From Chloroflexota bacterium (GTDB lineage: Bacteria; Chloroflexota; UBA11872; VXOZ01): DNA of 50,610 nt. The DNA lies in assembly GCA_026710945.1 (NCBI GenBank), contig JAPOQA010000031.1, positions 1-50,610 of the forward strand, written 5' to 3'. How positions within the stretch are numbered: the stretch's first letter is position 1; each line of letters starts with the position of its first letter. Made by a program: the position numbers and the translations under genes. Below, piece by piece: positions 1 to 50,610 of the stretch. A model generated the notes under the pieces. That model searched no databases. It was not told the DNA's origin and saw only the letters and a program-made list of their open reading frames with translations.

Positions 1-28
1 CCAAGTCGGCAAACGTCGGCTGCTCCAT
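1..28 (-). CDS. 5' end of a minus-strand gene, cut by window edge
   Basis: An ATG at 28-26 on the minus strand opens a frame reading MEQPTFADL before the window ends. A purine-rich GGGAGA ribosome-binding site lies about six bases upstream of the ATG. Only nine codons are visible, so no product can be named. The call rests on the start codon and the good ribosome-binding site. Confidence 0.4.
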
Positions 29-114
29 GACCTATCTCCCTTCCACGCACCCCTTTCTTGCTATGATACTATGCCCAAGACTTGCTCAGAGAGTTCCTAG
101 AATCTCCCGCACTT

Positions 115-170
115 TAGATTCTTCGTCGCGGAGTTTATCCTGAGCCTGCCGAAGGGCTCCTCAGAATGAC
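115..170. repeat. Dispersed palindromic repeat, AGATTC/GAATGAC family
   Basis: This stretch starts with an AGATTCTTCGTCGCGGAG-like segment and ends with CTCCTCAGAATGAC, so the ends are partly inverted. Related copies are at 46499-46574 and around 27872-27907. An embedded CCTGAGCCTGCCGAAGGG segment belongs to a second dispersed family seen throughout the window. It is intergenic and probably a non-autonomous element. Confidence 0.6.
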
Positions 171-347
171 AGATTGGGAACCGCGTTGGGCGCGAGTGCG
201 TACGACGCTTCACACATCTGCACGATGTGAGTCCAATCCTACTCATCCCGCTGAAGCCTGCCATCGTCTTGCTTGGCACTCTTGCATACCCACGCCGACT
301 GGAATCTGTCGACTTGACTGCCAAGAAGCACGCTGCGGAGGAGTGCA

Positions 348-1586
348 TTACTTCTGCGCAGGCGCTTCAAAAGGCACTACTTCTACTTCCTCAATTCCCT
401 CGTCTGCCGTAAAGCGCCAGATGCCAATGTGACCCCGCTGCAAATCCCCGTTTTCGTCCCAGTCCAGCGTCGTTGCCGCGCCATCATAGTCGATGTCCCC
501 GCCTTCCGCCAACACCTGCAGCCCGGCGGCAATACTCTCCACTCCGGCAGTCACAACCACACCCGGCCCGCTGCCGATGGCGCGCAACCGGTCGCGAATG
601 GCGGCGCCATCCACGCTGCCGGCAGCCTGAGCCGCGAACGCCAGGGCAATGGTGGCGTCGTACGTCTCCTTAACGTAACCATATTCTGTCGCCGCCCCAT
701 ACTCGGCGGCGTATGCCTCCTCCCACGCCGCCTTGGAGACGCTCGCGGGGTCGGACGTGCCTGCCGTGCCGTACATGCCGCCGAGGTGTTCGCCGCCGAT
801 CTCCTCCACCACTCTGGGGCTCTTCAGGGAGTCGCCGAAAGTGAACTGGTCGTAGAGGCCATGCGCGATTGCCTCCCGGACGATGATTATGCCCTCATCC
901 CCAAAGGTGATGACGACGAGCGCCTGCGCGCCCGCCCTGGCGGTCCGACGCAGCGCGGGGAGAAAAGAAGCCTGGTTAGGGTCAACCGCAACTACCGTGG
1001 CCTCCCCCTCCCAGGCGGCGGCAAAAGCAGCCGCCAACCCCTGCCCCCAGGCGTCATCGCGGTAGATGACACCAACGTTGGTGAAGCCGCGTTCCCGCGT
1101 GACGCGTGCCAGCACGGGGCCTTGGGCCGTATCGGAAAGAGCCACGCGGAAGAGAAAATCGTTGTCCACCACCGACGTCACGAGAGGAGAGGTGGCAGAG
1201 GGGCTGATGAACGGAATGCCCACCGGTCCGGCAACGCTCTCCGCCACCGGGAGCGTGTTCGCGCTGGTGCCGGGGCCGACTATCGCGTGGACGCCCTCAA
1301 CCTCCACCAAGCACCGCGCCTCCTTAACCGCGACTTCCGGATCGAGGGTGGAATCCGCAATCGCCACCTCCACCGGGCGGCCAAACACCCCACCGGCGGC
1401 GTTTATGTGCTTGATGGCTAATTCGAAAGACCGTCGCCGTACCAAGTCCCGGTCGGACACTCCTTCCCCGAGGCTCATCAGCAATCCGATCTTCAAAGGA
1501 GTAACAGCCTCCGCGTCTGCCGCGGATGGTGTCTGGGTACGAAGTTCCACCCTGCCGCACGCTGCGGCCCCAAGAAGCAACAGCAA
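348..1586 (-). CDS. Branched-chain amino-acid-type ABC substrate-binding lipoprotein, start probably frameshifted
   Basis: The protein of 412 residues has the type 1 periplasmic-binding fold of the LivJ/Leu-Ile-Val family. After a lipobox-like AAACG it reads KIGLLMSLGEGVS, then a long AIKHINAAGGVFGRPVEV segment typical of the first lobe, and IVGPGTSANTLPVAE. It should capture a small ligand outside the membrane for an ABC importer, but no permease or ATPase gene lies in the window. The frame opens at a TTG with only about eight hydrophobic residues before the Cys, and a stop lies just upstream in this frame. In the neighbouring frame a GTG at 1632 has a good AGGAAGG site and encodes positively charged residues plus hydrophobics. 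Joining the two frames near 1590 would give a normal lipoprotein signal peptide. The family is sure; the exact start is not. Confidence 0.85.
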   Translation of the reverse strand: MLLLLGAAACGRVELRTQTPSAADAEAVTPLKIGLLMSLGEGVSDRDLVRRRSFELAIKHINAAGGVFGRPVEVAIADSTLDPEVAVKEARCLVEVEGVHAIVGPGTSANTLPVAESVAGPVGIPFISPSATSPLVTSVVDNDFLFRVALSDTAQGPVLARVTRERGFTNVGVIYRDDAWGQGLAAAFAAAWEGEATVVAVDPNQASFLPALRRTARAGAQALVVITFGDEGIIIVREAIAHGLYDQFTFGDSLKSPRVVEEIGGEHLGGMYGTAGTSDPASVSKAAWEEAYAAEYGAATEYGYVKETYDATIALAFAAQAAGSVDGAAIRDRLRAIGSGPGVVVTAGVESIAAGLQVLAEGGDIDYDGAATTLDWDENGDLQRGHIGIWRFTADEGIEEVEVVPFEAPAQK

Positions 1587-1632
1587 GCAGAGCGCCGCGT
1601 ACTACATGCACAAATCGCCTCAGGAGTAACAC

Positions 1633-2088
1633 CAGCCTTCCTCTCTGTTGATTACGGCAGCGATCGACACTGATCTCCACTTTCTCTTGAATCGTAGCGC
1701 GGGGGCTTCTCCCCCGCCAGAGCAAAGAGAAACAGGCACGCAAAGGATTGACCTTACAAGAACGCAGAGCCTGCCCCGTACTCGATACGGGGTTGCAAAC
1801 GTGTCCTGAGCCTGTCGAAGGGCGTGTCCTGAGCACTGCGGCAGGCTCAGCACAGGCTCTGTCGAAGGGCCTGCGCTACCGGGAATGTGAGGCGCGGTGT
1901 CTTTCGCCATCATGCTTTAATGCGACAACATTAGGGCTTGTCTCCCGCCTCTTGGCCGTCAAGGACGAACACCTGCATCGGCAGACTGCCCGGGTCAATT
2001 ACTGCCTCGCTGCCAAGCGGTTCACCGATGGACTGTCTGCTGCTCTTATGCGTGCTGCAATCTCAAGCTTCAAGCATACCTGGACAGC
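1633..2088. other. Intergenic stretch with repeats
   Basis: No convincing gene is seen. It holds a hairpin repeat at 1694-1717 (GTAGCGCGGGGGC, loop, CCCCCGC) that recurs at 17745-17768. A block at 1767-1871 is built from GCCTGCCCCGTACTCGATAC and CCTGAGCCTGTCGAAGGG modules found at many other intergenic sites. Short overlapping frames on both strands run through the repeats and lack ribosome-binding sites. Confidence 0.6.
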
Positions 2089-3045
2089 TTATGCCTTTCC
2101 GCCATCAGTATGTACCGTCAACGCCTCGCTCACCTCCCACAGCCGCCGCGCTGACTCCACGTCGTGCGAAATCGGCGACGACTCCACCGCTTCGCGTCGT
2201 TCGAAATAGCGTCCGCTTACATCGGCAACATCAGGAGAAGCAGCCAAATAGATTGCCGTGTCCGCTCCCTGGGCGGGAGTGAGCAGCAAGGGACGCGCCA
2301 GCTTGACCGCAAAACCGAGCAACGGCGGCAAGTGGCGGAAGAGAGCGGTCGAAACTACACCCGGATGGAGGCAGTTGGCGGTCACGCCGGTTCCCTCCAA
2401 ACGCCGCGCCAATTCGTACGTGAAGTAGACGTTTGCGAGCTTCGATTGGCTGTACACGTCAAAAGGCACGTAGCGCTGCTCGTTCTGCAGATCGTCGAAG
2501 TTGAGCGAGACCCGCCGGTGCGCCCCGGAACTGACAGTTACAACCCGCGCCGGCGCGGTGGCCTTGAGGCGGTCGAGCAGAAGGTTGGTGAGCAAGAACG
2601 GCGCGAGGTGATTGACCGCGAAGACGAGCTCCAGGCCGTTCTCGGCTGTCTCACGCCGCTCCCAAGGTGTTACACCCGCGTTGTTGCCCGCCACGCCGAG
2701 CCGGTCACACTTCTCCTGAATGGCCGCGGCCGCCTCGCGCACCTGCTGTTGCGAACTGAAATCGGCCACAATCAGCGAAACGACATCGTTACCCGTTTGC
2801 GCCTTTATGTCTTCCTGCGCGGCAGTCCCGCGTCCCTCGTTCCGGCACACCAGCACCACCGTTGCCCCCATGCGCGCCAAAGCGAGGGCAGTCTCCTTGC
2901 CAATGCCGGAGTTTGCGCCGGTGACCGCACAGACTTTGCCCCGCATATCGACTTCGATGGGTGCAAGCTCAGTTCGGCGCGTGCGGCCAATGGCTCTGAG
3001 GCCCACGCCTAGGTTGGAAGCTGCGGCCCGTACTCTCGTTAACAT
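2089..3045 (-). CDS. Short-chain dehydrogenase/reductase, retinol dehydrogenase-like
   Basis: A classical or extended SDR of 318 residues that should carry out NAD(P)-dependent oxidation or reduction of a carbonyl or alcohol substrate. The cofactor glycine motif TGANSGIGKE begins near residue 42, the structural motif appears as NNAG, VTVSSGA holds the catalytic Ser, and the catalytic pair is in YSQSK. The overall pattern (ENGLELVFAVNHLAPFLLTNLLL, then LHPGVV) matches the retinol dehydrogenase/WW-oxidoreductase-like group. The first 33 residues precede the usual SDR start; an internal ATG at 2946 (MRGKVCAVTG) is an alternative but has no better ribosome-binding site. The substrate cannot be read from the sequence. 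It stands alone on the minus strand, between a solute-binding protein and a sulfatase gene. Confidence 0.88.
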   Translation of the reverse strand: MLTRVRAAASNLGVGLRAIGRTRRTELAPIEVDMRGKVCAVTGANSGIGKETALALARMGATVVLVCRNEGRGTAAQEDIKAQTGNDVVSLIVADFSSQQQVREAAAAIQEKCDRLGVAGNNAGVTPWERRETAENGLELVFAVNHLAPFLLTNLLLDRLKATAPARVVTVSSGAHRRVSLNFDDLQNEQRYVPFDVYSQSKLANVYFTYELARRLEGTGVTANCLHPGVVSTALFRHLPPLLGFAVKLARPLLLTPAQGADTAIYLAASPDVADVSGRYFERREAVESSPISHDVESARRLWEVSEALTVHTDGGKA

Positions 3046-3266
3046 TAGTGAACTTTCAAACTATCGTGCACATTCAATTGGCGACGGAAACAATCCGGCG
3101 TGTTGAATTGGCGGCTACTGGGATTCGAATGCTGTTTTCTGTCTCATAGAATGAGGATCGCATAGTCCGTCATTACGGCGAAGAGCCTGCCCCGTGCTTG
3201 ATATGGGGCCGGAATCCCACTCCTCGGATTCACTGGACTCCGGCTTTGGCCGGAGAAACGTGGCGC
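3046..3266. repeat. Intergenic repeat block
   Basis: The block at about 3181-3260 combines a GCCTGCCCCGTGCTTGATAT module with a CTCCGGCTTTGGCCGGAG hairpin. Equivalent modules occur at 6350-6385, 17265-17290 and 21872-21893. No gene is visible here. Confidence 0.5.
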
Positions 3267-4748
3267 CTAATGCCTTACGTCAATCTGCCAGTACTCAGTA
3301 TGCGCGCCGGGTTGGTTCTGGTTGCGCATGTCGGCATCGGGCACGTGCACTGCATCCCGCACCGGCAGGTCGTCGTCATCCAGATACTTCCCGCCGCGGG
3401 CCCGTTGCCGGCGTACAAGCTCATCCCGCAGCTCTTCTTTCTTGGCGGCGGCGCTACGCTCGTAGGCAAGGTTCCGCGCTTCTTGCGGATCCGCCTCCAA
3501 GTCAAAGAGCAGCTCGGCGGGACCCTCGGGATAGTACATATACTTCCAACGGCCGTCCGTAAGCGCCAGATAGACACAGCCCAGGTGCAAGTCCTTGCCG
3601 GTGGGCCCCGGGCCGTTCATGCCTTCCAGGTACTTTCGCGGCGATTCATGCTCGCCCCGCGCCACGGCGACGAGATCTTGGCCGTCGGTGTCAGCCGGTG
3701 GTTCGCCTCCCGCCGCTTTTAGCAGCGTGGGCAGTATGTCGGCATGGGTGACCGGCGACGACACCTGCGTACCGTGGCAACGGTTGTCCCAGCTACTTGG
3801 CAGGCGCATAGCAAAGGGCACGTGCGCCGACGGCTCGTGAAAGTGGCTCTTGGCGCCCGCGCGGTGGTCGCCCAGAAACTCGCCGTGATCGGAAGTATAG
3901 ACGATGAGTGACTCGTGATAGAGCGCCAGGTCTTCCAAGGCGCTGTAGACGCGCGCCATGTTGTAGTCAATCTGCGTAATCAAACCGTAGTACGCTGAGC
4001 GCGCCTCACGAATAACCTCCGGCGATAGAAGGTCGTACGTGCGGCGCTTCTGCTGCTTGGCAAAAGCCGGCGGGCACTCCTCTGTTTCCCGCCAGTCACC
4101 GATGACCGGATCGGGAACAGCCTCTTGGCGATACATCGAGTAGTAGGGTTCGGGTGGATCAAACGGCGGATGCGGCTTTGTAAAAGAACACCAGAGAAAG
4201 AATGGCACCGACGGATCGCGGCGAAAGTGTATGTAATTCATACATTGCTCGGCAATCCACGAGGTCAAGGTGAGCGCTTCCGGCACCGTGGCCATACCCG
4301 GGTAAAGCTCATTCTGGCCGAGGCCGTGCCGCATGGGCTGGAAGTCATTGCCCGAATGGCGCATCTCGCGGTAGTAGTCGTCGGGCAGGATCATCTCATC
4401 GAAACCGTGCCGCGCCCGCTCCGGCCCAAAGTGCATTTTGCCGATGGCGATCGTCTGATAGCCCAGTTCGCGCAGATACCACGGCAGCGTGCCTTCTCGA
4501 CCCAGTATCTTCGAGGTGATGCCGTTGCCGCTCATGCCATGGGTAAACACCTGCTTGCCGGTCATGATGCCCATGCGCGAGGGCACGCAGACCGGATCAT
4601 CCGAATAGCCGCTGGTGAACGTAATTCCTTCGTGGCGCAAGCGGTCGAAGTGCGGCGTGCGGAGAAAGGACGGACCCGCACCGCCGGAAGCATCATAGCG
4701 CTGCTGGTCGGTGGTGATGAGGAGGATGTTTGGTTGCGTTGCCGGCAC
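3267..4748 (-). CDS. Type I sulfatase (arylsulfatase family)
   Basis: A sulfatase of 493 residues that should hydrolyse sulfate esters, most likely on carbohydrates. The N-terminal metal-binding segment LLITTDQQRYD is followed by the formylglycine motif CVPSR with Cys54, the residue that must be oxidised by a maturase for activity. YTSDHGEFLGDH and a downstream KSHFHE contribute further active-site metal and sulfate ligands. The C-terminal part (DGRWKYMYYPEGPAELLFDL, DPQEARNLA) is typical of the family. There is no clear signal peptide, so a cytoplasmic or non-classically exported enzyme is possible. The start is a GTG with an AAGGAG site about nine bases upstream. A second sulfatase lies at 10682-12094. 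No sulfatase-maturing enzyme gene is in the window. Confidence 0.95.
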   Translation of the reverse strand: MPATQPNILLITTDQQRYDASGGAGPSFLRTPHFDRLRHEGITFTSGYSDDPVCVPSRMGIMTGKQVFTHGMSGNGITSKILGREGTLPWYLRELGYQTIAIGKMHFGPERARHGFDEMILPDDYYREMRHSGNDFQPMRHGLGQNELYPGMATVPEALTLTSWIAEQCMNYIHFRRDPSVPFFLWCSFTKPHPPFDPPEPYYSMYRQEAVPDPVIGDWRETEECPPAFAKQQKRRTYDLLSPEVIREARSAYYGLITQIDYNMARVYSALEDLALYHESLIVYTSDHGEFLGDHRAGAKSHFHEPSAHVPFAMRLPSSWDNRCHGTQVSSPVTHADILPTLLKAAGGEPPADTDGQDLVAVARGEHESPRKYLEGMNGPGPTGKDLHLGCVYLALTDGRWKYMYYPEGPAELLFDLEADPQEARNLAYERSAAAKKEELRDELVRRQRARGGKYLDDDDLPVRDAVHVPDADMRNQNQPGAHTEYWQIDVRH

Positions 4749-4805
4749 GGCGACTTCTCCTTAGGGCCTGCCTACTGTCTTTCTAAGTGGTCTCTTCGAC
4801 GCCAA

Positions 4806-4945
4806 TGAGAACCGTTCGTGCTGAGTGCTGCGACAAGATCAGCACAGGCCTGTCGAAGCCTGAACGGTTTCAATTGCGAATCGCCGCTTCTGCACAAGAA
4901 ACGTTCGCCCTGAGCCTGTCGAAGGGTGAACGTTTCTTGTCCAGA
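4806..4945. repeat. Two tandem copies of the TTCGACA palindromic repeat family
   Basis: Two imperfect palindromes lie side by side. The first runs from GAACCGTTCGTGCTGAG to CCTGTCGAAGCCTGAACGG. The second runs from AAGAAACGTTCGCCCTGAG to CCTGTCGAAGGGTGAACGTT. Both have the same core as the copies at 8687-8720, 10198-10231, 10602-10635, 15585-15633 and 27558-27608. Confidence 0.65.
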
Positions 4946-4966
4946 CATCACCATGTAAACATACCC

Positions 4967-5992
4967 CTACACTTGCTGATACGCCTCGACCACGTTCTGC
5001 CATGCCAGAGCCGGATCGCCGCCCCAGTCGTAGAGCGTGCCGCCCGGCTCGCCGAGGAACGACCATACGGCGAGCATGTCCGCCCCCATCTCCGCCGCCG
5101 CCAGCAGGCTGCGCTTCACGTCGGGCTCTCTGTTCGGCGGAATCCAGATTGATTGCACCCAGATCTGGCAGGGCTTGTCGTATTTGTGAGACAAGTCAAT
5201 GGCCTTCTGGGTGTTCTGAGTAAAGTACTCCCAGTCGCCGCCGTGGCGGTGGATCCAGTACGGGTCGGTGGAAAAGACGTCCACTTCGGGCACCGCGACA
5301 AAGGGCTCCCAATCGTCAACACCGTACCAGCCGGGACAGGAGGACGGGTGGTTTCCACTTTCGTCCAAGGGCATGAGACAAAGCACGTTCTCACCGCCGC
5401 CAACCTCCTTGCTGGCACGAATGAGTCTGGTCAGGAAGACCAGCAGGGAGTCTTGCCGAAACTGGCGCACATCGGCGTCGAGTTGAATTGGCATCGCCCG
5501 CCGGAAGCGCCGCGAAAAGCCTTCCTGGCAGGAGGAACAACGGCACGCCCACACGTTAGGAAAGTTGCTATCGCTGGAAAAGTGCGGCTCGTCCCAGAAG
5601 ACACCGTCCGGCGCAAAGTGCGCGATGATCTCCCGCGCACGCTCCTCCATCCATGCGGCAAATTCCGGGTTGTTCGGACACGCCATGGCCTCGGCGGACC
5701 GGACGCCATTTGAGAAATACTGCGCGGCCGACGGGTTTTCCAGGAGATAGCGCGTCGACTGGATGTAGGAAGCAAACGCGCCAAAGCCGTGCCAGTTCAG
5801 ATAGACCTTGAGACCCAACTCCCGTGCTTTCTCCACGATGCGTTCGCGGGCCGCCCGGAAGACGTACCAGTCGCTCTCGTTCAAGGTCATATTGATCGAG
5901 GTGCAGCCTGCGGCCTTGATCTCTTCCAGGTCTTGATCGTTGTGGTGCGGATACCACCCACCGGGATAGGCGACGTTCTTATCTACGACCAT
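4967..5992 (-). CDS. TIM-barrel glycoside hydrolase-like protein of unknown substrate
   Basis: The 341-residue protein has the alternating pattern of a TIM barrel with hydrolase-like strand ends: LKVYLNWHGFGAF, a CPNNPEFAAWM segment, DGVFWDEPHF, and VDVFSTDPYWI. WDEP at a predicted strand end is a good candidate for catalytic acids. A paired-cysteine stretch (ACRCSSCQEGF, about residues 149-159) follows it; similar segments occur in uncharacterised hydrolase-like families that act on carbohydrates. There is no signal peptide, so a cytoplasmic role is likely. An AAGGAAAG site precedes the ATG. It follows the D-threonine aldolase-like gene and precedes a sulfatase on the same strand, which supports a catabolic role. 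I cannot assign a numbered GH family from sequence alone. Confidence 0.7.
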   Translation of the reverse strand: MVVDKNVAYPGGWYPHHNDQDLEEIKAAGCTSINMTLNESDWYVFRAARERIVEKARELGLKVYLNWHGFGAFASYIQSTRYLLENPSAAQYFSNGVRSAEAMACPNNPEFAAWMEERAREIIAHFAPDGVFWDEPHFSSDSNFPNVWACRCSSCQEGFSRRFRRAMPIQLDADVRQFRQDSLLVFLTRLIRASKEVGGGENVLCLMPLDESGNHPSSCPGWYGVDDWEPFVAVPEVDVFSTDPYWIHRHGGDWEYFTQNTQKAIDLSHKYDKPCQIWVQSIWIPPNREPDVKRSLLAAAEMGADMLAVWSFLGEPGGTLYDWGGDPALAWQNVVEAYQQV

Positions 5993-6387
5993 GTGCCGCT
6001 ACTTTCCTTCTGTGCCAAATATAGTTCTCGTTGCGCGGGGAATGTACGTGTAGTTGGCTGTCAATCCGTCACTATCATGAAAACAGGCTATCATACCGTT
6101 CGCCCCCGTACCCGGTACGGGGCAGGCTCAGAGCCTGCCTGTCCTGAGCTTGTCGAAGGGTCGAAGAGTGAACGGCGGGAGGCGATTGACCGACTTCGCC
6201 ACTCCTCTCTCCTTTCACGCTTCAACAAGCCTGTACTGGGCTTGCCGAAGTGCTCAGCACGAACGCGGGGGTTCAATTCTTATTCCCTTGAGCGGCCTGA
6301 GCAGGGCAGCGGTCACTCTCGCTTTCGCGGGAATCCATCTTATCCGCGTACCCTGGACTCCGGCTTCCGCCGGAGTGACGGATTCAG
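5993..6387. repeat. Intergenic composite of dispersed repeats
   Basis: No gene is seen. The segment from about 6095 to 6385 is nearly all repeat modules. These are a GTACCCGGTACGGGGCAGGC module, a CCTGAGCTTGTCGAAGGGT module, a CTTGCCGAAGTGCTCAGCACGAACG module, and a terminal CTCCGGCTTCCGCCGGAG hairpin. The same modules occur in other intergenic gaps. Confidence 0.6.
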
Positions 6388-7512
6388 CTAGCGAATCTTG
6401 CCCCGCGCCCAGATCGGCCAGATGGCAACCACCTCGCCGTTGCGGTGCATTACGACTTCATCAAAGTTGTTCGTTGCGCCGCAGGCGTGATTAGGGATCA
6501 CGGACACGCGTTCGCCGATCTCCGGCGTGCGTGCGCAGAGGCTTACGTCCACATGGCCGTGTTCCTCAGATTGCGCGAACATGCGGGCCTCCGGGTACTC
6601 GATGATGTGGCAGAACGTGCTGCGCGGATCGCCCACCTGCGGCATGTCGCTCGTAAAGGTCTTGGTGCCGCCGTCGAGAATGACGCGCTCCGGCGTCGGC
6701 TTGCTTACCACCGTGCAGATAAAGCGCTGAGCGCACTGTTCGTAGGTCATCACGCCGTTGCCAACAGTGTTGCGGTCGCCGTAGTTGAACGTCCCGACGC
6801 GCACCTCGGTTGCGTGAGGGATGCGATGCAGGTCGTGGAAGTCCACCGACCCGCCGCCGCTCACGATCTTAACCGGCATGCCATTGCGCTCGAAGTGCTC
6901 GCGCGCCGCGACTGTCTTATTTTGCTGCTCGGGCTTCGTGGACGGATACACCATCAGTCCGCGAAAGTGCACACCGGGCAGCTTATCGATGACTTTCGCG
7001 AGCGCCAGCGCGTCCTCTTGAGTCGGCACGCCCGTGCGCTCGAAATTGGGCATGGCAAGCTCGACAACGAGGTTTATGGGATGATTGGGATCGGCGTAGG
7101 CGGAAATGCCGCGGGCAGTGTATTCCGAATCGACGGTGAGAGTAATGTCCGTAAGCTGCGATACCGCCCGCAGGCGCTCGAGCTTCTGCGCGCCCATCAC
7201 GTTGTAGCAAAGCATGATGTCGCCGGTGATGCCAGCCTCCACCATCACCTCGACCTCGCCCAGCTTCTGGCACGCAATGCCGGTGGCGCCGGCGTCGAGC
7301 TGCATCTTGGCGATGTAGGTGACTTTGTGGGTCTTGATGTGGGGGCGGTTATTCAGGCCGTGGGCGTCGCAGTACGCCTGCAGTTCATTGATGTTCGCCT
7401 GCAGCTTGTCCATGTCCACGACCATGGCCGGTGTATCGAGGTCATCGATCGTCAGGGGTTTGCCCCGGGTCGGAGCAGCCATTGCGCTCGTTGCTTGTGC
7501 CGCACTCGTCAT
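6388..7512 (-). CDS. D-threonine aldolase / D-serine dehydratase-like PLP enzyme (alanine racemase-type barrel)
   Basis: A fold-type III pyridoxal phosphate enzyme of 374 residues. The N-terminal barrel begins DLDTPAMVVDMDKL, and the cofactor lysine lies in RPHIKTHK (Lys60). The C-terminal domain ends with the PNHACGATN motif, whose His and Cys bind a metal in the D-serine dehydratase-like/DSD1 domain. Members of the family cleave D-threonine or dehydrate D-serine and related beta-hydroxy D-amino acids. An upstream in-frame ATG at 7575 is possible, but the ATG at 7512 has an AAGGTGAGG site immediately upstream and is preferred. The gene diverges from a DapA-family aldolase, which suggests shared regulation. 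The exact substrate cannot be told. Confidence 0.9.
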   Translation of the reverse strand: MTSAAQATSAMAAPTRGKPLTIDDLDTPAMVVDMDKLQANINELQAYCDAHGLNNRPHIKTHKVTYIAKMQLDAGATGIACQKLGEVEVMVEAGITGDIMLCYNVMGAQKLERLRAVSQLTDITLTVDSEYTARGISAYADPNHPINLVVELAMPNFERTGVPTQEDALALAKVIDKLPGVHFRGLMVYPSTKPEQQNKTVAAREHFERNGMPVKIVSGGGSVDFHDLHRIPHATEVRVGTFNYGDRNTVGNGVMTYEQCAQRFICTVVSKPTPERVILDGGTKTFTSDMPQVGDPRSTFCHIIEYPEARMFAQSEEHGHVDVSLCARTPEIGERVSVIPNHACGATNNFDEVVMHRNGEVVAIWPIWARGKIR

Positions 7513-7535
7513 GTTCGCCTCACCTTCCGACTTCG

Positions 7536-7563
7536 TTGACACGTAGTATGCATACGATACCAT
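7536..7563 (+). promoter_or_regulatory. Candidate promoter with palindrome in spacer, for the DapA-family gene
   Basis: A perfect TTGACA at 7536-7541 is followed after 16 bases by TACCAT at 7558-7563. A perfect 10-base palindrome, GTATGCATAC, sits between them at 7546-7555. A repressor bound there would block this promoter and possibly the divergent one. The promoter is read by eye only. Confidence 0.45.
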
Positions 7564-7614
7564 AGAAGCACTCATCTCTCCGTTCTAGCCGCAGCCGTTA
7601 CAGAAGGGCAACAG

Positions 7615-8544
7615 TTGACTGCTCCTGCCTCACAATACGCTGACCTCGCGGGCAACATTCCCACTATTGCCACGCCTATGCGTGACGGCGCGGTCGACCA
7701 TGACAGCTTACGGAGTCTGTTGGCGTACATTGACCCCTACGTTGACGGTTACCTTACCTGCGGCAGTGTGGGTGAAGGGGCGAGTTTGACACTGAAAGAA
7801 CGCATCGACGTCATTGGGACCGTCGCTTCGTTTCGCGACACAACCGGCTCCAGGCGCACGTGGTTCTTTGGCACGTCGGGCACAGCACTCCCTGAGATTG
7901 AGCGCCTGGTGGCTGCCTGTGTGGACCACGGTGTGGACGCGCTGCTCACACCCCAGCCGTCATACTTTGCTACTTCGACGCCTATGCCGCAGCAATTCTT
8001 TGCCGCCGTCGCGGGCATGAGCGACCTGCCAGTCGTCATTTATGACAACCCGTACCCCACCAACTACTATCTTGGCACCGACGAAATCATCGAGTTGGCG
8101 GCCGCGAATGCCACCATCGTCGGCGTGAAAGTTACCGACCCCAACGTGCAGAAGGTGAGCGCGCTGAAGTCACGCAGCGACATGCTCGTTTACACCGGCG
8201 ACGACTTCATCGCCTGGCGCATGCTCTGCCGTGGGGCCGACGGCGCCATGCTGGCCTATCCCATGATCCTGCCGGAGACGTTTGCCCGCATGTATCGCCT
8301 CCATCAAGAAGGCCGCCGCGAAGACGCGTTCACGGTCTGGTCGCGGGAGATCCTGCCCTTTGTCAACGAGTGCCTGCGTGATACCGATTACGTGCAGACC
8401 AGCAAGGCGGCGCTCAACCGCCTGGGCGTAATCGGCTCAGCCGAGATGCGCCTGCCGTTGACACCCTTGGATGCCACACGCTGGCAGGAGGTGGATGAGG
8501 CGCTTGCGTTCATTCCCGAAGCGCGGCTAAGAATTCAAGTGTAG
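7615..8544 (+). CDS. Dihydrodipicolinate synthase/N-acetylneuraminate lyase family aldolase
   Basis: A class I lyase of 309 residues in the DapA/NanA superfamily, which cleaves or forms C-C bonds via a Schiff base with pyruvate or a related keto acid. GSVGEGAS holds the family GxxGE loop (Glu54), the catalytic Tyr is Tyr143 in VIYDNPY, and the Schiff-base lysine is Lys172 in VGVKVTD. The start is a TTG with a GAAGGG site seven bases upstream; translation from it gives the expected N-terminus DLAGNIPTIATPM. Its position opposite a D-amino-acid-type PLP enzyme, rather than among lysine genes, argues for a catabolic aldolase rather than biosynthetic DapA. Confidence 0.93.
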   Translation: MTAPASQYADLAGNIPTIATPMRDGAVDHDSLRSLLAYIDPYVDGYLTCGSVGEGASLTLKERIDVIGTVASFRDTTGSRRTWFFGTSGTALPEIERLVAACVDHGVDALLTPQPSYFATSTPMPQQFFAAVAGMSDLPVVIYDNPYPTNYYLGTDEIIELAAANATIVGVKVTDPNVQKVSALKSRSDMLVYTGDDFIAWRMLCRGADGAMLAYPMILPETFARMYRLHQEGRREDAFTVWSREILPFVNECLRDTDYVQTSKAALNRLGVIGSAEMRLPLTPLDATRWQEVDEALAFIPEARLRIQV

Positions 8545-8848
8545 CGGACTACGCACGATGAATTGGAGAACAAAGGCACCCCGGAGATGCCCACGTTGTA
8601 CACGGGTCAAGTGAAACAGTCCGCACGAAAGCACTGGGCCGGTCGGAAGTACGTTCAGATCCGCCGGAACGGCTGACAGGTTGCAACCGTTCGTGCTGAG
8701 CCCGTCGAAGCATGAACGGTCGCTTCGCACCTGCCTAGCTGTTTGAATTCAGACAATTGAATGTGATGTGCCCATTCTTCGCACATCTCGCCCGCATGTG
8801 GCAAAGTGAACGGTATTGAAAGATTCGGGCCCAATAAGGAGACCGCTC
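8545..8848. other. Intergenic stretch with a palindromic repeat and a GATGTGC hairpin
   Basis: A copy of the TTCGACA palindrome family lies at 8687-8720 (ACCGTTCGTGCTGAG to CGAAGCATGAACGGT). A short hairpin with arms GATGTGC and GCACATC lies at 8765-8787. The same arms, in opposite order, occur at 13314-13353. No gene is seen. An AAGGAG ribosome-binding site for the next gene is at 8836-8841. Confidence 0.55.
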
Positions 8849-10150
8849 ATGGCCGATCCGGCGCAACAAATCGATGATTGGGTACACGCCCACCAAGACG
8901 AACTCGTTCAATTCTTGCAGCAGCTTGTGCAGATACCCTCGGAATCCCTTCCGCCCGAGGGGCACGAGGCCGCAGCCCAGGAATTCGTGGCACAGGCATT
9001 CGAAGATGCCGGAGCGGAAGTAGACGTCTTTGACCCCATTGACGTGCCCGGTCTCACCGAGCATCCCGTCTACCATCCGGTCTGGGGTGACATGCCGCGC
9101 AACTTGGAAAACCGCCCCTGCGTCGTCGGCGTTTTTCGCGGCTCCGGCGGCGGCAAGTCAATTCTTATGTCTAGCCATATTGACACGGTCGGTGCCGACG
9201 ATCCCGCCCTTTGGACGGAAGCGGCACCATTCAGCGCAGACATTATTGACGGCAAAATGTACGGACGCGGCACTTATGATACGAAGGCCGGCATCGCCAC
9301 CGCCCTCTTTGCTGTTCGCTGTTTGCGCGACCTCGGACTGCCGCTCAAGGGCGACGTCATTGTCGAAAGCGTCTCGGACGAGGAATTTGGCGGCTCCCAT
9401 GGCACCCTGGCGTGTCGGCTCAAGGGCTACAACGCCGACATCGCCATCAATTGCGAGCCGACGAACATGCATATCGCGGCTGCCACCCGCGGCGGCGGGC
9501 AGTGGAAGATCACGGTCGCAGGCGAAGCCGGCATGGCGCTCGGCGGCGTGGAGCGCGTGAGTTCGTCGTACAAAATCGCCTGGGTCATCGAGGCGCTGCG
9601 GCAATATAACCTCAAGCGCAATCGCGATATTCCCACGCCGCCGCTCTACGCCCACGAACCGGGCCTGCCACTCTACGTCTCGCAAATCGGCGGCGGTGGT
9701 GACACATTTGCCGAAGACCAAGGCGCCGCGCCGCCCTCGTGCTACGCCAACATGTGGTGTGAGGTCTATCCCGGCACCACCGCGGAAGAGCATATGCATG
9801 AGATAAAGACGTTCGTGAACAGCTACTTGGACGGCATCGAGGGTTTCGACGGCGAGTATCCGGAGTACGAATTGGAATTGCGCTTCTTACCGGGCAGCGA
9901 GACCAGCACCGACCACCCCATCTTCGCGCACCTGGAAGACGCCTACCTATCGGCTGATCGGGAGTATCTTGTCCAAGGCGCGCCGTTTGCCTCCGACGGC
10001 TACGTCTTCAACCTGCACAGCCCGACGCCGGTCGTTACCGTCGGCGTCGGCGGCGACAACGCCCACGCACCCAACGAGTACATCTACGTGCAAGACCTTA
10101 TCGACCTGACCCGCATCTTCGCGCGTACGATGCTTTCCTGGAGCGGCTAG
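8849..10150 (+). CDS. M20-family metallopeptidase/deacylase (ArgE/DapE/carboxypeptidase-like)
   Basis: A two-zinc amidohydrolase of 433 residues that cleaves peptide or N-acyl bonds. Metal and catalytic residues are in place: His110 and Asp112 in SSHIDTVG, bridging Asp144 in GRGTYDTKAG, the Glu pair 178-179 in SDEEFGG, and Glu203 in NCEPTN. The last His is in GDNAHAPNE near the C-terminus. The frame continues upstream to 8816, but the ATG at 8849 has AAGGAG seven bases before it and is the better start. The substrate cannot be distinguished among acetylornithine, succinyl-diaminopimelate and dipeptides. The location outside amino-acid biosynthesis genes favours a catabolic peptidase or deacylase. 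Confidence 0.92.
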   Translation: MADPAQQIDDWVHAHQDELVQFLQQLVQIPSESLPPEGHEAAAQEFVAQAFEDAGAEVDVFDPIDVPGLTEHPVYHPVWGDMPRNLENRPCVVGVFRGSGGGKSILMSSHIDTVGADDPALWTEAAPFSADIIDGKMYGRGTYDTKAGIATALFAVRCLRDLGLPLKGDVIVESVSDEEFGGSHGTLACRLKGYNADIAINCEPTNMHIAAATRGGGQWKITVAGEAGMALGGVERVSSSYKIAWVIEALRQYNLKRNRDIPTPPLYAHEPGLPLYVSQIGGGGDTFAEDQGAAPPSCYANMWCEVYPGTTAEEHMHEIKTFVNSYLDGIEGFDGEYPEYELELRFLPGSETSTDHPIFAHLEDAYLSADREYLVQGAPFASDGYVFNLHSPTPVVTVGVGGDNAHAPNEYIYVQDLIDLTRIFARTMLSWSG

Positions 10151-10197
10151 GAGCAAATATCAGGCAAGGCTACCAGGCGGTGTCTCAAACTGAGCGT

Positions 10198-10231
10198 CCG
10201 TTCATCCTTCGACAAGCTCAGGACGAACGGA
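10198..10231. repeat. TTCGACA palindromic repeat copy
   Basis: An imperfect inverted repeat running from CCGTTCATCCTTCGACAAGC to CTCAGGACGAACGG. It sits immediately before the degenerate tandem array and belongs to the most frequent dispersed family in the window. Confidence 0.65.
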
Positions 10232-10271
10232 TACGGGGACTTCCTTAAACGAAAACTCGGACTTTCCAAGT

Positions 10272-10602
10272 TGGAATACTATATCTTTCGTACGCAAGAA
10301 AAAGGATACTCTATCCTCCGTTCAAGAAGGGAAATTCTACCCTCCGTTCGTATCAATAGGGGATACTCTACTCTCCGTTCATGAAGGGATACTCTGTCCC
10401 CCGTTCATGTTAATGAAGGCTACTCTACCTTCCGTTCAAGAAGGGAAATTCTATCCTCCGAACGAATAAATAAGGGATCCTCTACCCTCCGTTCATGAAG
10501 GGATACTCTGTCCCCTGTTCATGTTTATAGGGGACACTTAATCCTCCGTTCATGAAGAGACAATCTATCTTCCGTTCATGATAATTGGGGATATTGTATC
10601 CC
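10272..10602. repeat. Degenerate tandem array, about 12 hairpin units with a dimeric higher-order period
   Basis: About twelve imperfect units follow one another without spacers. The idealised unit is close to GGATACTCTATCCTCCGTTC plus a short AT-rich tail. The first part is itself a hairpin (GGATA, CTC, TATCC). Unit lengths alternate: short ones of 25-27 bases ending in TTCAAGAAG or TTCATGAAG, and long ones of 30-32 bases with tails such as TATCAATAG, TTAATGAAG or TTTATAG. The real period is therefore a dimer of about 57 bases repeated five to six times. The array is bracketed by copies of the TTCGACA palindrome, whose outer arm CCGTTCATG matches the unit's tail. It has no conserved spacer structure, so it is not a CRISPR array. 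Confidence 0.8.
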
Positions 10603-10635
10603 CCGTTCGTGGTGAGCTTGTCGAACCATGAACGG
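10602..10635. repeat. TTCGACA palindromic repeat copy at array end
   Basis: CCGTTCGTGGTGAGCTTG followed by TCGAACCATGAACGG closes the tandem array. It merges with the last array unit, which suggests a common origin of the array and the dispersed family. Confidence 0.6.
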
Positions 10636-10681
10636 CGACTGGCCGGGGTCTTCTCACACATCCCCGAAGAGAGGTCTGGAT

Positions 10682-12094
10682 ATGCAGCAACCCCACATTC
10701 TTCTCATTACGTCAGATCAGCATCGCGGCGACTGCCTCGGCATCAACGGGCATCCGGTGGTCAGCGCGCCCAATCTCGACTACCTCGCCGCCTCCGGCAC
10801 CAACTTCCAACACGCCTACGTGGAAGGGCCGTCCTGCATTGCCGCGCGCCGCACCATTCTCTCCGGCCAGAAGCCGGTGACCCATGGCATGGTGACGTAT
10901 TGGGACGGCGTGCCGTGGGAAATCGATCACACACTGCCGGGTGAGTTGGGCAAAGCCGGCTACCAGACCCAGCTCGTCGGCAAGCTGCACATGCATCCGC
11001 CCCGCAAGCGCTATGGCTTCGACCACGTGCTCTGGGCCGATTCGCCGTGGGGCGAGAACGACTACACGAACTGGCTGCAGGAAAACGGCATTCAGTCCGT
11101 GTCGCCGGGCGTCGCCCACGGGCAAGACATGAACTCCTGGGTCGCTCGTCCTTCCCATCTGCCGGAAGAGATGGAGCACACCACCTGGTGCACCGACCAG
11201 GCCATGCGCTTCCTGGACCGGCGCGATCCCTCGGCGCCTTTCTTTCTCTATGTGTCGTATTTTGCGCCCCATCCGCCGCTCACGCCGCCGCAGTTCTACT
11301 ACGATCGTTACCTGTCTCTACCCACGCCTGAGCCCGTCGTTGGCGATTGGGCGGACCAGTACGACGGTCCGGTGCCGGGGCTCGATCCCAATTCGCCCCG
11401 CGGCTCGTGGGATCCAGAGGCCATGCATCGCTGCCGCGCGGCGTACTATGGTTTGATCAACTTCCTTGACGACCAGGTTGCCCGCCTACTGCAGCACGTG
11501 CGCAAGCTCGGTCTCTTGCAGGACACGTTGATACTCTACACGTCCGACCACGGTGAGATGCTCGGCGACCACAATCTCTTCCGCAAGACGTTTGCCTACG
11601 AAGGCTCCGCCCGCATCCCCTTCTTCGTCAATGCACCAAGCTGGCTCGTGGGTGAAAGCGGCGCGGCTAGAGCAAATGTAGTAGGGCTGCAAGACGTTAT
11701 GCCGACGTTGCTCGACGCGGCAGGGGCAGAAGTCCCCGAAACCGTTGACGGCGCCAGCCTGCTGCCCCTGATGCGCGGTGAAGATTCCACATGGCGCGAC
11801 TACCTCCACGGCGAACACCTGGGCACCTACCGTCCGGAAGACGCCATGCAATACCTCACCGACGGCAAGGAGAAGTACATCTGGTACACGGTGACGGGCG
11901 AGGAGCAACTATTCAATTTGGTTGACGATCCGCAAGAGTGCCGCAATCTTGCCACCGATCCAAACTGTGAAGAGCGCCTGGTGCTCTGGCGCCAGCGCAT
12001 GATGCAAGAGCTGTTGAGCCGCACCGAGGGCTATACCGACGGCAAGTCCCTCATCCCCGGCCGCCGCCCGAACGCATTCCAACCCGACGAATGA
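10682..12094 (+). CDS. Type I sulfatase with C-x-A-x-R signature
   Basis: A sulfatase of 470 residues. LLITSDQHRGD provides the N-terminal metal ligands, the formylglycine cysteine is Cys52 in PSCIAARRTILSG, and LYTSDHGEMLGDH is the second metal motif. The signature has Ala where most sulfatases have Pro; this variant is allowed in the family pattern C/S-x-P/A-x-R. The C-terminal part (DGKEKYIWYTVTGEEQLFNL, DPQECRNLA) is like that of the sulfatase at 3267-4748, so both may act in the same pathway of sulfated glycan breakdown. The frame extends to 10628, but the ATG at 10682 has an AGAGAGG site and gives the normal N-terminus. No signal peptide is seen. Confidence 0.94.
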   Translation: MQQPHILLITSDQHRGDCLGINGHPVVSAPNLDYLAASGTNFQHAYVEGPSCIAARRTILSGQKPVTHGMVTYWDGVPWEIDHTLPGELGKAGYQTQLVGKLHMHPPRKRYGFDHVLWADSPWGENDYTNWLQENGIQSVSPGVAHGQDMNSWVARPSHLPEEMEHTTWCTDQAMRFLDRRDPSAPFFLYVSYFAPHPPLTPPQFYYDRYLSLPTPEPVVGDWADQYDGPVPGLDPNSPRGSWDPEAMHRCRAAYYGLINFLDDQVARLLQHVRKLGLLQDTLILYTSDHGEMLGDHNLFRKTFAYEGSARIPFFVNAPSWLVGESGAARANVVGLQDVMPTLLDAAGAEVPETVDGASLLPLMRGEDSTWRDYLHGEHLGTYRPEDAMQYLTDGKEKYIWYTVTGEEQLFNLVDDPQECRNLATDPNCEERLVLWRQRMMQELLSRTEGYTDGKSLIPGRRPNAFQPDE

Positions 12095-12321
12095 CGGGTC
12101 AGGACTGGTCTATCCTTAAAGTGAGCCGCGCTCACGACGAGATCCGCCAAGTCCTGCCCATCATTGCCGTGCCACACATGCTTCGGGTCAAGGTTGCGGT
12201 CACGGCACTCATAGGCGACGAGAACGGGATTCTCTTCAATCCTGCATCAGCGGCTGGTGCTCGGCAGATTATTGCGGCTCTCCTCAGTGTGCGACAGAGC
12301 CTCAACAGTTTTCGCCATTGA
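12091..12321 (+). CDS. Small hypothetical protein overlapping the sulfatase stop
   Basis: A 76-codon frame starts with an ATGA overlap with the stop of the sulfatase gene, which is the usual geometry for translational coupling. The protein (MTGQDWSILKVSRAHDEIR at the start) shows no motif that I recognise and no membrane segment. It could be a real coupled gene or a chance frame in the intergenic gap. Confidence 0.3.
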   Translation: MTGQDWSILKVSRAHDEIRQVLPIIAVPHMLRVKVAVTALIGDENGILFNPASAAGARQIIAALLSVRQSLNSFRH

Positions 12322-12338
12322 CTTTCGTGGCACGGGCC

Positions 12339-13067
12339 CTACTCCACGCTATCAACTGATTGAGAGCCATGCTGGGGCCTAGAGAAGCCGCTCGTCAACT
12401 TATCAATGTGCTCTGAAAGGTCGGGCGCTACTTGCTGCCAAAGAGGGTCTAGGATGAAGATAACGCCTTCTCGCCGGGCGAGTTTTGCCGCCGGCACAAA
12501 ATCGCTATCACCGGAAACGAGGACAATGATGTTGGCCTGCTTCTTGAGCGTGATTGTAGCGATATCCAGGCCAATTCGCATATCAACGCCCTTTTGCCGG
12601 AGTTGATCGGTAAAATCAGAGTCTTCGAGGTCCGATGCTGCCAAATCGCCGCTTAGGAGGCGTTTCTGAGAATCCTGCTTCAACACCCACAACCCCTCGC
12701 TCGGCTTTCTCACTTGCCCCAATCTGAGGGCAACATTTGGCCGGCTGCGCAGCGCCTCGAAAAGCTCCCGGCGAAACACCGCCACATCCGATTTGGCATA
12801 GTCTATGGCTTGATTGCTTTTTGGTTTATGTGCCTTGGCACCATAGGGCAAGGCATCGTAGTAGAAGATTCGATAGAGTAGCCGGCGGGGATTTTGGGAG
12901 CCATAAACACTGCTTAGCTTTTCCAGATGGCTCTGCACCAACTGCTCAACCGCCTTCACTACTGCATCGGGATTTGACGTGTCGATGTCACGGCGAACCT
13001 GAGGCAGGCGCTTTAGGAAGAACCCGCCGTCAATAAGAACTGCCGTCCTGACTAAGCCGGACACCAT
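12339..13067 (-). CDS. NYN-domain (PIN-like) ribonuclease family protein
   Basis: A 242-residue protein of the NYN/LabA-like (DUF88-type) group, whose members are metal-dependent RNases of the PIN/FLAP superfamily. The acidic metal-binding residues expected for the fold are visible: Asp13 in VLIDGGFF, Asp168 in GLDIATITL, and Asp187 and Asp189 in VSGDSDFVPAAK. A LDPLW segment follows before the divergent C-terminus. The ATG at 13067 has a GAAAGGT site. It is a single gene with no partner antitoxin next to it, on the strand opposite to the upstream sulfatase. The RNA target is unknown. Confidence 0.9.
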   Translation of the reverse strand: MVSGLVRTAVLIDGGFFLKRLPQVRRDIDTSNPDAVVKAVEQLVQSHLEKLSSVYGSQNPRRLLYRIFYYDALPYGAKAHKPKSNQAIDYAKSDVAVFRRELFEALRSRPNVALRLGQVRKPSEGLWVLKQDSQKRLLSGDLAASDLEDSDFTDQLRQKGVDMRIGLDIATITLKKQANIIVLVSGDSDFVPAAKLARREGVIFILDPLWQQVAPDLSEHIDKLTSGFSRPQHGSQSVDSVE

Positions 13068-13422
13068 TTACCTTTCAACATAGACAAAAGAAATAGCCCC
13101 AGGGGATCGGCCCTGCTCGCGATTACCGAATTATCCGGGAGCCGGGCGTACTGCCAAGGGGCGAATGTACATTGTAGGCTACCAGACACAGAGGTGCCTG
13201 TCAACCCCCTTGGCGGCCCACCTGTGTGCTGGCAAGCACGTCACGCCGGCTGCTGCCATGCCAATGTGCGTGAAACTATAGACACCACGTCATTCGTAAC
13301 GTGTGGCACTTTCGCACATCCTGAATTAGACAGTCATTGTCTTTGAGATGTGCCCTAGAGTCCACATTGGGCGCTTCCAATGGAAGCACCCAATGTATGA
13401 ACTACCAGTCGTACAGCGGATC
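13068..13422. other. Intergenic stretch with two hairpins
   Basis: No gene is seen. A nested hairpin at 13314-13353 has outer arms GCACATC and GATGTGC and inner arms AGACA and TGTCT. A second, longer hairpin follows at 13364-13396 (annotated separately). The outer arms of the first match those at 8765-8787 in reverse order. Confidence 0.5.
13364..13396 (-). terminator. Strong hairpin after the solute-binding protein gene
   Basis: ACATTGGGCGCTTCC and GGAAGCACCCAATGT form a 15-base stem with one G-U pair and a three-base loop. It lies about 27 bases past the stop of the minus-strand gene at 13423. There is no T-run, so it may stabilise the 3' end or act as a weak or factor-assisted terminator. 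Confidence 0.5.
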
Positions 13423-14796
13423 TTAGCCAATCACACCCAGCCGCCTTAGCTCTACCTGTTCCTCATCGAGGATCTTGTTGCCAACAGCGACGGCGGTGGC
13501 AACGGCTTCATCCATGGTCACCTCGTTATCCACGGCCTTGTTGAGTTCGGCCGGGATGGCGCTGTTCCACTCCAGGGTGGAGTACGACTGCGGGTAGTCG
13601 AAGCCCCAGTCCATGGAGTCGAGGAATTTCTGCGCCAGTTCGGGGAACTCGTTATTGGCGGTCCAATTGCGAGAGCCCTTCCAACTGCCGGGCATGGTGA
13701 ATTCGGCGGTGGAATTCTCGCCGGTGTCCGAGGTGGTGGCGTACTTGATGAACGCCCACGATTGGTCGGGTGTTGGCACTTGGTCACCGGCCGCAAACGA
13801 TGAGCCGTGCACTACGTTCGCCTGGCGGGCGTTCCTGGGGAGATATTGCACACCCCAGTTGATGTGGTCCAACGGTGCCAGATGGCCGAATTCCCACGGG
13901 CCGCTGGCGCGGAACGTAAGCAAGCCGTTGTGGAACATATCCCGCTTGCCGCCGGCGTCGGAGGCCTCCGGCCGCGTGGGCGCGACGCCATGCTGGTGAA
14001 TGAGACCATGCATGAAATTGAAGGCTGCCAGTCCCTCCGGCTGACCGAAGAGAAACTCTGTCTTGTCCTTGCTCAGAATCTCGCCGCCGTTCGCCAGAAC
14101 GTAATTGTAGCCTTCGGTCTGGCCCCAAACTGAGACATATGTGCCCCAGCGCTCCGGCGTTTCGCCCTGGCGGATGGTGAGCTTTTGCGACATCTCCAGC
14201 CAGTCGTCGAACGTCCAGTCCTCCGCCGGCTCGTCCAGCCCCGCTTCACCCAGGTGCTCGCGGTTGTAGTACATGCCGATGGTGGCGTGGAAGTTGGGCA
14301 GACCCCAGACTTTGCCGAACAACGTGTATACGTTTACGAGATAGGCCGGGAAGGTTTCCAGCATGTCGATGCCGTCGGCCTTGACGTAGGGCGATAGATC
14401 ATAAAGGATGTTGTTCGCCGCGTGGAACATGATGTTGGGGCCGTTCATGATCATCACGTCGAACGGCGTGCCCACGGCGGCTGATGTCTTAAGCTTCGGC
14501 CAATATTCCGCCCACGCCGTAATGTCGATGGAGAGGTCGATTTCTGCGCCGACCTCCTGACGATAGCCGTCAATACACCGCTGGTAGTCGCCGCCCTGCG
14601 CCTCCGTATAGCAGATGGCATTGAGCGTCACCGTCTCCGGCATGGCTTCCTTGGCTTCCGCCGCCGGTTTCTCAGCCATCTCCGCGTCCGGCTCGCCAGT
14701 CATTGTGGCCTGGCCGCACGCCGCGAGCAGCAGAGCGCCGCTCCCCCCAAGCATGCCGGCAAGTACGCCACGTCGAGAAATACTGCTCTGACGCAT
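13423..14796 (-). CDS. Extracellular solute-binding protein family 1 (sugar-type ABC transporter), Tat lipoprotein
   Basis: A binding lipoprotein of 457 residues that should present a carbohydrate-type ligand to an ABC importer. The N-terminus has a twin-arginine motif (SISRRGVLAG), a hydrophobic core and the lipobox LLAAC. It is followed by an Ala/Glu-rich linker before the folded part, as usual for Chloroflexota lipoproteins. Body motifs such as TSAAVGTPFDVMIMNGPN and VWGLPNFHATIGMYYNREHL are typical of family 1. The frame extends to 14823, but the ATG at 14796 has AAGGAG eight bases upstream and restores the Tat motif near the start. No permease or ATPase gene lies next to it. A good promoter is seen at 14843-14871. 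Confidence 0.93.
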   Translation of the reverse strand: MRQSSISRRGVLAGMLGGSGALLLAACGQATMTGEPDAEMAEKPAAEAKEAMPETVTLNAICYTEAQGGDYQRCIDGYRQEVGAEIDLSIDITAWAEYWPKLKTSAAVGTPFDVMIMNGPNIMFHAANNILYDLSPYVKADGIDMLETFPAYLVNVYTLFGKVWGLPNFHATIGMYYNREHLGEAGLDEPAEDWTFDDWLEMSQKLTIRQGETPERWGTYVSVWGQTEGYNYVLANGGEILSKDKTEFLFGQPEGLAAFNFMHGLIHQHGVAPTRPEASDAGGKRDMFHNGLLTFRASGPWEFGHLAPLDHINWGVQYLPRNARQANVVHGSSFAAGDQVPTPDQSWAFIKYATTSDTGENSTAEFTMPGSWKGSRNWTANNEFPELAQKFLDSMDWGFDYPQSYSTLEWNSAIPAELNKAVDNEVTMDEAVATAVAVGNKILDEEQVELRRLGVIG

Positions 14797-14842
14797 CGTT
14801 AACTCTCCTTCAGTTCGCTGCAAACGCGTCTACAATGTGGGA

Positions 14843-14871
14843 AGTATACTCCCAATAATTGTTCGATGCAA
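14843..14871 (-). promoter_or_regulatory. Sigma70-type promoter for the solute-binding protein gene
   Basis: On the minus strand TTGCAT (14871-14866) and TATACT (14848-14843) are separated by exactly 17 bases. The distance to the preferred ATG at 14796 leaves a leader of about 40 bases with the ribosome-binding site. This is a match by eye. Confidence 0.55.
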
Positions 14872-15132
14872 CGCTTCAACATATCGGCTTTTCATCTTGA
14901 CAGCTAGAATGGAGATGCAATTCGCGCTGCGAACTTTGCAGCCATGACAGAAAACCCAATCCGCACACAGTCATGTCGAAAACGAACCAAGCACGAGAAA
15001 GGCAGTTGCGCCGCAGCTTGACTGACTTTCTAACAAGCCGCTGCACCTCCGCATTTGCTATGCTGGGAGGAACCGGACGGGCAACTGATATCGGGTCTTG
15101 GCGGAAGATTCTTCACGTGACCGGAGGTGGCA

Positions 15133-15474
15133 ATGGCATCGTTGATGACAGAGACGTGCGTAGTCTGTCGCACAGGCGCGCCGACGATGACTACAGAAGA
15201 AATCAAGGAGCTTAAGCCCCAGATTCCCGAGTGGAAGATTGTGGAGCGAGATGGCATATCTCAGTTGGAGCGGTTCTACGCCTTTCGGAATTTCACCCAG
15301 TCGCTCGCATTTACCAATGAGATCGCAGCCTTGGCGGAAGAGGTGGGGCATCATCCCGCCCTACTCACTGAGTGGGTGGGCGTCACAGTGTCGTGGTGGA
15401 CGCACAAGATCAAGGGCCTGCACCGCAACGACTTCATCATGGCAGCCAAGACCGACGCGCTGTATCAGGGTTGA
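15133..15474 (+). CDS. 4a-hydroxytetrahydrobiopterin dehydratase (pterin-4-alpha-carbinolamine dehydratase)
   Basis: A 113-residue PCD/DCoH family enzyme, which dehydrates 4a-hydroxypterin during recycling of the pterin cofactor of aromatic amino acid hydroxylases. The active-site region EVGHHPALLTEW contains the paired histidines, and the later WWTHKIKGLHRNDFIMAAK stretch carries a third conserved His. The N-terminal CVVCRTGAPTMTTEEIKEL with a CxxC matches the bacterial subgroup. The ATG at 15133 has GGAGG five bases upstream; a GTG two codons earlier is less likely. No hydroxylase gene is nearby, so the enzyme may serve a distant partner or another pterin-related role. Confidence 0.93.
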   Translation: MASLMTETCVVCRTGAPTMTTEEIKELKPQIPEWKIVERDGISQLERFYAFRNFTQSLAFTNEIAALAEEVGHHPALLTEWVGVTVSWWTHKIKGLHRNDFIMAAKTDALYQG

Positions 15475-15805
15475 TTTACCTCTCGATTGAGTCTCACCGG
15501 TTGCGCGCGATTCCAATGCTCCGCGGGAGGGACGACTCAACTTGCCGCCCAATGAGCCAGTTAAATTCGGGTTCTAGTGAAGGAGCCGCTCTCCGTTCAT
15601 ACTTCGACAAGCTCAGTACGAACGGAGAGCGGCTTGACTGCTCTATCTGATCCAACTCCGCCGTTCGCCCTCCAACAAGCTCAGAGCCTGCCCCGTACCC
15701 GATTCAGCGTATCGTTCAATACAGCCTATCGCTCAGTCCAGCGTATCGTACGATTTGGGGGGCGAACAGGCATTCGTTGTGCAACCTAAGAGCGTTTCCT
15801 CGCTT
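15475..15805. repeat. Intergenic repeats, including a 49-base near-perfect palindrome
   Basis: At 15585-15633 the outer arms GCCGCTCTCCGTTC and GAACGGAGAGCGGC are perfectly inverted around the TTCGACAAGCTCAG core, so this is the best-preserved copy of the family. From 15660 onward a GCCTGCCCCGTACCCGATTC module is followed by two direct copies of CAGCGTATCGT (15706 and 15739 region). No gene is seen. Confidence 0.65.
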
Positions 15806-17245
15806 CTAATCTTCCACGTCGTTCCGGCGCAAAAGCACGGGGCTAAGCACGGTATAAAGCACAAACGCCACGACAAACGACGGCAGCGAGCCGCCGTAGC
15901 CGGTGAACGCGGCCGGCACAAGATCCTGAACTTGCGAAACGAAGGAGCCCATGATCTCGAAGGCACTTAGCAAGTTCGTGTTGACCGTGTGGTAGACGAT
16001 GACACCGGCCGCCCAGCAGAGCAGTGCGAGCCAGTTCACGCCGCCCAAGTACCAGTACGCGCCCTCACGATTTTGGAGTTCGGCGGAGTCGTACTCCTGC
16101 CGCCGCACGACGAAGTAGTCCGCCGCCATCACGCCAAAGAGCGAAATGAATACCGAGCCGATGAGCAACATGAAGATCTCGTACGTCACCATATTCAGGA
16201 ACGATGCCAGTATGAGGCCGATCACGGCCACGATGACGACAAAGACCCGTTGCGGGATGCGCGAGAAGACGTTCTGGGCGGTAACGGCCGCCGAATAGAT
16301 GTCGGCGAAGGCCTGATCTGTTTCCACTGCCAGGGTCGCCAGCAGCGCCAGCCAGCCGGCGGTGAAGACGATGATCGCGCCCGCAATAGCCACCGCCGGA
16401 TTGCTCAGATCACCGAGCGTCACCGTAGCTACAAGCAGCACGCCGAGTCCGTAGAACCACGTATTCGCCAAGAGGTATCCCAGTCCGGTACCGGCAAACG
16501 CGCCTCTGTCGCTGCGCCCGAAGCGGCTGTAGTCCGCGACAAGCGGAATCCAGGAGATGGGCATAGCAATGACGAGATCGACGCCGACCCAGAAGGGCGC
16601 GCCGTCCGTGCTCGTTTGGGAGAGAACATCGCCAAGGTTGAAACTGCTCACAATCGAATACGTTAGCCAGAGCGACGCCGCCGTCATGACCCAAATGCCA
16701 AACTTCTCCATCCACTGGCGCACGACAACTATCGGACCGCCCAGGGCAAACGACGTGCAGATAACGGCAAAGATCACAAGCCACAACAGATACGCGTCGA
16801 AATCGAATATGGTCTTGGCGACGTGATTGGCTGCCCACGACATGGCCCACAACTCGAATGCCGTCCATCCCACGAGTTGCAGGAAATTGAAAGCGCTCGG
16901 CACGTAAGACCCTCGTATTCCCAGAACGGGACGCAGCAACACCATGGTGGGCACATGCACGCGAGCACCAGCGTAGGCCATGAGCGACAGCAAGAAGACG
17001 CCGATGATGCTGCCAACGATCACGGCCAGCAGCGCCTGCCGGGGAGCCATGCCCAAACCGTGGTCTTCCGCAGGCAGCACCAGCAAGGCGCCGGTAAGGA
17101 TGACGAGCAGGCCGATCCCCAGGTTGAACCAGAGCACGAAATGTTGCCGAAACGACATGCGGCGCTCTGACGGCGGTACGGGGTCAACTCCCCACTCCGG
17201 CGGGATCTCGACTCTGGGCAGAACCTTGGATAGTGATCCGAGCAT
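15806..17245 (-). CDS. NCS1-family permease, probably thiamine-precursor (CytX/HMP-type) transporter
   Basis: A polytopic membrane protein of 479 residues in the nucleobase:cation symporter-1 family, with about twelve hydrophobic segments. The segment near residue 108 (VLRPVLGIRGSYVPSAFNFLQLVGWTAFEL) is characteristic of the first substrate-binding helices. NCS1 proteins import purines, pyrimidines, thiamine or hydroxymethylpyrimidine. The TPP riboswitch directly upstream points strongly to a thiamine-related substrate, most likely hydroxymethylpyrimidine as for CytX; this is inference from regulation. The ATG at 17245 has an AAGGAGG site. The gene follows selB and a CinA-like gene on the same strand but has its own riboswitch. 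Confidence 0.9.
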   Translation of the reverse strand: MLGSLSKVLPRVEIPPEWGVDPVPPSERRMSFRQHFVLWFNLGIGLLVILTGALLVLPAEDHGLGMAPRQALLAVIVGSIIGVFLLSLMAYAGARVHVPTMVLLRPVLGIRGSYVPSAFNFLQLVGWTAFELWAMSWAANHVAKTIFDFDAYLLWLVIFAVICTSFALGGPIVVVRQWMEKFGIWVMTAASLWLTYSIVSSFNLGDVLSQTSTDGAPFWVGVDLVIAMPISWIPLVADYSRFGRSDRGAFAGTGLGYLLANTWFYGLGVLLVATVTLGDLSNPAVAIAGAIIVFTAGWLALLATLAVETDQAFADIYSAAVTAQNVFSRIPQRVFVVIVAVIGLILASFLNMVTYEIFMLLIGSVFISLFGVMAADYFVVRRQEYDSAELQNREGAYWYLGGVNWLALLCWAAGVIVYHTVNTNLLSAFEIMGSFVSQVQDLVPAAFTGYGGSLPSFVVAFVLYTVLSPVLLRRNDVED

Positions 17246-17321
17246 CGGTGCATACCTCCTTCTGGAATCCGGCTTGCGCCGGAATTACGGATTTTAGATG
17301 CCTGGAGCCTCCAGGCCAACC

Positions 17322-17358
17322 GTTAACGAAAACAGGCGTGCTGCGGATTCAGCACGCC
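17322..17358 (-). terminator. Intrinsic terminator acting as riboswitch expression platform
   Basis: On the minus strand GGCGTGCTG and CAGCACGCC form a perfect nine-base stem with a six-base loop, followed by TGTTTTCGTT. It lies between the TPP aptamer and the permease start. The heptamer CTGCGGA at the 3' edge of the aptamer (forward 17388-17394) is the exact complement of TCCGCAG in the terminator loop and arm (forward 17341-17347). This gives a ready antiterminator pairing when TPP is absent. Confidence 0.75.
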
Positions 17359-17382
17359 CAAAAGGTAAGGCTTAGCAGTGCA

Positions 17383-17472
17383 TTCCCTCCGCAGGTATTA
17401 CCCTGATCAGGTTCAAGGGTATGAGGACGTAAACGCGTCTCTCTTCTCAGCCCGGACTCTCGGGCACCCCTA
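17383..17472 (-). ncRNA. TPP (THI element) riboswitch
   Basis: Read on the minus strand, the stretch contains the hallmark conserved blocks of the thiamine pyrophosphate aptamer. In order they are GGGGTGCCC, GGGCTGAGA, then ACCCTTGAACCTGATCAGGG, and GGTAATACCTGCGGAGGGAA. Spacing between blocks fits the two-arm architecture. It lies about 140 bases upstream of the NCS1 permease, and a terminator follows it, so it should switch transcription off when TPP is abundant. Confidence 0.95.
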
Positions 17473-17521
17473 TCACGCCACTCTTCACTTGTCCGACGTC
17501 GTTCACTCTATCACCATCGTG

Positions 17522-18211
17522 TCAAACGCGCAAGGTCTCGTGCTCGTCAAGATACGGCGCGAGCACACAGCGAAAGAGACGCAAGGCCTCAATTGCAAAC
17601 TGTCGCTGATTTGCCGTGCGACCGGAATCCGCAAGTCTATGTGTCGTTGTCCATGTCGACTCCTGCCCAGAATAGATGGTTGCCGTAACATTGGAACTCT
17701 TCCCCAGTCCATGCGCGAGTCTTGCTTCACCGCAAAGCTCTTCAGTAGCGCGGGGGCTTGTCCCCCGCTCCTGAGCCAAGTCTCCTGCAACTTCCGGTCC
17801 GGCGACGGCTAGGCACACCGTTCCCGCGGGCTTGGCCGAGCGACGCCCGGTCTGAGGGCCGGCAATGCCACTCTCCGCCAGCGTCCACTGGCACGCAAAG
17901 GTGCGGCGCATGTACTGTGCCAGCGCCCCTACGTACTCCTCGCTAACGACCCCGAATTCTCTGGCAACATCGCGCATACCCTCTGCCAACGGTGCTTCAC
18001 TGCCCGCGTACAGAACAATTCCACCCAGGAACCACTCAGCACACGCGGGATTCCCATGAATCAATGTTGCCAACACGCCGCCTGCTGAAGTTTCGCCCAC
18101 AGACAGCGTTTCGTTTCGCTTGGCAAGCGCTGCTCCGACATCTTCGATCAGCCGCTGCAGATCGAGGCTGCCGCACAGTCGTGGTCCTTTACGGCCTTCG
18201 TTGGGTACCAT
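17522..18211 (-). CDS. CinA C-terminal domain-like protein with in-frame repeat insertion; catalytic motif altered
   Basis: The protein of 229 residues resembles the CinA C-terminal (NMN amidohydrolase, PncC) domain, usually about 160 residues. LSVGETSAGGVLATLIHG aligns with the family ESCTGG region, AEWFLGGIVLYAGS with the next strand, and AESGIAGPQTG with the later glycine loop. At residues 40-45 ETSAGG stands where ESCTGG is expected, so the conserved Ser is replaced by Thr. A stretch of about 45 residues (from about residue 142) interrupts the last part of the domain. It corresponds to DNA with a hairpin at 17745-17768 that also occurs in an intergenic gap at 1694-1717. The reading frame then resumes with family-like HRLADSGRTANQRQFAIEAL. 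It starts 28 bases after selB on the same strand. It may be inactive or repurposed. Confidence 0.75.
   Translation of the reverse strand: MVPNEGRKGPRLCGSLDLQRLIEDVGAALAKRNETLSVGETSAGGVLATLIHGNPACAEWFLGGIVLYAGSEAPLAEGMRDVAREFGVVSEEYVGALAQYMRRTFACQWTLAESGIAGPQTGRRSAKPAGTVCLAVAGPEVAGDLAQERGTSPRATEELCGEARLAHGLGKSSNVTATIYSGQESTWTTTHRLADSGRTANQRQFAIEALRLFRCVLAPYLDEHETLRV
17745..17768. repeat. Hairpin repeat inside the CinA-like gene
   Basis: GTAGCGCGGGGGC, a short loop and CCCCCGC form a strong hairpin. The same 24 bases with one difference are at 1694-1717 in an intergenic region. Here it is part of a coding sequence. Confidence 0.75.
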
Positions 18212-18239
18212 TCGAAATTACCGGGATGCATGCCGTAGG

Positions 18240-20111
18240 CTATTGGGCAAGGGTGCGTTCATCCCCATCACGCTGGGTCACGCTATCGCGGTCCATCTGT
18301 TCCAACAACGGCAGCACGAATTTGCGGCTGGTGCCAAAGGCGTCACGCACCTGGGCCACCGTTACCCGATCCTCCCGCGCCAAGAGTTCCCGCACTTTCT
18401 CCACTGCCTGTTCGTACGCCCGGCGCGAGTAGATAAGCTCATGGTCTAATTGGATCACTCGGCCCTGTTCCACGAGGAAACTTAGGAAGTCATCGTCCAC
18501 CGCGAGCTTCTCGCGGATCATACCTAGGCTTGGCGGCGCCAACGGGTCTCGCTCCAGTAGATCGAGTAGAGCTACTGCAACCTCTTCTTGGGCAGGACTC
18601 AAGGCAACGTTCGTGCCGAATAGCTGGAGTGAGCCCAGGCTTTCTGCGATCACTTCATCGGCACAGAGTCGCTGCACCATCTCGCTGAAGACCCGGCTCT
18701 CCAAGCCAAGACTGCGCCGCACCTCCTCCTTGCCCTGTCCGTAGCGCAAGGGATAGCGCGCGTGGAACTGCTCGAGCAGAGAGGTTACGCGATCCGAAAT
18801 GTCAGACCAGCCTGCAGCGGAATACAGAGTACGCCCGAGGTCTATCACCTGTTCCGCTCCCAGGAGCCTTGCCATGACTTCCTCTACCTCCGAGACGGCA
18901 AGCGGAAGTACGCCAGTGATCTCCTTCTGCGTGCAGGGCTCCCGCTGCCGGATGGCTTGGAGCACCACGTCCTCCGGCGAGCCTTGCTCCAATGTTTCCA
19001 GCGCTGTAACTACGTTTTCTGCAAAGCGTTTGTGCCGAGGCGGATAGGGGTCCAGCACCTCGCCTCCGCCAAGGGTGCACGCCGGGCTAAGCTGACGGAC
19101 TATGAAGAGGTCGCCCTTGATGAGACTTACAGGTTTTACGAGCAGCAGTTGTACCAGCCCACTCTCACCGGGGGTGATCGCTTCCCGGTCGAGAGTCCGC
19201 ACCCGGGCGAGCGTCTCCATCGTCCCGCTATGAATAGTCACGACGGTCCCGTGCTCAAGCGGACGCGGCGCCGAGGGCAACAGGCGGATGCGGACGTCGG
19301 CAAAGCGCGTCGCAGAGAGCGTATCCGGCAATGTGAGCACTTGCCCGCGATACACATTCTCGACGTCGATCCCGCCAATGTTGACGGCAACGCGATTGCC
19401 GGGCAAGGCGGTCTCGATCTTGTGCTTGTGACTCTGCAAGCCACGTATGCGGCCGCTCATGCCGCCAGGCACGAATTGCGCCTCTGCGCCGACGTTTAGT
19501 TGACCGTCAAGCAGCGTTCCGGTGACGATCGTGCCAAAGCCGGTGAGCGAAAAGGCCCGATCGATTGGCAGGCGTGGGCGCCCCACGTCCCGTTTCGCCT
19601 CGGTACCCGCGAGCAATTCGCCGAGAGCCGCACGCAAATCGTCGAGACCCGCGCCGGTGAGTGCAGAGACTCGCACGAGCGGACTTTGGGCAAGCACAGT
19701 CTCCGCTACCGTTTCGCGCACGTCTTCTTCTACGAGCCGCAGCCACTCTTCATCCTCCACGAGGTCGCACCGCGTCAACACGAGGATTCCCGCGGGAATT
19801 CGCAACAAATCCAAAATATCCAGGTGCTCGCGCGTCTGCGGCATGACCCCCTCATCAGCCGCAATCACCAGCAACGCCGCGTCGATTCCACCGACTCCCG
19901 CCAGCATGTTCTTGACAAACCGTTCGTGGCCGGGGACATCGACGATTGATATCTCCTTGCCGTTGGGCAAGGTAAGCCACGCAAAGCCCAGATCGATGGT
20001 CAACCCACGCTCTTTCTCTTCGCGCAGCCGGTCCGGGTCGATGCCGGTAAGCGCCTGAATTAGCGTAGACTTGCCGTGGTCCACGTGACCCGCGGTGCCT
20101 ATGGTGTACAT
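18240..20111 (-). CDS. selB: Selenocysteine-specific translation elongation factor SelB
   Basis: A 623-residue GTPase that delivers selenocysteyl-tRNA to UGA codons followed by a SECIS element. The GTPase motifs are clear: G1 GHVDHGKST (residues 8-16), [11 protein letters not shown] at switch I, G3 DVPGHERF, and G4-like LTRCD. The translation-factor beta-barrel domains follow, with [11 protein letters not shown] and a RIRGLQSHK stretch typical of SelB. The C-terminal half contains winged-helix-like segments that bind SECIS RNA, ending in [17 protein letters not shown] and later [14 protein letters not shown]. Length matches the family. selA, selD and tRNA-Sec are not in the window, but SelB implies that the organism decodes selenocysteine. 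A structured leader with overlapping hairpins lies upstream at 20185-20249. Confidence 0.96.
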
Positions 20112-20559
20112 GCTGTGAGCTCTATGTAACTAAGGTGTCGTAGATCACACACGACCGCATTCTTGCCATCCAATATATCTTGGTCCGCCGTACTCGCCTA
20201 AACGATCGAGGCGTGTACGGCGGCAAGCAAGCGCCGACCGCTTGCCGCCATGCCGCTGACCCTAAAACTATCACACTGCCAATTGCTGGAGTGCCCATTT
20301 CACTCCCCCAACGAAGTCTTCTCGTCTCAGAGCCCTTTGCGTTGCCATTTAGCGAAGCAATAGAGCACCTTCTCCCAGACAAGGCCACTGCAATTCACTG
20401 ACCATCGTTGGAGATTAGGCTAGTTCAGCAGGAATCCCCCTCACCCCAACCCTCTCCCCAGGGAGAGGAAGCAAGTCCGGCACCGCTGATTAGATTTCTT
20501 GCAGAGGTCTCCACTTTTAGCAGGTCAGGGCCCGCCACGTACGCGATAGAATAGTCACG
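20112..20559. other. Intergenic stretch upstream of selB
   Basis: Besides the hairpin pair at 20185-20249, it holds a repeat at 20446-20470 (CCCTCACCCCAACCCTCTCC then CCAGGGAGAGG). That repeat recurs in related form at 21930-22000 and 49768-49830. Short frames on both strands cross the hairpins but lack ribosome-binding sites and protein-like composition. Confidence 0.5.
20185..20249 (-). promoter_or_regulatory. Two mutually exclusive hairpins in the selB leader
   Basis: Arm A CCGCCGTACTCGCCT (20185-20199) pairs with AGGCGTGTACGGCGG (20209-20223) with one mismatch. Arm B GGCGGCAAGC (20219-20228) pairs perfectly with GCTTGCCGCC (20240-20249). The two stems share bases 20219-20223, so only one can form at a time. 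They lie 74-138 bases upstream of the selB ATG and could form a switch in its leader, or simply a DNA-level repeat. Confidence 0.4.
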
Positions 20560-21612
20560 CTAGGTGGACTTTGCGACCTTGAACACGCTGGCTTTCTTTC
20601 CCGATACGAGCACATCGTAGCGTTCTACCACGGTCAGCGCTCCCTTCAAGTCTTGTAGAGAATCCTCAAAGAGTTGCGGTCTCCCCGCGAGCAGCACCAG
20701 GAGACCGTTCCGGCGCAAGACTCTGTGAAACTCGCGCAGCATTTCGCGCTGAAACCGCTCGGGATCTGGGCTCTGTTGCTGATAGAAGCCCCACGGCGGG
20801 TCGGTGATGATCTTGTCAACAGAATCCGGCGCGAACGTGCGCAAGTCCCGGGCATCCCATCGACCAATCACAAACTTCTGCTGCTTCCGGCGCTGTACCC
20901 AGCGAAGCTGCCGCACCTTCGAACGCAGACTCTTTACGTGCTTGGAGTCTGCGTCTCCGGCCAGAACGGTCTGATACGGGAATGCGAATGCGCGTTCCAG
21001 CGGGATGGCTCCCGAACCGCAAAATGGGTCAAGCACGATGTCATCTTTCGCAGGTTCCGAGACCAAGCAGAGGAGGTGGCAGAGCTCAGGCCGCAACTCC
21101 CCGCGCGCCAAGGCTTTTTCATAGGCTCTGTGGCGGGTAATGCGCACGCCTACGCAGCCAAAACCCTCCCGCCGGGACAGCAGCCAAAATTCGATATCCG
21201 GATTGCTGTGATCGGGTCTGAGCCGCTTTTCACAAGAAAGGAGCCGCTCTAAGTCCGCGCGTGTACGCTGCGGGATTGAAACAAACTGATTGCCGTGGGA
21301 AGCAACAAAGCGGTATGTCAGACTCTTTCGCGGGAGATGTGGTGCAATGCGGTCCAGCAATTGCCCATCCGCCAGCACGGCTCGGCTCATGCTCCCAATC
21401 GGATTGTGCCCCAATCCATCGAATGAAAAGACACAAACAAAACTATTGTTGCAGAAACGCAGCGACTGTACGTCAGCAATATCGGACAAAGAGCGGTATA
21501 CCGCAAGTCCGTCGAGAAGAAGGTCCAGTTGAACATGCGCCAGCGACCGCTTCAGCGCGTCTGCGACAACCTCTCCCAAACCGGGAATGAATGTGGAAAC
21601 GTATGTGGTCAT
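20560..21612 (-). CDS. THUMP-type class I RNA methyltransferase (N2-guanine, TrmN/RlmL-like)
   Basis: A SAM-dependent methyltransferase of 350 residues. The SAM-binding motif is DPFCGSGAIPLE, and the catalytic motif IITDPPWGF is the N/DPPY/F/W signature of amino-methyltransferases acting on guanine in tRNA or rRNA (UPF0020 family). The N-terminal half, beginning TTYVSTFIPGLGEVVADAL, is consistent with a THUMP-like RNA-binding region. KIITDPP plus a GLLVLLAGR strand completes the fold. It is a lone minus-strand gene. Whether the target is tRNA G6/G10 or rRNA cannot be told. Confidence 0.88.
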   Translation of the reverse strand: MTTYVSTFIPGLGEVVADALKRSLAHVQLDLLLDGLAVYRSLSDIADVQSLRFCNNSFVCVFSFDGLGHNPIGSMSRAVLADGQLLDRIAPHLPRKSLTYRFVASHGNQFVSIPQRTRADLERLLSCEKRLRPDHSNPDIEFWLLSRREGFGCVGVRITRHRAYEKALARGELRPELCHLLCLVSEPAKDDIVLDPFCGSGAIPLERAFAFPYQTVLAGDADSKHVKSLRSKVRQLRWVQRRKQQKFVIGRWDARDLRTFAPDSVDKIITDPPWGFYQQQSPDPERFQREMLREFHRVLRRNGLLVLLAGRPQLFEDSLQDLKGALTVVERYDVLVSGKKASVFKVAKST

Positions 21613-22147
21613 GAACGTACACTAGCAAGAATCTGTGCCGAGACGCATTAAGCGAGCGCCAAAGTCCTCGTTTGCGCTAATCGTCTCGCGGAGCCTCGCG
21701 GCTACACGAATGCTCAAACTCTTCCTTGCAGGGACCTCAGTTCATCGCAGAGATCCTGCGCAACGCGAGGGACCTTAGCTCAACGCAAGGACACTTGTGC
21801 AACGTGATTCGGCAACCAAGACTTCCCCCTCCCCTGTCAAGGAGACCTTTGCGTAACTCCGTCATTCCGGCGAAAGCCGGAGTCCAGCGCGCCTTTACAG
21901 CTAGAGATTGCATGATGTCAAGTCATTTCACCCCCATCCCAACCTTCCCCCTCATGGGTGAAGGGTTATGCAAAGGTCTCCGGTAGGAGAGGGTGAGAGC
22001 CAGCCCCGAACTCGATACAGCGTATCGACACGAAACGGGAGTGAGAGAGAAATCCCACGTGGGCAAAGGCCAATGCCTAATCGCCCAAATAAGAAAGCCC
22101 CGCTCCTCAGGAGCAGGACTTCACCTTCCAACCTGTTCAGGTGTCCG
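21613..22147. repeat. Intergenic stretch with dispersed repeats
   Basis: A CATTCCGGCGAAAGCCGGAG hairpin repeat lies at 21872-21895. A composite at about 21930-22000 joins CACCCCCATCCCAACC, a GGGTGAAGGGTTATGCAAAG module and GTAGGAGAGGGTGAGAG. The TTATGCAA(A/G)GGTCTCC part recurs at 49815-49830. Overlapping frames on both strands are repeat-derived. No gene is supported. Confidence 0.55.
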
Positions 22148-22507
22148 TCACGTACTACACGGCCGGGCCTCACCGGCGCTCTCCGCCGTATCAAACGACT
22201 GGCCGCACGAGCACGACTGCTCGGCATTGGGATTGAGAATAGTAAACCCGCCGCCAATCAAGGCATTGCTAAAGTCGATTTCCGATCCGCTGAGGTACAT
22301 CAGGCTGAAAGGGTCCACAAAGACGCGCACGCCCTCGTCCTCAACCACCTCGTCACCGTCGTCCGGGCGCTCCTCCATGGACATGCCATACTGAAACCCG
22401 GAACACCCGCCCGGCGACACAAACACCCGCAGCCCCGCTTCCGGATTCCCTTGCTCCGTCAGCAGGCCCTTCAAATGCTCAACAGCCGTCGGCGTTACAG
22501 AAAGCAT
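22148..22507 (-). CDS. A-type iron-sulfur cluster carrier (IscA/ErpA/HesB family)
   Basis: A small Fe-S carrier of 119 residues. The three cluster ligands are Cys35 in SPGGCSGFQYGM and Cys99 and Cys101 in SCSCGQSF. The region GVRVFVDPFSLMYLSGSEIDF is also highly typical of the family, and length matches apart from a short C-terminal tail. It should hold and deliver Fe-S clusters to target proteins in the cytoplasm. There are no other ISC or SUF genes next to it. It lies at the left edge of the accessory island. Confidence 0.95.
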   Translation of the reverse strand: MLSVTPTAVEHLKGLLTEQGNPEAGLRVFVSPGGCSGFQYGMSMEERPDDGDEVVEDEGVRVFVDPFSLMYLSGSEIDFSNALIGGGFTILNPNAEQSCSCGQSFDTAESAGEARPCST

Positions 22508-22693
22508 CGCAATCCATCCTACCGGTTCAGCGCAACGTAAACTATCTAACTAATTCATACCTCTACCGCAATCCTACTGTTTCCAAACCTAGTAGTCAAG
22601 CGAAAAGCCCAACAGCACGTCTTGATCTAGGTCACAAGAGTCTTACCCGCTGGCCAAGACCCCTTACTTCTGCTCCGTTGCACGAATATGGGC

Positions 22694-22702
22694 TGCTATA
22701 CT
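22694..22702 (+). promoter_or_regulatory. Extended -10 promoter of the TIR-like module
   Basis: TGCTATACT matches the extended -10 element (TG, one base, TATAAT-like). It lies about 57 bases before the ATG of the first gene. A TTGCAC upstream is only 13 bases away, so the extended -10 would have to compensate for a poor -35. Confidence 0.4.
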
Positions 22703-22758
22703 GGATTTAGAGTGAGAGATCGAGGGTCTGTTGAGCAGATAGGCGGGGAGTCTAGACA

Positions 22759-23241
22759 ATGGAACTGGGCCAACTATTCAAGAATTTCAATCTGGAAAGT
22801 ATTAGCTTGTCCGCTGCGGCGATAAGCGCAGAGGTTTCCTTCCAAGAGACGGACAAAGACGCCGCCTGGGAACTCTACATTGAAATGCTGACCAGGATCA
22901 TCACGCAGCCTCTGCCGGCGGAAGCAGGAGACGAAAAGACCGCCCTGGACAGCGTGTACTCGCTCTTCCCAACTACCCGCGAGATATTGCGCAGGCATGG
23001 TCGCAAGACAATCACATTCAGTAAAGTCGCTATACCGGTTCTGAATCAGATAGTTCGGCCCTTCACCGCCAAATGGCATGGAGAATCCTTGGCCGGCGCT
23101 TTCGAGGACGAGCCAAAGCGGCTGGAGTTTCGCAAGGAACTCTCAGCCTTGCAGGTAGAACTACGCAACTACAACCGCCTGCTGGCAGAAATCGCCGGTG
23201 TAGAAGACTTGACGAACCTTGAACAGACAGAAGGGAGATAG
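22759..23241 (+). CDS. Conserved-looking small partner protein of the TIR-like gene, function unknown
   Basis: A 160-residue protein that looks mainly helical, without signal peptide or membrane segment. Recognisable blocks are WELYIEMLTRIITQPLP (about residues 41-57), DEKTALDSVYSLFPTTREILRRHG, then NQIVRPFTAKWHGESLAG and a final helix pair ending LRNYNRLLAEIAGVEDL. These blocks look like conserved family motifs, and I have the impression that similar proteins sit beside TIR-like genes elsewhere, but this needs a search. The stop is two bases before the TTG start of the TIR-like gene, so the two are translated as a unit. A GGGGAG site precedes the ATG. It is a candidate sensor, scaffold or regulator of the TIR-like protein. 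Confidence 0.8.
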   Translation: MELGQLFKNFNLESISLSAAAISAEVSFQETDKDAAWELYIEMLTRIITQPLPAEAGDEKTALDSVYSLFPTTREILRRHGRKTITFSKVAIPVLNQIVRPFTAKWHGESLAGAFEDEPKRLEFRKELSALQVELRNYNRLLAEIAGVEDLTNLEQTEGR

Positions 23242-23243
23242 CT

Positions 23244-23807
23244 TTGTATCAATCTCAAACTCCGCGTCACAGGACATTCATCAGTTTCCACCATGAGGAT
23301 CAGGAGTACAAGGATTATTTCGTTCAGATGCTAGGTGATGACATTGTAGATGAGTCTGTCAGCGACGGAGACATAGATGATGATAATCTTTCCACGGACA
23401 GAATACGCCAAATAGTTAGGGATGATTTCATTCGAGATGCAACCGTGACCGTCGTGCTAATTGGTCCCTGCACGTGGCAGCGCAAGCATGTGGACTGGGA
23501 GATTGGTTCTAGCTTGAGGTCTACGAAACGGAATTCCCGATGCGGACTCTTGGGCATCCTGCTCCCAAATCACTGGGACCGCCTTACAGGAAAATACAAC
23601 CCTAACTTGATACCGCCACGATTGGCGGACAACTGCATTGTCGACGATCCGTACGCTCTAATCTATGATTGGTCGAAAAACTCGACTAGGGTTCGAAAGT
23701 GGATCCATAGAGCCTTTGAGCGCAGGAGCGGCACACCGCCAGATAACAGTCGACCGCAGTTCAAGAACAACAGAAGTGGTGACTGCTACGACGGATGGAC
23801 AAGCTAG
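23244..23807 (+). CDS. TIR-like (DUF1863 / Thoeris ThsB-like) domain protein
   Basis: A 187-residue protein beginning with the TIR-like signature RTFISFHHEDQEYKDYF, which starts at residue 10. It continues with IRQIVRDDFIRDATVTVVLIG, then CTWQRKHVDWEIGSSL. The glutamate of the WEI motif (Glu86) is at the position of the catalytic Glu of TIR NADases. DUF1863/MTH538 TIR-like proteins include ThsB of Thoeris, which makes a cyclic ADP-ribose signal on phage infection. Here no ThsA (SIR2/SLOG) gene is present. The start is TTG, preceded by GGGAG, two bases after the upstream stop. Its strand meets the methyltransferase gene tail to tail. Base composition is lower in GC than in the core genes. Confidence 0.88.
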   Translation: MYQSQTPRHRTFISFHHEDQEYKDYFVQMLGDDIVDESVSDGDIDDDNLSTDRIRQIVRDDFIRDATVTVVLIGPCTWQRKHVDWEIGSSLRSTKRNSRCGLLGILLPNHWDRLTGKYNPNLIPPRLADNCIVDDPYALIYDWSKNSTRVRKWIHRAFERRSGTPPDNSRPQFKNNRSGDCYDGWTS

Positions 23808-23867
23808 AGCGACGCGTCCCGGCAAGCGACAATGGCACAGTGTGTCAAGATGTTGAGATGTAAGCAA

Positions 23868-25334
23868 TCACCGGAAAGCAACGCCTTCTTTCAGTTGCGT
23901 CAATTTTGATACCAGATACTCCATTGGTCTATCGCCCTTGATGCGATTGCACGAGGAGCACAGCAGTTGCAGGTTATCTATGTGATCGGTACCGCCCCGA
24001 GACTGTGGCACTACGTGGTCTACGTCGAATATCTTGAAGGGGAAGTCCATTTTGCAGCCGTTGCAGACACCCTCTTGCCGTCCGAATAGCACGTGCTTGT
24101 TCTGGCGGTAGTGGATAGGCGCATCAACGTCTGTACGCTTTGGTATGTCTTCGCGGGAAGTTACGAAGCCGTAGTGGTAGAGACTACCTAGCGCGCTTTT
24201 CAAGCGGAAGTTGACCAATTCCACGGCCTTAGGCGAGAGGTCAATTCCTACCCACTGTCGTCCCAGCGACTCTGCTGCAACGCAAGCGGTTGCGCATCCA
24301 GCGAAGGGATCTAGGACCACATCCCCAAGTTTGCTGGACGCCAATATGACGCGCTCCAAGAGCTTTAGGGGCTTCTGGGTTGGAAAGCCTATACGCTCTT
24401 TAGCTTGTGAATTGACCGCACTAATGTCTGTCCAGTTGTTGCTTGGCACTTGACCTGGGCTAGCGTCCAAGTAACGTTTGAGCTGTGGCACAGCCCCCTT
24501 AGTCGCATGGATGAGCATGTCGGCCTCTTCCAATGCGTCCAAGCGTGCCAACACGCTCTCAATCTCCAAGTATCCCGGTATTACATTTTCGTCAATCCAC
24601 TCAGCATACTTGCCGGATTTCGGAGCTGACCAGCAGCGCCCAATGTTTGAAGGGTCATAGTTTCGCCAGATCTGCCCACTCTCGCCCGCTGATAGGCCGG
24701 GACCCGTTAGGTTGTCCGTCCTATACCGACCTCTCAAATCTTCAAAGCTATAGTGACTCTTCACATACGAAGCGGCTAGAGGGGTGCGGATGGCATCAGC
24801 ATTGATAGGCGACGCGCCGTAAAAGAGGATTCTATCGCATACATTGCCAAATGTGCGTGAGTCGCTATGCGCGGTCGTTCTTTGCCAGTTGATTTCCGCC
24901 TTGTACAGTTTCGCTCCAAATGTCGCGTCCATGAGCATTTTGAGGTAGTGGGACGCCGTAGTATCACAATGTAAGTAAATGCTTCCAGCCTTCCTCAGTA
25001 CCCTCCGCATTTCAAGCAAGCGAATTGCCATCATGCACAAGTATGACTGCATGCCCTTGCCGTGTGTCAGTCTGGCCGCCTCCAACAGCTTGTAGATGGC
25101 AGGTTCCTGGTCGGCAATGAGACCCATCCAAGCCACGTCTAGGTCGGATAGAGTCCACGTATCCTTAAAGGCCGCTCCCGCCGCTTTGGAACCTACCGGA
25201 GCAGCATAGTTCTTGTTGGAGTTAAAGGGAGGGTCAAGGTAGATGAGGTCAACGCTCTCGCTATTCATGCCGCGCATGATATCGAGATTGTCGCCGGTGA
25301 AGATTGTGCGGTTAGCCCAGTTCGAAGTACCCAT
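23868..25334 (-). CDS. DNA adenine/cytosine-N4 methyltransferase fused to a C-terminal HNH domain
   Basis: A 488-residue protein with two modules. The first is an amino-methyltransferase of permuted (beta-type) order. Catalytic DPPF is at residues 34-37 (DLIYLDPPFNSNKNY), while the SAM-binding DPFAGCATACVAA lies near residue 350, followed by QWVGIDLS. From about residue 424 comes an HNH nuclease-like module: CNGCKMDF, then DVDHVVPQSRGGTDHIDNLQLLCSSC and NRIKG, with two CxxC pairs for zinc. A frame extension to 25469 exists, but it starts with TTG and lacks the usual N-terminus, so the ATG at 25334 is chosen. No separate restriction or specificity gene is present. It lies between the TIR-like and RelA/SpoT genes, which suggests a defence role. 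Confidence 0.9.
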   Translation of the reverse strand: MGTSNWANRTIFTGDNLDIMRGMNSESVDLIYLDPPFNSNKNYAAPVGSKAAGAAFKDTWTLSDLDVAWMGLIADQEPAIYKLLEAARLTHGKGMQSYLCMMAIRLLEMRRVLRKAGSIYLHCDTTASHYLKMLMDATFGAKLYKAEINWQRTTAHSDSRTFGNVCDRILFYGASPINADAIRTPLAASYVKSHYSFEDLRGRYRTDNLTGPGLSAGESGQIWRNYDPSNIGRCWSAPKSGKYAEWIDENVIPGYLEIESVLARLDALEEADMLIHATKGAVPQLKRYLDASPGQVPSNNWTDISAVNSQAKERIGFPTQKPLKLLERVILASSKLGDVVLDPFAGCATACVAAESLGRQWVGIDLSPKAVELVNFRLKSALGSLYHYGFVTSREDIPKRTDVDAPIHYRQNKHVLFGRQEGVCNGCKMDFPFKIFDVDHVVPQSRGGTDHIDNLQLLCSSCNRIKGDRPMEYLVSKLTQLKEGVAFR

Positions 25335-25577
25335 AGCGCCTTGGAGGACAAGGGCAAGCCACAGAGCATGAAAGTCATTGTTCTCTAATTCCGAGGCTTG
25401 CCCTAGATGCAGAAAGACAGCTTGATATACTAGCATAGGAGTATACGGGCCGCAATCCCTAAAGGACAAAGGTCATATACTCATGTCCATTGAAACATAG
25501 TGTTTAGCGTATCGACTTTAGAAGGATTGAATTGCCATCAGGGCAGCTCTCAATAGCAAACCTGCAAGGAGAACTCC

Positions 25578-25676
25578 ATGGCTGTTCGTAAAACTACGGC
25601 TGACAGGGGACAGTGCACTCAAGCTAAGCAAGAGAATAGTGCAGGAAAGTTGAGGCATTCAATATGGCATGGGTAA
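25578..25676 (+). CDS. 32-codon ORF overlapping the start of the RelA/SpoT gene
   Basis: An ATG at 25578 with a strong AAGGAG site seven bases upstream opens a 32-codon frame that begins MAVRKTTADRG and ends IWHG. The stop is 13 bases inside the RelA/SpoT gene, in a different frame. The ribosome-binding site here is better than that of the RelA/SpoT gene. It may be a leader peptide that couples or limits translation of the downstream gene, or a very small antitoxin-like peptide. It may also be chance. Confidence 0.4.
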   Translation: MAVRKTTADRGQCTQAKQENSAGKLRHSIWHG

Positions 25677-26704
25677 AGCCACAGTACACTAAAGAGAAAG
25701 TTGATGCTGCGGGTCGAGCACTAATCGACGAAGACTCAACAGCGAGCATTCACCTCGAAGAGACCCTAGACATCATCAACAACTGGCGGTCTTCACACGC
25801 TTTTCCATTGAATACAATGCAAATGAACTTGCGTGGAAAGGCTACGGATGCTGATTCAGGAAATCTAGTAGCTCAGCGCATTAAACGCCTCTCTTCCATA
25901 AGGTCTAAGCTTGAGCGCTTCGATTGGCTCACGCTCTCTGAGATGCAGGATATTGGAGGATGTAGGGCGGTCCTAAGGACGGTAAGTGCCGTGGAGGATG
26001 TAGCTCGGGCATTCAAGAACAGTAGGATAAAACACAGACTCATAAATGAGGATGACTACATTCAGTGTCCAAAGAGAACTGGATACAGGGGGCACCACCT
26101 CATCTACAGCTATTTCAGCGATAGGACTGAAACATATTGTGGCAAAAAGATTGAAGTTCAGCTTCGTTCAAGGTTACAGCACACTTGGGCAACAGCAGTT
26201 GAAACGGTTGGGACATTTACTAATCAAGCGCTAAAGTCTAGTCAGGGCGAAAAGGCTTGGCTGAGATTCTTTGTTTTGGTGAGCAGCGTGTTTGCAATAA
26301 AGGAAGAGAGGCCGATTGTCCACAATACATCAGAGGAACGCAACCAATTGGTCGACGAATTGAAACACTACGTTGAATGCCTAGACGTAGTGAATCGTCT
26401 TCGTTCCTATCAGGCTGCCCTTAGAGTTACAAGAACTAATCCCGTACTAAGACGAGCTCGTTACTTTCTCCTGGAACTTGAGCCGGAGCGTCCAGTTCTA
26501 AGAATCAGGAGTTTTCCATCCAACAGCCTCGAAGTAGCAACAGAGGAGTATTTAGAAGCAGAACAACGCCTAAGAACGAAAGTTGGTGGAGATGCGGTTC
26601 TCGTCTCAGTTGGATCATTAGACTCACTTGAGCGGGCTTTTCCAAACTACTATCTTGATACGTCAAGGTTTCTCGGTGAAATTGAAAGTGCCATAGCTCG
26701 ATAG
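25664..26704 (+). CDS. RelA/SpoT-domain protein, toxSAS/small alarmone synthetase-like
   Basis: A 346-residue protein with a single nucleotide-pyrophosphokinase (SYNTH) domain and no HD hydrolase domain. SYNTH motifs are RIKRLSSIRSKLER, then QDIGGCRAVL with Asp96, GYRGHHLIY with Tyr141 and His144, and IEVQLRSRLQHTWATAVE with Glu164 and Gln166. The N-terminal NNWRSSHAFPLNTMQMNLR block and the C-terminal region (residues 240-346, YFLLEL, LVSVGSLDSLERAFPNYYLDT) look like fixed parts of this family rather than TGS or ACT domains. Members without hydrolase are either alarmone synthetases or toxins that pyrophosphorylate tRNA or make ppApp in phage defence. No protein antitoxin gene is adjacent apart from a 32-codon overlapping ORF. 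Codons are AT-richer than in neighbours, which suggests transfer. Confidence 0.88.
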   Translation: MAWVKPQYTKEKVDAAGRALIDEDSTASIHLEETLDIINNWRSSHAFPLNTMQMNLRGKATDADSGNLVAQRIKRLSSIRSKLERFDWLTLSEMQDIGGCRAVLRTVSAVEDVARAFKNSRIKHRLINEDDYIQCPKRTGYRGHHLIYSYFSDRTETYCGKKIEVQLRSRLQHTWATAVETVGTFTNQALKSSQGEKAWLRFFVLVSSVFAIKEERPIVHNTSEERNQLVDELKHYVECLDVVNRLRSYQAALRVTRTNPVLRRARYFLLELEPERPVLRIRSFPSNSLEVATEEYLEAEQRLRTKVGGDAVLVSVGSLDSLERAFPNYYLDTSRFLGEIESAIAR

Positions 26705-26942
26705 AGTCATCGAAAACTGCGTACTCTTGAATCTAGATAATGGTCGCCAAGGGTCTCATCAAGCTCTTGAATAGTATGCCTATTCTGGGAATCCTCACAT
26801 TGCAATTTAGTTAAGGTAGTAGGCAGCTATGAACGAAAGACCTAAACAATACCAGAATTGAGCATTCGGCGGTTTCCCTGTAGTTGATAGCGGTTAGGCC
26901 AAGTCATTGAATCTGGTTGACGCCAGTGGACGCAAGAATTCC

Positions 26943-26972
26943 TTGACGCTGTGGCCTGGGTTTGCGTAGCAT
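26943..26972 (+). promoter_or_regulatory. Promoter of the SRP RNA gene
   Basis: TTGACG at 26943-26948 and TAGCAT at 26967-26972 are separated by 18 bases. The first base of the terminal SRP RNA stem (26980) lies eight bases after the -10 box, which fits a transcription start there. Confidence 0.6.
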
Positions 26973-26979
26973 GAGAAAT

Positions 26980-27252
26980 GAGGCTGTGCTAGACGGGGAA
27001 CTAGCGGTGCCCTGCACCCGCAATCCGCTATAGCGGGGTTGACAGCTTTCCGTGAGGTTCGCGTTGTTTGGAGGCTGCTGCGTGGTAGCGGCGTTGATGG
27101 CTGGGTCTTGCGCGGCGAGAGGCCGTGAACCCCGTCAGGTCCGGAAGGAAGCAGCGGTAAGCGGTTACTTTCGGGTGCCGCAAGGAAGCTTGGCCGGAGC
27201 TAGCGCCACGTAAGCGCTTCAGGGAGCCGAATCGAAGGAAAGGCACGGCCTC
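26980..27252 (+). ncRNA. ffs: Signal recognition particle RNA, large bacterial type (with Alu domain)
   Basis: The apical domain is unmistakable: GTGAACCCCGTCAGGTCCGG followed by AAGGAAGCAGCGGTAAGCG. The 5' Alu-type block GCGGTGCCCTGCACCCGC followed by AATCCGCTATAGCGGGG is present as in large bacterial SRP RNAs. The ends GAGGCTGTGC (26980-26989) and GCACGGCCTC (27243-27252) pair over ten bases with one G-U. A T-rich TTTTCGTCTC tail follows as terminator. The length is about 273 nucleotides. It lies upstream of dnaX, an arrangement found in many bacteria. The RNA scaffolds Ffh for co-translational membrane targeting. Confidence 0.96.
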
Positions 27253-28097
27253 TTTTCGTCTCATTCACATCGGCGATTCAGGGACGTTATCGGCAACCAA
27301 GAATAGCCGGAATTCGCCTGCCTACCACTCCTGGCGCAGATTAACGCCTCCCCAGCCTGCGCTTGCATGGCGGGCAACAGAGTACGATTTACCCCTCGTT
27401 ATTTCAGGATTAGCCTTGCCCATGGTTTAAATGGGGCCGTTGTCCTTGGTGCGGGGCAAAGATTAATTCCCGCCCATGTCGAGAACGGGGCAGGCTTTTC
27501 GCGGGAATCACCATGATCTTGCCCAGGCCGCACAAGGGAACGAAAATGAACGCCACTCTTCCCGTTCGTGCTGAGTGGGCTTCGCGAAGCCCTTGTCGAA
27601 GCATGAACGGAGACAAGAGTGTCTCAGGTAGTTAACCGTTCCCGCTGCCGTTCACCCTTCGACAAAGCCTGTGCTGAGCCTGTCGAAGTACTCAGAGCCT
27701 GCCCCGTACTTGATACGGGGGCGAACGGCAAGATCGCTTGTTTTCATGGTATTGACAGACCCAAATACTCTCTTCAATACCCCGCAGCCGGAACTCCAGC
27801 AACGCTAGGCGTCTGTTTTCTAAGACCACCTGGATATGTGCGTCCCGCTGTACACTTGACCCTGAAAACATTGACTCTAGATTCCTCGCTCCGCTCGGAA
27901 TGACATAATCTGTCAACACTGCCGCGTGTGAGCAGGATTCTGTCAACGAATTTCTCAACACTTACAGGAATGACGTACAATTCAGTTCAAGGAATGAGCA
28001 GGGGTTTCATTCGAACGATTTCGGCGAATTCTTGCCATTACAACGTTCGCCAAATGACAAACGACGTGGCTGACCTAATCGAGGAGATTCATTACCG
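27253..28097. repeat. Long intergenic gap between SRP RNA and dnaX, rich in dispersed repeats
   Basis: No gene is supported over about 840 bases. Repeats include a palindrome at 27558-27608 (CCCGTTCGTGCTGAG to GTCGAAGCATGAACGG) with an inner GGGCTTCGCGAAGCCC hairpin. A second copy lies at 27649-27690 (CGTTCACCCTTCGACAAAGC onward), and a GCCTGCCCCGTACTTGATAC module follows. The region 27872-27907 (TAGATTCCTCGCTCCGCTCG, GGAATGACAT) is a half copy of the family at 46499-46574. Confidence 0.65.
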
Positions 28098-29810
28098 GTG
28101 TCGCGGGTGGTGTTGTACAACAAGTGGCGGCCGCAGACGTTTGCCGACGTGGTCGGCCAAGAGCCTACCGTGCGCACGCTGCAGAACTCCCTGGCATCCG
28201 GGCAGATCGCCCACGCCTACATCTTTGCGGGACCGCGCGGCTCGGGCAAAACTTCGCTGGCGCGCATCTTGGCAAAAGCCCTCAACTGCCTACAGGGCGT
28301 CCAGCCGGAACCATGCAGCAAGTGCGCCGCCTGCACGGATGTCGTGGAAGGCCGCTTCCTCGATCTGGTTGAACTCGACGCCGCCTCCAACCGGGGCATC
28401 GAGGATATTCGCGACCTGCGGGAGCGCGTGAACTTCGCGCCGGTGAGCGGACGCTACAAATTCTATCTCATCGACGAGGTACACCAACTCACGCCGGAAG
28501 CGTCGAATGCGCTCCTAAAGACGCTGGAAGAGCCGCCCGAACACGCCGTATTCGTGCTGGCAACTACCGAAATTCACCGGGTGCTGCCCACTATCTTGTC
28601 GCGGTGCCAGCGGTTCGACTTTCGCCGCATCCCCGTGCGGGCGCTGGTAGGGCGCTTGCAGGAAATTGCCGCTGCGGAGAAGGTCTCCGCCGATCCGGAA
28701 GCGCTGAACATCCTGGCGCGCATGGCCGGCGGCAGCGCCCGCGACGCGGTGAGCCTCTTCGATCAGGCAATCATTTACGCTTCCGGCGGCGTGACCGCCG
28801 AACAGGTGCGTGAGATGCTCGGCCTGGCCAACACGGCGGTGGTGGCCGAATTCGTCGATACACTCGCCCGCCGCGATACCAGGGAAGGCCTGCGGGTCCT
28901 TTCCCACGCCGCGGACCAGGGTTTGGACATGCGGCAGTTCGCGCGGGAGACCATCCGCTACTTGCGGGGTACGCTGCTTCACAAGAGCGGCATGGAAGCT
29001 GCCGAACTTCTTGAAATGAGCGAGGAAGAGGCCGCGCTCATGGATGGGTTGGCGGGGCGAATATCTCTCGCCGAAATCGTGCAGGCAATCAAGCTCTTTT
29101 CGGAAGCAGAGCAATCTTTGCGCTTGGGAGTTTTTCCGCAACTTCCGGTCGAGCTGGCATTGGTAGAGTTTTGCGCCGCTGAAGACTCCTCTCCCCCAAC
29201 ATCCACCAGACCTGTCGCACGGCGGGCGCCGGCGGGGGCTCCCCGACGAGAGGAAAGCCCATCTGTACCTCCGGCGAGCACGCCCGCTGCCGACAGTCCG
29301 CCGGCAACTCGAACCGGCACTACGGAATCGAAAGCTGATGCCGGCGATCCGGCCGCTGCCGACTCTCCAACGCCAAGCCCACAACCGCAAGCGGACCCGC
29401 CCCGGACGACGAATCTGGAAGACTCACCACTGGCCGAGATCCAACAACGCTGGGATGCCGTGGTGGACTCGTTCCGTAGACCAAACGTGCACCTGCGCGG
29501 TGTCCTGCGCGACTGCACGCCAAAGTCCGTACAGGACCGCGTGCTGACGTTGGAGTTTGCGCACGGATGGCACCGCGACCAAGTGCGCCAGCCGGACAAC
29601 CTCTTTCTCGTGGAGAAAGCCGTCGCGCAGACGATCGGCCGCCATTTTTCAATTGAGTGCACGCTGGCGGAAAAGGACTCGGCTGCAAGCCGCTACGAAA
29701 AGGACCCCGCCCATGACCCGGTGGTACGCAAGGCCCAGAAACTCTTTCCCGGTACCATCACATTTGAAGACTCCGACGAGGACACGCCCTCTTCAGCCGA
29801 AGAGATGTAG
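28098..29810 (+). CDS. dnaX: DNA polymerase III subunit gamma/tau
   Basis: The clamp-loader ATPase subunit of the replicative polymerase, 570 residues. The AAA+ module starts LYNKWRPQTFADVVGQE; Walker A is GPRGSGKT (residues 45-52). A zinc site is formed by Cys64, Cys73, Cys76 and Cys79 (CSKCAAC), Walker B is LIDEVH, and sensor/arginine-finger LSRCQRFDF follows. Residues from about 365 to 440 are a Pro/Ala/Ser-rich linker, then a tau-like C-terminal domain (LAEIQQRWDAVVDSFRRPNVHLRGVL). The start is GTG, with GAGGAG some 12 bases upstream. There is no obvious slippery stretch that would make a short gamma form. recR and ybaB do not follow it here. Confidence 0.96.
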   Translation: MSRVVLYNKWRPQTFADVVGQEPTVRTLQNSLASGQIAHAYIFAGPRGSGKTSLARILAKALNCLQGVQPEPCSKCAACTDVVEGRFLDLVELDAASNRGIEDIRDLRERVNFAPVSGRYKFYLIDEVHQLTPEASNALLKTLEEPPEHAVFVLATTEIHRVLPTILSRCQRFDFRRIPVRALVGRLQEIAAAEKVSADPEALNILARMAGGSARDAVSLFDQAIIYASGGVTAEQVREMLGLANTAVVAEFVDTLARRDTREGLRVLSHAADQGLDMRQFARETIRYLRGTLLHKSGMEAAELLEMSEEEAALMDGLAGRISLAEIVQAIKLFSEAEQSLRLGVFPQLPVELALVEFCAAEDSSPPTSTRPVARRAPAGAPRREESPSVPPASTPAADSPPATRTGTTESKADAGDPAAADSPTPSPQPQADPPRTTNLEDSPLAEIQQRWDAVVDSFRRPNVHLRGVLRDCTPKSVQDRVLTLEFAHGWHRDQVRQPDNLFLVEKAVAQTIGRHFSIECTLAEKDSAASRYEKDPAHDPVVRKAQKLFPGTITFEDSDEDTPSSAEEM

Positions 29811-29999
29811 ACCTGTAAATTAACTACGCCTACTCCGAATTCTGCATTCCCGTTAGCGCCTGCAGCAGTGCCGGAACATAGCCACCGATCTCGATGCAAT
29901 GGTACATTAAGCGGGTAAAGCTGCAAGAGATATGGCCCGGCGCAAGCAGAGAATTGGCCGGACGAGGCACGGCGGCACGTTTCAAAGGAGATCTGAACC

Positions 30000-31301
30000 A
30001 TGGGTCTAGAGATTTTCGAGCGGGGTAAGCTGCCCCGATGGGTGAGGGTACGGCAGAATCTCGTCACCGCCACCATAGACAACGTGGCTGCTGCCGTTGC
30101 CGGTGAGTTCTCGCGTCCGGAGATTCGCGAAACCATTCAGCCGGGTCAAAAAGTGGCGCTCACGGGTGGCAGTCGCGGCATCGACCGCATCGATCACGTG
30201 CTGAAAGCAGCCGCGCACGAGATCAAACGACTCGGCGCCGAGCCCTTTATCGTGCCCGCCATGGGGAGCCACGGCGGTGCAACTGCAGAGGGTCAGTTGG
30301 AAATCCTCGAGCATTACGGTGTCACGGAAGAGAAGATGGGCTGCCCGGTCCGCTCCAGCATGGAAACGGTCCTGCTCGGCCACGTAAAAGACAACGTGCC
30401 GGTTTGGGTGGACAAGACGGCCTATACCGAAGCCGACATTACGATCCCAATCAACCGCGTCAAGCCGCACACCGACTTTCACGGGCACATCGAATCCGGC
30501 TTGATGAAGATGATTGCTATCGGCCTCGGCAAACAGAAGGGCGCGGACACATTCCACGGCCGCAGTTTTGTCGAATTCCCCACGCTCATACCCGCGGTCG
30601 GTCAGTTTACTCTCCAGCACATGCCGATGCCCTTCGGACTGGCACTCGTGGAGGATGGGCAATCCCGCCTCTCACTAATCCAGGCTGTGCCGGCCGCGCG
30701 GATCCTGGATGAGGAACAGGAATTGCTCAAGATTGCCCGCGAGCGCATGGCGCGCCTGCCCGGCGAAGAGATCGACGTGCTGATCGTCGACCAACTCGGT
30801 AAGGACATTAGCGGTATTGGCGCCGATACCAACGTCATTAACCGCTATTGGAACGGCCCTCTGCCCCATCCTCCTCACATCAAGCGGGTCGTTATGCGCG
30901 ATCTGACCAAAGATACGGAAGGCAACGCTTGCGGTATCGGACTGGGCGATGTCGTTCTGCAGCAGATCGTGGATAAGCTGGACCCGGTGCAAACCTACAT
31001 GAACGTTGTCACCGCCAAAGGACCGGAAGGCGCGCGTATACCGCTCACGGTGGCAAATGACCGCGAAGCGCTCTTCGTCGCGTTGGCCTGCTGTCATCAA
31101 ATCGAGAACGAGTCGGCCCGCATCATGCGCATCCAGGATACGAAGCACCTTGAAGATCTCTGGGTCTCCGAGCCGCTGCTGCCGCAAATGGAAGCTACCG
31201 GCCGGGTACATCGCATTGGCGAAGCGGAAGACATCAGCTTTGATGCACAGGGGATGTTCACGCAAGCTACCCGGAACGGCGCCGCGGTGGCTGCTTCTTA
31301 A
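30000..31301 (+). CDS. LarA-like (DUF2088) protein, probable nickel-pincer-dependent isomerase
   Basis: A 433-residue protein related to the lactate racemase LarA. LarA uses a nickel-pincer nucleotide cofactor to racemise or epimerise 2-hydroxy acids. The N-terminal LarA-type domain includes IQPGQKVALTGGSRGIDRI and the VPAMGSHGGATAEGQ block. IPINRVKPHTDFHGHIESG and MKMIAIGLGKQKGADTFHG contain conserved His and Lys residues likely to bind cofactor and substrate. It is longer and differently arranged from LarA itself, so the substrate is unknown. larB, larC and larE genes for the cofactor are not in the window. An AAAGGAG site precedes the ATG. It stands alone after dnaX. Confidence 0.8.
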   Translation: MGLEIFERGKLPRWVRVRQNLVTATIDNVAAAVAGEFSRPEIRETIQPGQKVALTGGSRGIDRIDHVLKAAAHEIKRLGAEPFIVPAMGSHGGATAEGQLEILEHYGVTEEKMGCPVRSSMETVLLGHVKDNVPVWVDKTAYTEADITIPINRVKPHTDFHGHIESGLMKMIAIGLGKQKGADTFHGRSFVEFPTLIPAVGQFTLQHMPMPFGLALVEDGQSRLSLIQAVPAARILDEEQELLKIARERMARLPGEEIDVLIVDQLGKDISGIGADTNVINRYWNGPLPHPPHIKRVVMRDLTKDTEGNACGIGLGDVVLQQIVDKLDPVQTYMNVVTAKGPEGARIPLTVANDREALFVALACCHQIENESARIMRIQDTKHLEDLWVSEPLLPQMEATGRVHRIGEAEDISFDAQGMFTQATRNGAAVAAS

Positions 31302-31450
31302 ATGCGAGGACAAAGAGAGGCAAAAGAGCATAGAATAGAATTGTCCTACGGTAACGGATTCAGCATCGCCGCTGAGCGCGTTGATCGAGTAGTCTTGCTT
31401 GAGTCCAGCGCACCCGTAAAGGGATACGAGTATCGAATTCACTAAGGGTA

Positions 31451-31714
31451 GTGAGCGTCATGGCAGTCGAGACCCACAGTACGCGCAAATCCTCCAAATC
31501 TACACTTAGCCAGCAGGCTGAAGTGCTCTATGCGCGCTATGGCAAACCGCTGGAAGCCGAGCACTCCGGTGATTTCATTGCTATCTCAACGCAAGGGAAG
31601 GTTGCGCGCGCGCCCACGCTGCCGCAGGTTCTGGACCTATCGTTAGAGCAGCTTGGTAAAGGCAGCTATGTATTCAGGCTCGGAGCCGACCGCAGTGTCA
31701 TCAAGTGGCGATGA
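31451..31714 (+). CDS. Small DUF5678-like protein paired with an aspartic protease-like gene
   Basis: An 87-residue protein. After a Ser/Lys-rich start, AEVLYARYGKPLEAEHSGDFIAI and later APTLPQVLDLSLEQLGKGSYVFRLG resemble the DUF5678 pattern, a short beta-rich domain often found near retropepsin-like proteins; this family name is my reading, not a search result. It starts at an ATG in a cluster of possible starts at 31451-31463. The stop is 15 bases before the next gene's GTG, so the two form an operon. It may regulate or act as substrate for the partner. Confidence 0.65.
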   Translation: MSVMAVETHSTRKSSKSTLSQQAEVLYARYGKPLEAEHSGDFIAISTQGKVARAPTLPQVLDLSLEQLGKGSYVFRLGADRSVIKWR

Positions 31715-31729
31715 CGGGGCGCCAGTGCA

Positions 31730-32077
31730 GTGCGTGTCGAGAGTGAACACTTTCCTTACCTTCCTGTTTGTCTCTCGCTTCGCGGTCGCAAGACCGAGTT
31801 CGAAGCTCTTCTCGACACTGGCTTCGATGGTGGTTTGGCAGTGTCCAAAAGCTCCATTGCAGACCGGCAAACTGCCGAGTGGCACCTAACGGCTTCTTTG
31901 GCAGATGGGTCCATGGTGGACGTTCCTGCATATCTGGGAACGGTGCAGGTCGGTGAGCTACCACCCGTGACCACGATCATCGTTACTTTGGGTGACGAGC
32001 CAATCCTGGGTCGTGCAGTATCCGATCAGTTCAACATCACGCTCGACCACGGCCAGCGCATAGTTGTCGAACCATAG
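31730..32077 (+). CDS. Retropepsin-like clan AA aspartic protease
   Basis: A 115-residue protein with the active-site signature ALLDTGFDGGLAVS near residue 27 (DTG, as in retroviral-type proteases). It also has a hydrophobic TTIIVTLGDEPILGRAVSDQF toward the C-terminus that fits the second conserved region of single-domain retropepsins. It should work as a homodimer with one DTG from each chain. The start is GTG at 31730. Its upstream partner is a small DUF5678-like protein. Target and biological role are unknown. It ends 17 bases before an SDR gene. Confidence 0.8.
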   Translation: MRVESEHFPYLPVCLSLRGRKTEFEALLDTGFDGGLAVSKSSIADRQTAEWHLTASLADGSMVDVPAYLGTVQVGELPPVTTIIVTLGDEPILGRAVSDQFNITLDHGQRIVVEP

Positions 32078-32094
32078 CCAGGAAGGAAATCCTT

Positions 32095-32850
32095 GTGCTC
32101 AATGCATTTGACCTGACCGGCCGGACAGTAATCGTCACCGGCGCGAGCCGCGGCATCGGCCGGACTACGGCGGAAGTGCTCGCTGCTGCCGGTGCCAATG
32201 TCGTGGCCGTTGCCCGTACCGAGAGTGCGCTTCAGTCTCTTGTGCAGGACATCCTCGCCTCCGGCGGCAAGGCGCTCGCAGTGCGCGCCGACGTGAACGT
32301 GCCCGAAGACACTGAGATGCTTGTGGAACGCACAAGAGAAGCCTTCGGCACGGTGGACGCGCTGGTGAATAACGCGGGCGAGGCTGGGAAACATGGGGCC
32401 ATGGGCGAGACCTCCGCGGCCGATTGGGACGAACTGATCGAGAATAACCTGCGCAGCGCGTTCCTGTGTTCCAAGGCTGTCTTTCCAACCATGGAGAAGC
32501 AACAGCACGGCAGCATTGTCAACATGGCAAGCATCAGCGGACAGAACGGTGGCCAGAGCGCGCGTGTGCACTATGCGGCTTCGAAAGGCGGCATGATCGC
32601 GTTTACGAAAGCGCTCGCCCGGCAGATGGCGCCCTGGGGCCGCGCCAACAACATCGCACCCGGCCAGATAGACACCGGCTTCGCCCGCATTCCCGAAGAC
32701 CGGCTGCGCGTTGTACTCGACCGCACCCCGCTGCAACGCCTCGGCAAGTCGGAAGACATCGCCTACGGCGTGCTCTATCTCGCCAGTGACGCTTCATCGT
32801 TCATCACCGGCCATACGCTTTCCATCAACGGTGGGATGATCATGGATTGA
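32095..32850 (+). CDS. SDR-family oxidoreductase (3-oxoacyl-ACP reductase/glucose dehydrogenase-like)
   Basis: A classical SDR of 251 residues. The cofactor motif TGASRGIGRTTAE is followed by NNAGEAG, the catalytic Ser region VNMASISGQNGG, and the YAASKGG pair of Tyr and Lys. The C-terminus (LASDASSFITGHTLSINGGM) is the usual family ending. Length matches. The start is GTG with AGGAAGG upstream. It could reduce a keto group on sugar acids or acyl chains. It lies 17 bases after the aspartic protease-like gene and 94 bases before a P450 gene, so co-transcription is possible but not certain. Confidence 0.93.
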   Translation: MLNAFDLTGRTVIVTGASRGIGRTTAEVLAAAGANVVAVARTESALQSLVQDILASGGKALAVRADVNVPEDTEMLVERTREAFGTVDALVNNAGEAGKHGAMGETSAADWDELIENNLRSAFLCSKAVFPTMEKQQHGSIVNMASISGQNGGQSARVHYAASKGGMIAFTKALARQMAPWGRANNIAPGQIDTGFARIPEDRLRVVLDRTPLQRLGKSEDIAYGVLYLASDASSFITGHTLSINGGMIMD

Positions 32851-32944
32851 GTGAGCAGTGGCACGATAATTCATTATGTCGACCACTAAGCACACGGCTT
32901 TGCTAGGAAGGTCAAGGGTCATTCGCAGCGCAACAAGAAAGTAG

Positions 32945-34366
32945 GTGACATTGGCTGCAAATGCGAGCACTGCCGCGCTGGGCAGTCCGCCCGGGCCGGG
33001 CGACTTCCTGGGACTACGTACGTTGCGCGCCTTTAAGCGCGATCCTCTGGGGTCACTGCAGGACCTGCATCTCGCGTATGGCGAGGTCGTCTATTCACCC
33101 CTGGTCAATGCTCCAACATACTTGCTTGCTCACCCCGACCATGTCGGATACGTACTCCAAGCAAACCACCGCAACTATCGGCGGAGCCGCAACAGCGACA
33201 AGCTCAAGCGGGCCCTCGGCAATGGTCTCTTGACCAACGACGGCGCGTCCTGGCTCAAGCAACGCCGGCTCATGCAGCCGGCTTTCCACCGCAATCGCAT
33301 TGTTCACTTCGGTGAGACCATGACGAACGAGACGCAAAAGCTGCTAGCGGAGTGGCAGGCTGAGGCGCCTCGTGGCAAGCCGCTGGACGTGAGCAGTGAG
33401 ATGATGCGCCTGACTCTCGCCATAGTGAGCCGCACGATGTTCGGCGCCACAGTAGTGCAGGAGGCTGAGCAGCTCGGTCCGGCGATCTCGCAGTTGCAGG
33501 AAGAGGCCCACAGGCGTCAGTTTGTGTTGTTCGACGTGCCGGAGTGGGTCCCTTTGCCACATCTGCGCCGTGCCAAGGCCGCACGGGTGACCATCGAGCG
33601 AGTTGTAACGCGCATGATCGAGGAAAGGCGCCGCACGGACAGACCTACCCACAATGACTTGCTCGCCATGCTGCTAGACGCCAAAGACGCCGGCACCGGG
33701 GAGCCCATGGACGACACGCAACTGCGCGATGAGGTGCGCACAATCTTTCTTGCCGGGCATGAGACAACGTCAAACGCACTCACGTGGATGTGGTACCTGC
33801 TCGCGCGCAATCCTGCCGCCGCCGAGAAATTGCGGGCAGAGCTCGCTCATGTCCTGGGAGGCCGTTTGCCCACCGTGGCCGATCTCCCCCAGCTTCCGTA
33901 CACCAAGATGGTCGTGGAAGAGTCCATGCGCCTGCTGCCGCCGGTCTGGGCCATTTCGCGTGAGGCAATCGCTGACGATGAGATTGGCGGGTACCGCATT
34001 CCATCTGGCAGCACGGTTGTCGTCAGCCAGTTCATCACGCATCGGCACCCCGATTTCTGGGAAGAGCCGGAGACCTTTGACCCGGAACGCTTCTCACCGG
34101 ACCGCGTGAAGCAGCGCCATCGCTTTGCCTATTTTCCCTTCGGTGGCGGGCCCCGACTCTGCATCGGCAGCAACTTTGCGATGCTTGAAGCGCAACTAAT
34201 CCTTGCTACGATTGCCCAGCAATACGAGCTGGAACTTGTGCCCGATCACCCGGTCGAACTGGAACCCCTCATCACTCTGCGACCCAAACATGGGGTGATG
34301 ATGACGCTCCGTCCGTGTACCTCAGGCGACAAGCGGGATACCGGCCACGCACGGCACACTGCGTGA
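32945..34366 (+). CDS. Cytochrome P450
   Basis: A soluble bacterial P450 of 473 residues. The oxygen-binding I-helix motif is AGHETTSN, the K-helix ExxR is in ESMRLLPP, and the heme-binding loop FPFGGGPRLCIG has the ligand Cys406. PERF upstream of the loop completes the set. It carries out monooxygenation of an unknown hydrophobic substrate with electrons from a ferredoxin or flavodoxin system that is not encoded nearby. The start is GTG at 32945. The downstream LysE-type exporter starts 25 bases after its stop, so both may form an operon with the upstream SDR. Confidence 0.96.
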   Translation: MTLAANASTAALGSPPGPGDFLGLRTLRAFKRDPLGSLQDLHLAYGEVVYSPLVNAPTYLLAHPDHVGYVLQANHRNYRRSRNSDKLKRALGNGLLTNDGASWLKQRRLMQPAFHRNRIVHFGETMTNETQKLLAEWQAEAPRGKPLDVSSEMMRLTLAIVSRTMFGATVVQEAEQLGPAISQLQEEAHRRQFVLFDVPEWVPLPHLRRAKAARVTIERVVTRMIEERRRTDRPTHNDLLAMLLDAKDAGTGEPMDDTQLRDEVRTIFLAGHETTSNALTWMWYLLARNPAAAEKLRAELAHVLGGRLPTVADLPQLPYTKMVVEESMRLLPPVWAISREAIADDEIGGYRIPSGSTVVVSQFITHRHPDFWEEPETFDPERFSPDRVKQRHRFAYFPFGGGPRLCIGSNFAMLEAQLILATIAQQYELELVPDHPVELEPLITLRPKHGVMMTLRPCTSGDKRDTGHARHTA

Positions 34367-34391
34367 TCTCTCTGACGCTCACCACATCACT

Positions 34392-35048
34392 ATGGCAGCC
34401 TTCGAGTCATTCGTCTTCGTCTTCGCCGCATCGTTCTCCATCGGCCTCTCCGGTGCGATGTCCCCCGGTCCGTTAACCGTATTCGTGATGGGGCAGAGTG
34501 CCCGCTACGGCATAGTAGCCGGCCCGCTGGCATCGTTGGGGCACGGACTATTGGAGGCGGCACTCGTCGTGCTGCTGTGGCTCGGACTCGCCCGCGTACT
34601 TCAGTGGGATCCGGTGCTTGCAGCTATCGGCGTGGTAGGCGGCCTCGTGATGATTTGGATGGGCTGGCAAATCGTGAGCGGCGTGCGGCGCAAAGGCGCA
34701 AGACTGGCCGAATCTGTTTCTGACAAGCATGCCGATCACCCTATGGTGGGCGGAGCCCTACTTAGCTTGGCGAACCCCTATTGGTCGTTCTGGTGGGCCA
34801 CCGTTGGCATCTCCACGATGACAACCCTCGCGTTGCCGCGTGGCGCGACCGGTCTCGCTGCCTTCACTCTCGGCCACGTCGCCAGCGACTTCCTTTGGCT
34901 CACGCTGGTTGCCATTGTCTTTGCGACCGGGAGACGCTTCATCTCGGACCGTATGTACCAGTCCGCGCTCTATCTCTTCGGCATGGTCCTGGCGCTCTTT
35001 GGGCTCTACTTCATATGGTTCGGCGTAATGAAGCTCTTGTCACCCTAA
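34392..35048 (+). CDS. LysE/RhtB-family amino-acid-type exporter
   Basis: A membrane protein of 218 residues with about six hydrophobic helices. The signature AMSPGPLTVFVMGQSARYG at the first helix and the SLANPYWSFWW segment in the middle are typical of the LysE superfamily of exporters for amino acids and related compounds. The substrate is not determined. It follows the P450 gene by 25 bases on the same strand. There is no clear terminator before the tRNA promoter region. Confidence 0.93.
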   Translation: MAAFESFVFVFAASFSIGLSGAMSPGPLTVFVMGQSARYGIVAGPLASLGHGLLEAALVVLLWLGLARVLQWDPVLAAIGVVGGLVMIWMGWQIVSGVRRKGARLAESVSDKHADHPMVGGALLSLANPYWSFWWATVGISTMTTLALPRGATGLAAFTLGHVASDFLWLTLVAIVFATGRRFISDRMYQSALYLFGMVLALFGLYFIWFGVMKLLSP

Positions 35049-35124
35049 ATCCGGGTGGCTCGCGCCATAGAGCTTACGGAGTATTGAGGACCTCTTGCGC
35101 CGCAGGATTCTAAACCAAATTCCA

Positions 35125-35154
35125 TAGACGGTAGGCAAAATCCGCTGGTATAAT
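35125..35154 (+). promoter_or_regulatory. Promoter of tRNA-Arg
   Basis: A perfect TATAAT at 35149-35154 is preceded after 18 bases by TAGACG at 35125-35130. The tRNA begins 78 bases after the -10 box, so a short leader would be processed off. Confidence 0.5.
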
Positions 35155-35231
35155 CGGATTCGGCGCCATTCATTCGCCACGGTTGATCGAGCGTTACTTC
35201 GATACATCTCGTGCGCTGGTCAATTCCTTCT

Positions 35232-35304
35232 GCCCCCGTAGCTCAGTGGACAGAGCAACTGCCTTCTAAGTAGTCGGTCGGGTGTTCGAATCACCCCGGG
35301 GGTA
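35232..35304 (+). tRNA. tRNA-Arg (anticodon TCT)
   Basis: The acceptor stem is GCCCCCG with CGGGGGT plus discriminator A, the D-arm GCTC with GAGC, and the anticodon loop CTTCTAA with TCT at 34-36. The T-arm is GGGTG, TTCGAAT, CACCC. The stems pair fully apart from two G-U pairs, in the anticodon and acceptor stems. CCA is not encoded. It reads AGA codons. The dinB gene ends only 20 bases downstream on the opposite strand. Confidence 0.95.
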
Positions 35305-35324
35305 CCGCTGGTCTGCCTTCTTCC

Positions 35325-36530
35325 TCAGTTGTCCGCCCCGCGGGCAAAGGTCCCCGCAACCCATGCCTCCGCAGGGTTTACCAACGGCCCGCGCAGCACG
35401 GTATGCATGCCAAACTTGCCACGGATTTTATCTACGGCCCGGTCACGTTGGCTCAGCCGATCCTCGGGCTCTAACCAAAGCGGCAACTGACCCTCTCCTG
35501 CGGGTATCAACTCGTGCACCCCCACTCCGATGAGTCGATACCCACCGGCGACGAGCTTGACGCCGTGCAGGAGCCGCTTCGCTTCGGCATAGATGATGTC
35601 GGTTGCATCAGTCGGACGCGCGAGCGTGGTCTGGCGGGACAGTGTCGCAAAGTCTGCCGAACGCAGTTTAAGTGCAATCGTTCTGCCCCGCATTCCCTTC
35701 CCACGCAGTCTCTTTCCCACCTGTTCCGCCAGCGACATGAGCATATTGAACAACGTCTCACGCTCATAGACCGTGTGAGGAAACGTCGCTTCATTGCTTA
35801 CACTCTTCATCGAATGTGACTGCGACACCCTTCGCGAATCACGCCCGTGTGCCAGATGATACGCCTGCCTACCCCATGCGCCAAATGCACGCTGCAACGC
35901 ATCGCTGGAGTAAGCTGCTAACTGGCCGATAGTGCGAATGCCGTAGGCGTGCAGTCGCGCTCCCATCTGCGGACCCACCCCCCACATGGCGCCAATCGGC
36001 AGTGGCGCCAAGAATGCTTGCTCGCCTCCCTGAGGAACAAGCACCAACCCATCGGGCTTGCCGGTGTTTGTCGCAATCTTGGCCACATACTTGGAGTTCG
36101 CGATACCTATTGAGATCGTCAGTCCGCACTCAACTTTGACTCGCTCCCTGATTTCCCTGGCCGCGGGCACCGGACCGCCTTTCCAGCGTTCCAAACCCGT
36201 CGCATCGAGAAAGGCCTCGTCGATTGAAAGCGACTCCACCGCAGGCGAGTATTCCCTCAATATGCCCATCACGCGAGCCGATTCAGTCTGATACTTTCTG
36301 TAATTGCCTCTTACGAAAATGCCGTGCGGGCACAAGCGCCGCGCCCGCGCGCCGGGCATCGCCGCATGGACGCCAAACACCCTCGCCTCATACGACGCCG
36401 CTGTTACGACACCGCGCCCTCCCGCACCGCCTACCATGACCGGCTTGCCGCGCAATGCAGGATTGTCACGCTGCTCCACGGCAGCAAAAAAGGCATCAAG
36501 ATCGGCATGGATAATCCAACGCGAGGCCAT
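35325..36530 (-). CDS. dinB: DNA polymerase IV (Y-family translesion polymerase)
   Basis: An error-prone polymerase of 401 residues that bypasses DNA lesions. The palm motifs are complete: HADLDAFFAAVEQ with the first metal Asp (Asp10), and SIDEAFLDATGL with the second Asp and Glu. Between them VVTAASYEARVFGVHAAM is the strongly conserved finger segment. The helix-hairpin-helix thumb contains MWGVGPQMGARLHAYGIRTIGQL, and the little-finger domain follows with VSNEATFPHTV. There is no clear LexA-type operator that I can read upstream. It stands alone between the tRNA and an NHL protein gene. Confidence 0.96.
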   Translation of the reverse strand: MASRWIIHADLDAFFAAVEQRDNPALRGKPVMVGGAGGRGVVTAASYEARVFGVHAAMPGARARRLCPHGIFVRGNYRKYQTESARVMGILREYSPAVESLSIDEAFLDATGLERWKGGPVPAAREIRERVKVECGLTISIGIANSKYVAKIATNTGKPDGLVLVPQGGEQAFLAPLPIGAMWGVGPQMGARLHAYGIRTIGQLAAYSSDALQRAFGAWGRQAYHLAHGRDSRRVSQSHSMKSVSNEATFPHTVYERETLFNMLMSLAEQVGKRLRGKGMRGRTIALKLRSADFATLSRQTTLARPTDATDIIYAEAKRLLHGVKLVAGGYRLIGVGVHELIPAGEGQLPLWLEPEDRLSQRDRAVDKIRGKFGMHTVLRGPLVNPAEAWVAGTFARGADN

Positions 36531-36821
36531 TGTGTTTCCCTTCGTTCTTCAATCCGGCAATACCTACCCCAAATTACTGCATGCGAAGAAAGGCTTCACA
36601 TGAGAGCATTCTTGAAGGGAGGCCAAACGCAACACCACAAGCCACCGAGAGGAGGCCACTTCCCAGGTAAACTGTCGCAGGACGAGCCGATGCCAATGCG
36701 GCTCAGCGACTCCAATGCCTACTCTCTTGAAAACGGTTACACTGTGATTGCTGCCCGCAGGGGGTTGACTTCGCAGCGGGCAAGGCCAAATAGCTAAGAT
36801 TAACAGGAGCAGAGGCAAGCA

Positions 36822-37778
36822 ATGGTCACACTTGGCGACGGAAACTACACATACACGGTATCTGGGACTAATTGGGGCAACTTGCCGGCGGGCGCCAATT
36901 ACAAAGAGGCCACGTCCGTAGCAGTGGACTCCCACGACAACGTGTACGTCTTCAATCGCGGTACTCATCCCATGGTCGTTTACGACTCGGACGGAAACGT
37001 GCTGCGCACCTGGGGTCACGGCATCTTCGACACGCCGCATGGGGTTGCGGTAGGGCCGGACGACTCCGTGTATTGCATCGATAGCGGTGACTCAACCGTG
37101 CGCAAATTCACGCCGGCCGGCGAATTGCTCATGACCCTTGGCACACCTGGCGAACCGCCGCCGCCAATGAGCGGTAAGCCCTTCAACCGCCCGACGACGG
37201 TCGCGTTTGCGCCGGATTCAGAAGACTTCTACGTGGCGGACGGGTACAGCAACGCGCACGTGCACAAGTTTTCGGGGGATGGTGAACTGCTCCACTCCTG
37301 GGGCGCGTCCGGCACCGAGCCGGGACATTTCAACATCGTGCACGACATCTCGGTGGATGCCGCCGGGCGCGTGTACATAGCCGACCGCGAGAATCACCGC
37401 GTGCAGATCTTTGCGGCAGACGGTACGTACCTGACGCAATGGGTAAACCTCTCGAAGGCCGCCTGCGTGCTCGTGGACCCGCGCGGCGAGGACCTGGTCT
37501 ACGTGGGCGAGTATTTCGGCGGCATAGATTCAAACGCAATGGGCATGGACCTCGGCCCGCGCGTCTCCATTCTGGACACCGCCGGCAACGTGCTGGCGCG
37601 CCTGGGCAGGGAGTCCTACGGCGACGCACCCGGCCGCTTCTACTCACCGCACAGCCTGGCCGTAGACTCTAAGGGCGACATCTATGTAGCGGAGGTTTCC
37701 TGGAGCGAGTACGGCATGAAGCTCGACCCGCCGCGGGAACTGCGGTCGTTGCAAAAGCTCATCCGGCAGCCGGCCTAG
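36822..37778 (+). CDS. NHL-repeat beta-propeller protein (PAL-like)
   Basis: A 318-residue protein made of NHL repeats, as in six-bladed propellers. Repeating units such as VAVDSHDNVYVFNRG, VAVGPDDSVYCIDSG, VAFAPDSEDFYVADG, ISVDAAGRVYIADRENHRVQIF and LAVDSKGDIYVAEV mark successive blades. Similar proteins are annotated as peptidyl-alpha-hydroxyglycine alpha-amidating lyase-like or as 6-bladed propellers with sugar-lactone hydrolase relatives; which activity applies is unclear. No signal peptide is seen. An ACAGGAG site precedes the ATG. It is followed by a bidirectional terminator. Confidence 0.88.
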   Translation: MVTLGDGNYTYTVSGTNWGNLPAGANYKEATSVAVDSHDNVYVFNRGTHPMVVYDSDGNVLRTWGHGIFDTPHGVAVGPDDSVYCIDSGDSTVRKFTPAGELLMTLGTPGEPPPPMSGKPFNRPTTVAFAPDSEDFYVADGYSNAHVHKFSGDGELLHSWGASGTEPGHFNIVHDISVDAAGRVYIADRENHRVQIFAADGTYLTQWVNLSKAACVLVDPRGEDLVYVGEYFGGIDSNAMGMDLGPRVSILDTAGNVLARLGRESYGDAPGRFYSPHSLAVDSKGDIYVAEVSWSEYGMKLDPPRELRSLQKLIRQPA

Positions 37779-37835
37779 CTCCGTCGTGATGCGCCGCCCT
37801 ATCCCATAAGGCCCTATTGCAACGAGGGACAAATG

Positions 37836-37874
37836 AAAAGAGCGAGAGAACCGATGTGGTTCTCTCGCTCCTTG
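37836..37874. terminator. Bidirectional intrinsic terminator
   Basis: AGCGAGAGAACC and GGTTCTCTCGCT form a perfect 12-base stem with a five-base loop (37841-37869). On the minus strand it is followed by CTTTTC and on the plus strand by CCTTGTTCTTC. It lies between convergent genes ending at 37778 and 37950 and can serve both. Confidence 0.85.
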
Positions 37875-37949
37875 TTCTTCTCGCACATGTCCGTATTGCG
37901 CAGCGCACGCTTGCGTTCGAATCAAGCGCAGCGCGCCCTAAGGGCAATG

Positions 37950-39377
37950 CTAGCCTGCAGCGTCAAAGAGGGCGTTAATCTGGTCCTGCGCCTGCCGCAA
38001 ACCTTCAGCCACACCGATTTCGTTATCGAAAATCGGATTCATGCTGGGGTTGATGCCTTCGCGGATCATCTGTTGCCAGGTCACCACGTCATGGGTCGGC
38101 AGCGAAATGGTCGCGCGCAGCGAGTCTTCCAGCTGAGCGCGAGATGCCGGCGGACCCGACTTTTCAGTGCTGGTATAGAGCTCCAGCGCGGAGTCAAGCC
38201 TGGCCGGAACCTCATTGAAGTTCGCCACGATGCTGTCCTGCACCGGCTTCGTAAGCGAGTGGGCCAACCACTTCCAGGCTGCGTCCGGCACTGACGTTTG
38301 CGGGTTCATCACGGTGCCGCGGAAGTTACTGTTGTTGCCGGTCTGTCCGGTAGTTGGCGCCTTCGGCAGGAAGGTAACATCCCAATCCAAATCGGGATGG
38401 TCCTTGTAGCGATTCCAATACCAGTCTCCCGCGGAGAAGATTGAGACCAGACCTGAAATCATCAGCGCGGATGGATGGAGTCCACCTTCGCGCATCGCCG
38501 TGTACTCGTCGCGGGTTGGCGCAACGCGATGCTTCTGCACCAGATCCACGCAGAACTGCACCGCATCGATCGCTTCCTCGGAGGCGATGGTGCACCGTGT
38601 CCGATCCTCATTGAGCACGCTGCCGCCGTTCATCTGGATGTAATTGCCCCAGCCGGTCTCGATCCCGTGCAGGTGTCCCTGGCCGTAGCGCGTGATGTTT
38701 TCGCCATCGCGCTGGGTCAGCTTTTCGGCGTACTCCTGCATCGCGTCCCAGTCCCAGCCGTCACCGAGCTCGGCGGGTGGGGTCAGACCGGCTGCCACGA
38801 CGTGCTCTTCGTTATATTGCGTGTTGCTCGTGCTATAGTCCCATGGTGTCCCGGACGCTTTACCGTCAGTTGAGTACCAGTCGACGAAGGACGGCAGCAC
38901 TGCTCCCAGGTCTTCTGTTGCTTGCTGATCAGCGGCAAAGAATTGCGAAAGGTCGCCTACCACCCGACCGCCATCTATCCACGACTTGATGTTCACGCCG
39001 TTTATCAGAAAGATGTCGGGGCCGGTCTGGGCGGCGAGGGCGGCAAGTACCGCATCCCAATAGCCTCCCGGCGGTTTCTCAACCGTAAGCGCAACCTCTT
39101 GTTGCAGCCCGTTGTACTCCCCCACTAACGCCTCAAAGCCTGGGACATACGTGATGCCCCACTGCCAGAAGAGGACCGGAGTTGCGCCCTCGGCCGCGGG
39201 GGCCTTGGCTTCCTCTTTGGCCGGCGCGTCGCCTTGCGCCATCTCCTCGCCGTCACCCGATGGCCCGGCCTGCATGCCGCAGGCAGCCAGGAGCACGCCG
39301 GCGCCGGATAGAGCCGCCCCACCCAAAAGGGTGCGACGTGAAACTCCACGAATCTCGCTCCCATTCAGTCTGTTCAT
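37950..39377 (-). CDS. Extracellular solute-binding protein family 1, Tat lipoprotein
   Basis: A sugar-type binding lipoprotein of 475 residues. The N-terminus shows VSRRTLLGG (twin arginine), a long hydrophobic stretch and lipobox LLAAC at about residues 29-33, then a Glu/Ala-rich linker. The mature part has family 1 features such as QTGPDIFLINGVN and the WLAHSLTKPVQ helix late in the sequence. The frame reaches 39485, but the ATG at 39377 with AGGAGG eight bases upstream is clearly preferred. A promoter is visible at 39442-39470. It is first in its transcription unit but has no permease partner; two Gfo/Idh/MocA genes lie upstream on the same strand. Confidence 0.93.
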   Translation of the reverse strand: MNRLNGSEIRGVSRRTLLGGAALSGAGVLLAACGMQAGPSGDGEEMAQGDAPAKEEAKAPAAEGATPVLFWQWGITYVPGFEALVGEYNGLQQEVALTVEKPPGGYWDAVLAALAAQTGPDIFLINGVNIKSWIDGGRVVGDLSQFFAADQQATEDLGAVLPSFVDWYSTDGKASGTPWDYSTSNTQYNEEHVVAAGLTPPAELGDGWDWDAMQEYAEKLTQRDGENITRYGQGHLHGIETGWGNYIQMNGGSVLNEDRTRCTIASEEAIDAVQFCVDLVQKHRVAPTRDEYTAMREGGLHPSALMISGLVSIFSAGDWYWNRYKDHPDLDWDVTFLPKAPTTGQTGNNSNFRGTVMNPQTSVPDAAWKWLAHSLTKPVQDSIVANFNEVPARLDSALELYTSTEKSGPPASRAQLEDSLRATISLPTHDVVTWQQMIREGINPSMNPIFDNEIGVAEGLRQAQDQINALFDAAG

Positions 39378-39416
39378 CACTAAACCTCCTTGATGAGAGA
39401 GCACCACCATTGCGAT

Positions 39417-39470
39417 CACAACCGTTGTGGTTGCTTCTTGCAGCATAGCCACAACGTTTTTCACCGTCAA
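39417..39470 (-). promoter_or_regulatory. Promoter with downstream palindrome for the solute-binding protein gene
   Basis: On the minus strand TTGACG (39470-39465) and TATGCT (39447-39442) have a 17-base spacer. Just downstream of the -10 box, at 39429-39417, CACAA, three bases and TTGTG form a palindrome; a related GTTGTGG lies in the spacer. This layout suits a LacI- or GntR-type repressor of sugar uptake. Confidence 0.5.
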
Positions 39471-39527
39471 GAGTGAGCTAGGCACATTTAGAGCGCGATT
39501 ACCACTTACGCCCGAAACTTGCCGGCG

Positions 39528-40652
39528 CTAGGCACCAAGGGCGGCCTTCACGCCATACTCCACGTTTACCTGCCTGCCGGTGCGCGCCGCTTGATACGCG
39601 GCCTCGATGACCTGCAGCACGTGGAGCGCATCTTCCAAGGTCACGGCGGGCGGGCGATCGGTATGGAGTTCTGCCACGAACTGCCGCAAGATGTCGTAGA
39701 ACCAACGATGGCCGCCGTAAACAGACATCATTGCGGGGTTATATTCGATGCTCTTCTGCGGCGCGCCCGACCACGCAGGCGCATCGCTGACGACTTCCAG
39801 CACCTGCCCGCCCACGGGTGTCCAGTTTGCCCAGCCGTGCTCGCCACGATAGACGAAACAGGAGTCATAGCCACTCGCCTGGGGCGGCTGCGCATAGGCG
39901 GCGTGCAAACTGCCCAACGCGCCGTTTTCGTACTCCATCGCGACCACAGCCACATCTTCGAGAGGGTCGTCGATGTATCCCAGCGGACGGCCCGCAAGCG
40001 CCTGCACGGTCTTGACCTCACACTGCACAAGGTGGCGCATGAACTCGATGTAATGTCCCCCCAGCATATGCAGCACACCGCCGCCCTCGTTGGCAGCAGT
40101 AAACATGAAGTGGGTCGGCTCCCGGCTGCCGGGGCGCACCTGGGTGGTTACGAGGCGGCTCTCAAGTGAAAGCGGAGCGCCAAAGACGCCCTGGTCGATG
40201 AATTGCTTGAGGTCCTGCATCGCGGGATGAAAACGCCAGGGATACCCCGCAAGCACCTTGACCTGATGGTGATCCACAGCCTGCACCAGCCGCGCCAGGT
40301 CGGCCGCCGAACGGGCAAACTGCTTCTCCACAAAGAAGTGCTTGCCGGCTGCCGCCAACTTTATGCCGACGTCGGGTATTTCGTTCGCCGGCAGCACGAC
40401 ACAGGCGAGGTCGAAGTCCTCTTTCTCGATGAGTTCGTCCGCGCTGGCGTACAATGTGGCCGCTGGATCAAACGCCCGTGCCAAATCTCGCAGCCTTGCG
40501 TCGCTATCTTCGCAGTAGGCAACAATCTGCACATCGGGAATCTGTTTGAAGGTGTGAATGTACCCCGGCGACGGCCGCGCGGGATCCAAGCTGCCCACGT
40601 GCGGATGCCGCAACCCAACCATGGCGACGCGAACTGGAATCTTGAGCGACAT
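39528..40652 (-). CDS. Gfo/Idh/MocA-family oxidoreductase
   Basis: An NAD(P)-dependent sugar-type dehydrogenase of 374 residues. The Rossmann region starts VAMVGLRHPHVGSL; it lacks a strict GxGxxG but keeps the family's position. The usual catalytic EKP is EKQ in FFVEKQFARSA, so the proline is replaced. The later MFTAANEGGGVLHMLGGHYIEFMR segment contains the His expected near the active site. Relatives oxidise or reduce hydroxyls of sugars, inositols or sugar acids. The ATG at 40652 has AAGAGGTAG upstream. It is placed between a second Gfo/Idh gene and a solute-binding lipoprotein on the same strand, so a sugar pathway is likely. Confidence 0.9.
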   Translation of the reverse strand: MSLKIPVRVAMVGLRHPHVGSLDPARPSPGYIHTFKQIPDVQIVAYCEDSDARLRDLARAFDPAATLYASADELIEKEDFDLACVVLPANEIPDVGIKLAAAGKHFFVEKQFARSAADLARLVQAVDHHQVKVLAGYPWRFHPAMQDLKQFIDQGVFGAPLSLESRLVTTQVRPGSREPTHFMFTAANEGGGVLHMLGGHYIEFMRHLVQCEVKTVQALAGRPLGYIDDPLEDVAVVAMEYENGALGSLHAAYAQPPQASGYDSCFVYRGEHGWANWTPVGGQVLEVVSDAPAWSGAPQKSIEYNPAMMSVYGGHRWFYDILRQFVAELHTDRPPAVTLEDALHVLQVIEAAYQAARTGRQVNVEYGVKAALGA

Positions 40653-40840
40653 AGTTCTACCTCTTAAATAGGGTTAATTCTCTTTGCCAAGGCGACATTA
40701 ATCCTAGCGAAGTCCAATAGCATCGGTAAAGGCCGTTCCGAATAACCTGCCTCTTGACACTTGAGAGTTACACGCAGGGGCACGACATGTCGTGCTCCTA
40801 TTGTATTTCAACTGCCAATTGGGCAGGAATACCCCACACG

Positions 40841-41890
40841 TTACGTTGGCGTAATCAGTCTTGTTTCTCTATCGTCAAACGGAAAGTCTATACGGGCGCA
40901 GCCCCGGCGGAAAGACTCCCGCATGGCGAGGGCAATCTCCAGGGCGGCGTAGCCGTCCTCGCCGTTGCAATCCGGCTCCTTGTCGGTTTCCACGCACGCG
41001 ACCATATCGGCAACCGCTCCGGCAGTAGGGCTTGGCAGCCGCTGCGGTCGCGGAAAGGCTTCACGCACCGGCCGGTCGGCTCTGCCGCCGCCCGCGCGCC
41101 GCCAGAGCTCAAACTCCCGGCCACCGTCGAGGGCCCGAATGCGTCCGTGCTCACCTATTATGTCCCACTCCTGCACCGCCGCGCCGGTGCCCATCATGCG
41201 CAGGTAGCCGCGTACGCCATTTTGAAATGCAACATAAGCGTTGCCGCCGTACCGGTCCCAATCGTCGCTCAGGGCGGCTGGATCACCGATTTCGCCCACC
41301 AGCCAGTCTACCGGCGCGTCGCTGGCAAAGTAGCGCAATAAGTCAACCCAATGGCTGCCGTCATGAGAAAGGGTGGAACCGCAGTAGCCGGTTACTTGGA
41401 GCACCGTGCCAATTTCGCCGTCGTCAATGAGTTGCTTGGCTTGGCGGTAGAAAGGATGCCAACGGCGCAGACAGCCCACGCCCAGTTTGGCGCCGTGGCG
41501 GCGGCAGGCTGTGAGCATTGCCTCGGCCTCGCCCAGCGACCACGCCAGCGGCTTTTCGGCAAAGATCACCTTTACCCCTGCCTCGGCACACGCCGCCACC
41601 ACTTCCGGCCGCTCCTCGGCGCGGGTGCAGACGCTGACAATATCCAGGGATTCCCGCTCCAAGAGCTCTTCGTGGCTTTCATAGACGCGCTCCACGCCCC
41701 AGCGGCGGCGATAGATGTCCCGCTTTTCTCGCACCGGATCGGCGGCGGCAACCACCTCCACCCGTGGCTCCTCCATATACGCGGCCGTATGAGAAAACGG
41801 GAGAATAACGCTGCTGTTGCCCTGTACTTCATCGTCAATGGTGCTGCCGATCCGGCCACAGCCAATGACGCCTACCCGGTACGTCGCCAC
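40841..41890 (-). CDS. Gfo/Idh/MocA-family oxidoreductase
   Basis: A dehydrogenase of 349 residues with the canonical nucleotide motif VGVIGCGRIGST at the N-terminus and the catalytic EKPLAWS motif. The active-site His region is in YCGSTLSHDGSHWVDLLRYF. The frame extends to 41926, but the GTG at 41890 has AGGAG nine to ten bases upstream and gives a normal N-terminus (MATYRVGVIG). The substrate is probably a sugar or inositol derivative. It is part of the minus-strand cluster bounded by the two solute-binding lipoproteins. Confidence 0.93.
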   Translation of the reverse strand: MATYRVGVIGCGRIGSTIDDEVQGNSSVILPFSHTAAYMEEPRVEVVAAADPVREKRDIYRRRWGVERVYESHEELLERESLDIVSVCTRAEERPEVVAACAEAGVKVIFAEKPLAWSLGEAEAMLTACRRHGAKLGVGCLRRWHPFYRQAKQLIDDGEIGTVLQVTGYCGSTLSHDGSHWVDLLRYFASDAPVDWLVGEIGDPAALSDDWDRYGGNAYVAFQNGVRGYLRMMGTGAAVQEWDIIGEHGRIRALDGGREFELWRRAGGGRADRPVREAFPRPQRLPSPTAGAVADMVACVETDKEPDCNGEDGYAALEIALAMRESFRRGCARIDFPFDDRETRLITPT

Positions 41891-41998
41891 AATTCTCGTT
41901 CTCCTATTTCTTGCGCTGCGCGGCAATAGCGCTTAGCTATTTTCATGGGCAGCGTACAGTGTTTGGACTCCAATTCATACAGTTTATTGGCAAAACAA

Positions 41999-42030
41999 GA
42001 AGCCAGCTAGTTCATCCTAGCTGGCTTCTC
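41999..42030 (-). terminator. Intrinsic terminator after the solute-binding protein gene
   Basis: GAAGCCAGCTAG and CTAGCTGGCTTC form a long perfect stem around a six-base loop. On the minus strand the stem is followed by TTGTTTTGCC. It lies about 120 bases past the stop of the gene at 42154, and ends its transcript before the Gfo/Idh gene. Edges may be off by one base. Confidence 0.8.
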
Positions 42031-42153
42031 AAGAATCTTCCAAGAAACGGTTTGGCTACGTGCCTGTATGGGCGCTCACAGCCTTAGAGGGACGCGAATC
42101 ATCTCTGTCCCGCGCTGAAGTCAAGCCGGTTCGCGCCGCTGAACTGGCCTGCC

Positions 42154-43527
42154 TTAGCCGCCCATGCGCGCGATGTCAGCCTCAAGCTGCACCTGTGCGA
42201 TGTCCTGAATGATCTTCATGCCTTCCTCGGCAGTCAACTCGCCGCGCCACACCGGGTGGAAACCATCGCTGAAGAGCTGAGCCTGGAAGCCACCGTAGCC
42301 CGAAGGCAGACCGGGATAGCGGCCGCCGTATTCCAATTCCGCCGCAAACGTGGCGTAGTCCGGATCATCGGCAATGAGGCCCTGGTAACCTTCGTGGTTC
42401 AGAACGGACCTACTCACCGGCAGATTCGTGCCGCCGGAAGCCCTGATGACGAAGACTTGGGCGTCAGCCGAAACGGCGTACTGGGCAAACCGCAGCGACG
42501 CATCCAGTATGTCGGCGTTTTCCTGTACGAACACCGCGACGTTCTGGCCGCCGTTGGGCGCATGACGCTTCGTTTGAATCGGCGTATGGATCACCTTGAA
42601 ATTATCGCCGCGCTGGCGGAGCGTCGGCAGGCGGTACGGGCCCTGGGACTCGAATACCGTCTTGCCGTCGTGGAACAACTCGCCGCCCCACTCGTCCTTA
42701 TACGGCGCGAGTTGGTAGGCGTTCATCCAGTCGCTAATCATCTGGGTGGCCCAGATCGCCTCTTCGGAATCGAAGTTCCAGCGTGTCTGTTCCTCGTTCA
42801 GCCACGTGAAACCGGCGCTGCCGGCAACTTGGTCCCAGCGGCTGAGACTGCGCGGGTGGTAGTCCCAACCCCACACGTCGGGCGGATTCGCGGCTTTTTG
42901 GGCCGCCTCCAACATGTCATCCCAGGTCCAGCCCTCTTCCGGATCGCTGACACCGGCCGTTGAGAGGATGTCCGGATTCCAGATCATGATGCTGTTGTTG
43001 GTATTTATCGGCAGACCGGTCAGCTTGCCTTGCCAGGTGGTACTAAGGGTCATGCCCTCAAAGTAGTCAGCGCGCTGATCGGTCCAGCCGGGGAAGCGCT
43101 TCAGCTCTTCCTCGTGGTCCACCGTCACGCCGGCGGCAAAGAAGTTGGTGCTGTCCGGCCAGGCATGCCAGTGCAGTCCAGGGGGTACGCCGCCCGCTGA
43201 CGCGGTCTTCGCTTCGTCCGCACCCTTGCCGGGCACGATCTCTACGAGGATATTGTCCTCGTTCTCGGCGTTATACTTGACGACCATGTCGGACAGGCCC
43301 TGCACCTGCGGGTGCAGCCCTGCGGCGCCAAAGCCAATGTACGACCAAAACGAAATAATGGTGCGCCCATCGGCCATGCTCATCGACTCTTCAGCCGCGG
43401 GGGCCTCGGCTTCCTCTGCCGGCGCGTCTGCCGGCGCCACGCCCTGGCCGCACGCCGCCAAGAAGGCGGAACCAAGTCCGGCTACCGCACTGCCGTATAG
43501 AAACTTTCGACGACTAATACGCTGCAT
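42154..43527 (-). CDS. Extracellular solute-binding protein family 1, Tat lipoprotein
   Basis: A binding lipoprotein of 457 residues. The N-terminus reads ISRRKFLYGSAVAGLGSAFL with a twin-arginine motif and lipobox FLAACG, followed by an Ala/Glu-rich linker. Body features such as VPPGLHWHAWPDS and LTGLPINTNNSIMIWN fit family 1 sugar-type binding proteins. The frame runs to 43572, but AAGGAGG eight bases upstream of the ATG at 43527 sets the start; another ATG two codons earlier overlaps the site. A strong hairpin with a T-run lies about 30 bases upstream, so expression may be attenuated. No permease genes accompany it. Confidence 0.93.
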   Translation of the reverse strand: MQRISRRKFLYGSAVAGLGSAFLAACGQGVAPADAPAEEAEAPAAEESMSMADGRTIISFWSYIGFGAAGLHPQVQGLSDMVVKYNAENEDNILVEIVPGKGADEAKTASAGGVPPGLHWHAWPDSTNFFAAGVTVDHEEELKRFPGWTDQRADYFEGMTLSTTWQGKLTGLPINTNNSIMIWNPDILSTAGVSDPEEGWTWDDMLEAAQKAANPPDVWGWDYHPRSLSRWDQVAGSAGFTWLNEEQTRWNFDSEEAIWATQMISDWMNAYQLAPYKDEWGGELFHDGKTVFESQGPYRLPTLRQRGDNFKVIHTPIQTKRHAPNGGQNVAVFVQENADILDASLRFAQYAVSADAQVFVIRASGGTNLPVSRSVLNHEGYQGLIADDPDYATFAAELEYGGRYPGLPSGYGGFQAQLFSDGFHPVWRGELTAEEGMKIIQDIAQVQLEADIARMGG

Positions 43528-43555
43528 GTGCATCTCCTCCTTCGCACGATACATT

Positions 43556-43612
43556 AAAAAAACCTGGAGCATTTACCGCTCGTGGCACTTCGATACTGCC
43601 ACGCTGCTCCAG
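43556..43612 (-). terminator. Terminator/attenuator in the leader of the solute-binding protein gene
   Basis: On the minus strand CTGGAGCA, then TGGCA, a nine-base loop, TGCCA and TGCTCCAG form a two-part stem followed by TTTTTTT. It may end the rpsU transcript. However, the promoter at 43619-43648 lies upstream of the hairpin and the ATG only 29 bases past the T-run, so transcripts of the solute-binding gene must read through it. Confidence 0.7.
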
Positions 43613-43618
43613 ATTCCT

Positions 43619-43648
43619 AACTTAATTGAGATGTTGCAACTTTGTCAA
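43619..43648 (-). promoter_or_regulatory. Candidate promoter upstream of the attenuator
   Basis: A perfect TTGACA (minus strand, 43648-43643) is followed by TAAGTT (43624-43619) after 18 bases. The expected transcription start is about 43612, right at the hairpin. The -10 box is weak, so the call is tentative. Confidence 0.4.
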
Positions 43649-43783
43649 GATTACCTTGCGCTACACCGCGCATCGCAGCTACTCCAAGCTGCAATCGGTC
43701 TCCGTGCCACCTCAGGCGCACGGCAATACCGGAATTGCGCCTAGACGCCGGCACGCGCAATGCTCAGCCAAAACCTCTTGACA

Positions 43784-44002
43784 CTAAACGCCCATCGTTC
43801 TGCGAACTTTCGCCTCGCGTCGACGCTGACGACGAATTGCCCGCTGTAATGCCAGACGCTCCTTCTCTGCCTTGGAGCGATAGAACCGTCGCAAACGGAC
43901 TTCTCGCATTACGCCGGACCGGTTTACTGATGAGCGAAACCGCTGCAAGAGACTTTCAAAGCTCTCGCCGTCGCGCACGGTCACAGAAGACAAATCAATC
44001 AC
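43784..44002 (-). CDS. rpsU: 30S ribosomal protein S21
   Basis: A small basic ribosomal protein of 72 residues. The family signature is plain: VTVRDGESFESLLQRFRSSV, then GVMREVRLRRFY, and a final arginine-rich helix RRQRRREAKVRR. S21 binds the 30S platform near the anti-Shine-Dalgarno region. The frame starts with GTG at 44002, but AGAGGAG lies only a base or two before it. A TTG three codons later (giving MSSVTVRD) has better spacing and may be the true start. It stands alone, as often seen outside Proteobacteria. Confidence 0.93.
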   Translation of the reverse strand: MIDLSSVTVRDGESFESLLQRFRSSVNRSGVMREVRLRRFYRSKAEKERLALQRAIRRQRRREAKVRRTMGV

Positions 44003-44113
44003 ACTCCTCTTGAGTTCTTGTTGTCCCGCGCACAGGATTATGCCTATGCGCCCACGAAAACAAACCTAGGCCACTCACCATACCATACTTCGCGCTTTAC
44101 AACAATCCAGGAA

Positions 44114-45088
44114 TCACACCGGCTCGCCAACGGCGCTCTCTTGCTTCAGATCGCTATCCACCATCATCTGTATGAGCCCCCGAAAGTCGACAGTCGGCTC
44201 CCATCCCAGTTTCTCACGCGCTTTCGAGTTGTCTGCGATCAAAAGATTGACTTCCGCCGGGCGCAAGAATCGCGGGTCCGTGCCCACATAATCCTGCCAG
44301 TCCAAGCCAACGTGATCGAATGCAACTGCACACATCTCCTGGATCGTGTGCGTTTCGCCGGTGCCGATCACATAGTCGTCTGGCTCGTCCTGTTGCAACA
44401 TCATGTGCATCGCCTGCACGTAGTCACCGGCGTATCCCCAGTCGCGCTTCGGCGACAGATCGCCCATTAAGAGTTTGTCCTGCCTGCCAAGCTTGATACG
44501 CGCCGCCGCATTCGTGGTCTTGCGCGTTACAAATTCCAGACCGCGCCGCGGCGATTCGTGGTTGAACAAGATTCCCGAGCAGGCATACATGTCGTAGCTT
44601 TCGCGGTAATTCACTGTCGTGTAGTGCCCGTACGTCTTGGCCACACCGTAGGGACTGCGTGGGTAGAATGGTGTCGCCTCGCTTTGCGGCATTTCACGCA
44701 CCATACCAAACATCTCGCTGCTCGACGCCTGGTAGAAGCGAATGTCGCGATTCACAATGCGAACGGCTTCCAGCAGCCGCGTGACTCCCAGGCCGGTGAT
44801 CTCACTCGTGAGCACCGGCTGGCGCCACGACAAGGGCACAAAGCTGATCGCGCCTAAGTTGTAGACTTCATCCGGCTGCGTGACTTCCACCGCAGCAATG
44901 AGCGAACTCTGGTCCAAAAGGTCACCTTCAATGAGTTCCAGATTGGGAATAAGCCGCTGTACAGCTTCAGCTTTGGGGTTGTTCTGTCCTCTTATCAGAC
45001 CGCATACCTTATATCCCAAGCCAATGAGATGCTCGGCAAGATACGTCCCATCCTGGCCGGTAATTCCAGTGATCAACGCTGTTTTCAC
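44114..45088 (-). CDS. gmd: GDP-mannose 4,6-dehydratase
   Basis: An extended SDR of 324 residues that converts GDP-D-mannose to GDP-4-keto-6-deoxy-D-mannose, the first step to GDP-fucose, GDP-rhamnose and similar sugars for surface glycans. The NAD(P) motif is [14 protein letters not shown], and the catalytic set is SSSEMFG with YGVAK (Tyr and Lys). [20 protein letters not shown] is diagnostic for Gmd. Length is normal for short Gmd forms. The start is GTG with GAGGT upstream. The next enzyme of the pathway (for example GDP-fucose synthase or Rmd) is not in the window. Confidence 0.95.
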
Positions 45089-45555
45089 GGCTGTTACCTC
45101 GTCTCAGAATGGCGATAGCGCCTCGAATAGTTCGCACATGCTACCTGCCGCCCACTAGAGAATCTGCCGCCTGGCGCAAACCTCAACTCGCATCGGCCGA
45201 GCTTCAGACTCGACCTCTGCACCATGCAGCACCGCTTGAGAAAGTTTGGAAATGGCAGGCATAGCGCGCCGTTAGTGCAGCGGCACAGAGCCCCAGAGGC
45301 AGAATCACATGCGCACTATGGACAGGCAGTGTGGGCGAGAAACCTCAAAGAGGCTATCTATGCATGGGAGCGATCAGGTCGCACCTTCTAATGCTATCAT
45401 AGGTGCAATGACGCTCGCACTGGGGTGCAATTACGCTCGCACTTGACGCTCTGCTCGATGGCTCGGGTACGCAAGCTCGGCGAATTCCACGGTCCTGCTC
45501 AAGGACGCTCGTGATTGTCTGTGCCTGCCGCTGCGTGAGCCTCGGAGAATAGCTT
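45089..45555. other. Intergenic stretch with one operator-like direct repeat
   Basis: No gene is supported; short minus-strand frames extend into the next gene in antisense and lack ribosome-binding sites. The notable feature is the pair of direct repeats at 45402-45443. Confidence 0.5.
45402..45443. promoter_or_regulatory. 20-base direct repeat, operator-like
   Basis: GGTGCAATGACGCTCGCACT (45402-45421) is repeated as GGTGCAATTACGCTCGCACT (45424-45443), with one mismatch. The centres are 22 bases apart, about two turns of the helix. It lies about 110 bases before the small gene at 45556 and could be a binding site for a tandemly bound regulator. Confidence 0.45.
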
Positions 45556-45810
45556 ATGGCTGAAGAACGGCAACCGTTTTCGTATACGGTGGAGACCGCA
45601 CGCGGCGTGCGCACGCTCGCGTTTCCCGCTGAGATCGTGGCGCAGGGCCGCGGCGTGCCGCGCACCGTCAGGTGCTACGCCGTGACGGATGAAGTCCGCA
45701 TGGTACGGATTGAAGCGCGACGCGCGGATGGCCTGCGCTTCAACGTGCTCGATGAGTACAATCAACCGCTCAACGATGCCCCGGTACAATGGGAAATCAT
45801 CTGGCGGTGA
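45556..45810 (+). CDS. Small hypothetical protein
   Basis: An 84-residue protein starting at an ATG with a GGAG site. The sequence (ERQPFSYTVETARGVRTLAF onward) looks beta-rich with alternating hydrophobic residues and no membrane segment. It has no motif I recognise. It precedes the chorismate mutase-like gene by 109 bases on the same strand. The frame on the opposite strand is less plausible in composition. Confidence 0.55.
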   Translation: MAEERQPFSYTVETARGVRTLAFPAEIVAQGRGVPRTVRCYAVTDEVRMVRIEARRADGLRFNVLDEYNQPLNDAPVQWEIIWR

Positions 45811-45919
45811 GCGGCCGCGCACCGCACAAAACGTACGGGACTCCTTTAGCTCAATGCGGACTGGAGCTTGGACTCGCTCACTGGGGAACTAGGGTGCGTA
45901 TGAAAGGACTTATGAAGTC

Positions 45920-46231
45920 GTGAGAAGGCCGGACGAATGCCGCGACATGCAAGACGTACGCGCTGAGATAGACCGCATAGACAAAGAGGTCATTCGACTG
46001 CTAGGCCAGCGGTTCGCGTACGTGCAGGCTGCGTCCCAATTCAAGACGAGTGCGACCTCCGTACGTGCGCCGGAACGCTTCACGGCTATGCTGGAGCAAC
46101 GCAGAGCTTGGGCGCAGGCAGCCGGGCTGGACGGCGGCGTTATCGAAAACATGTACCGCGAACTGGTGAACTACTTCATCGAGGAAGAGATGAAGAAGTG
46201 GCAGTCTGAAACGCAGGATAATCCTTCCTGA
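45920..46231 (+). CDS. Chorismate mutase type II / isochorismate-pyruvate lyase-like
   Basis: A 103-residue helical protein of the AroQ/PchB family. The opening RRPDECRDMQDVRAEIDRIDKEV with RLLGQRFAYVQAASQFK is very like PchB, which cleaves isochorismate to salicylate and pyruvate. The charged residues Arg and Lys in these helices are those that bind the substrate in AroQ enzymes. The later VIENMYRELVNYFIEEEM closes the fold. The start is GTG at 45920, giving the expected N-terminus. No siderophore or aromatic biosynthesis genes are adjacent, so whether it acts as mutase or lyase is open. Confidence 0.88.
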   Translation: MRRPDECRDMQDVRAEIDRIDKEVIRLLGQRFAYVQAASQFKTSATSVRAPERFTAMLEQRRAWAQAAGLDGGVIENMYRELVNYFIEEEMKKWQSETQDNPS

Positions 46232-46702
46232 CCTGGTATTGCCACGGCGTCCGGATAGTCCCAGGGATGGAGAGTTGCCACAGCAGCACCAGCGGCTTTA
46301 GCAAATAACTGCCATGTCAGGATGTTCCGATTGACGTTATCCTGCTTAAGGCACTACTCCAGATTGTCGGCCAAACTAAACTCACGTTCGGCCTTAGTTT
46401 CGGGCAACTGAATAAATCGCAGCAATTAGTAGTTTTAGGCTGGGGTTGGCAAGAGGCAAGACATGTGATCGTCTCTAGGTCTGAGCCAACTTCCAACTGT
46501 CATTCTGAGGAGCGCAGCGACGAAGAATCTAGAATCGGGAGCTTTTTTAGATTCCTCGCTGCGCTCGGAATGACATGAACGCTGCCTGCAAAGACTACAA
46601 GCCTATATCTACTAGTTCCCTAAATCGCGTCTTTGCGGTCTCCTCTCACCTGAGGAACAAGCGCTGATAGAATCTGCTCAGTAACGCGCAAGGCCCCATT
46701 TC
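46232..46702. other. Intergenic stretch with a palindromic repeat
   Basis: The main element is the palindrome at 46499-46574 (annotated separately). The remainder shows no gene. Confidence 0.5.
46499..46574. repeat. Long palindromic repeat, GTCATTC...GAATGAC
   Basis: GTCATTCTGAGGAGCGCAGC with CGAAGAATCT at the left and AGATTCCTCGCTGCGCTCGG with AATGAC at the right form a nearly complete inverted repeat of 76 bases. Partial copies are at 115-170 and 27872-27907. This is the fullest copy of the family in the window. Confidence 0.75.
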
Positions 46703-47215
46703 GTGTCCGCACAAAGTGTTAGCTCACTCCAACGTCGCATAGCGAAACTCCTGACAAGGCGAAATGATACACTTGCTTGCGTCGAGATTGAGAGTGGCGG
46801 TCTCGTCTCCCGCAGCCTAACCTCAGTGCCGGGCAGCTCCGCCTACTTTGCCGGCGCTCTCATCCTTGCGGCAGATGCCGCACTATGGCCCCAAGCGATC
46901 ACGGGCGACAGGAGCTGGCAGCATGAGCCGGCTGGCAGTCACGTTCGCCTTGACGGTGCGGCCGCGGCCGCCCAGCAGGCGTTCGGCGCGCATTGGGGAC
47001 TGGCAGTGGAGTACGTGCCTGCGATGAATGCGGACTCAGTCCATCTTGCGCTGCGCACGCCTAACGGCAGTTCAGTGCTCGAAGTTATGTCGCCTCGTGT
47101 TGAAACAGTGTCGACCGCAGAGAGCGCAGAACTTTCGCATGAGGAACGACTGGTACAATGCATCCTGAGGTGTTTCGCAAACCGTCTGCAGGAGATCTGT
47201 GAAAATCTGCCATGA
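46703..47215 (+). CDS. Degenerate CinA C-terminal-like protein
   Basis: A 170-residue protein whose first half aligns by eye with the CinA C-terminal domain: LLTRRNDTLACVEIESGGLVSR, then SVPGSSAYFAGALIL. The equivalent family motif ESCTGG is EIESGG here, so the conserved Ser is lost, and the later SGIAGP glycine loop is missing. It is thus probably not an active NMN amidohydrolase. A second altered CinA-like gene lies at 17522-18211. The start is GTG. The stop overlaps the next gene's ATG (ATGATG), so they are translationally coupled. Confidence 0.65.
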   Translation: MSAQSVSSLQRRIAKLLTRRNDTLACVEIESGGLVSRSLTSVPGSSAYFAGALILAADAALWPQAITGDRSWQHEPAGSHVRLDGAAAAAQQAFGAHWGLAVEYVPAMNADSVHLALRTPNGSSVLEVMSPRVETVSTAESAELSHEERLVQCILRCFANRLQEICENLP

Positions 47216-47481
47216 TGCGCGCCACCTATGAACGCAATGCGCTTCTTCTCCAGGTTGAGACCTACGACCTGGAGGGAGTCGACCACTACAAGCTGATGCT
47301 GGTCTGGCAAGAGGACCGGCACACGATCCACGAAGTGCACCTCGCGGCTCAAGAGGTCTACGCCGGCCCTCAAGCCGGCGACCGGGTTACACTCACGTAT
47401 CTCATGGACACGCCCCTACGCGTCAAACCCTATGCCGATCCTTCACCATCCGTGGTCCCCCCTTCCGACTCGAAGTCGTAA
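47212..47481 (+). CDS. Small hypothetical protein coupled to the CinA-like gene
   Basis: An 89-residue protein beginning at an ATG that overlaps the CinA-like stop by four bases. The sequence is beta-rich (LLLQVETYDLEGVDHYKLMLVW) with a Pro/Ser-rich tail (PYADPSPSVVPPSDSKS). There is no recognisable domain, signal or membrane segment. The overlap suggests the two work together. Confidence 0.65.
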   Translation: MMRATYERNALLLQVETYDLEGVDHYKLMLVWQEDRHTIHEVHLAAQEVYAGPQAGDRVTLTYLMDTPLRVKPYADPSPSVVPPSDSKS

Positions 47482-47582
47482 GTTTGCATGTTTTCAGACA
47501 TTGTGGACTGCCTTCATGGCTTCAAGAACAGCCTGGATTGCAGACACAAGCAGAGCACGCTAATGCGCAAGAAGGAGCACCC

Positions 47583-48713
47583 ATGCCGACTATAGAAAGT
47601 ATCGAGGTATTCTCGTTTACGCTGCCGTTCAAGGGCCTATTCAAAACGTCACGGGGGACCGTCGGCAGCGCGGCAGCGGGACGCCCAATCATCGTGACAA
47701 AGCTGACCGCAAGTGACGGCACCATCGGCTGGGGCGAGGGATCGCCTTCTCACACCTGGTCGCCGGAGACGCGAGAGTCTGTGATAGGCGTTCTCAAGGA
47801 CCATTTCGTTCCGGCAGTGATCGGCTTACCGCTGGCGGACTTTGATGGTCTTCATAAAGCCATGGACGGCGCGATCGCGCCCCTCTGGGGTCTGAGTACG
47901 CCGATTGCACGCGCCGCTATCGATGTTGCGGCCCATGACGCGCTGGCGAGACACTATGGTGTGCCATTAATCGACCTCTTCGCGCACCGGCGAGCAGATC
48001 GCGTGCGCCTGAGCTGGACGGTGACCGGCAGCACTCCGGCGGAGGTGGAAGAAAGTCTCAGCGAGGCCGCAGAGCGCGGCTATCGGAGCTGCAACATAAA
48101 GGTCGGCGGCGCCATGGACTGGGACGTGCAGATGTGCGAACTCGTTAGGAACGCTTTTCCCGACGGCTTTCTCTGGGCCGACGCCAACGGCGGCTTTCCG
48201 CCCCATGAGGCACACCAGCGCATGCATGCCTTGGTTGACGCGGGCGTGGACTTGCTCGAACAACCGGTAGCGCCGGATAGGCCGGACGTATCCGCGCAGA
48301 TTGCCGCAGCATCGCCGATCCCCATTGCGTTAGACGAGTCCATTTCCGGCCCGGTGCCGCTGCTGACGATGATCAAGCAGAACGCGCTGACTGCCTATAC
48401 GTTCAAGGTGACACGGACCGGCGGTCTCTGGCCCAACCGCATCTGCGCGTCGCTCGCCGATGCCGCCGGGTTCATGCTGGTCTGCAGCGGCCTCACCGAG
48501 TGCAGCGTGGCATTCGCCGCCAGTGTGCACCTCGCCGCGGCGTGGGGCGTCGCGCACCCCTGCGCCCTCAACGGCCCGCAATTCTTAACTGACGATATTG
48601 CGGCCAAGGCGCTGCCCCGGGAGGGCGACGCGGCCCTCCTCACCGACGAACCGGGACTGGGCATCGAGGTGGACGAAGACAAAGTCCGGCATCTTGCCGC
48701 GCAGGAGGCATGA
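47583..48713 (+). CDS. Mandelate racemase/muconate-lactonizing enzyme family protein (enolase superfamily)
   Basis: A 376-residue enolase-superfamily enzyme, probably a sugar-acid dehydratase or racemase/epimerase. After the capping domain (PTIESIEVFSFTLPFKGLF) the barrel shows RSCNIKVGG with a catalytic-position Lys, metal ligands in LWADANGGF (Asp), DLLEQPV (Glu) and ALDESIS (Asp), and FKVTRTGGL. The frame extends to 47484, but the ATG at 47583 has AAGGAG six bases upstream and gives the usual start. The next gene overlaps its stop by four bases, so both are one transcription and translation unit for catabolism of a sugar acid or cyclitol. Confidence 0.92.
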   Translation: MPTIESIEVFSFTLPFKGLFKTSRGTVGSAAAGRPIIVTKLTASDGTIGWGEGSPSHTWSPETRESVIGVLKDHFVPAVIGLPLADFDGLHKAMDGAIAPLWGLSTPIARAAIDVAAHDALARHYGVPLIDLFAHRRADRVRLSWTVTGSTPAEVEESLSEAAERGYRSCNIKVGGAMDWDVQMCELVRNAFPDGFLWADANGGFPPHEAHQRMHALVDAGVDLLEQPVAPDRPDVSAQIAAASPIPIALDESISGPVPLLTMIKQNALTAYTFKVTRTGGLWPNRICASLADAAGFMLVCSGLTECSVAFAASVHLAAAWGVAHPCALNGPQFLTDDIAAKALPREGDAALLTDEPGLGIEVDEDKVRHLAAQEA

Positions 48714-49732
48714 CCGCAATGGCAGAGCACGCTCCCATACGCACCATTCACGTTGGTGTTGGACGCCGTGGACGGTGGCCGCTGGAAGTGCTGACGGCTG
48801 ACCCGCGCTTTCAGCCTGTAGCCCTCGTAGACGTTTCTGCGGAATTGCTCGTAGAGGCCCGGGCGCTGACGCGTCTGGACGAGGCGGCTTCATGCTCGCA
48901 ACTCGAAGCAGCACTGGCAGCCGTCCCCGCCGACGCCGTCATCATCTGTACGCCCACGGCATTTCACGGCCCTTTGGCACGGCAAGCATTTCAGGCCGGC
49001 AAGGACGTGCTCGTAGAAAAAGGCATGACGACGAACTGGCAAGATGCCGTTGCGCTGGTCGCCGAGGCAGAGAGCGCCGACGTGAGATTCTGTGTATCGC
49101 AGAACTACCGCTACCGGACGGAAGTGCAGACGCTGAAAGCCGCTGTTGCCAGTGGCGCTTACGGCACGCCCCACCTCATCGACCTCGTCCATCACCGCTA
49201 CCGGCCCACGCCCCGCACATTGGACTACCATTTTGCAATGGTATGGGACATGAGCGTGCACCATCTCGACAATTTGGTGTTCTGCTTTGGGCCGGTTGCC
49301 GAAGTCACGGCCCGCAGTTTCACGACGCCCTGGTCGCAGTATTCCCACGACGCGGGCGTCTCCGGCGTGCTCCACTTCGCGAGCGGTGCCATTGCCACCT
49401 ACGCCATGTCGCACATTGCCAGCTTCAACGACTACCGCTTTGTCGTGCAAAGCGCCGAGGGAGTGCTCACCTGGGACGGGACAGACTGGCAGTGGCAGGA
49501 AACGCCGCAGGCAGACTTCGGCAAAGCGCAACCGCCGCAGCCCGTGCCGCATGCGCCGGCGCCCGCTCGCAGCGAGCAAGGCGTCATCGACGCCTTCTAC
49601 CGGTACATCGCGAATGGCGTCGAGCCCGGTATCAGCGGACGCAACAACCTGGAAGTGCTCCGCGCCTGCGAAATGCTCTGCCGCTCAAGCCAAGAACAGC
49701 GCACCGTACGGAGCGATGAAGTGCGCCCATAG
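48710..49732 (+). CDS. Gfo/Idh/MocA-family oxidoreductase
   Basis: A dehydrogenase of 340 residues overlapping the enolase-superfamily gene by four bases (ATGA). The nucleotide region is VGVGRRGRWPLEVL, with a GRRGR variant of the glycine motif, then AVIICTPTAFHG and the EKGMTTNW catalytic-loop equivalent (EKP replaced by EKG). WDMSVHHLDNL contains the paired histidines expected in the active site. Together with its partner it should oxidise or dehydrate a carbohydrate-derived acid. A second ATG four codons later is possible. Confidence 0.9.
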   Translation: MTAMAEHAPIRTIHVGVGRRGRWPLEVLTADPRFQPVALVDVSAELLVEARALTRLDEAASCSQLEAALAAVPADAVIICTPTAFHGPLARQAFQAGKDVLVEKGMTTNWQDAVALVAEAESADVRFCVSQNYRYRTEVQTLKAAVASGAYGTPHLIDLVHHRYRPTPRTLDYHFAMVWDMSVHHLDNLVFCFGPVAEVTARSFTTPWSQYSHDAGVSGVLHFASGAIATYAMSHIASFNDYRFVVQSAEGVLTWDGTDWQWQETPQADFGKAQPPQPVPHAPAPARSEQGVIDAFYRYIANGVEPGISGRNNLEVLRACEMLCRSSQEQRTVRSDEVRP

Positions 49733-49763
49733 GAGACTTTTGCGAAACCCTAGCGGAAGCGAG

Positions 49764-49835
49764 AGAATTCCCTCTCCCTCGACAGGAGAGGGAGTGCCCC
49801 TGCCTGAAGGTGGGGTTATGCAAGGGTCTCCATAG
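49764..49835. repeat. Dispersed GAGAGGG/TTATGCAA repeat
   Basis: CCCTCTCCCTCGACAGGAGAGGG forms a hairpin of about seven base pairs, followed by the GGGGTTATGCAAGGGTCTCC module. The same module pair, in other arrangement, lies at about 21930-22000 and 20446-20470. Confidence 0.55.
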
Positions 49836-49964
49836 GCTCATTGACCTCTTGGATGCATAAATGGATCTGGGGAATGTCGCAGGCCTGCCGCGTGTCAATG
49901 TTCACAAAGAATTCACATTCCAGGACTAGAATGTCGACGAAGCAATCGCCGAATATGAGGAGAA

Positions 49965-50576
49965 GTGTCAGCACATATCATGAAGACTCGCTTGCTTGTG
50001 TGCCTAGCCGGACTTGCCATGCTTGTTTCCTGCGCGTCCCAAACTGAGTTTCAGTCCGGAATGACCATCACACGCGCGGCACAACCAACGGAAGTGCCGA
50101 CGCCCGCGCCACAACCGGCTGCCCCAACGCCCTCCGCCGAAAGTCTCATCATGCTGCAAGACCCGCTTGACGAGCCGGAGTTCTATTGCGTCGACGTCGC
50201 GGGTTTTGGCAGCAATCTGAATCTGAACGCTCCGCTCCAGGCCCACACGTGCAAGCCCGGCGCCGCCGATGAGCTCTTCATTTTCAACCGTCCCGCACCG
50301 GGCCAGTTCTATATGAATGCCTACGACGTGTGCCTGGAGGCGGGCGAAGGCGTGCTGTACGTGAAAGCGTGTTCGGACTCTCAGAATCAGCGATTCGTGT
50401 TCGGTAGCGATGGGAATATTAACCCGCAAGATTCGAGTCTATGCCTTGCGGTCGAGACTGGCGAGGGACAGCCCGCTGGCGGCAGATCTCACGTGCGCCG
50501 CGATCTTTTGCTGCAAGCCTGCACAGACGTTGAAGACAGTCACGCCCGCTGGGCGCTCCCGGGTCCAAGACCGTAA
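49965..50576 (+). CDS. Secreted lipoprotein with beta-trefoil (ricin-type lectin-like) domain
   Basis: A 203-residue protein. From an internal ATG at 49980 the sequence MKTRLLVCLAGLAMLVSCAS is a lipoprotein signal with the modified Cys in SCAS. A Pro/Thr-rich spacer follows to about residue 60. The rest resembles ricin-B-type trefoil subdomains. Examples are FYCVDVAGFGSNLNLNAPL, then LQAHTC, YDVCLEAGEGVLYVKACSDSQNQRF, and SLCLAVETG with LLLQACTD; Cys pairs lie at matching places. Carbohydrate binding outside the cell is likely. The GTG at 49965 has AGGAG very close; the ATG at 49980 gives the cleaner signal peptide. Confidence 0.82.
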   Translation: MSAHIMKTRLLVCLAGLAMLVSCASQTEFQSGMTITRAAQPTEVPTPAPQPAAPTPSAESLIMLQDPLDEPEFYCVDVAGFGSNLNLNAPLQAHTCKPGAADELFIFNRPAPGQFYMNAYDVCLEAGEGVLYVKACSDSQNQRFVFGSDGNINPQDSSLCLAVETGEGQPAGGRSHVRRDLLLQACTDVEDSHARWALPGPRP

Positions 50577-50610
50577 TTGCTACCTGCTGTTGGATTGTTC
50601 TCCCAGGATG

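Follow-up and report, generated by a model that had tools for sequence, protein, structure and literature searches.

A 160-residue, predicted all-helical protein of no named family is encoded just upstream of a ThsB-like TIR protein in the 50,610-nucleotide stretch of Chloroflexota DNA analysed here (the window). Many distant bacteria encode a relative of this small protein next to a TIR gene, and the protein is therefore probably dedicated to partnering TIR enzymes in antiviral defence. To our knowledge, the activation of bacterial TIR enzymes and the route by which they act are understood for few systems only. We regard the chances as even that the pair is a mobile module of defence type in which the helical partner serves as an adaptor or regulator of the TIR protein.

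The two open reading frames are co-directional and separated by two bases (23242-23243), and their coordinates and spacing were exactly those given in the earlier note on this DNA. The TTG start codon of the TIR gene is preceded at about 7 nt by GGGAGA, and relatives start near the equivalent residue. The pair and the features surrounding it are listed in Table 1.

Table 1. Features of the gene pair and its surroundings in the window
Feature	Position	Strand	Remarks
Iron-sulphur cluster assembly protein	22148..22507	-	left flank of the island
Accessory island	22510..26940		4.4 kb; gene pair, methylase-HNH gene and RelA/SpoT-like gene
Short leader ahead of the pair	22694..22758	+	GGGGAG, ribosome-binding-like, about 8 nt 5' of the ATG
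All-helical (predicted) protein, 160 aa	22759..23241	+	ATG start; no named family; candidate founding member of a TIR-partner family
ThsB-like TIR protein, 187 aa	23244..23807	+	TTG start; catalytic-position Glu86
N6/N4 DNA methylase fused to HNH endonuclease	23868..25469	-	neighbour, outside the module
RelA/SpoT-domain protein	25664..26704	+	neighbour, probably separate; PADLOC candidate PDC-S33, E=3.5e-119
Large bacterial SRP RNA gene	26984..27248	+	right flank of the island; upstream of dnaX (28098-29810)

The TIR protein was confirmed to be of the ThsB-like (DUF1863) type proposed previously, as it matched the Pfam family PF08937 (ThsB_TIR) with E=1.2e-17 and 64.5 bits (cut-off 21.2), and the PADLOC ThsB model with E=2.4e-10. 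Glu86, which lies in a DWEI motif and had been suggested to occupy the catalytic position, was nearly invariant across an alignment of 27 sequences and fell in the same column as the Glu of the solved ThsB-type proteins of PDB entries 9b7d/6lhy, 8wcf and 9vyl. The predicted model of the protein (pLDDT 89.7) displayed a TIR-like order of strands and helices. A catalytic Glu was also visible in nearly all partner TIRs of the other loci. At L019:918-1535 the motif reads DWGI, with Gly replacing the catalytic Glu, and the second TIR that comes after it retains the Glu; by analogy with two-TIR Thoeris, a split between an inactive sensor and an active enzyme is possible at this locus.

Searches with the small protein detected no match at E<=1 in Pfam, NCBIfam or PADLOC, and none at E<=0.001 in PHROGs. 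The conserved blocks previously noticed in its sequence corresponded to seven invariant columns (A36, W37, E42, L63, S65, R74 and W106) in an alignment of 31 sequences, some of which share just 20-35% identity. The AlphaFold2 model (pLDDT 90.1, pTM 0.85) was almost entirely helix and predicted a helical bundle with long helices at residues 69-111 and 118-146. A Foldseek search of this model against the PDB and viral models yielded no match at E<=0.001; a VIA fold search returned unrelated helical bundles with Z scores of at most 8.2, which are uninformative for bundles of this kind; and a sequence profile search of the PDB produced designed helical proteins and chance-level matches, all with E>0.01. 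No match in the fold searches suggested an adaptor function.

Fifteen relatives of the small protein were recovered on genome contigs, and further relatives were found in the same phylum, in the class of Desulfospira, on plasmids and on viral contigs; a phage collection contained none. The relatives span at least six phyla, and their range covers Chloroflexota, Binatia, Desulfobacterota, Planctomycetota, Omnitrophota, Alpha- and Gammaproteobacteria, Cyanobacteriota and Actinomycetota. Members occur in the cultured Desulfospira joergensenii and on complete plasmids, so the family is no artefact of binning.

Proximity to TIR genes in other genomes, without which the earlier note's novelty claim would have failed, was observed at 37 of 41 loci when the small protein was used as bait and the TIR protein was not, with the TIR identity of the neighbours confirmed with Pfam. 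Loci were counted once per record or genome place (the window, L002-L017, L019-L031, L041 and L072-L081), and L018, which is the same place as L007, was left out of the count. Most pairs were co-directional and no more than 40 nt apart, with the TIR gene following the small gene at some loci and preceding it at others; at L029 an insertion sequence separates the two genes. The four loci lacking a TIR neighbour were L074, which lies at a contig end, L031, L079 and L081, the last of which has a neighbour that appears TIR-like by eye and has no Pfam match. The 3.5-Mb genome of the window holds two PF08937 and two PF13676 places; with about four TIR places in a genome of this size, adjacency by chance would be expected at well below 1% of loci.

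The reverse search, for TIR proteins at least 50% identical to that of the window, identified nine places among 400 genomes. The small gene was present at five of these nine and absent from three (two in genome G001 and one in G004), and the remaining place was at a contig end. Thus, members of the closest TIR subfamily occur without the partner in G001 and G004, and the partner is not strictly needed there. The proposal of a minimal two-gene TIR module therefore fitted many loci without holding generally. Distances among the small proteins correlated with those among their TIR proteins (r=0.85, n=18, 0/2000 permutations), and weakly so for the 14 closest pairs (r=0.38, 73/2000 permutations). 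This correlation supports joint transfer of the two genes, which by itself does not amount to binding.

Comparison of the loci showed that the small protein is not confined to DUF1863 TIRs: it occurs with many TIR architectures and, in rhizobia, as a fusion to a patatin-like protein. Beside the small gene were found ThsB-like TIRs, a TIR-NLR (L023, PADLOC E=9e-277), TIR-WD40 proteins (L028 and L029), an 857-aa protein combining TIR and caspase (PF00656) domains (L076:2393-4966), TIRs next to STAND-TPR (L013) and to ParA-TIR (L014), and TIRs next to MoxR and vWA-FGS-like genes (L077, where these follow the TIR, and L078); the STAND, ParA, MoxR and vWA names were assigned by eye. On three rhizobial plasmids (L024, L026 and L027) the small domain forms the N-terminus of a patatin-like protein, about 870 aa long, and TIR genes are adjacent. 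A second type of ThsB-like TIR followed by an Nmad2-type gene was observed at L004:6013-7193, L089:3264-4358, L021:1991-3104 and L027:3642-4775, with PF18753 confirmed in L021 and L027 and the assignment made by eye in L004 and L089. At L005:5001-9630, a KAP NTPase (PADLOC PDC-S20) lies between TIR modules arranged in tandem, and a second, interrupted copy of the small gene is also present.

Since the TIR and the small domain are constant among these loci and the sensors and effectors change, the most economical interpretation has the small domain acting on the TIR domain itself. In the mechanism that we infer, the TIR protein would be a ThsB-like NADase or NAD+ cyclase, and the small partner would bind it as an adaptor, scaffold or regulator. 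The partner might keep the TIR inactive, or it might assemble the active TIR oligomer upon sensing of an infection. Elsewhere among bacteria, the small domain would couple TIRs to a fused effector such as patatin or to a membrane anchor.

The surroundings of the pair point to mobility. A genome of the same genus (G002) has about 200 bp where the window has the 4.4-kb island; at the same site, G003 carries a P-loop NTPase of KAP-like sequence, and G004 a relative of the methylase-HNH gene together with another gene, the pair being absent. The G004 methylase-HNH relative adjoins a 250-aa protein without a Pfam match (L101:1638-2390). Elsewhere, the pair was found within type I restriction operons (L091, in the order HsdM-small-TIR-HsdS-HsdR, and L012; gene names by eye) and among integrases (L041), and one prophage (L022) carries it between a CI-like repressor and endolysin/holin genes. 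This setting is that of defence cargo, and from such context we infer an anti-phage role.

Thoeris comprises a ThsB TIR, which produces a cyclic ADP-ribose signal, and a ThsA effector that responds to this signal; two-TIR forms exist, such as the staphylococcal ThsA-B1-B2 (PMC12578639). The window pair resembles Thoeris in its ThsB-type TIR with a catalytic Glu, its compact operon and its defence surroundings, and two relatives (L004 and L019) carry a second TIR gene adjoining the first. It differs in having a helical protein of an unnamed family in place of a SIR2-SLOG, macro-TM or caspase partner. Consistent with the previous observation that an effector is missing, no ThsA-type effector was found beside the pair, where the neighbours are the Fe-S assembly, methylase-HNH, RelA/SpoT and dnaX genes. 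Lacking an adjoining gene of the SIR2, SLOG, macro or caspase kind, the pair does not fit the definition of Thoeris. On another contig of the same genome (C60 of G000; L085:3010-5679), a TIR_2 protein, a SLOG cluster 2 protein (PF18163, E=4.9e-73) and a ThsB-like TIR lie in a row, and this cluster could supply a receptor to the window pair in trans. A TIR_2 and SLOG cluster 2 pair recurs at L026, beside the small-patatin fusion. The literature searched contained no description of the small partner, some Thoeris types lying beyond the literature covered; a 'type VI Thoeris' is named in one preprint (PMC13232231), and the pair may overlap a Thoeris type described elsewhere.

Two other groups of systems were compared with the pair. 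The window TIR matched component B of the PADLOC candidate PDC-M50 (PDC-M50B, E=8.7e-9, residues 9-95), but more weakly than the best ThsB model; component A was not recognised, as the small protein had no PADLOC match, and PDC-M50 gave no match for any of 30 small-protein relatives. Effector-associated domains (EADs), bacterial Death-like domains and TRADD-N are compact modules, in several cases helical, that connect TIRs, STAND or MoxR-vWA systems and effectors, and EADs have been described as pairing like with like (PMC8195603, PMC7159879). Some partners of the small domain (MoxR, vWA-FGS and GUN4-annotated proteins) are of the same kinds. In contrast to EADs, the small domain pairs with TIR proteins that do not contain it, and hmmscan against Pfam-A, the one comparison made with these modules, revealed no relevant match of the small protein.

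The helical domain might alternatively be the receiver of an ADP-ribose-type signal made by the TIR, taking the place of the SLOG or macro domain of ThsA; the module would then resemble Thoeris but have a novel receptor or effector. The domain stands alone in the window, and other lineages have it fused to patatin or a membrane segment, the Streptomyces copies having a hydrophobic segment at the N-terminus; the patatin fusions accompanied by separate TIR genes mirror the division in Thoeris between receptor plus effector and TIR; and the charged residues E42, R46, R74, R100 and R125 are conserved. Yet the usual form has 160 residues and no effector domain, the predicted bundle is without a recognised ligand-binding fold, and the domain also pairs with TIRs that possess effector or sensor domains of their own (caspase and NLR), for which a second receiver would be less needed. 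Because of the patatin fusions, we leave a signal-receiver role a minor but real chance.

A toxin-antitoxin-like arrangement, with the TIR as a suicidal NADase and its partner as an inhibitor that is lost or titrated upon infection, would account for the tightly spaced, mobile two-gene unit and for the swapped gene order, which toxin-antitoxin pairs also show. Such an arrangement is rather improbable given that related TIRs in G001 and G004 have no partner, that TIRs are not necessarily toxic before activation and that a patatin fusion would be odd for an antitoxin.

The RelA/SpoT-like protein (PDC-S33) was considered as the effector of a three-gene system that is split in the window by insertion of the methylase-HNH gene. 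The order small-TIR-RelA does occur at L007, without flanking synteny to the window, although this represents one genome (the same as L018 and L092), and the RelA gene is absent from the other small-TIR loci. Five other RelA relatives in the phylum have neither gene within 1.5 kb, and the RelA gene and the pair are adjacent in one other genome only; the RelA/SpoT gene was rejected as part of the module, and a three-gene system is very unlikely. Finally, a role for the small protein as an RNase effector of HEPN type that the TIR activates, brought to mind by its helical fold and by R100-x6-H107, a HEPN-like motif whose R-x6-H spacing is present in most members, was dismissed as extremely improbable, since H is replaced by Q in L068 and L069 and R by N or G in L064 and L031, Pro follows the R, hhalign against PF05168 members gave a probability of 0.1%, and hmmscan detected no Pfam match.

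The pairing of the small protein with TIR genes, its conservation, the mobility of the pair and the intact catalytic Glu are direct observations, and its fold is helical as modelled. With a likelihood that we place slightly short of even, the small protein founds a widespread, unnamed family of TIR partners, a general coupling part used across many TIR systems that, when fused, would deliver effectors such as patatin. The two-gene module is small enough for direct testing, and the small domain provides a marker with which to find further TIR systems. The occurrence of a TIR-adjacent domain across phyla, whether free or fused to an effector, suggests that TIR systems have an immune step in common.
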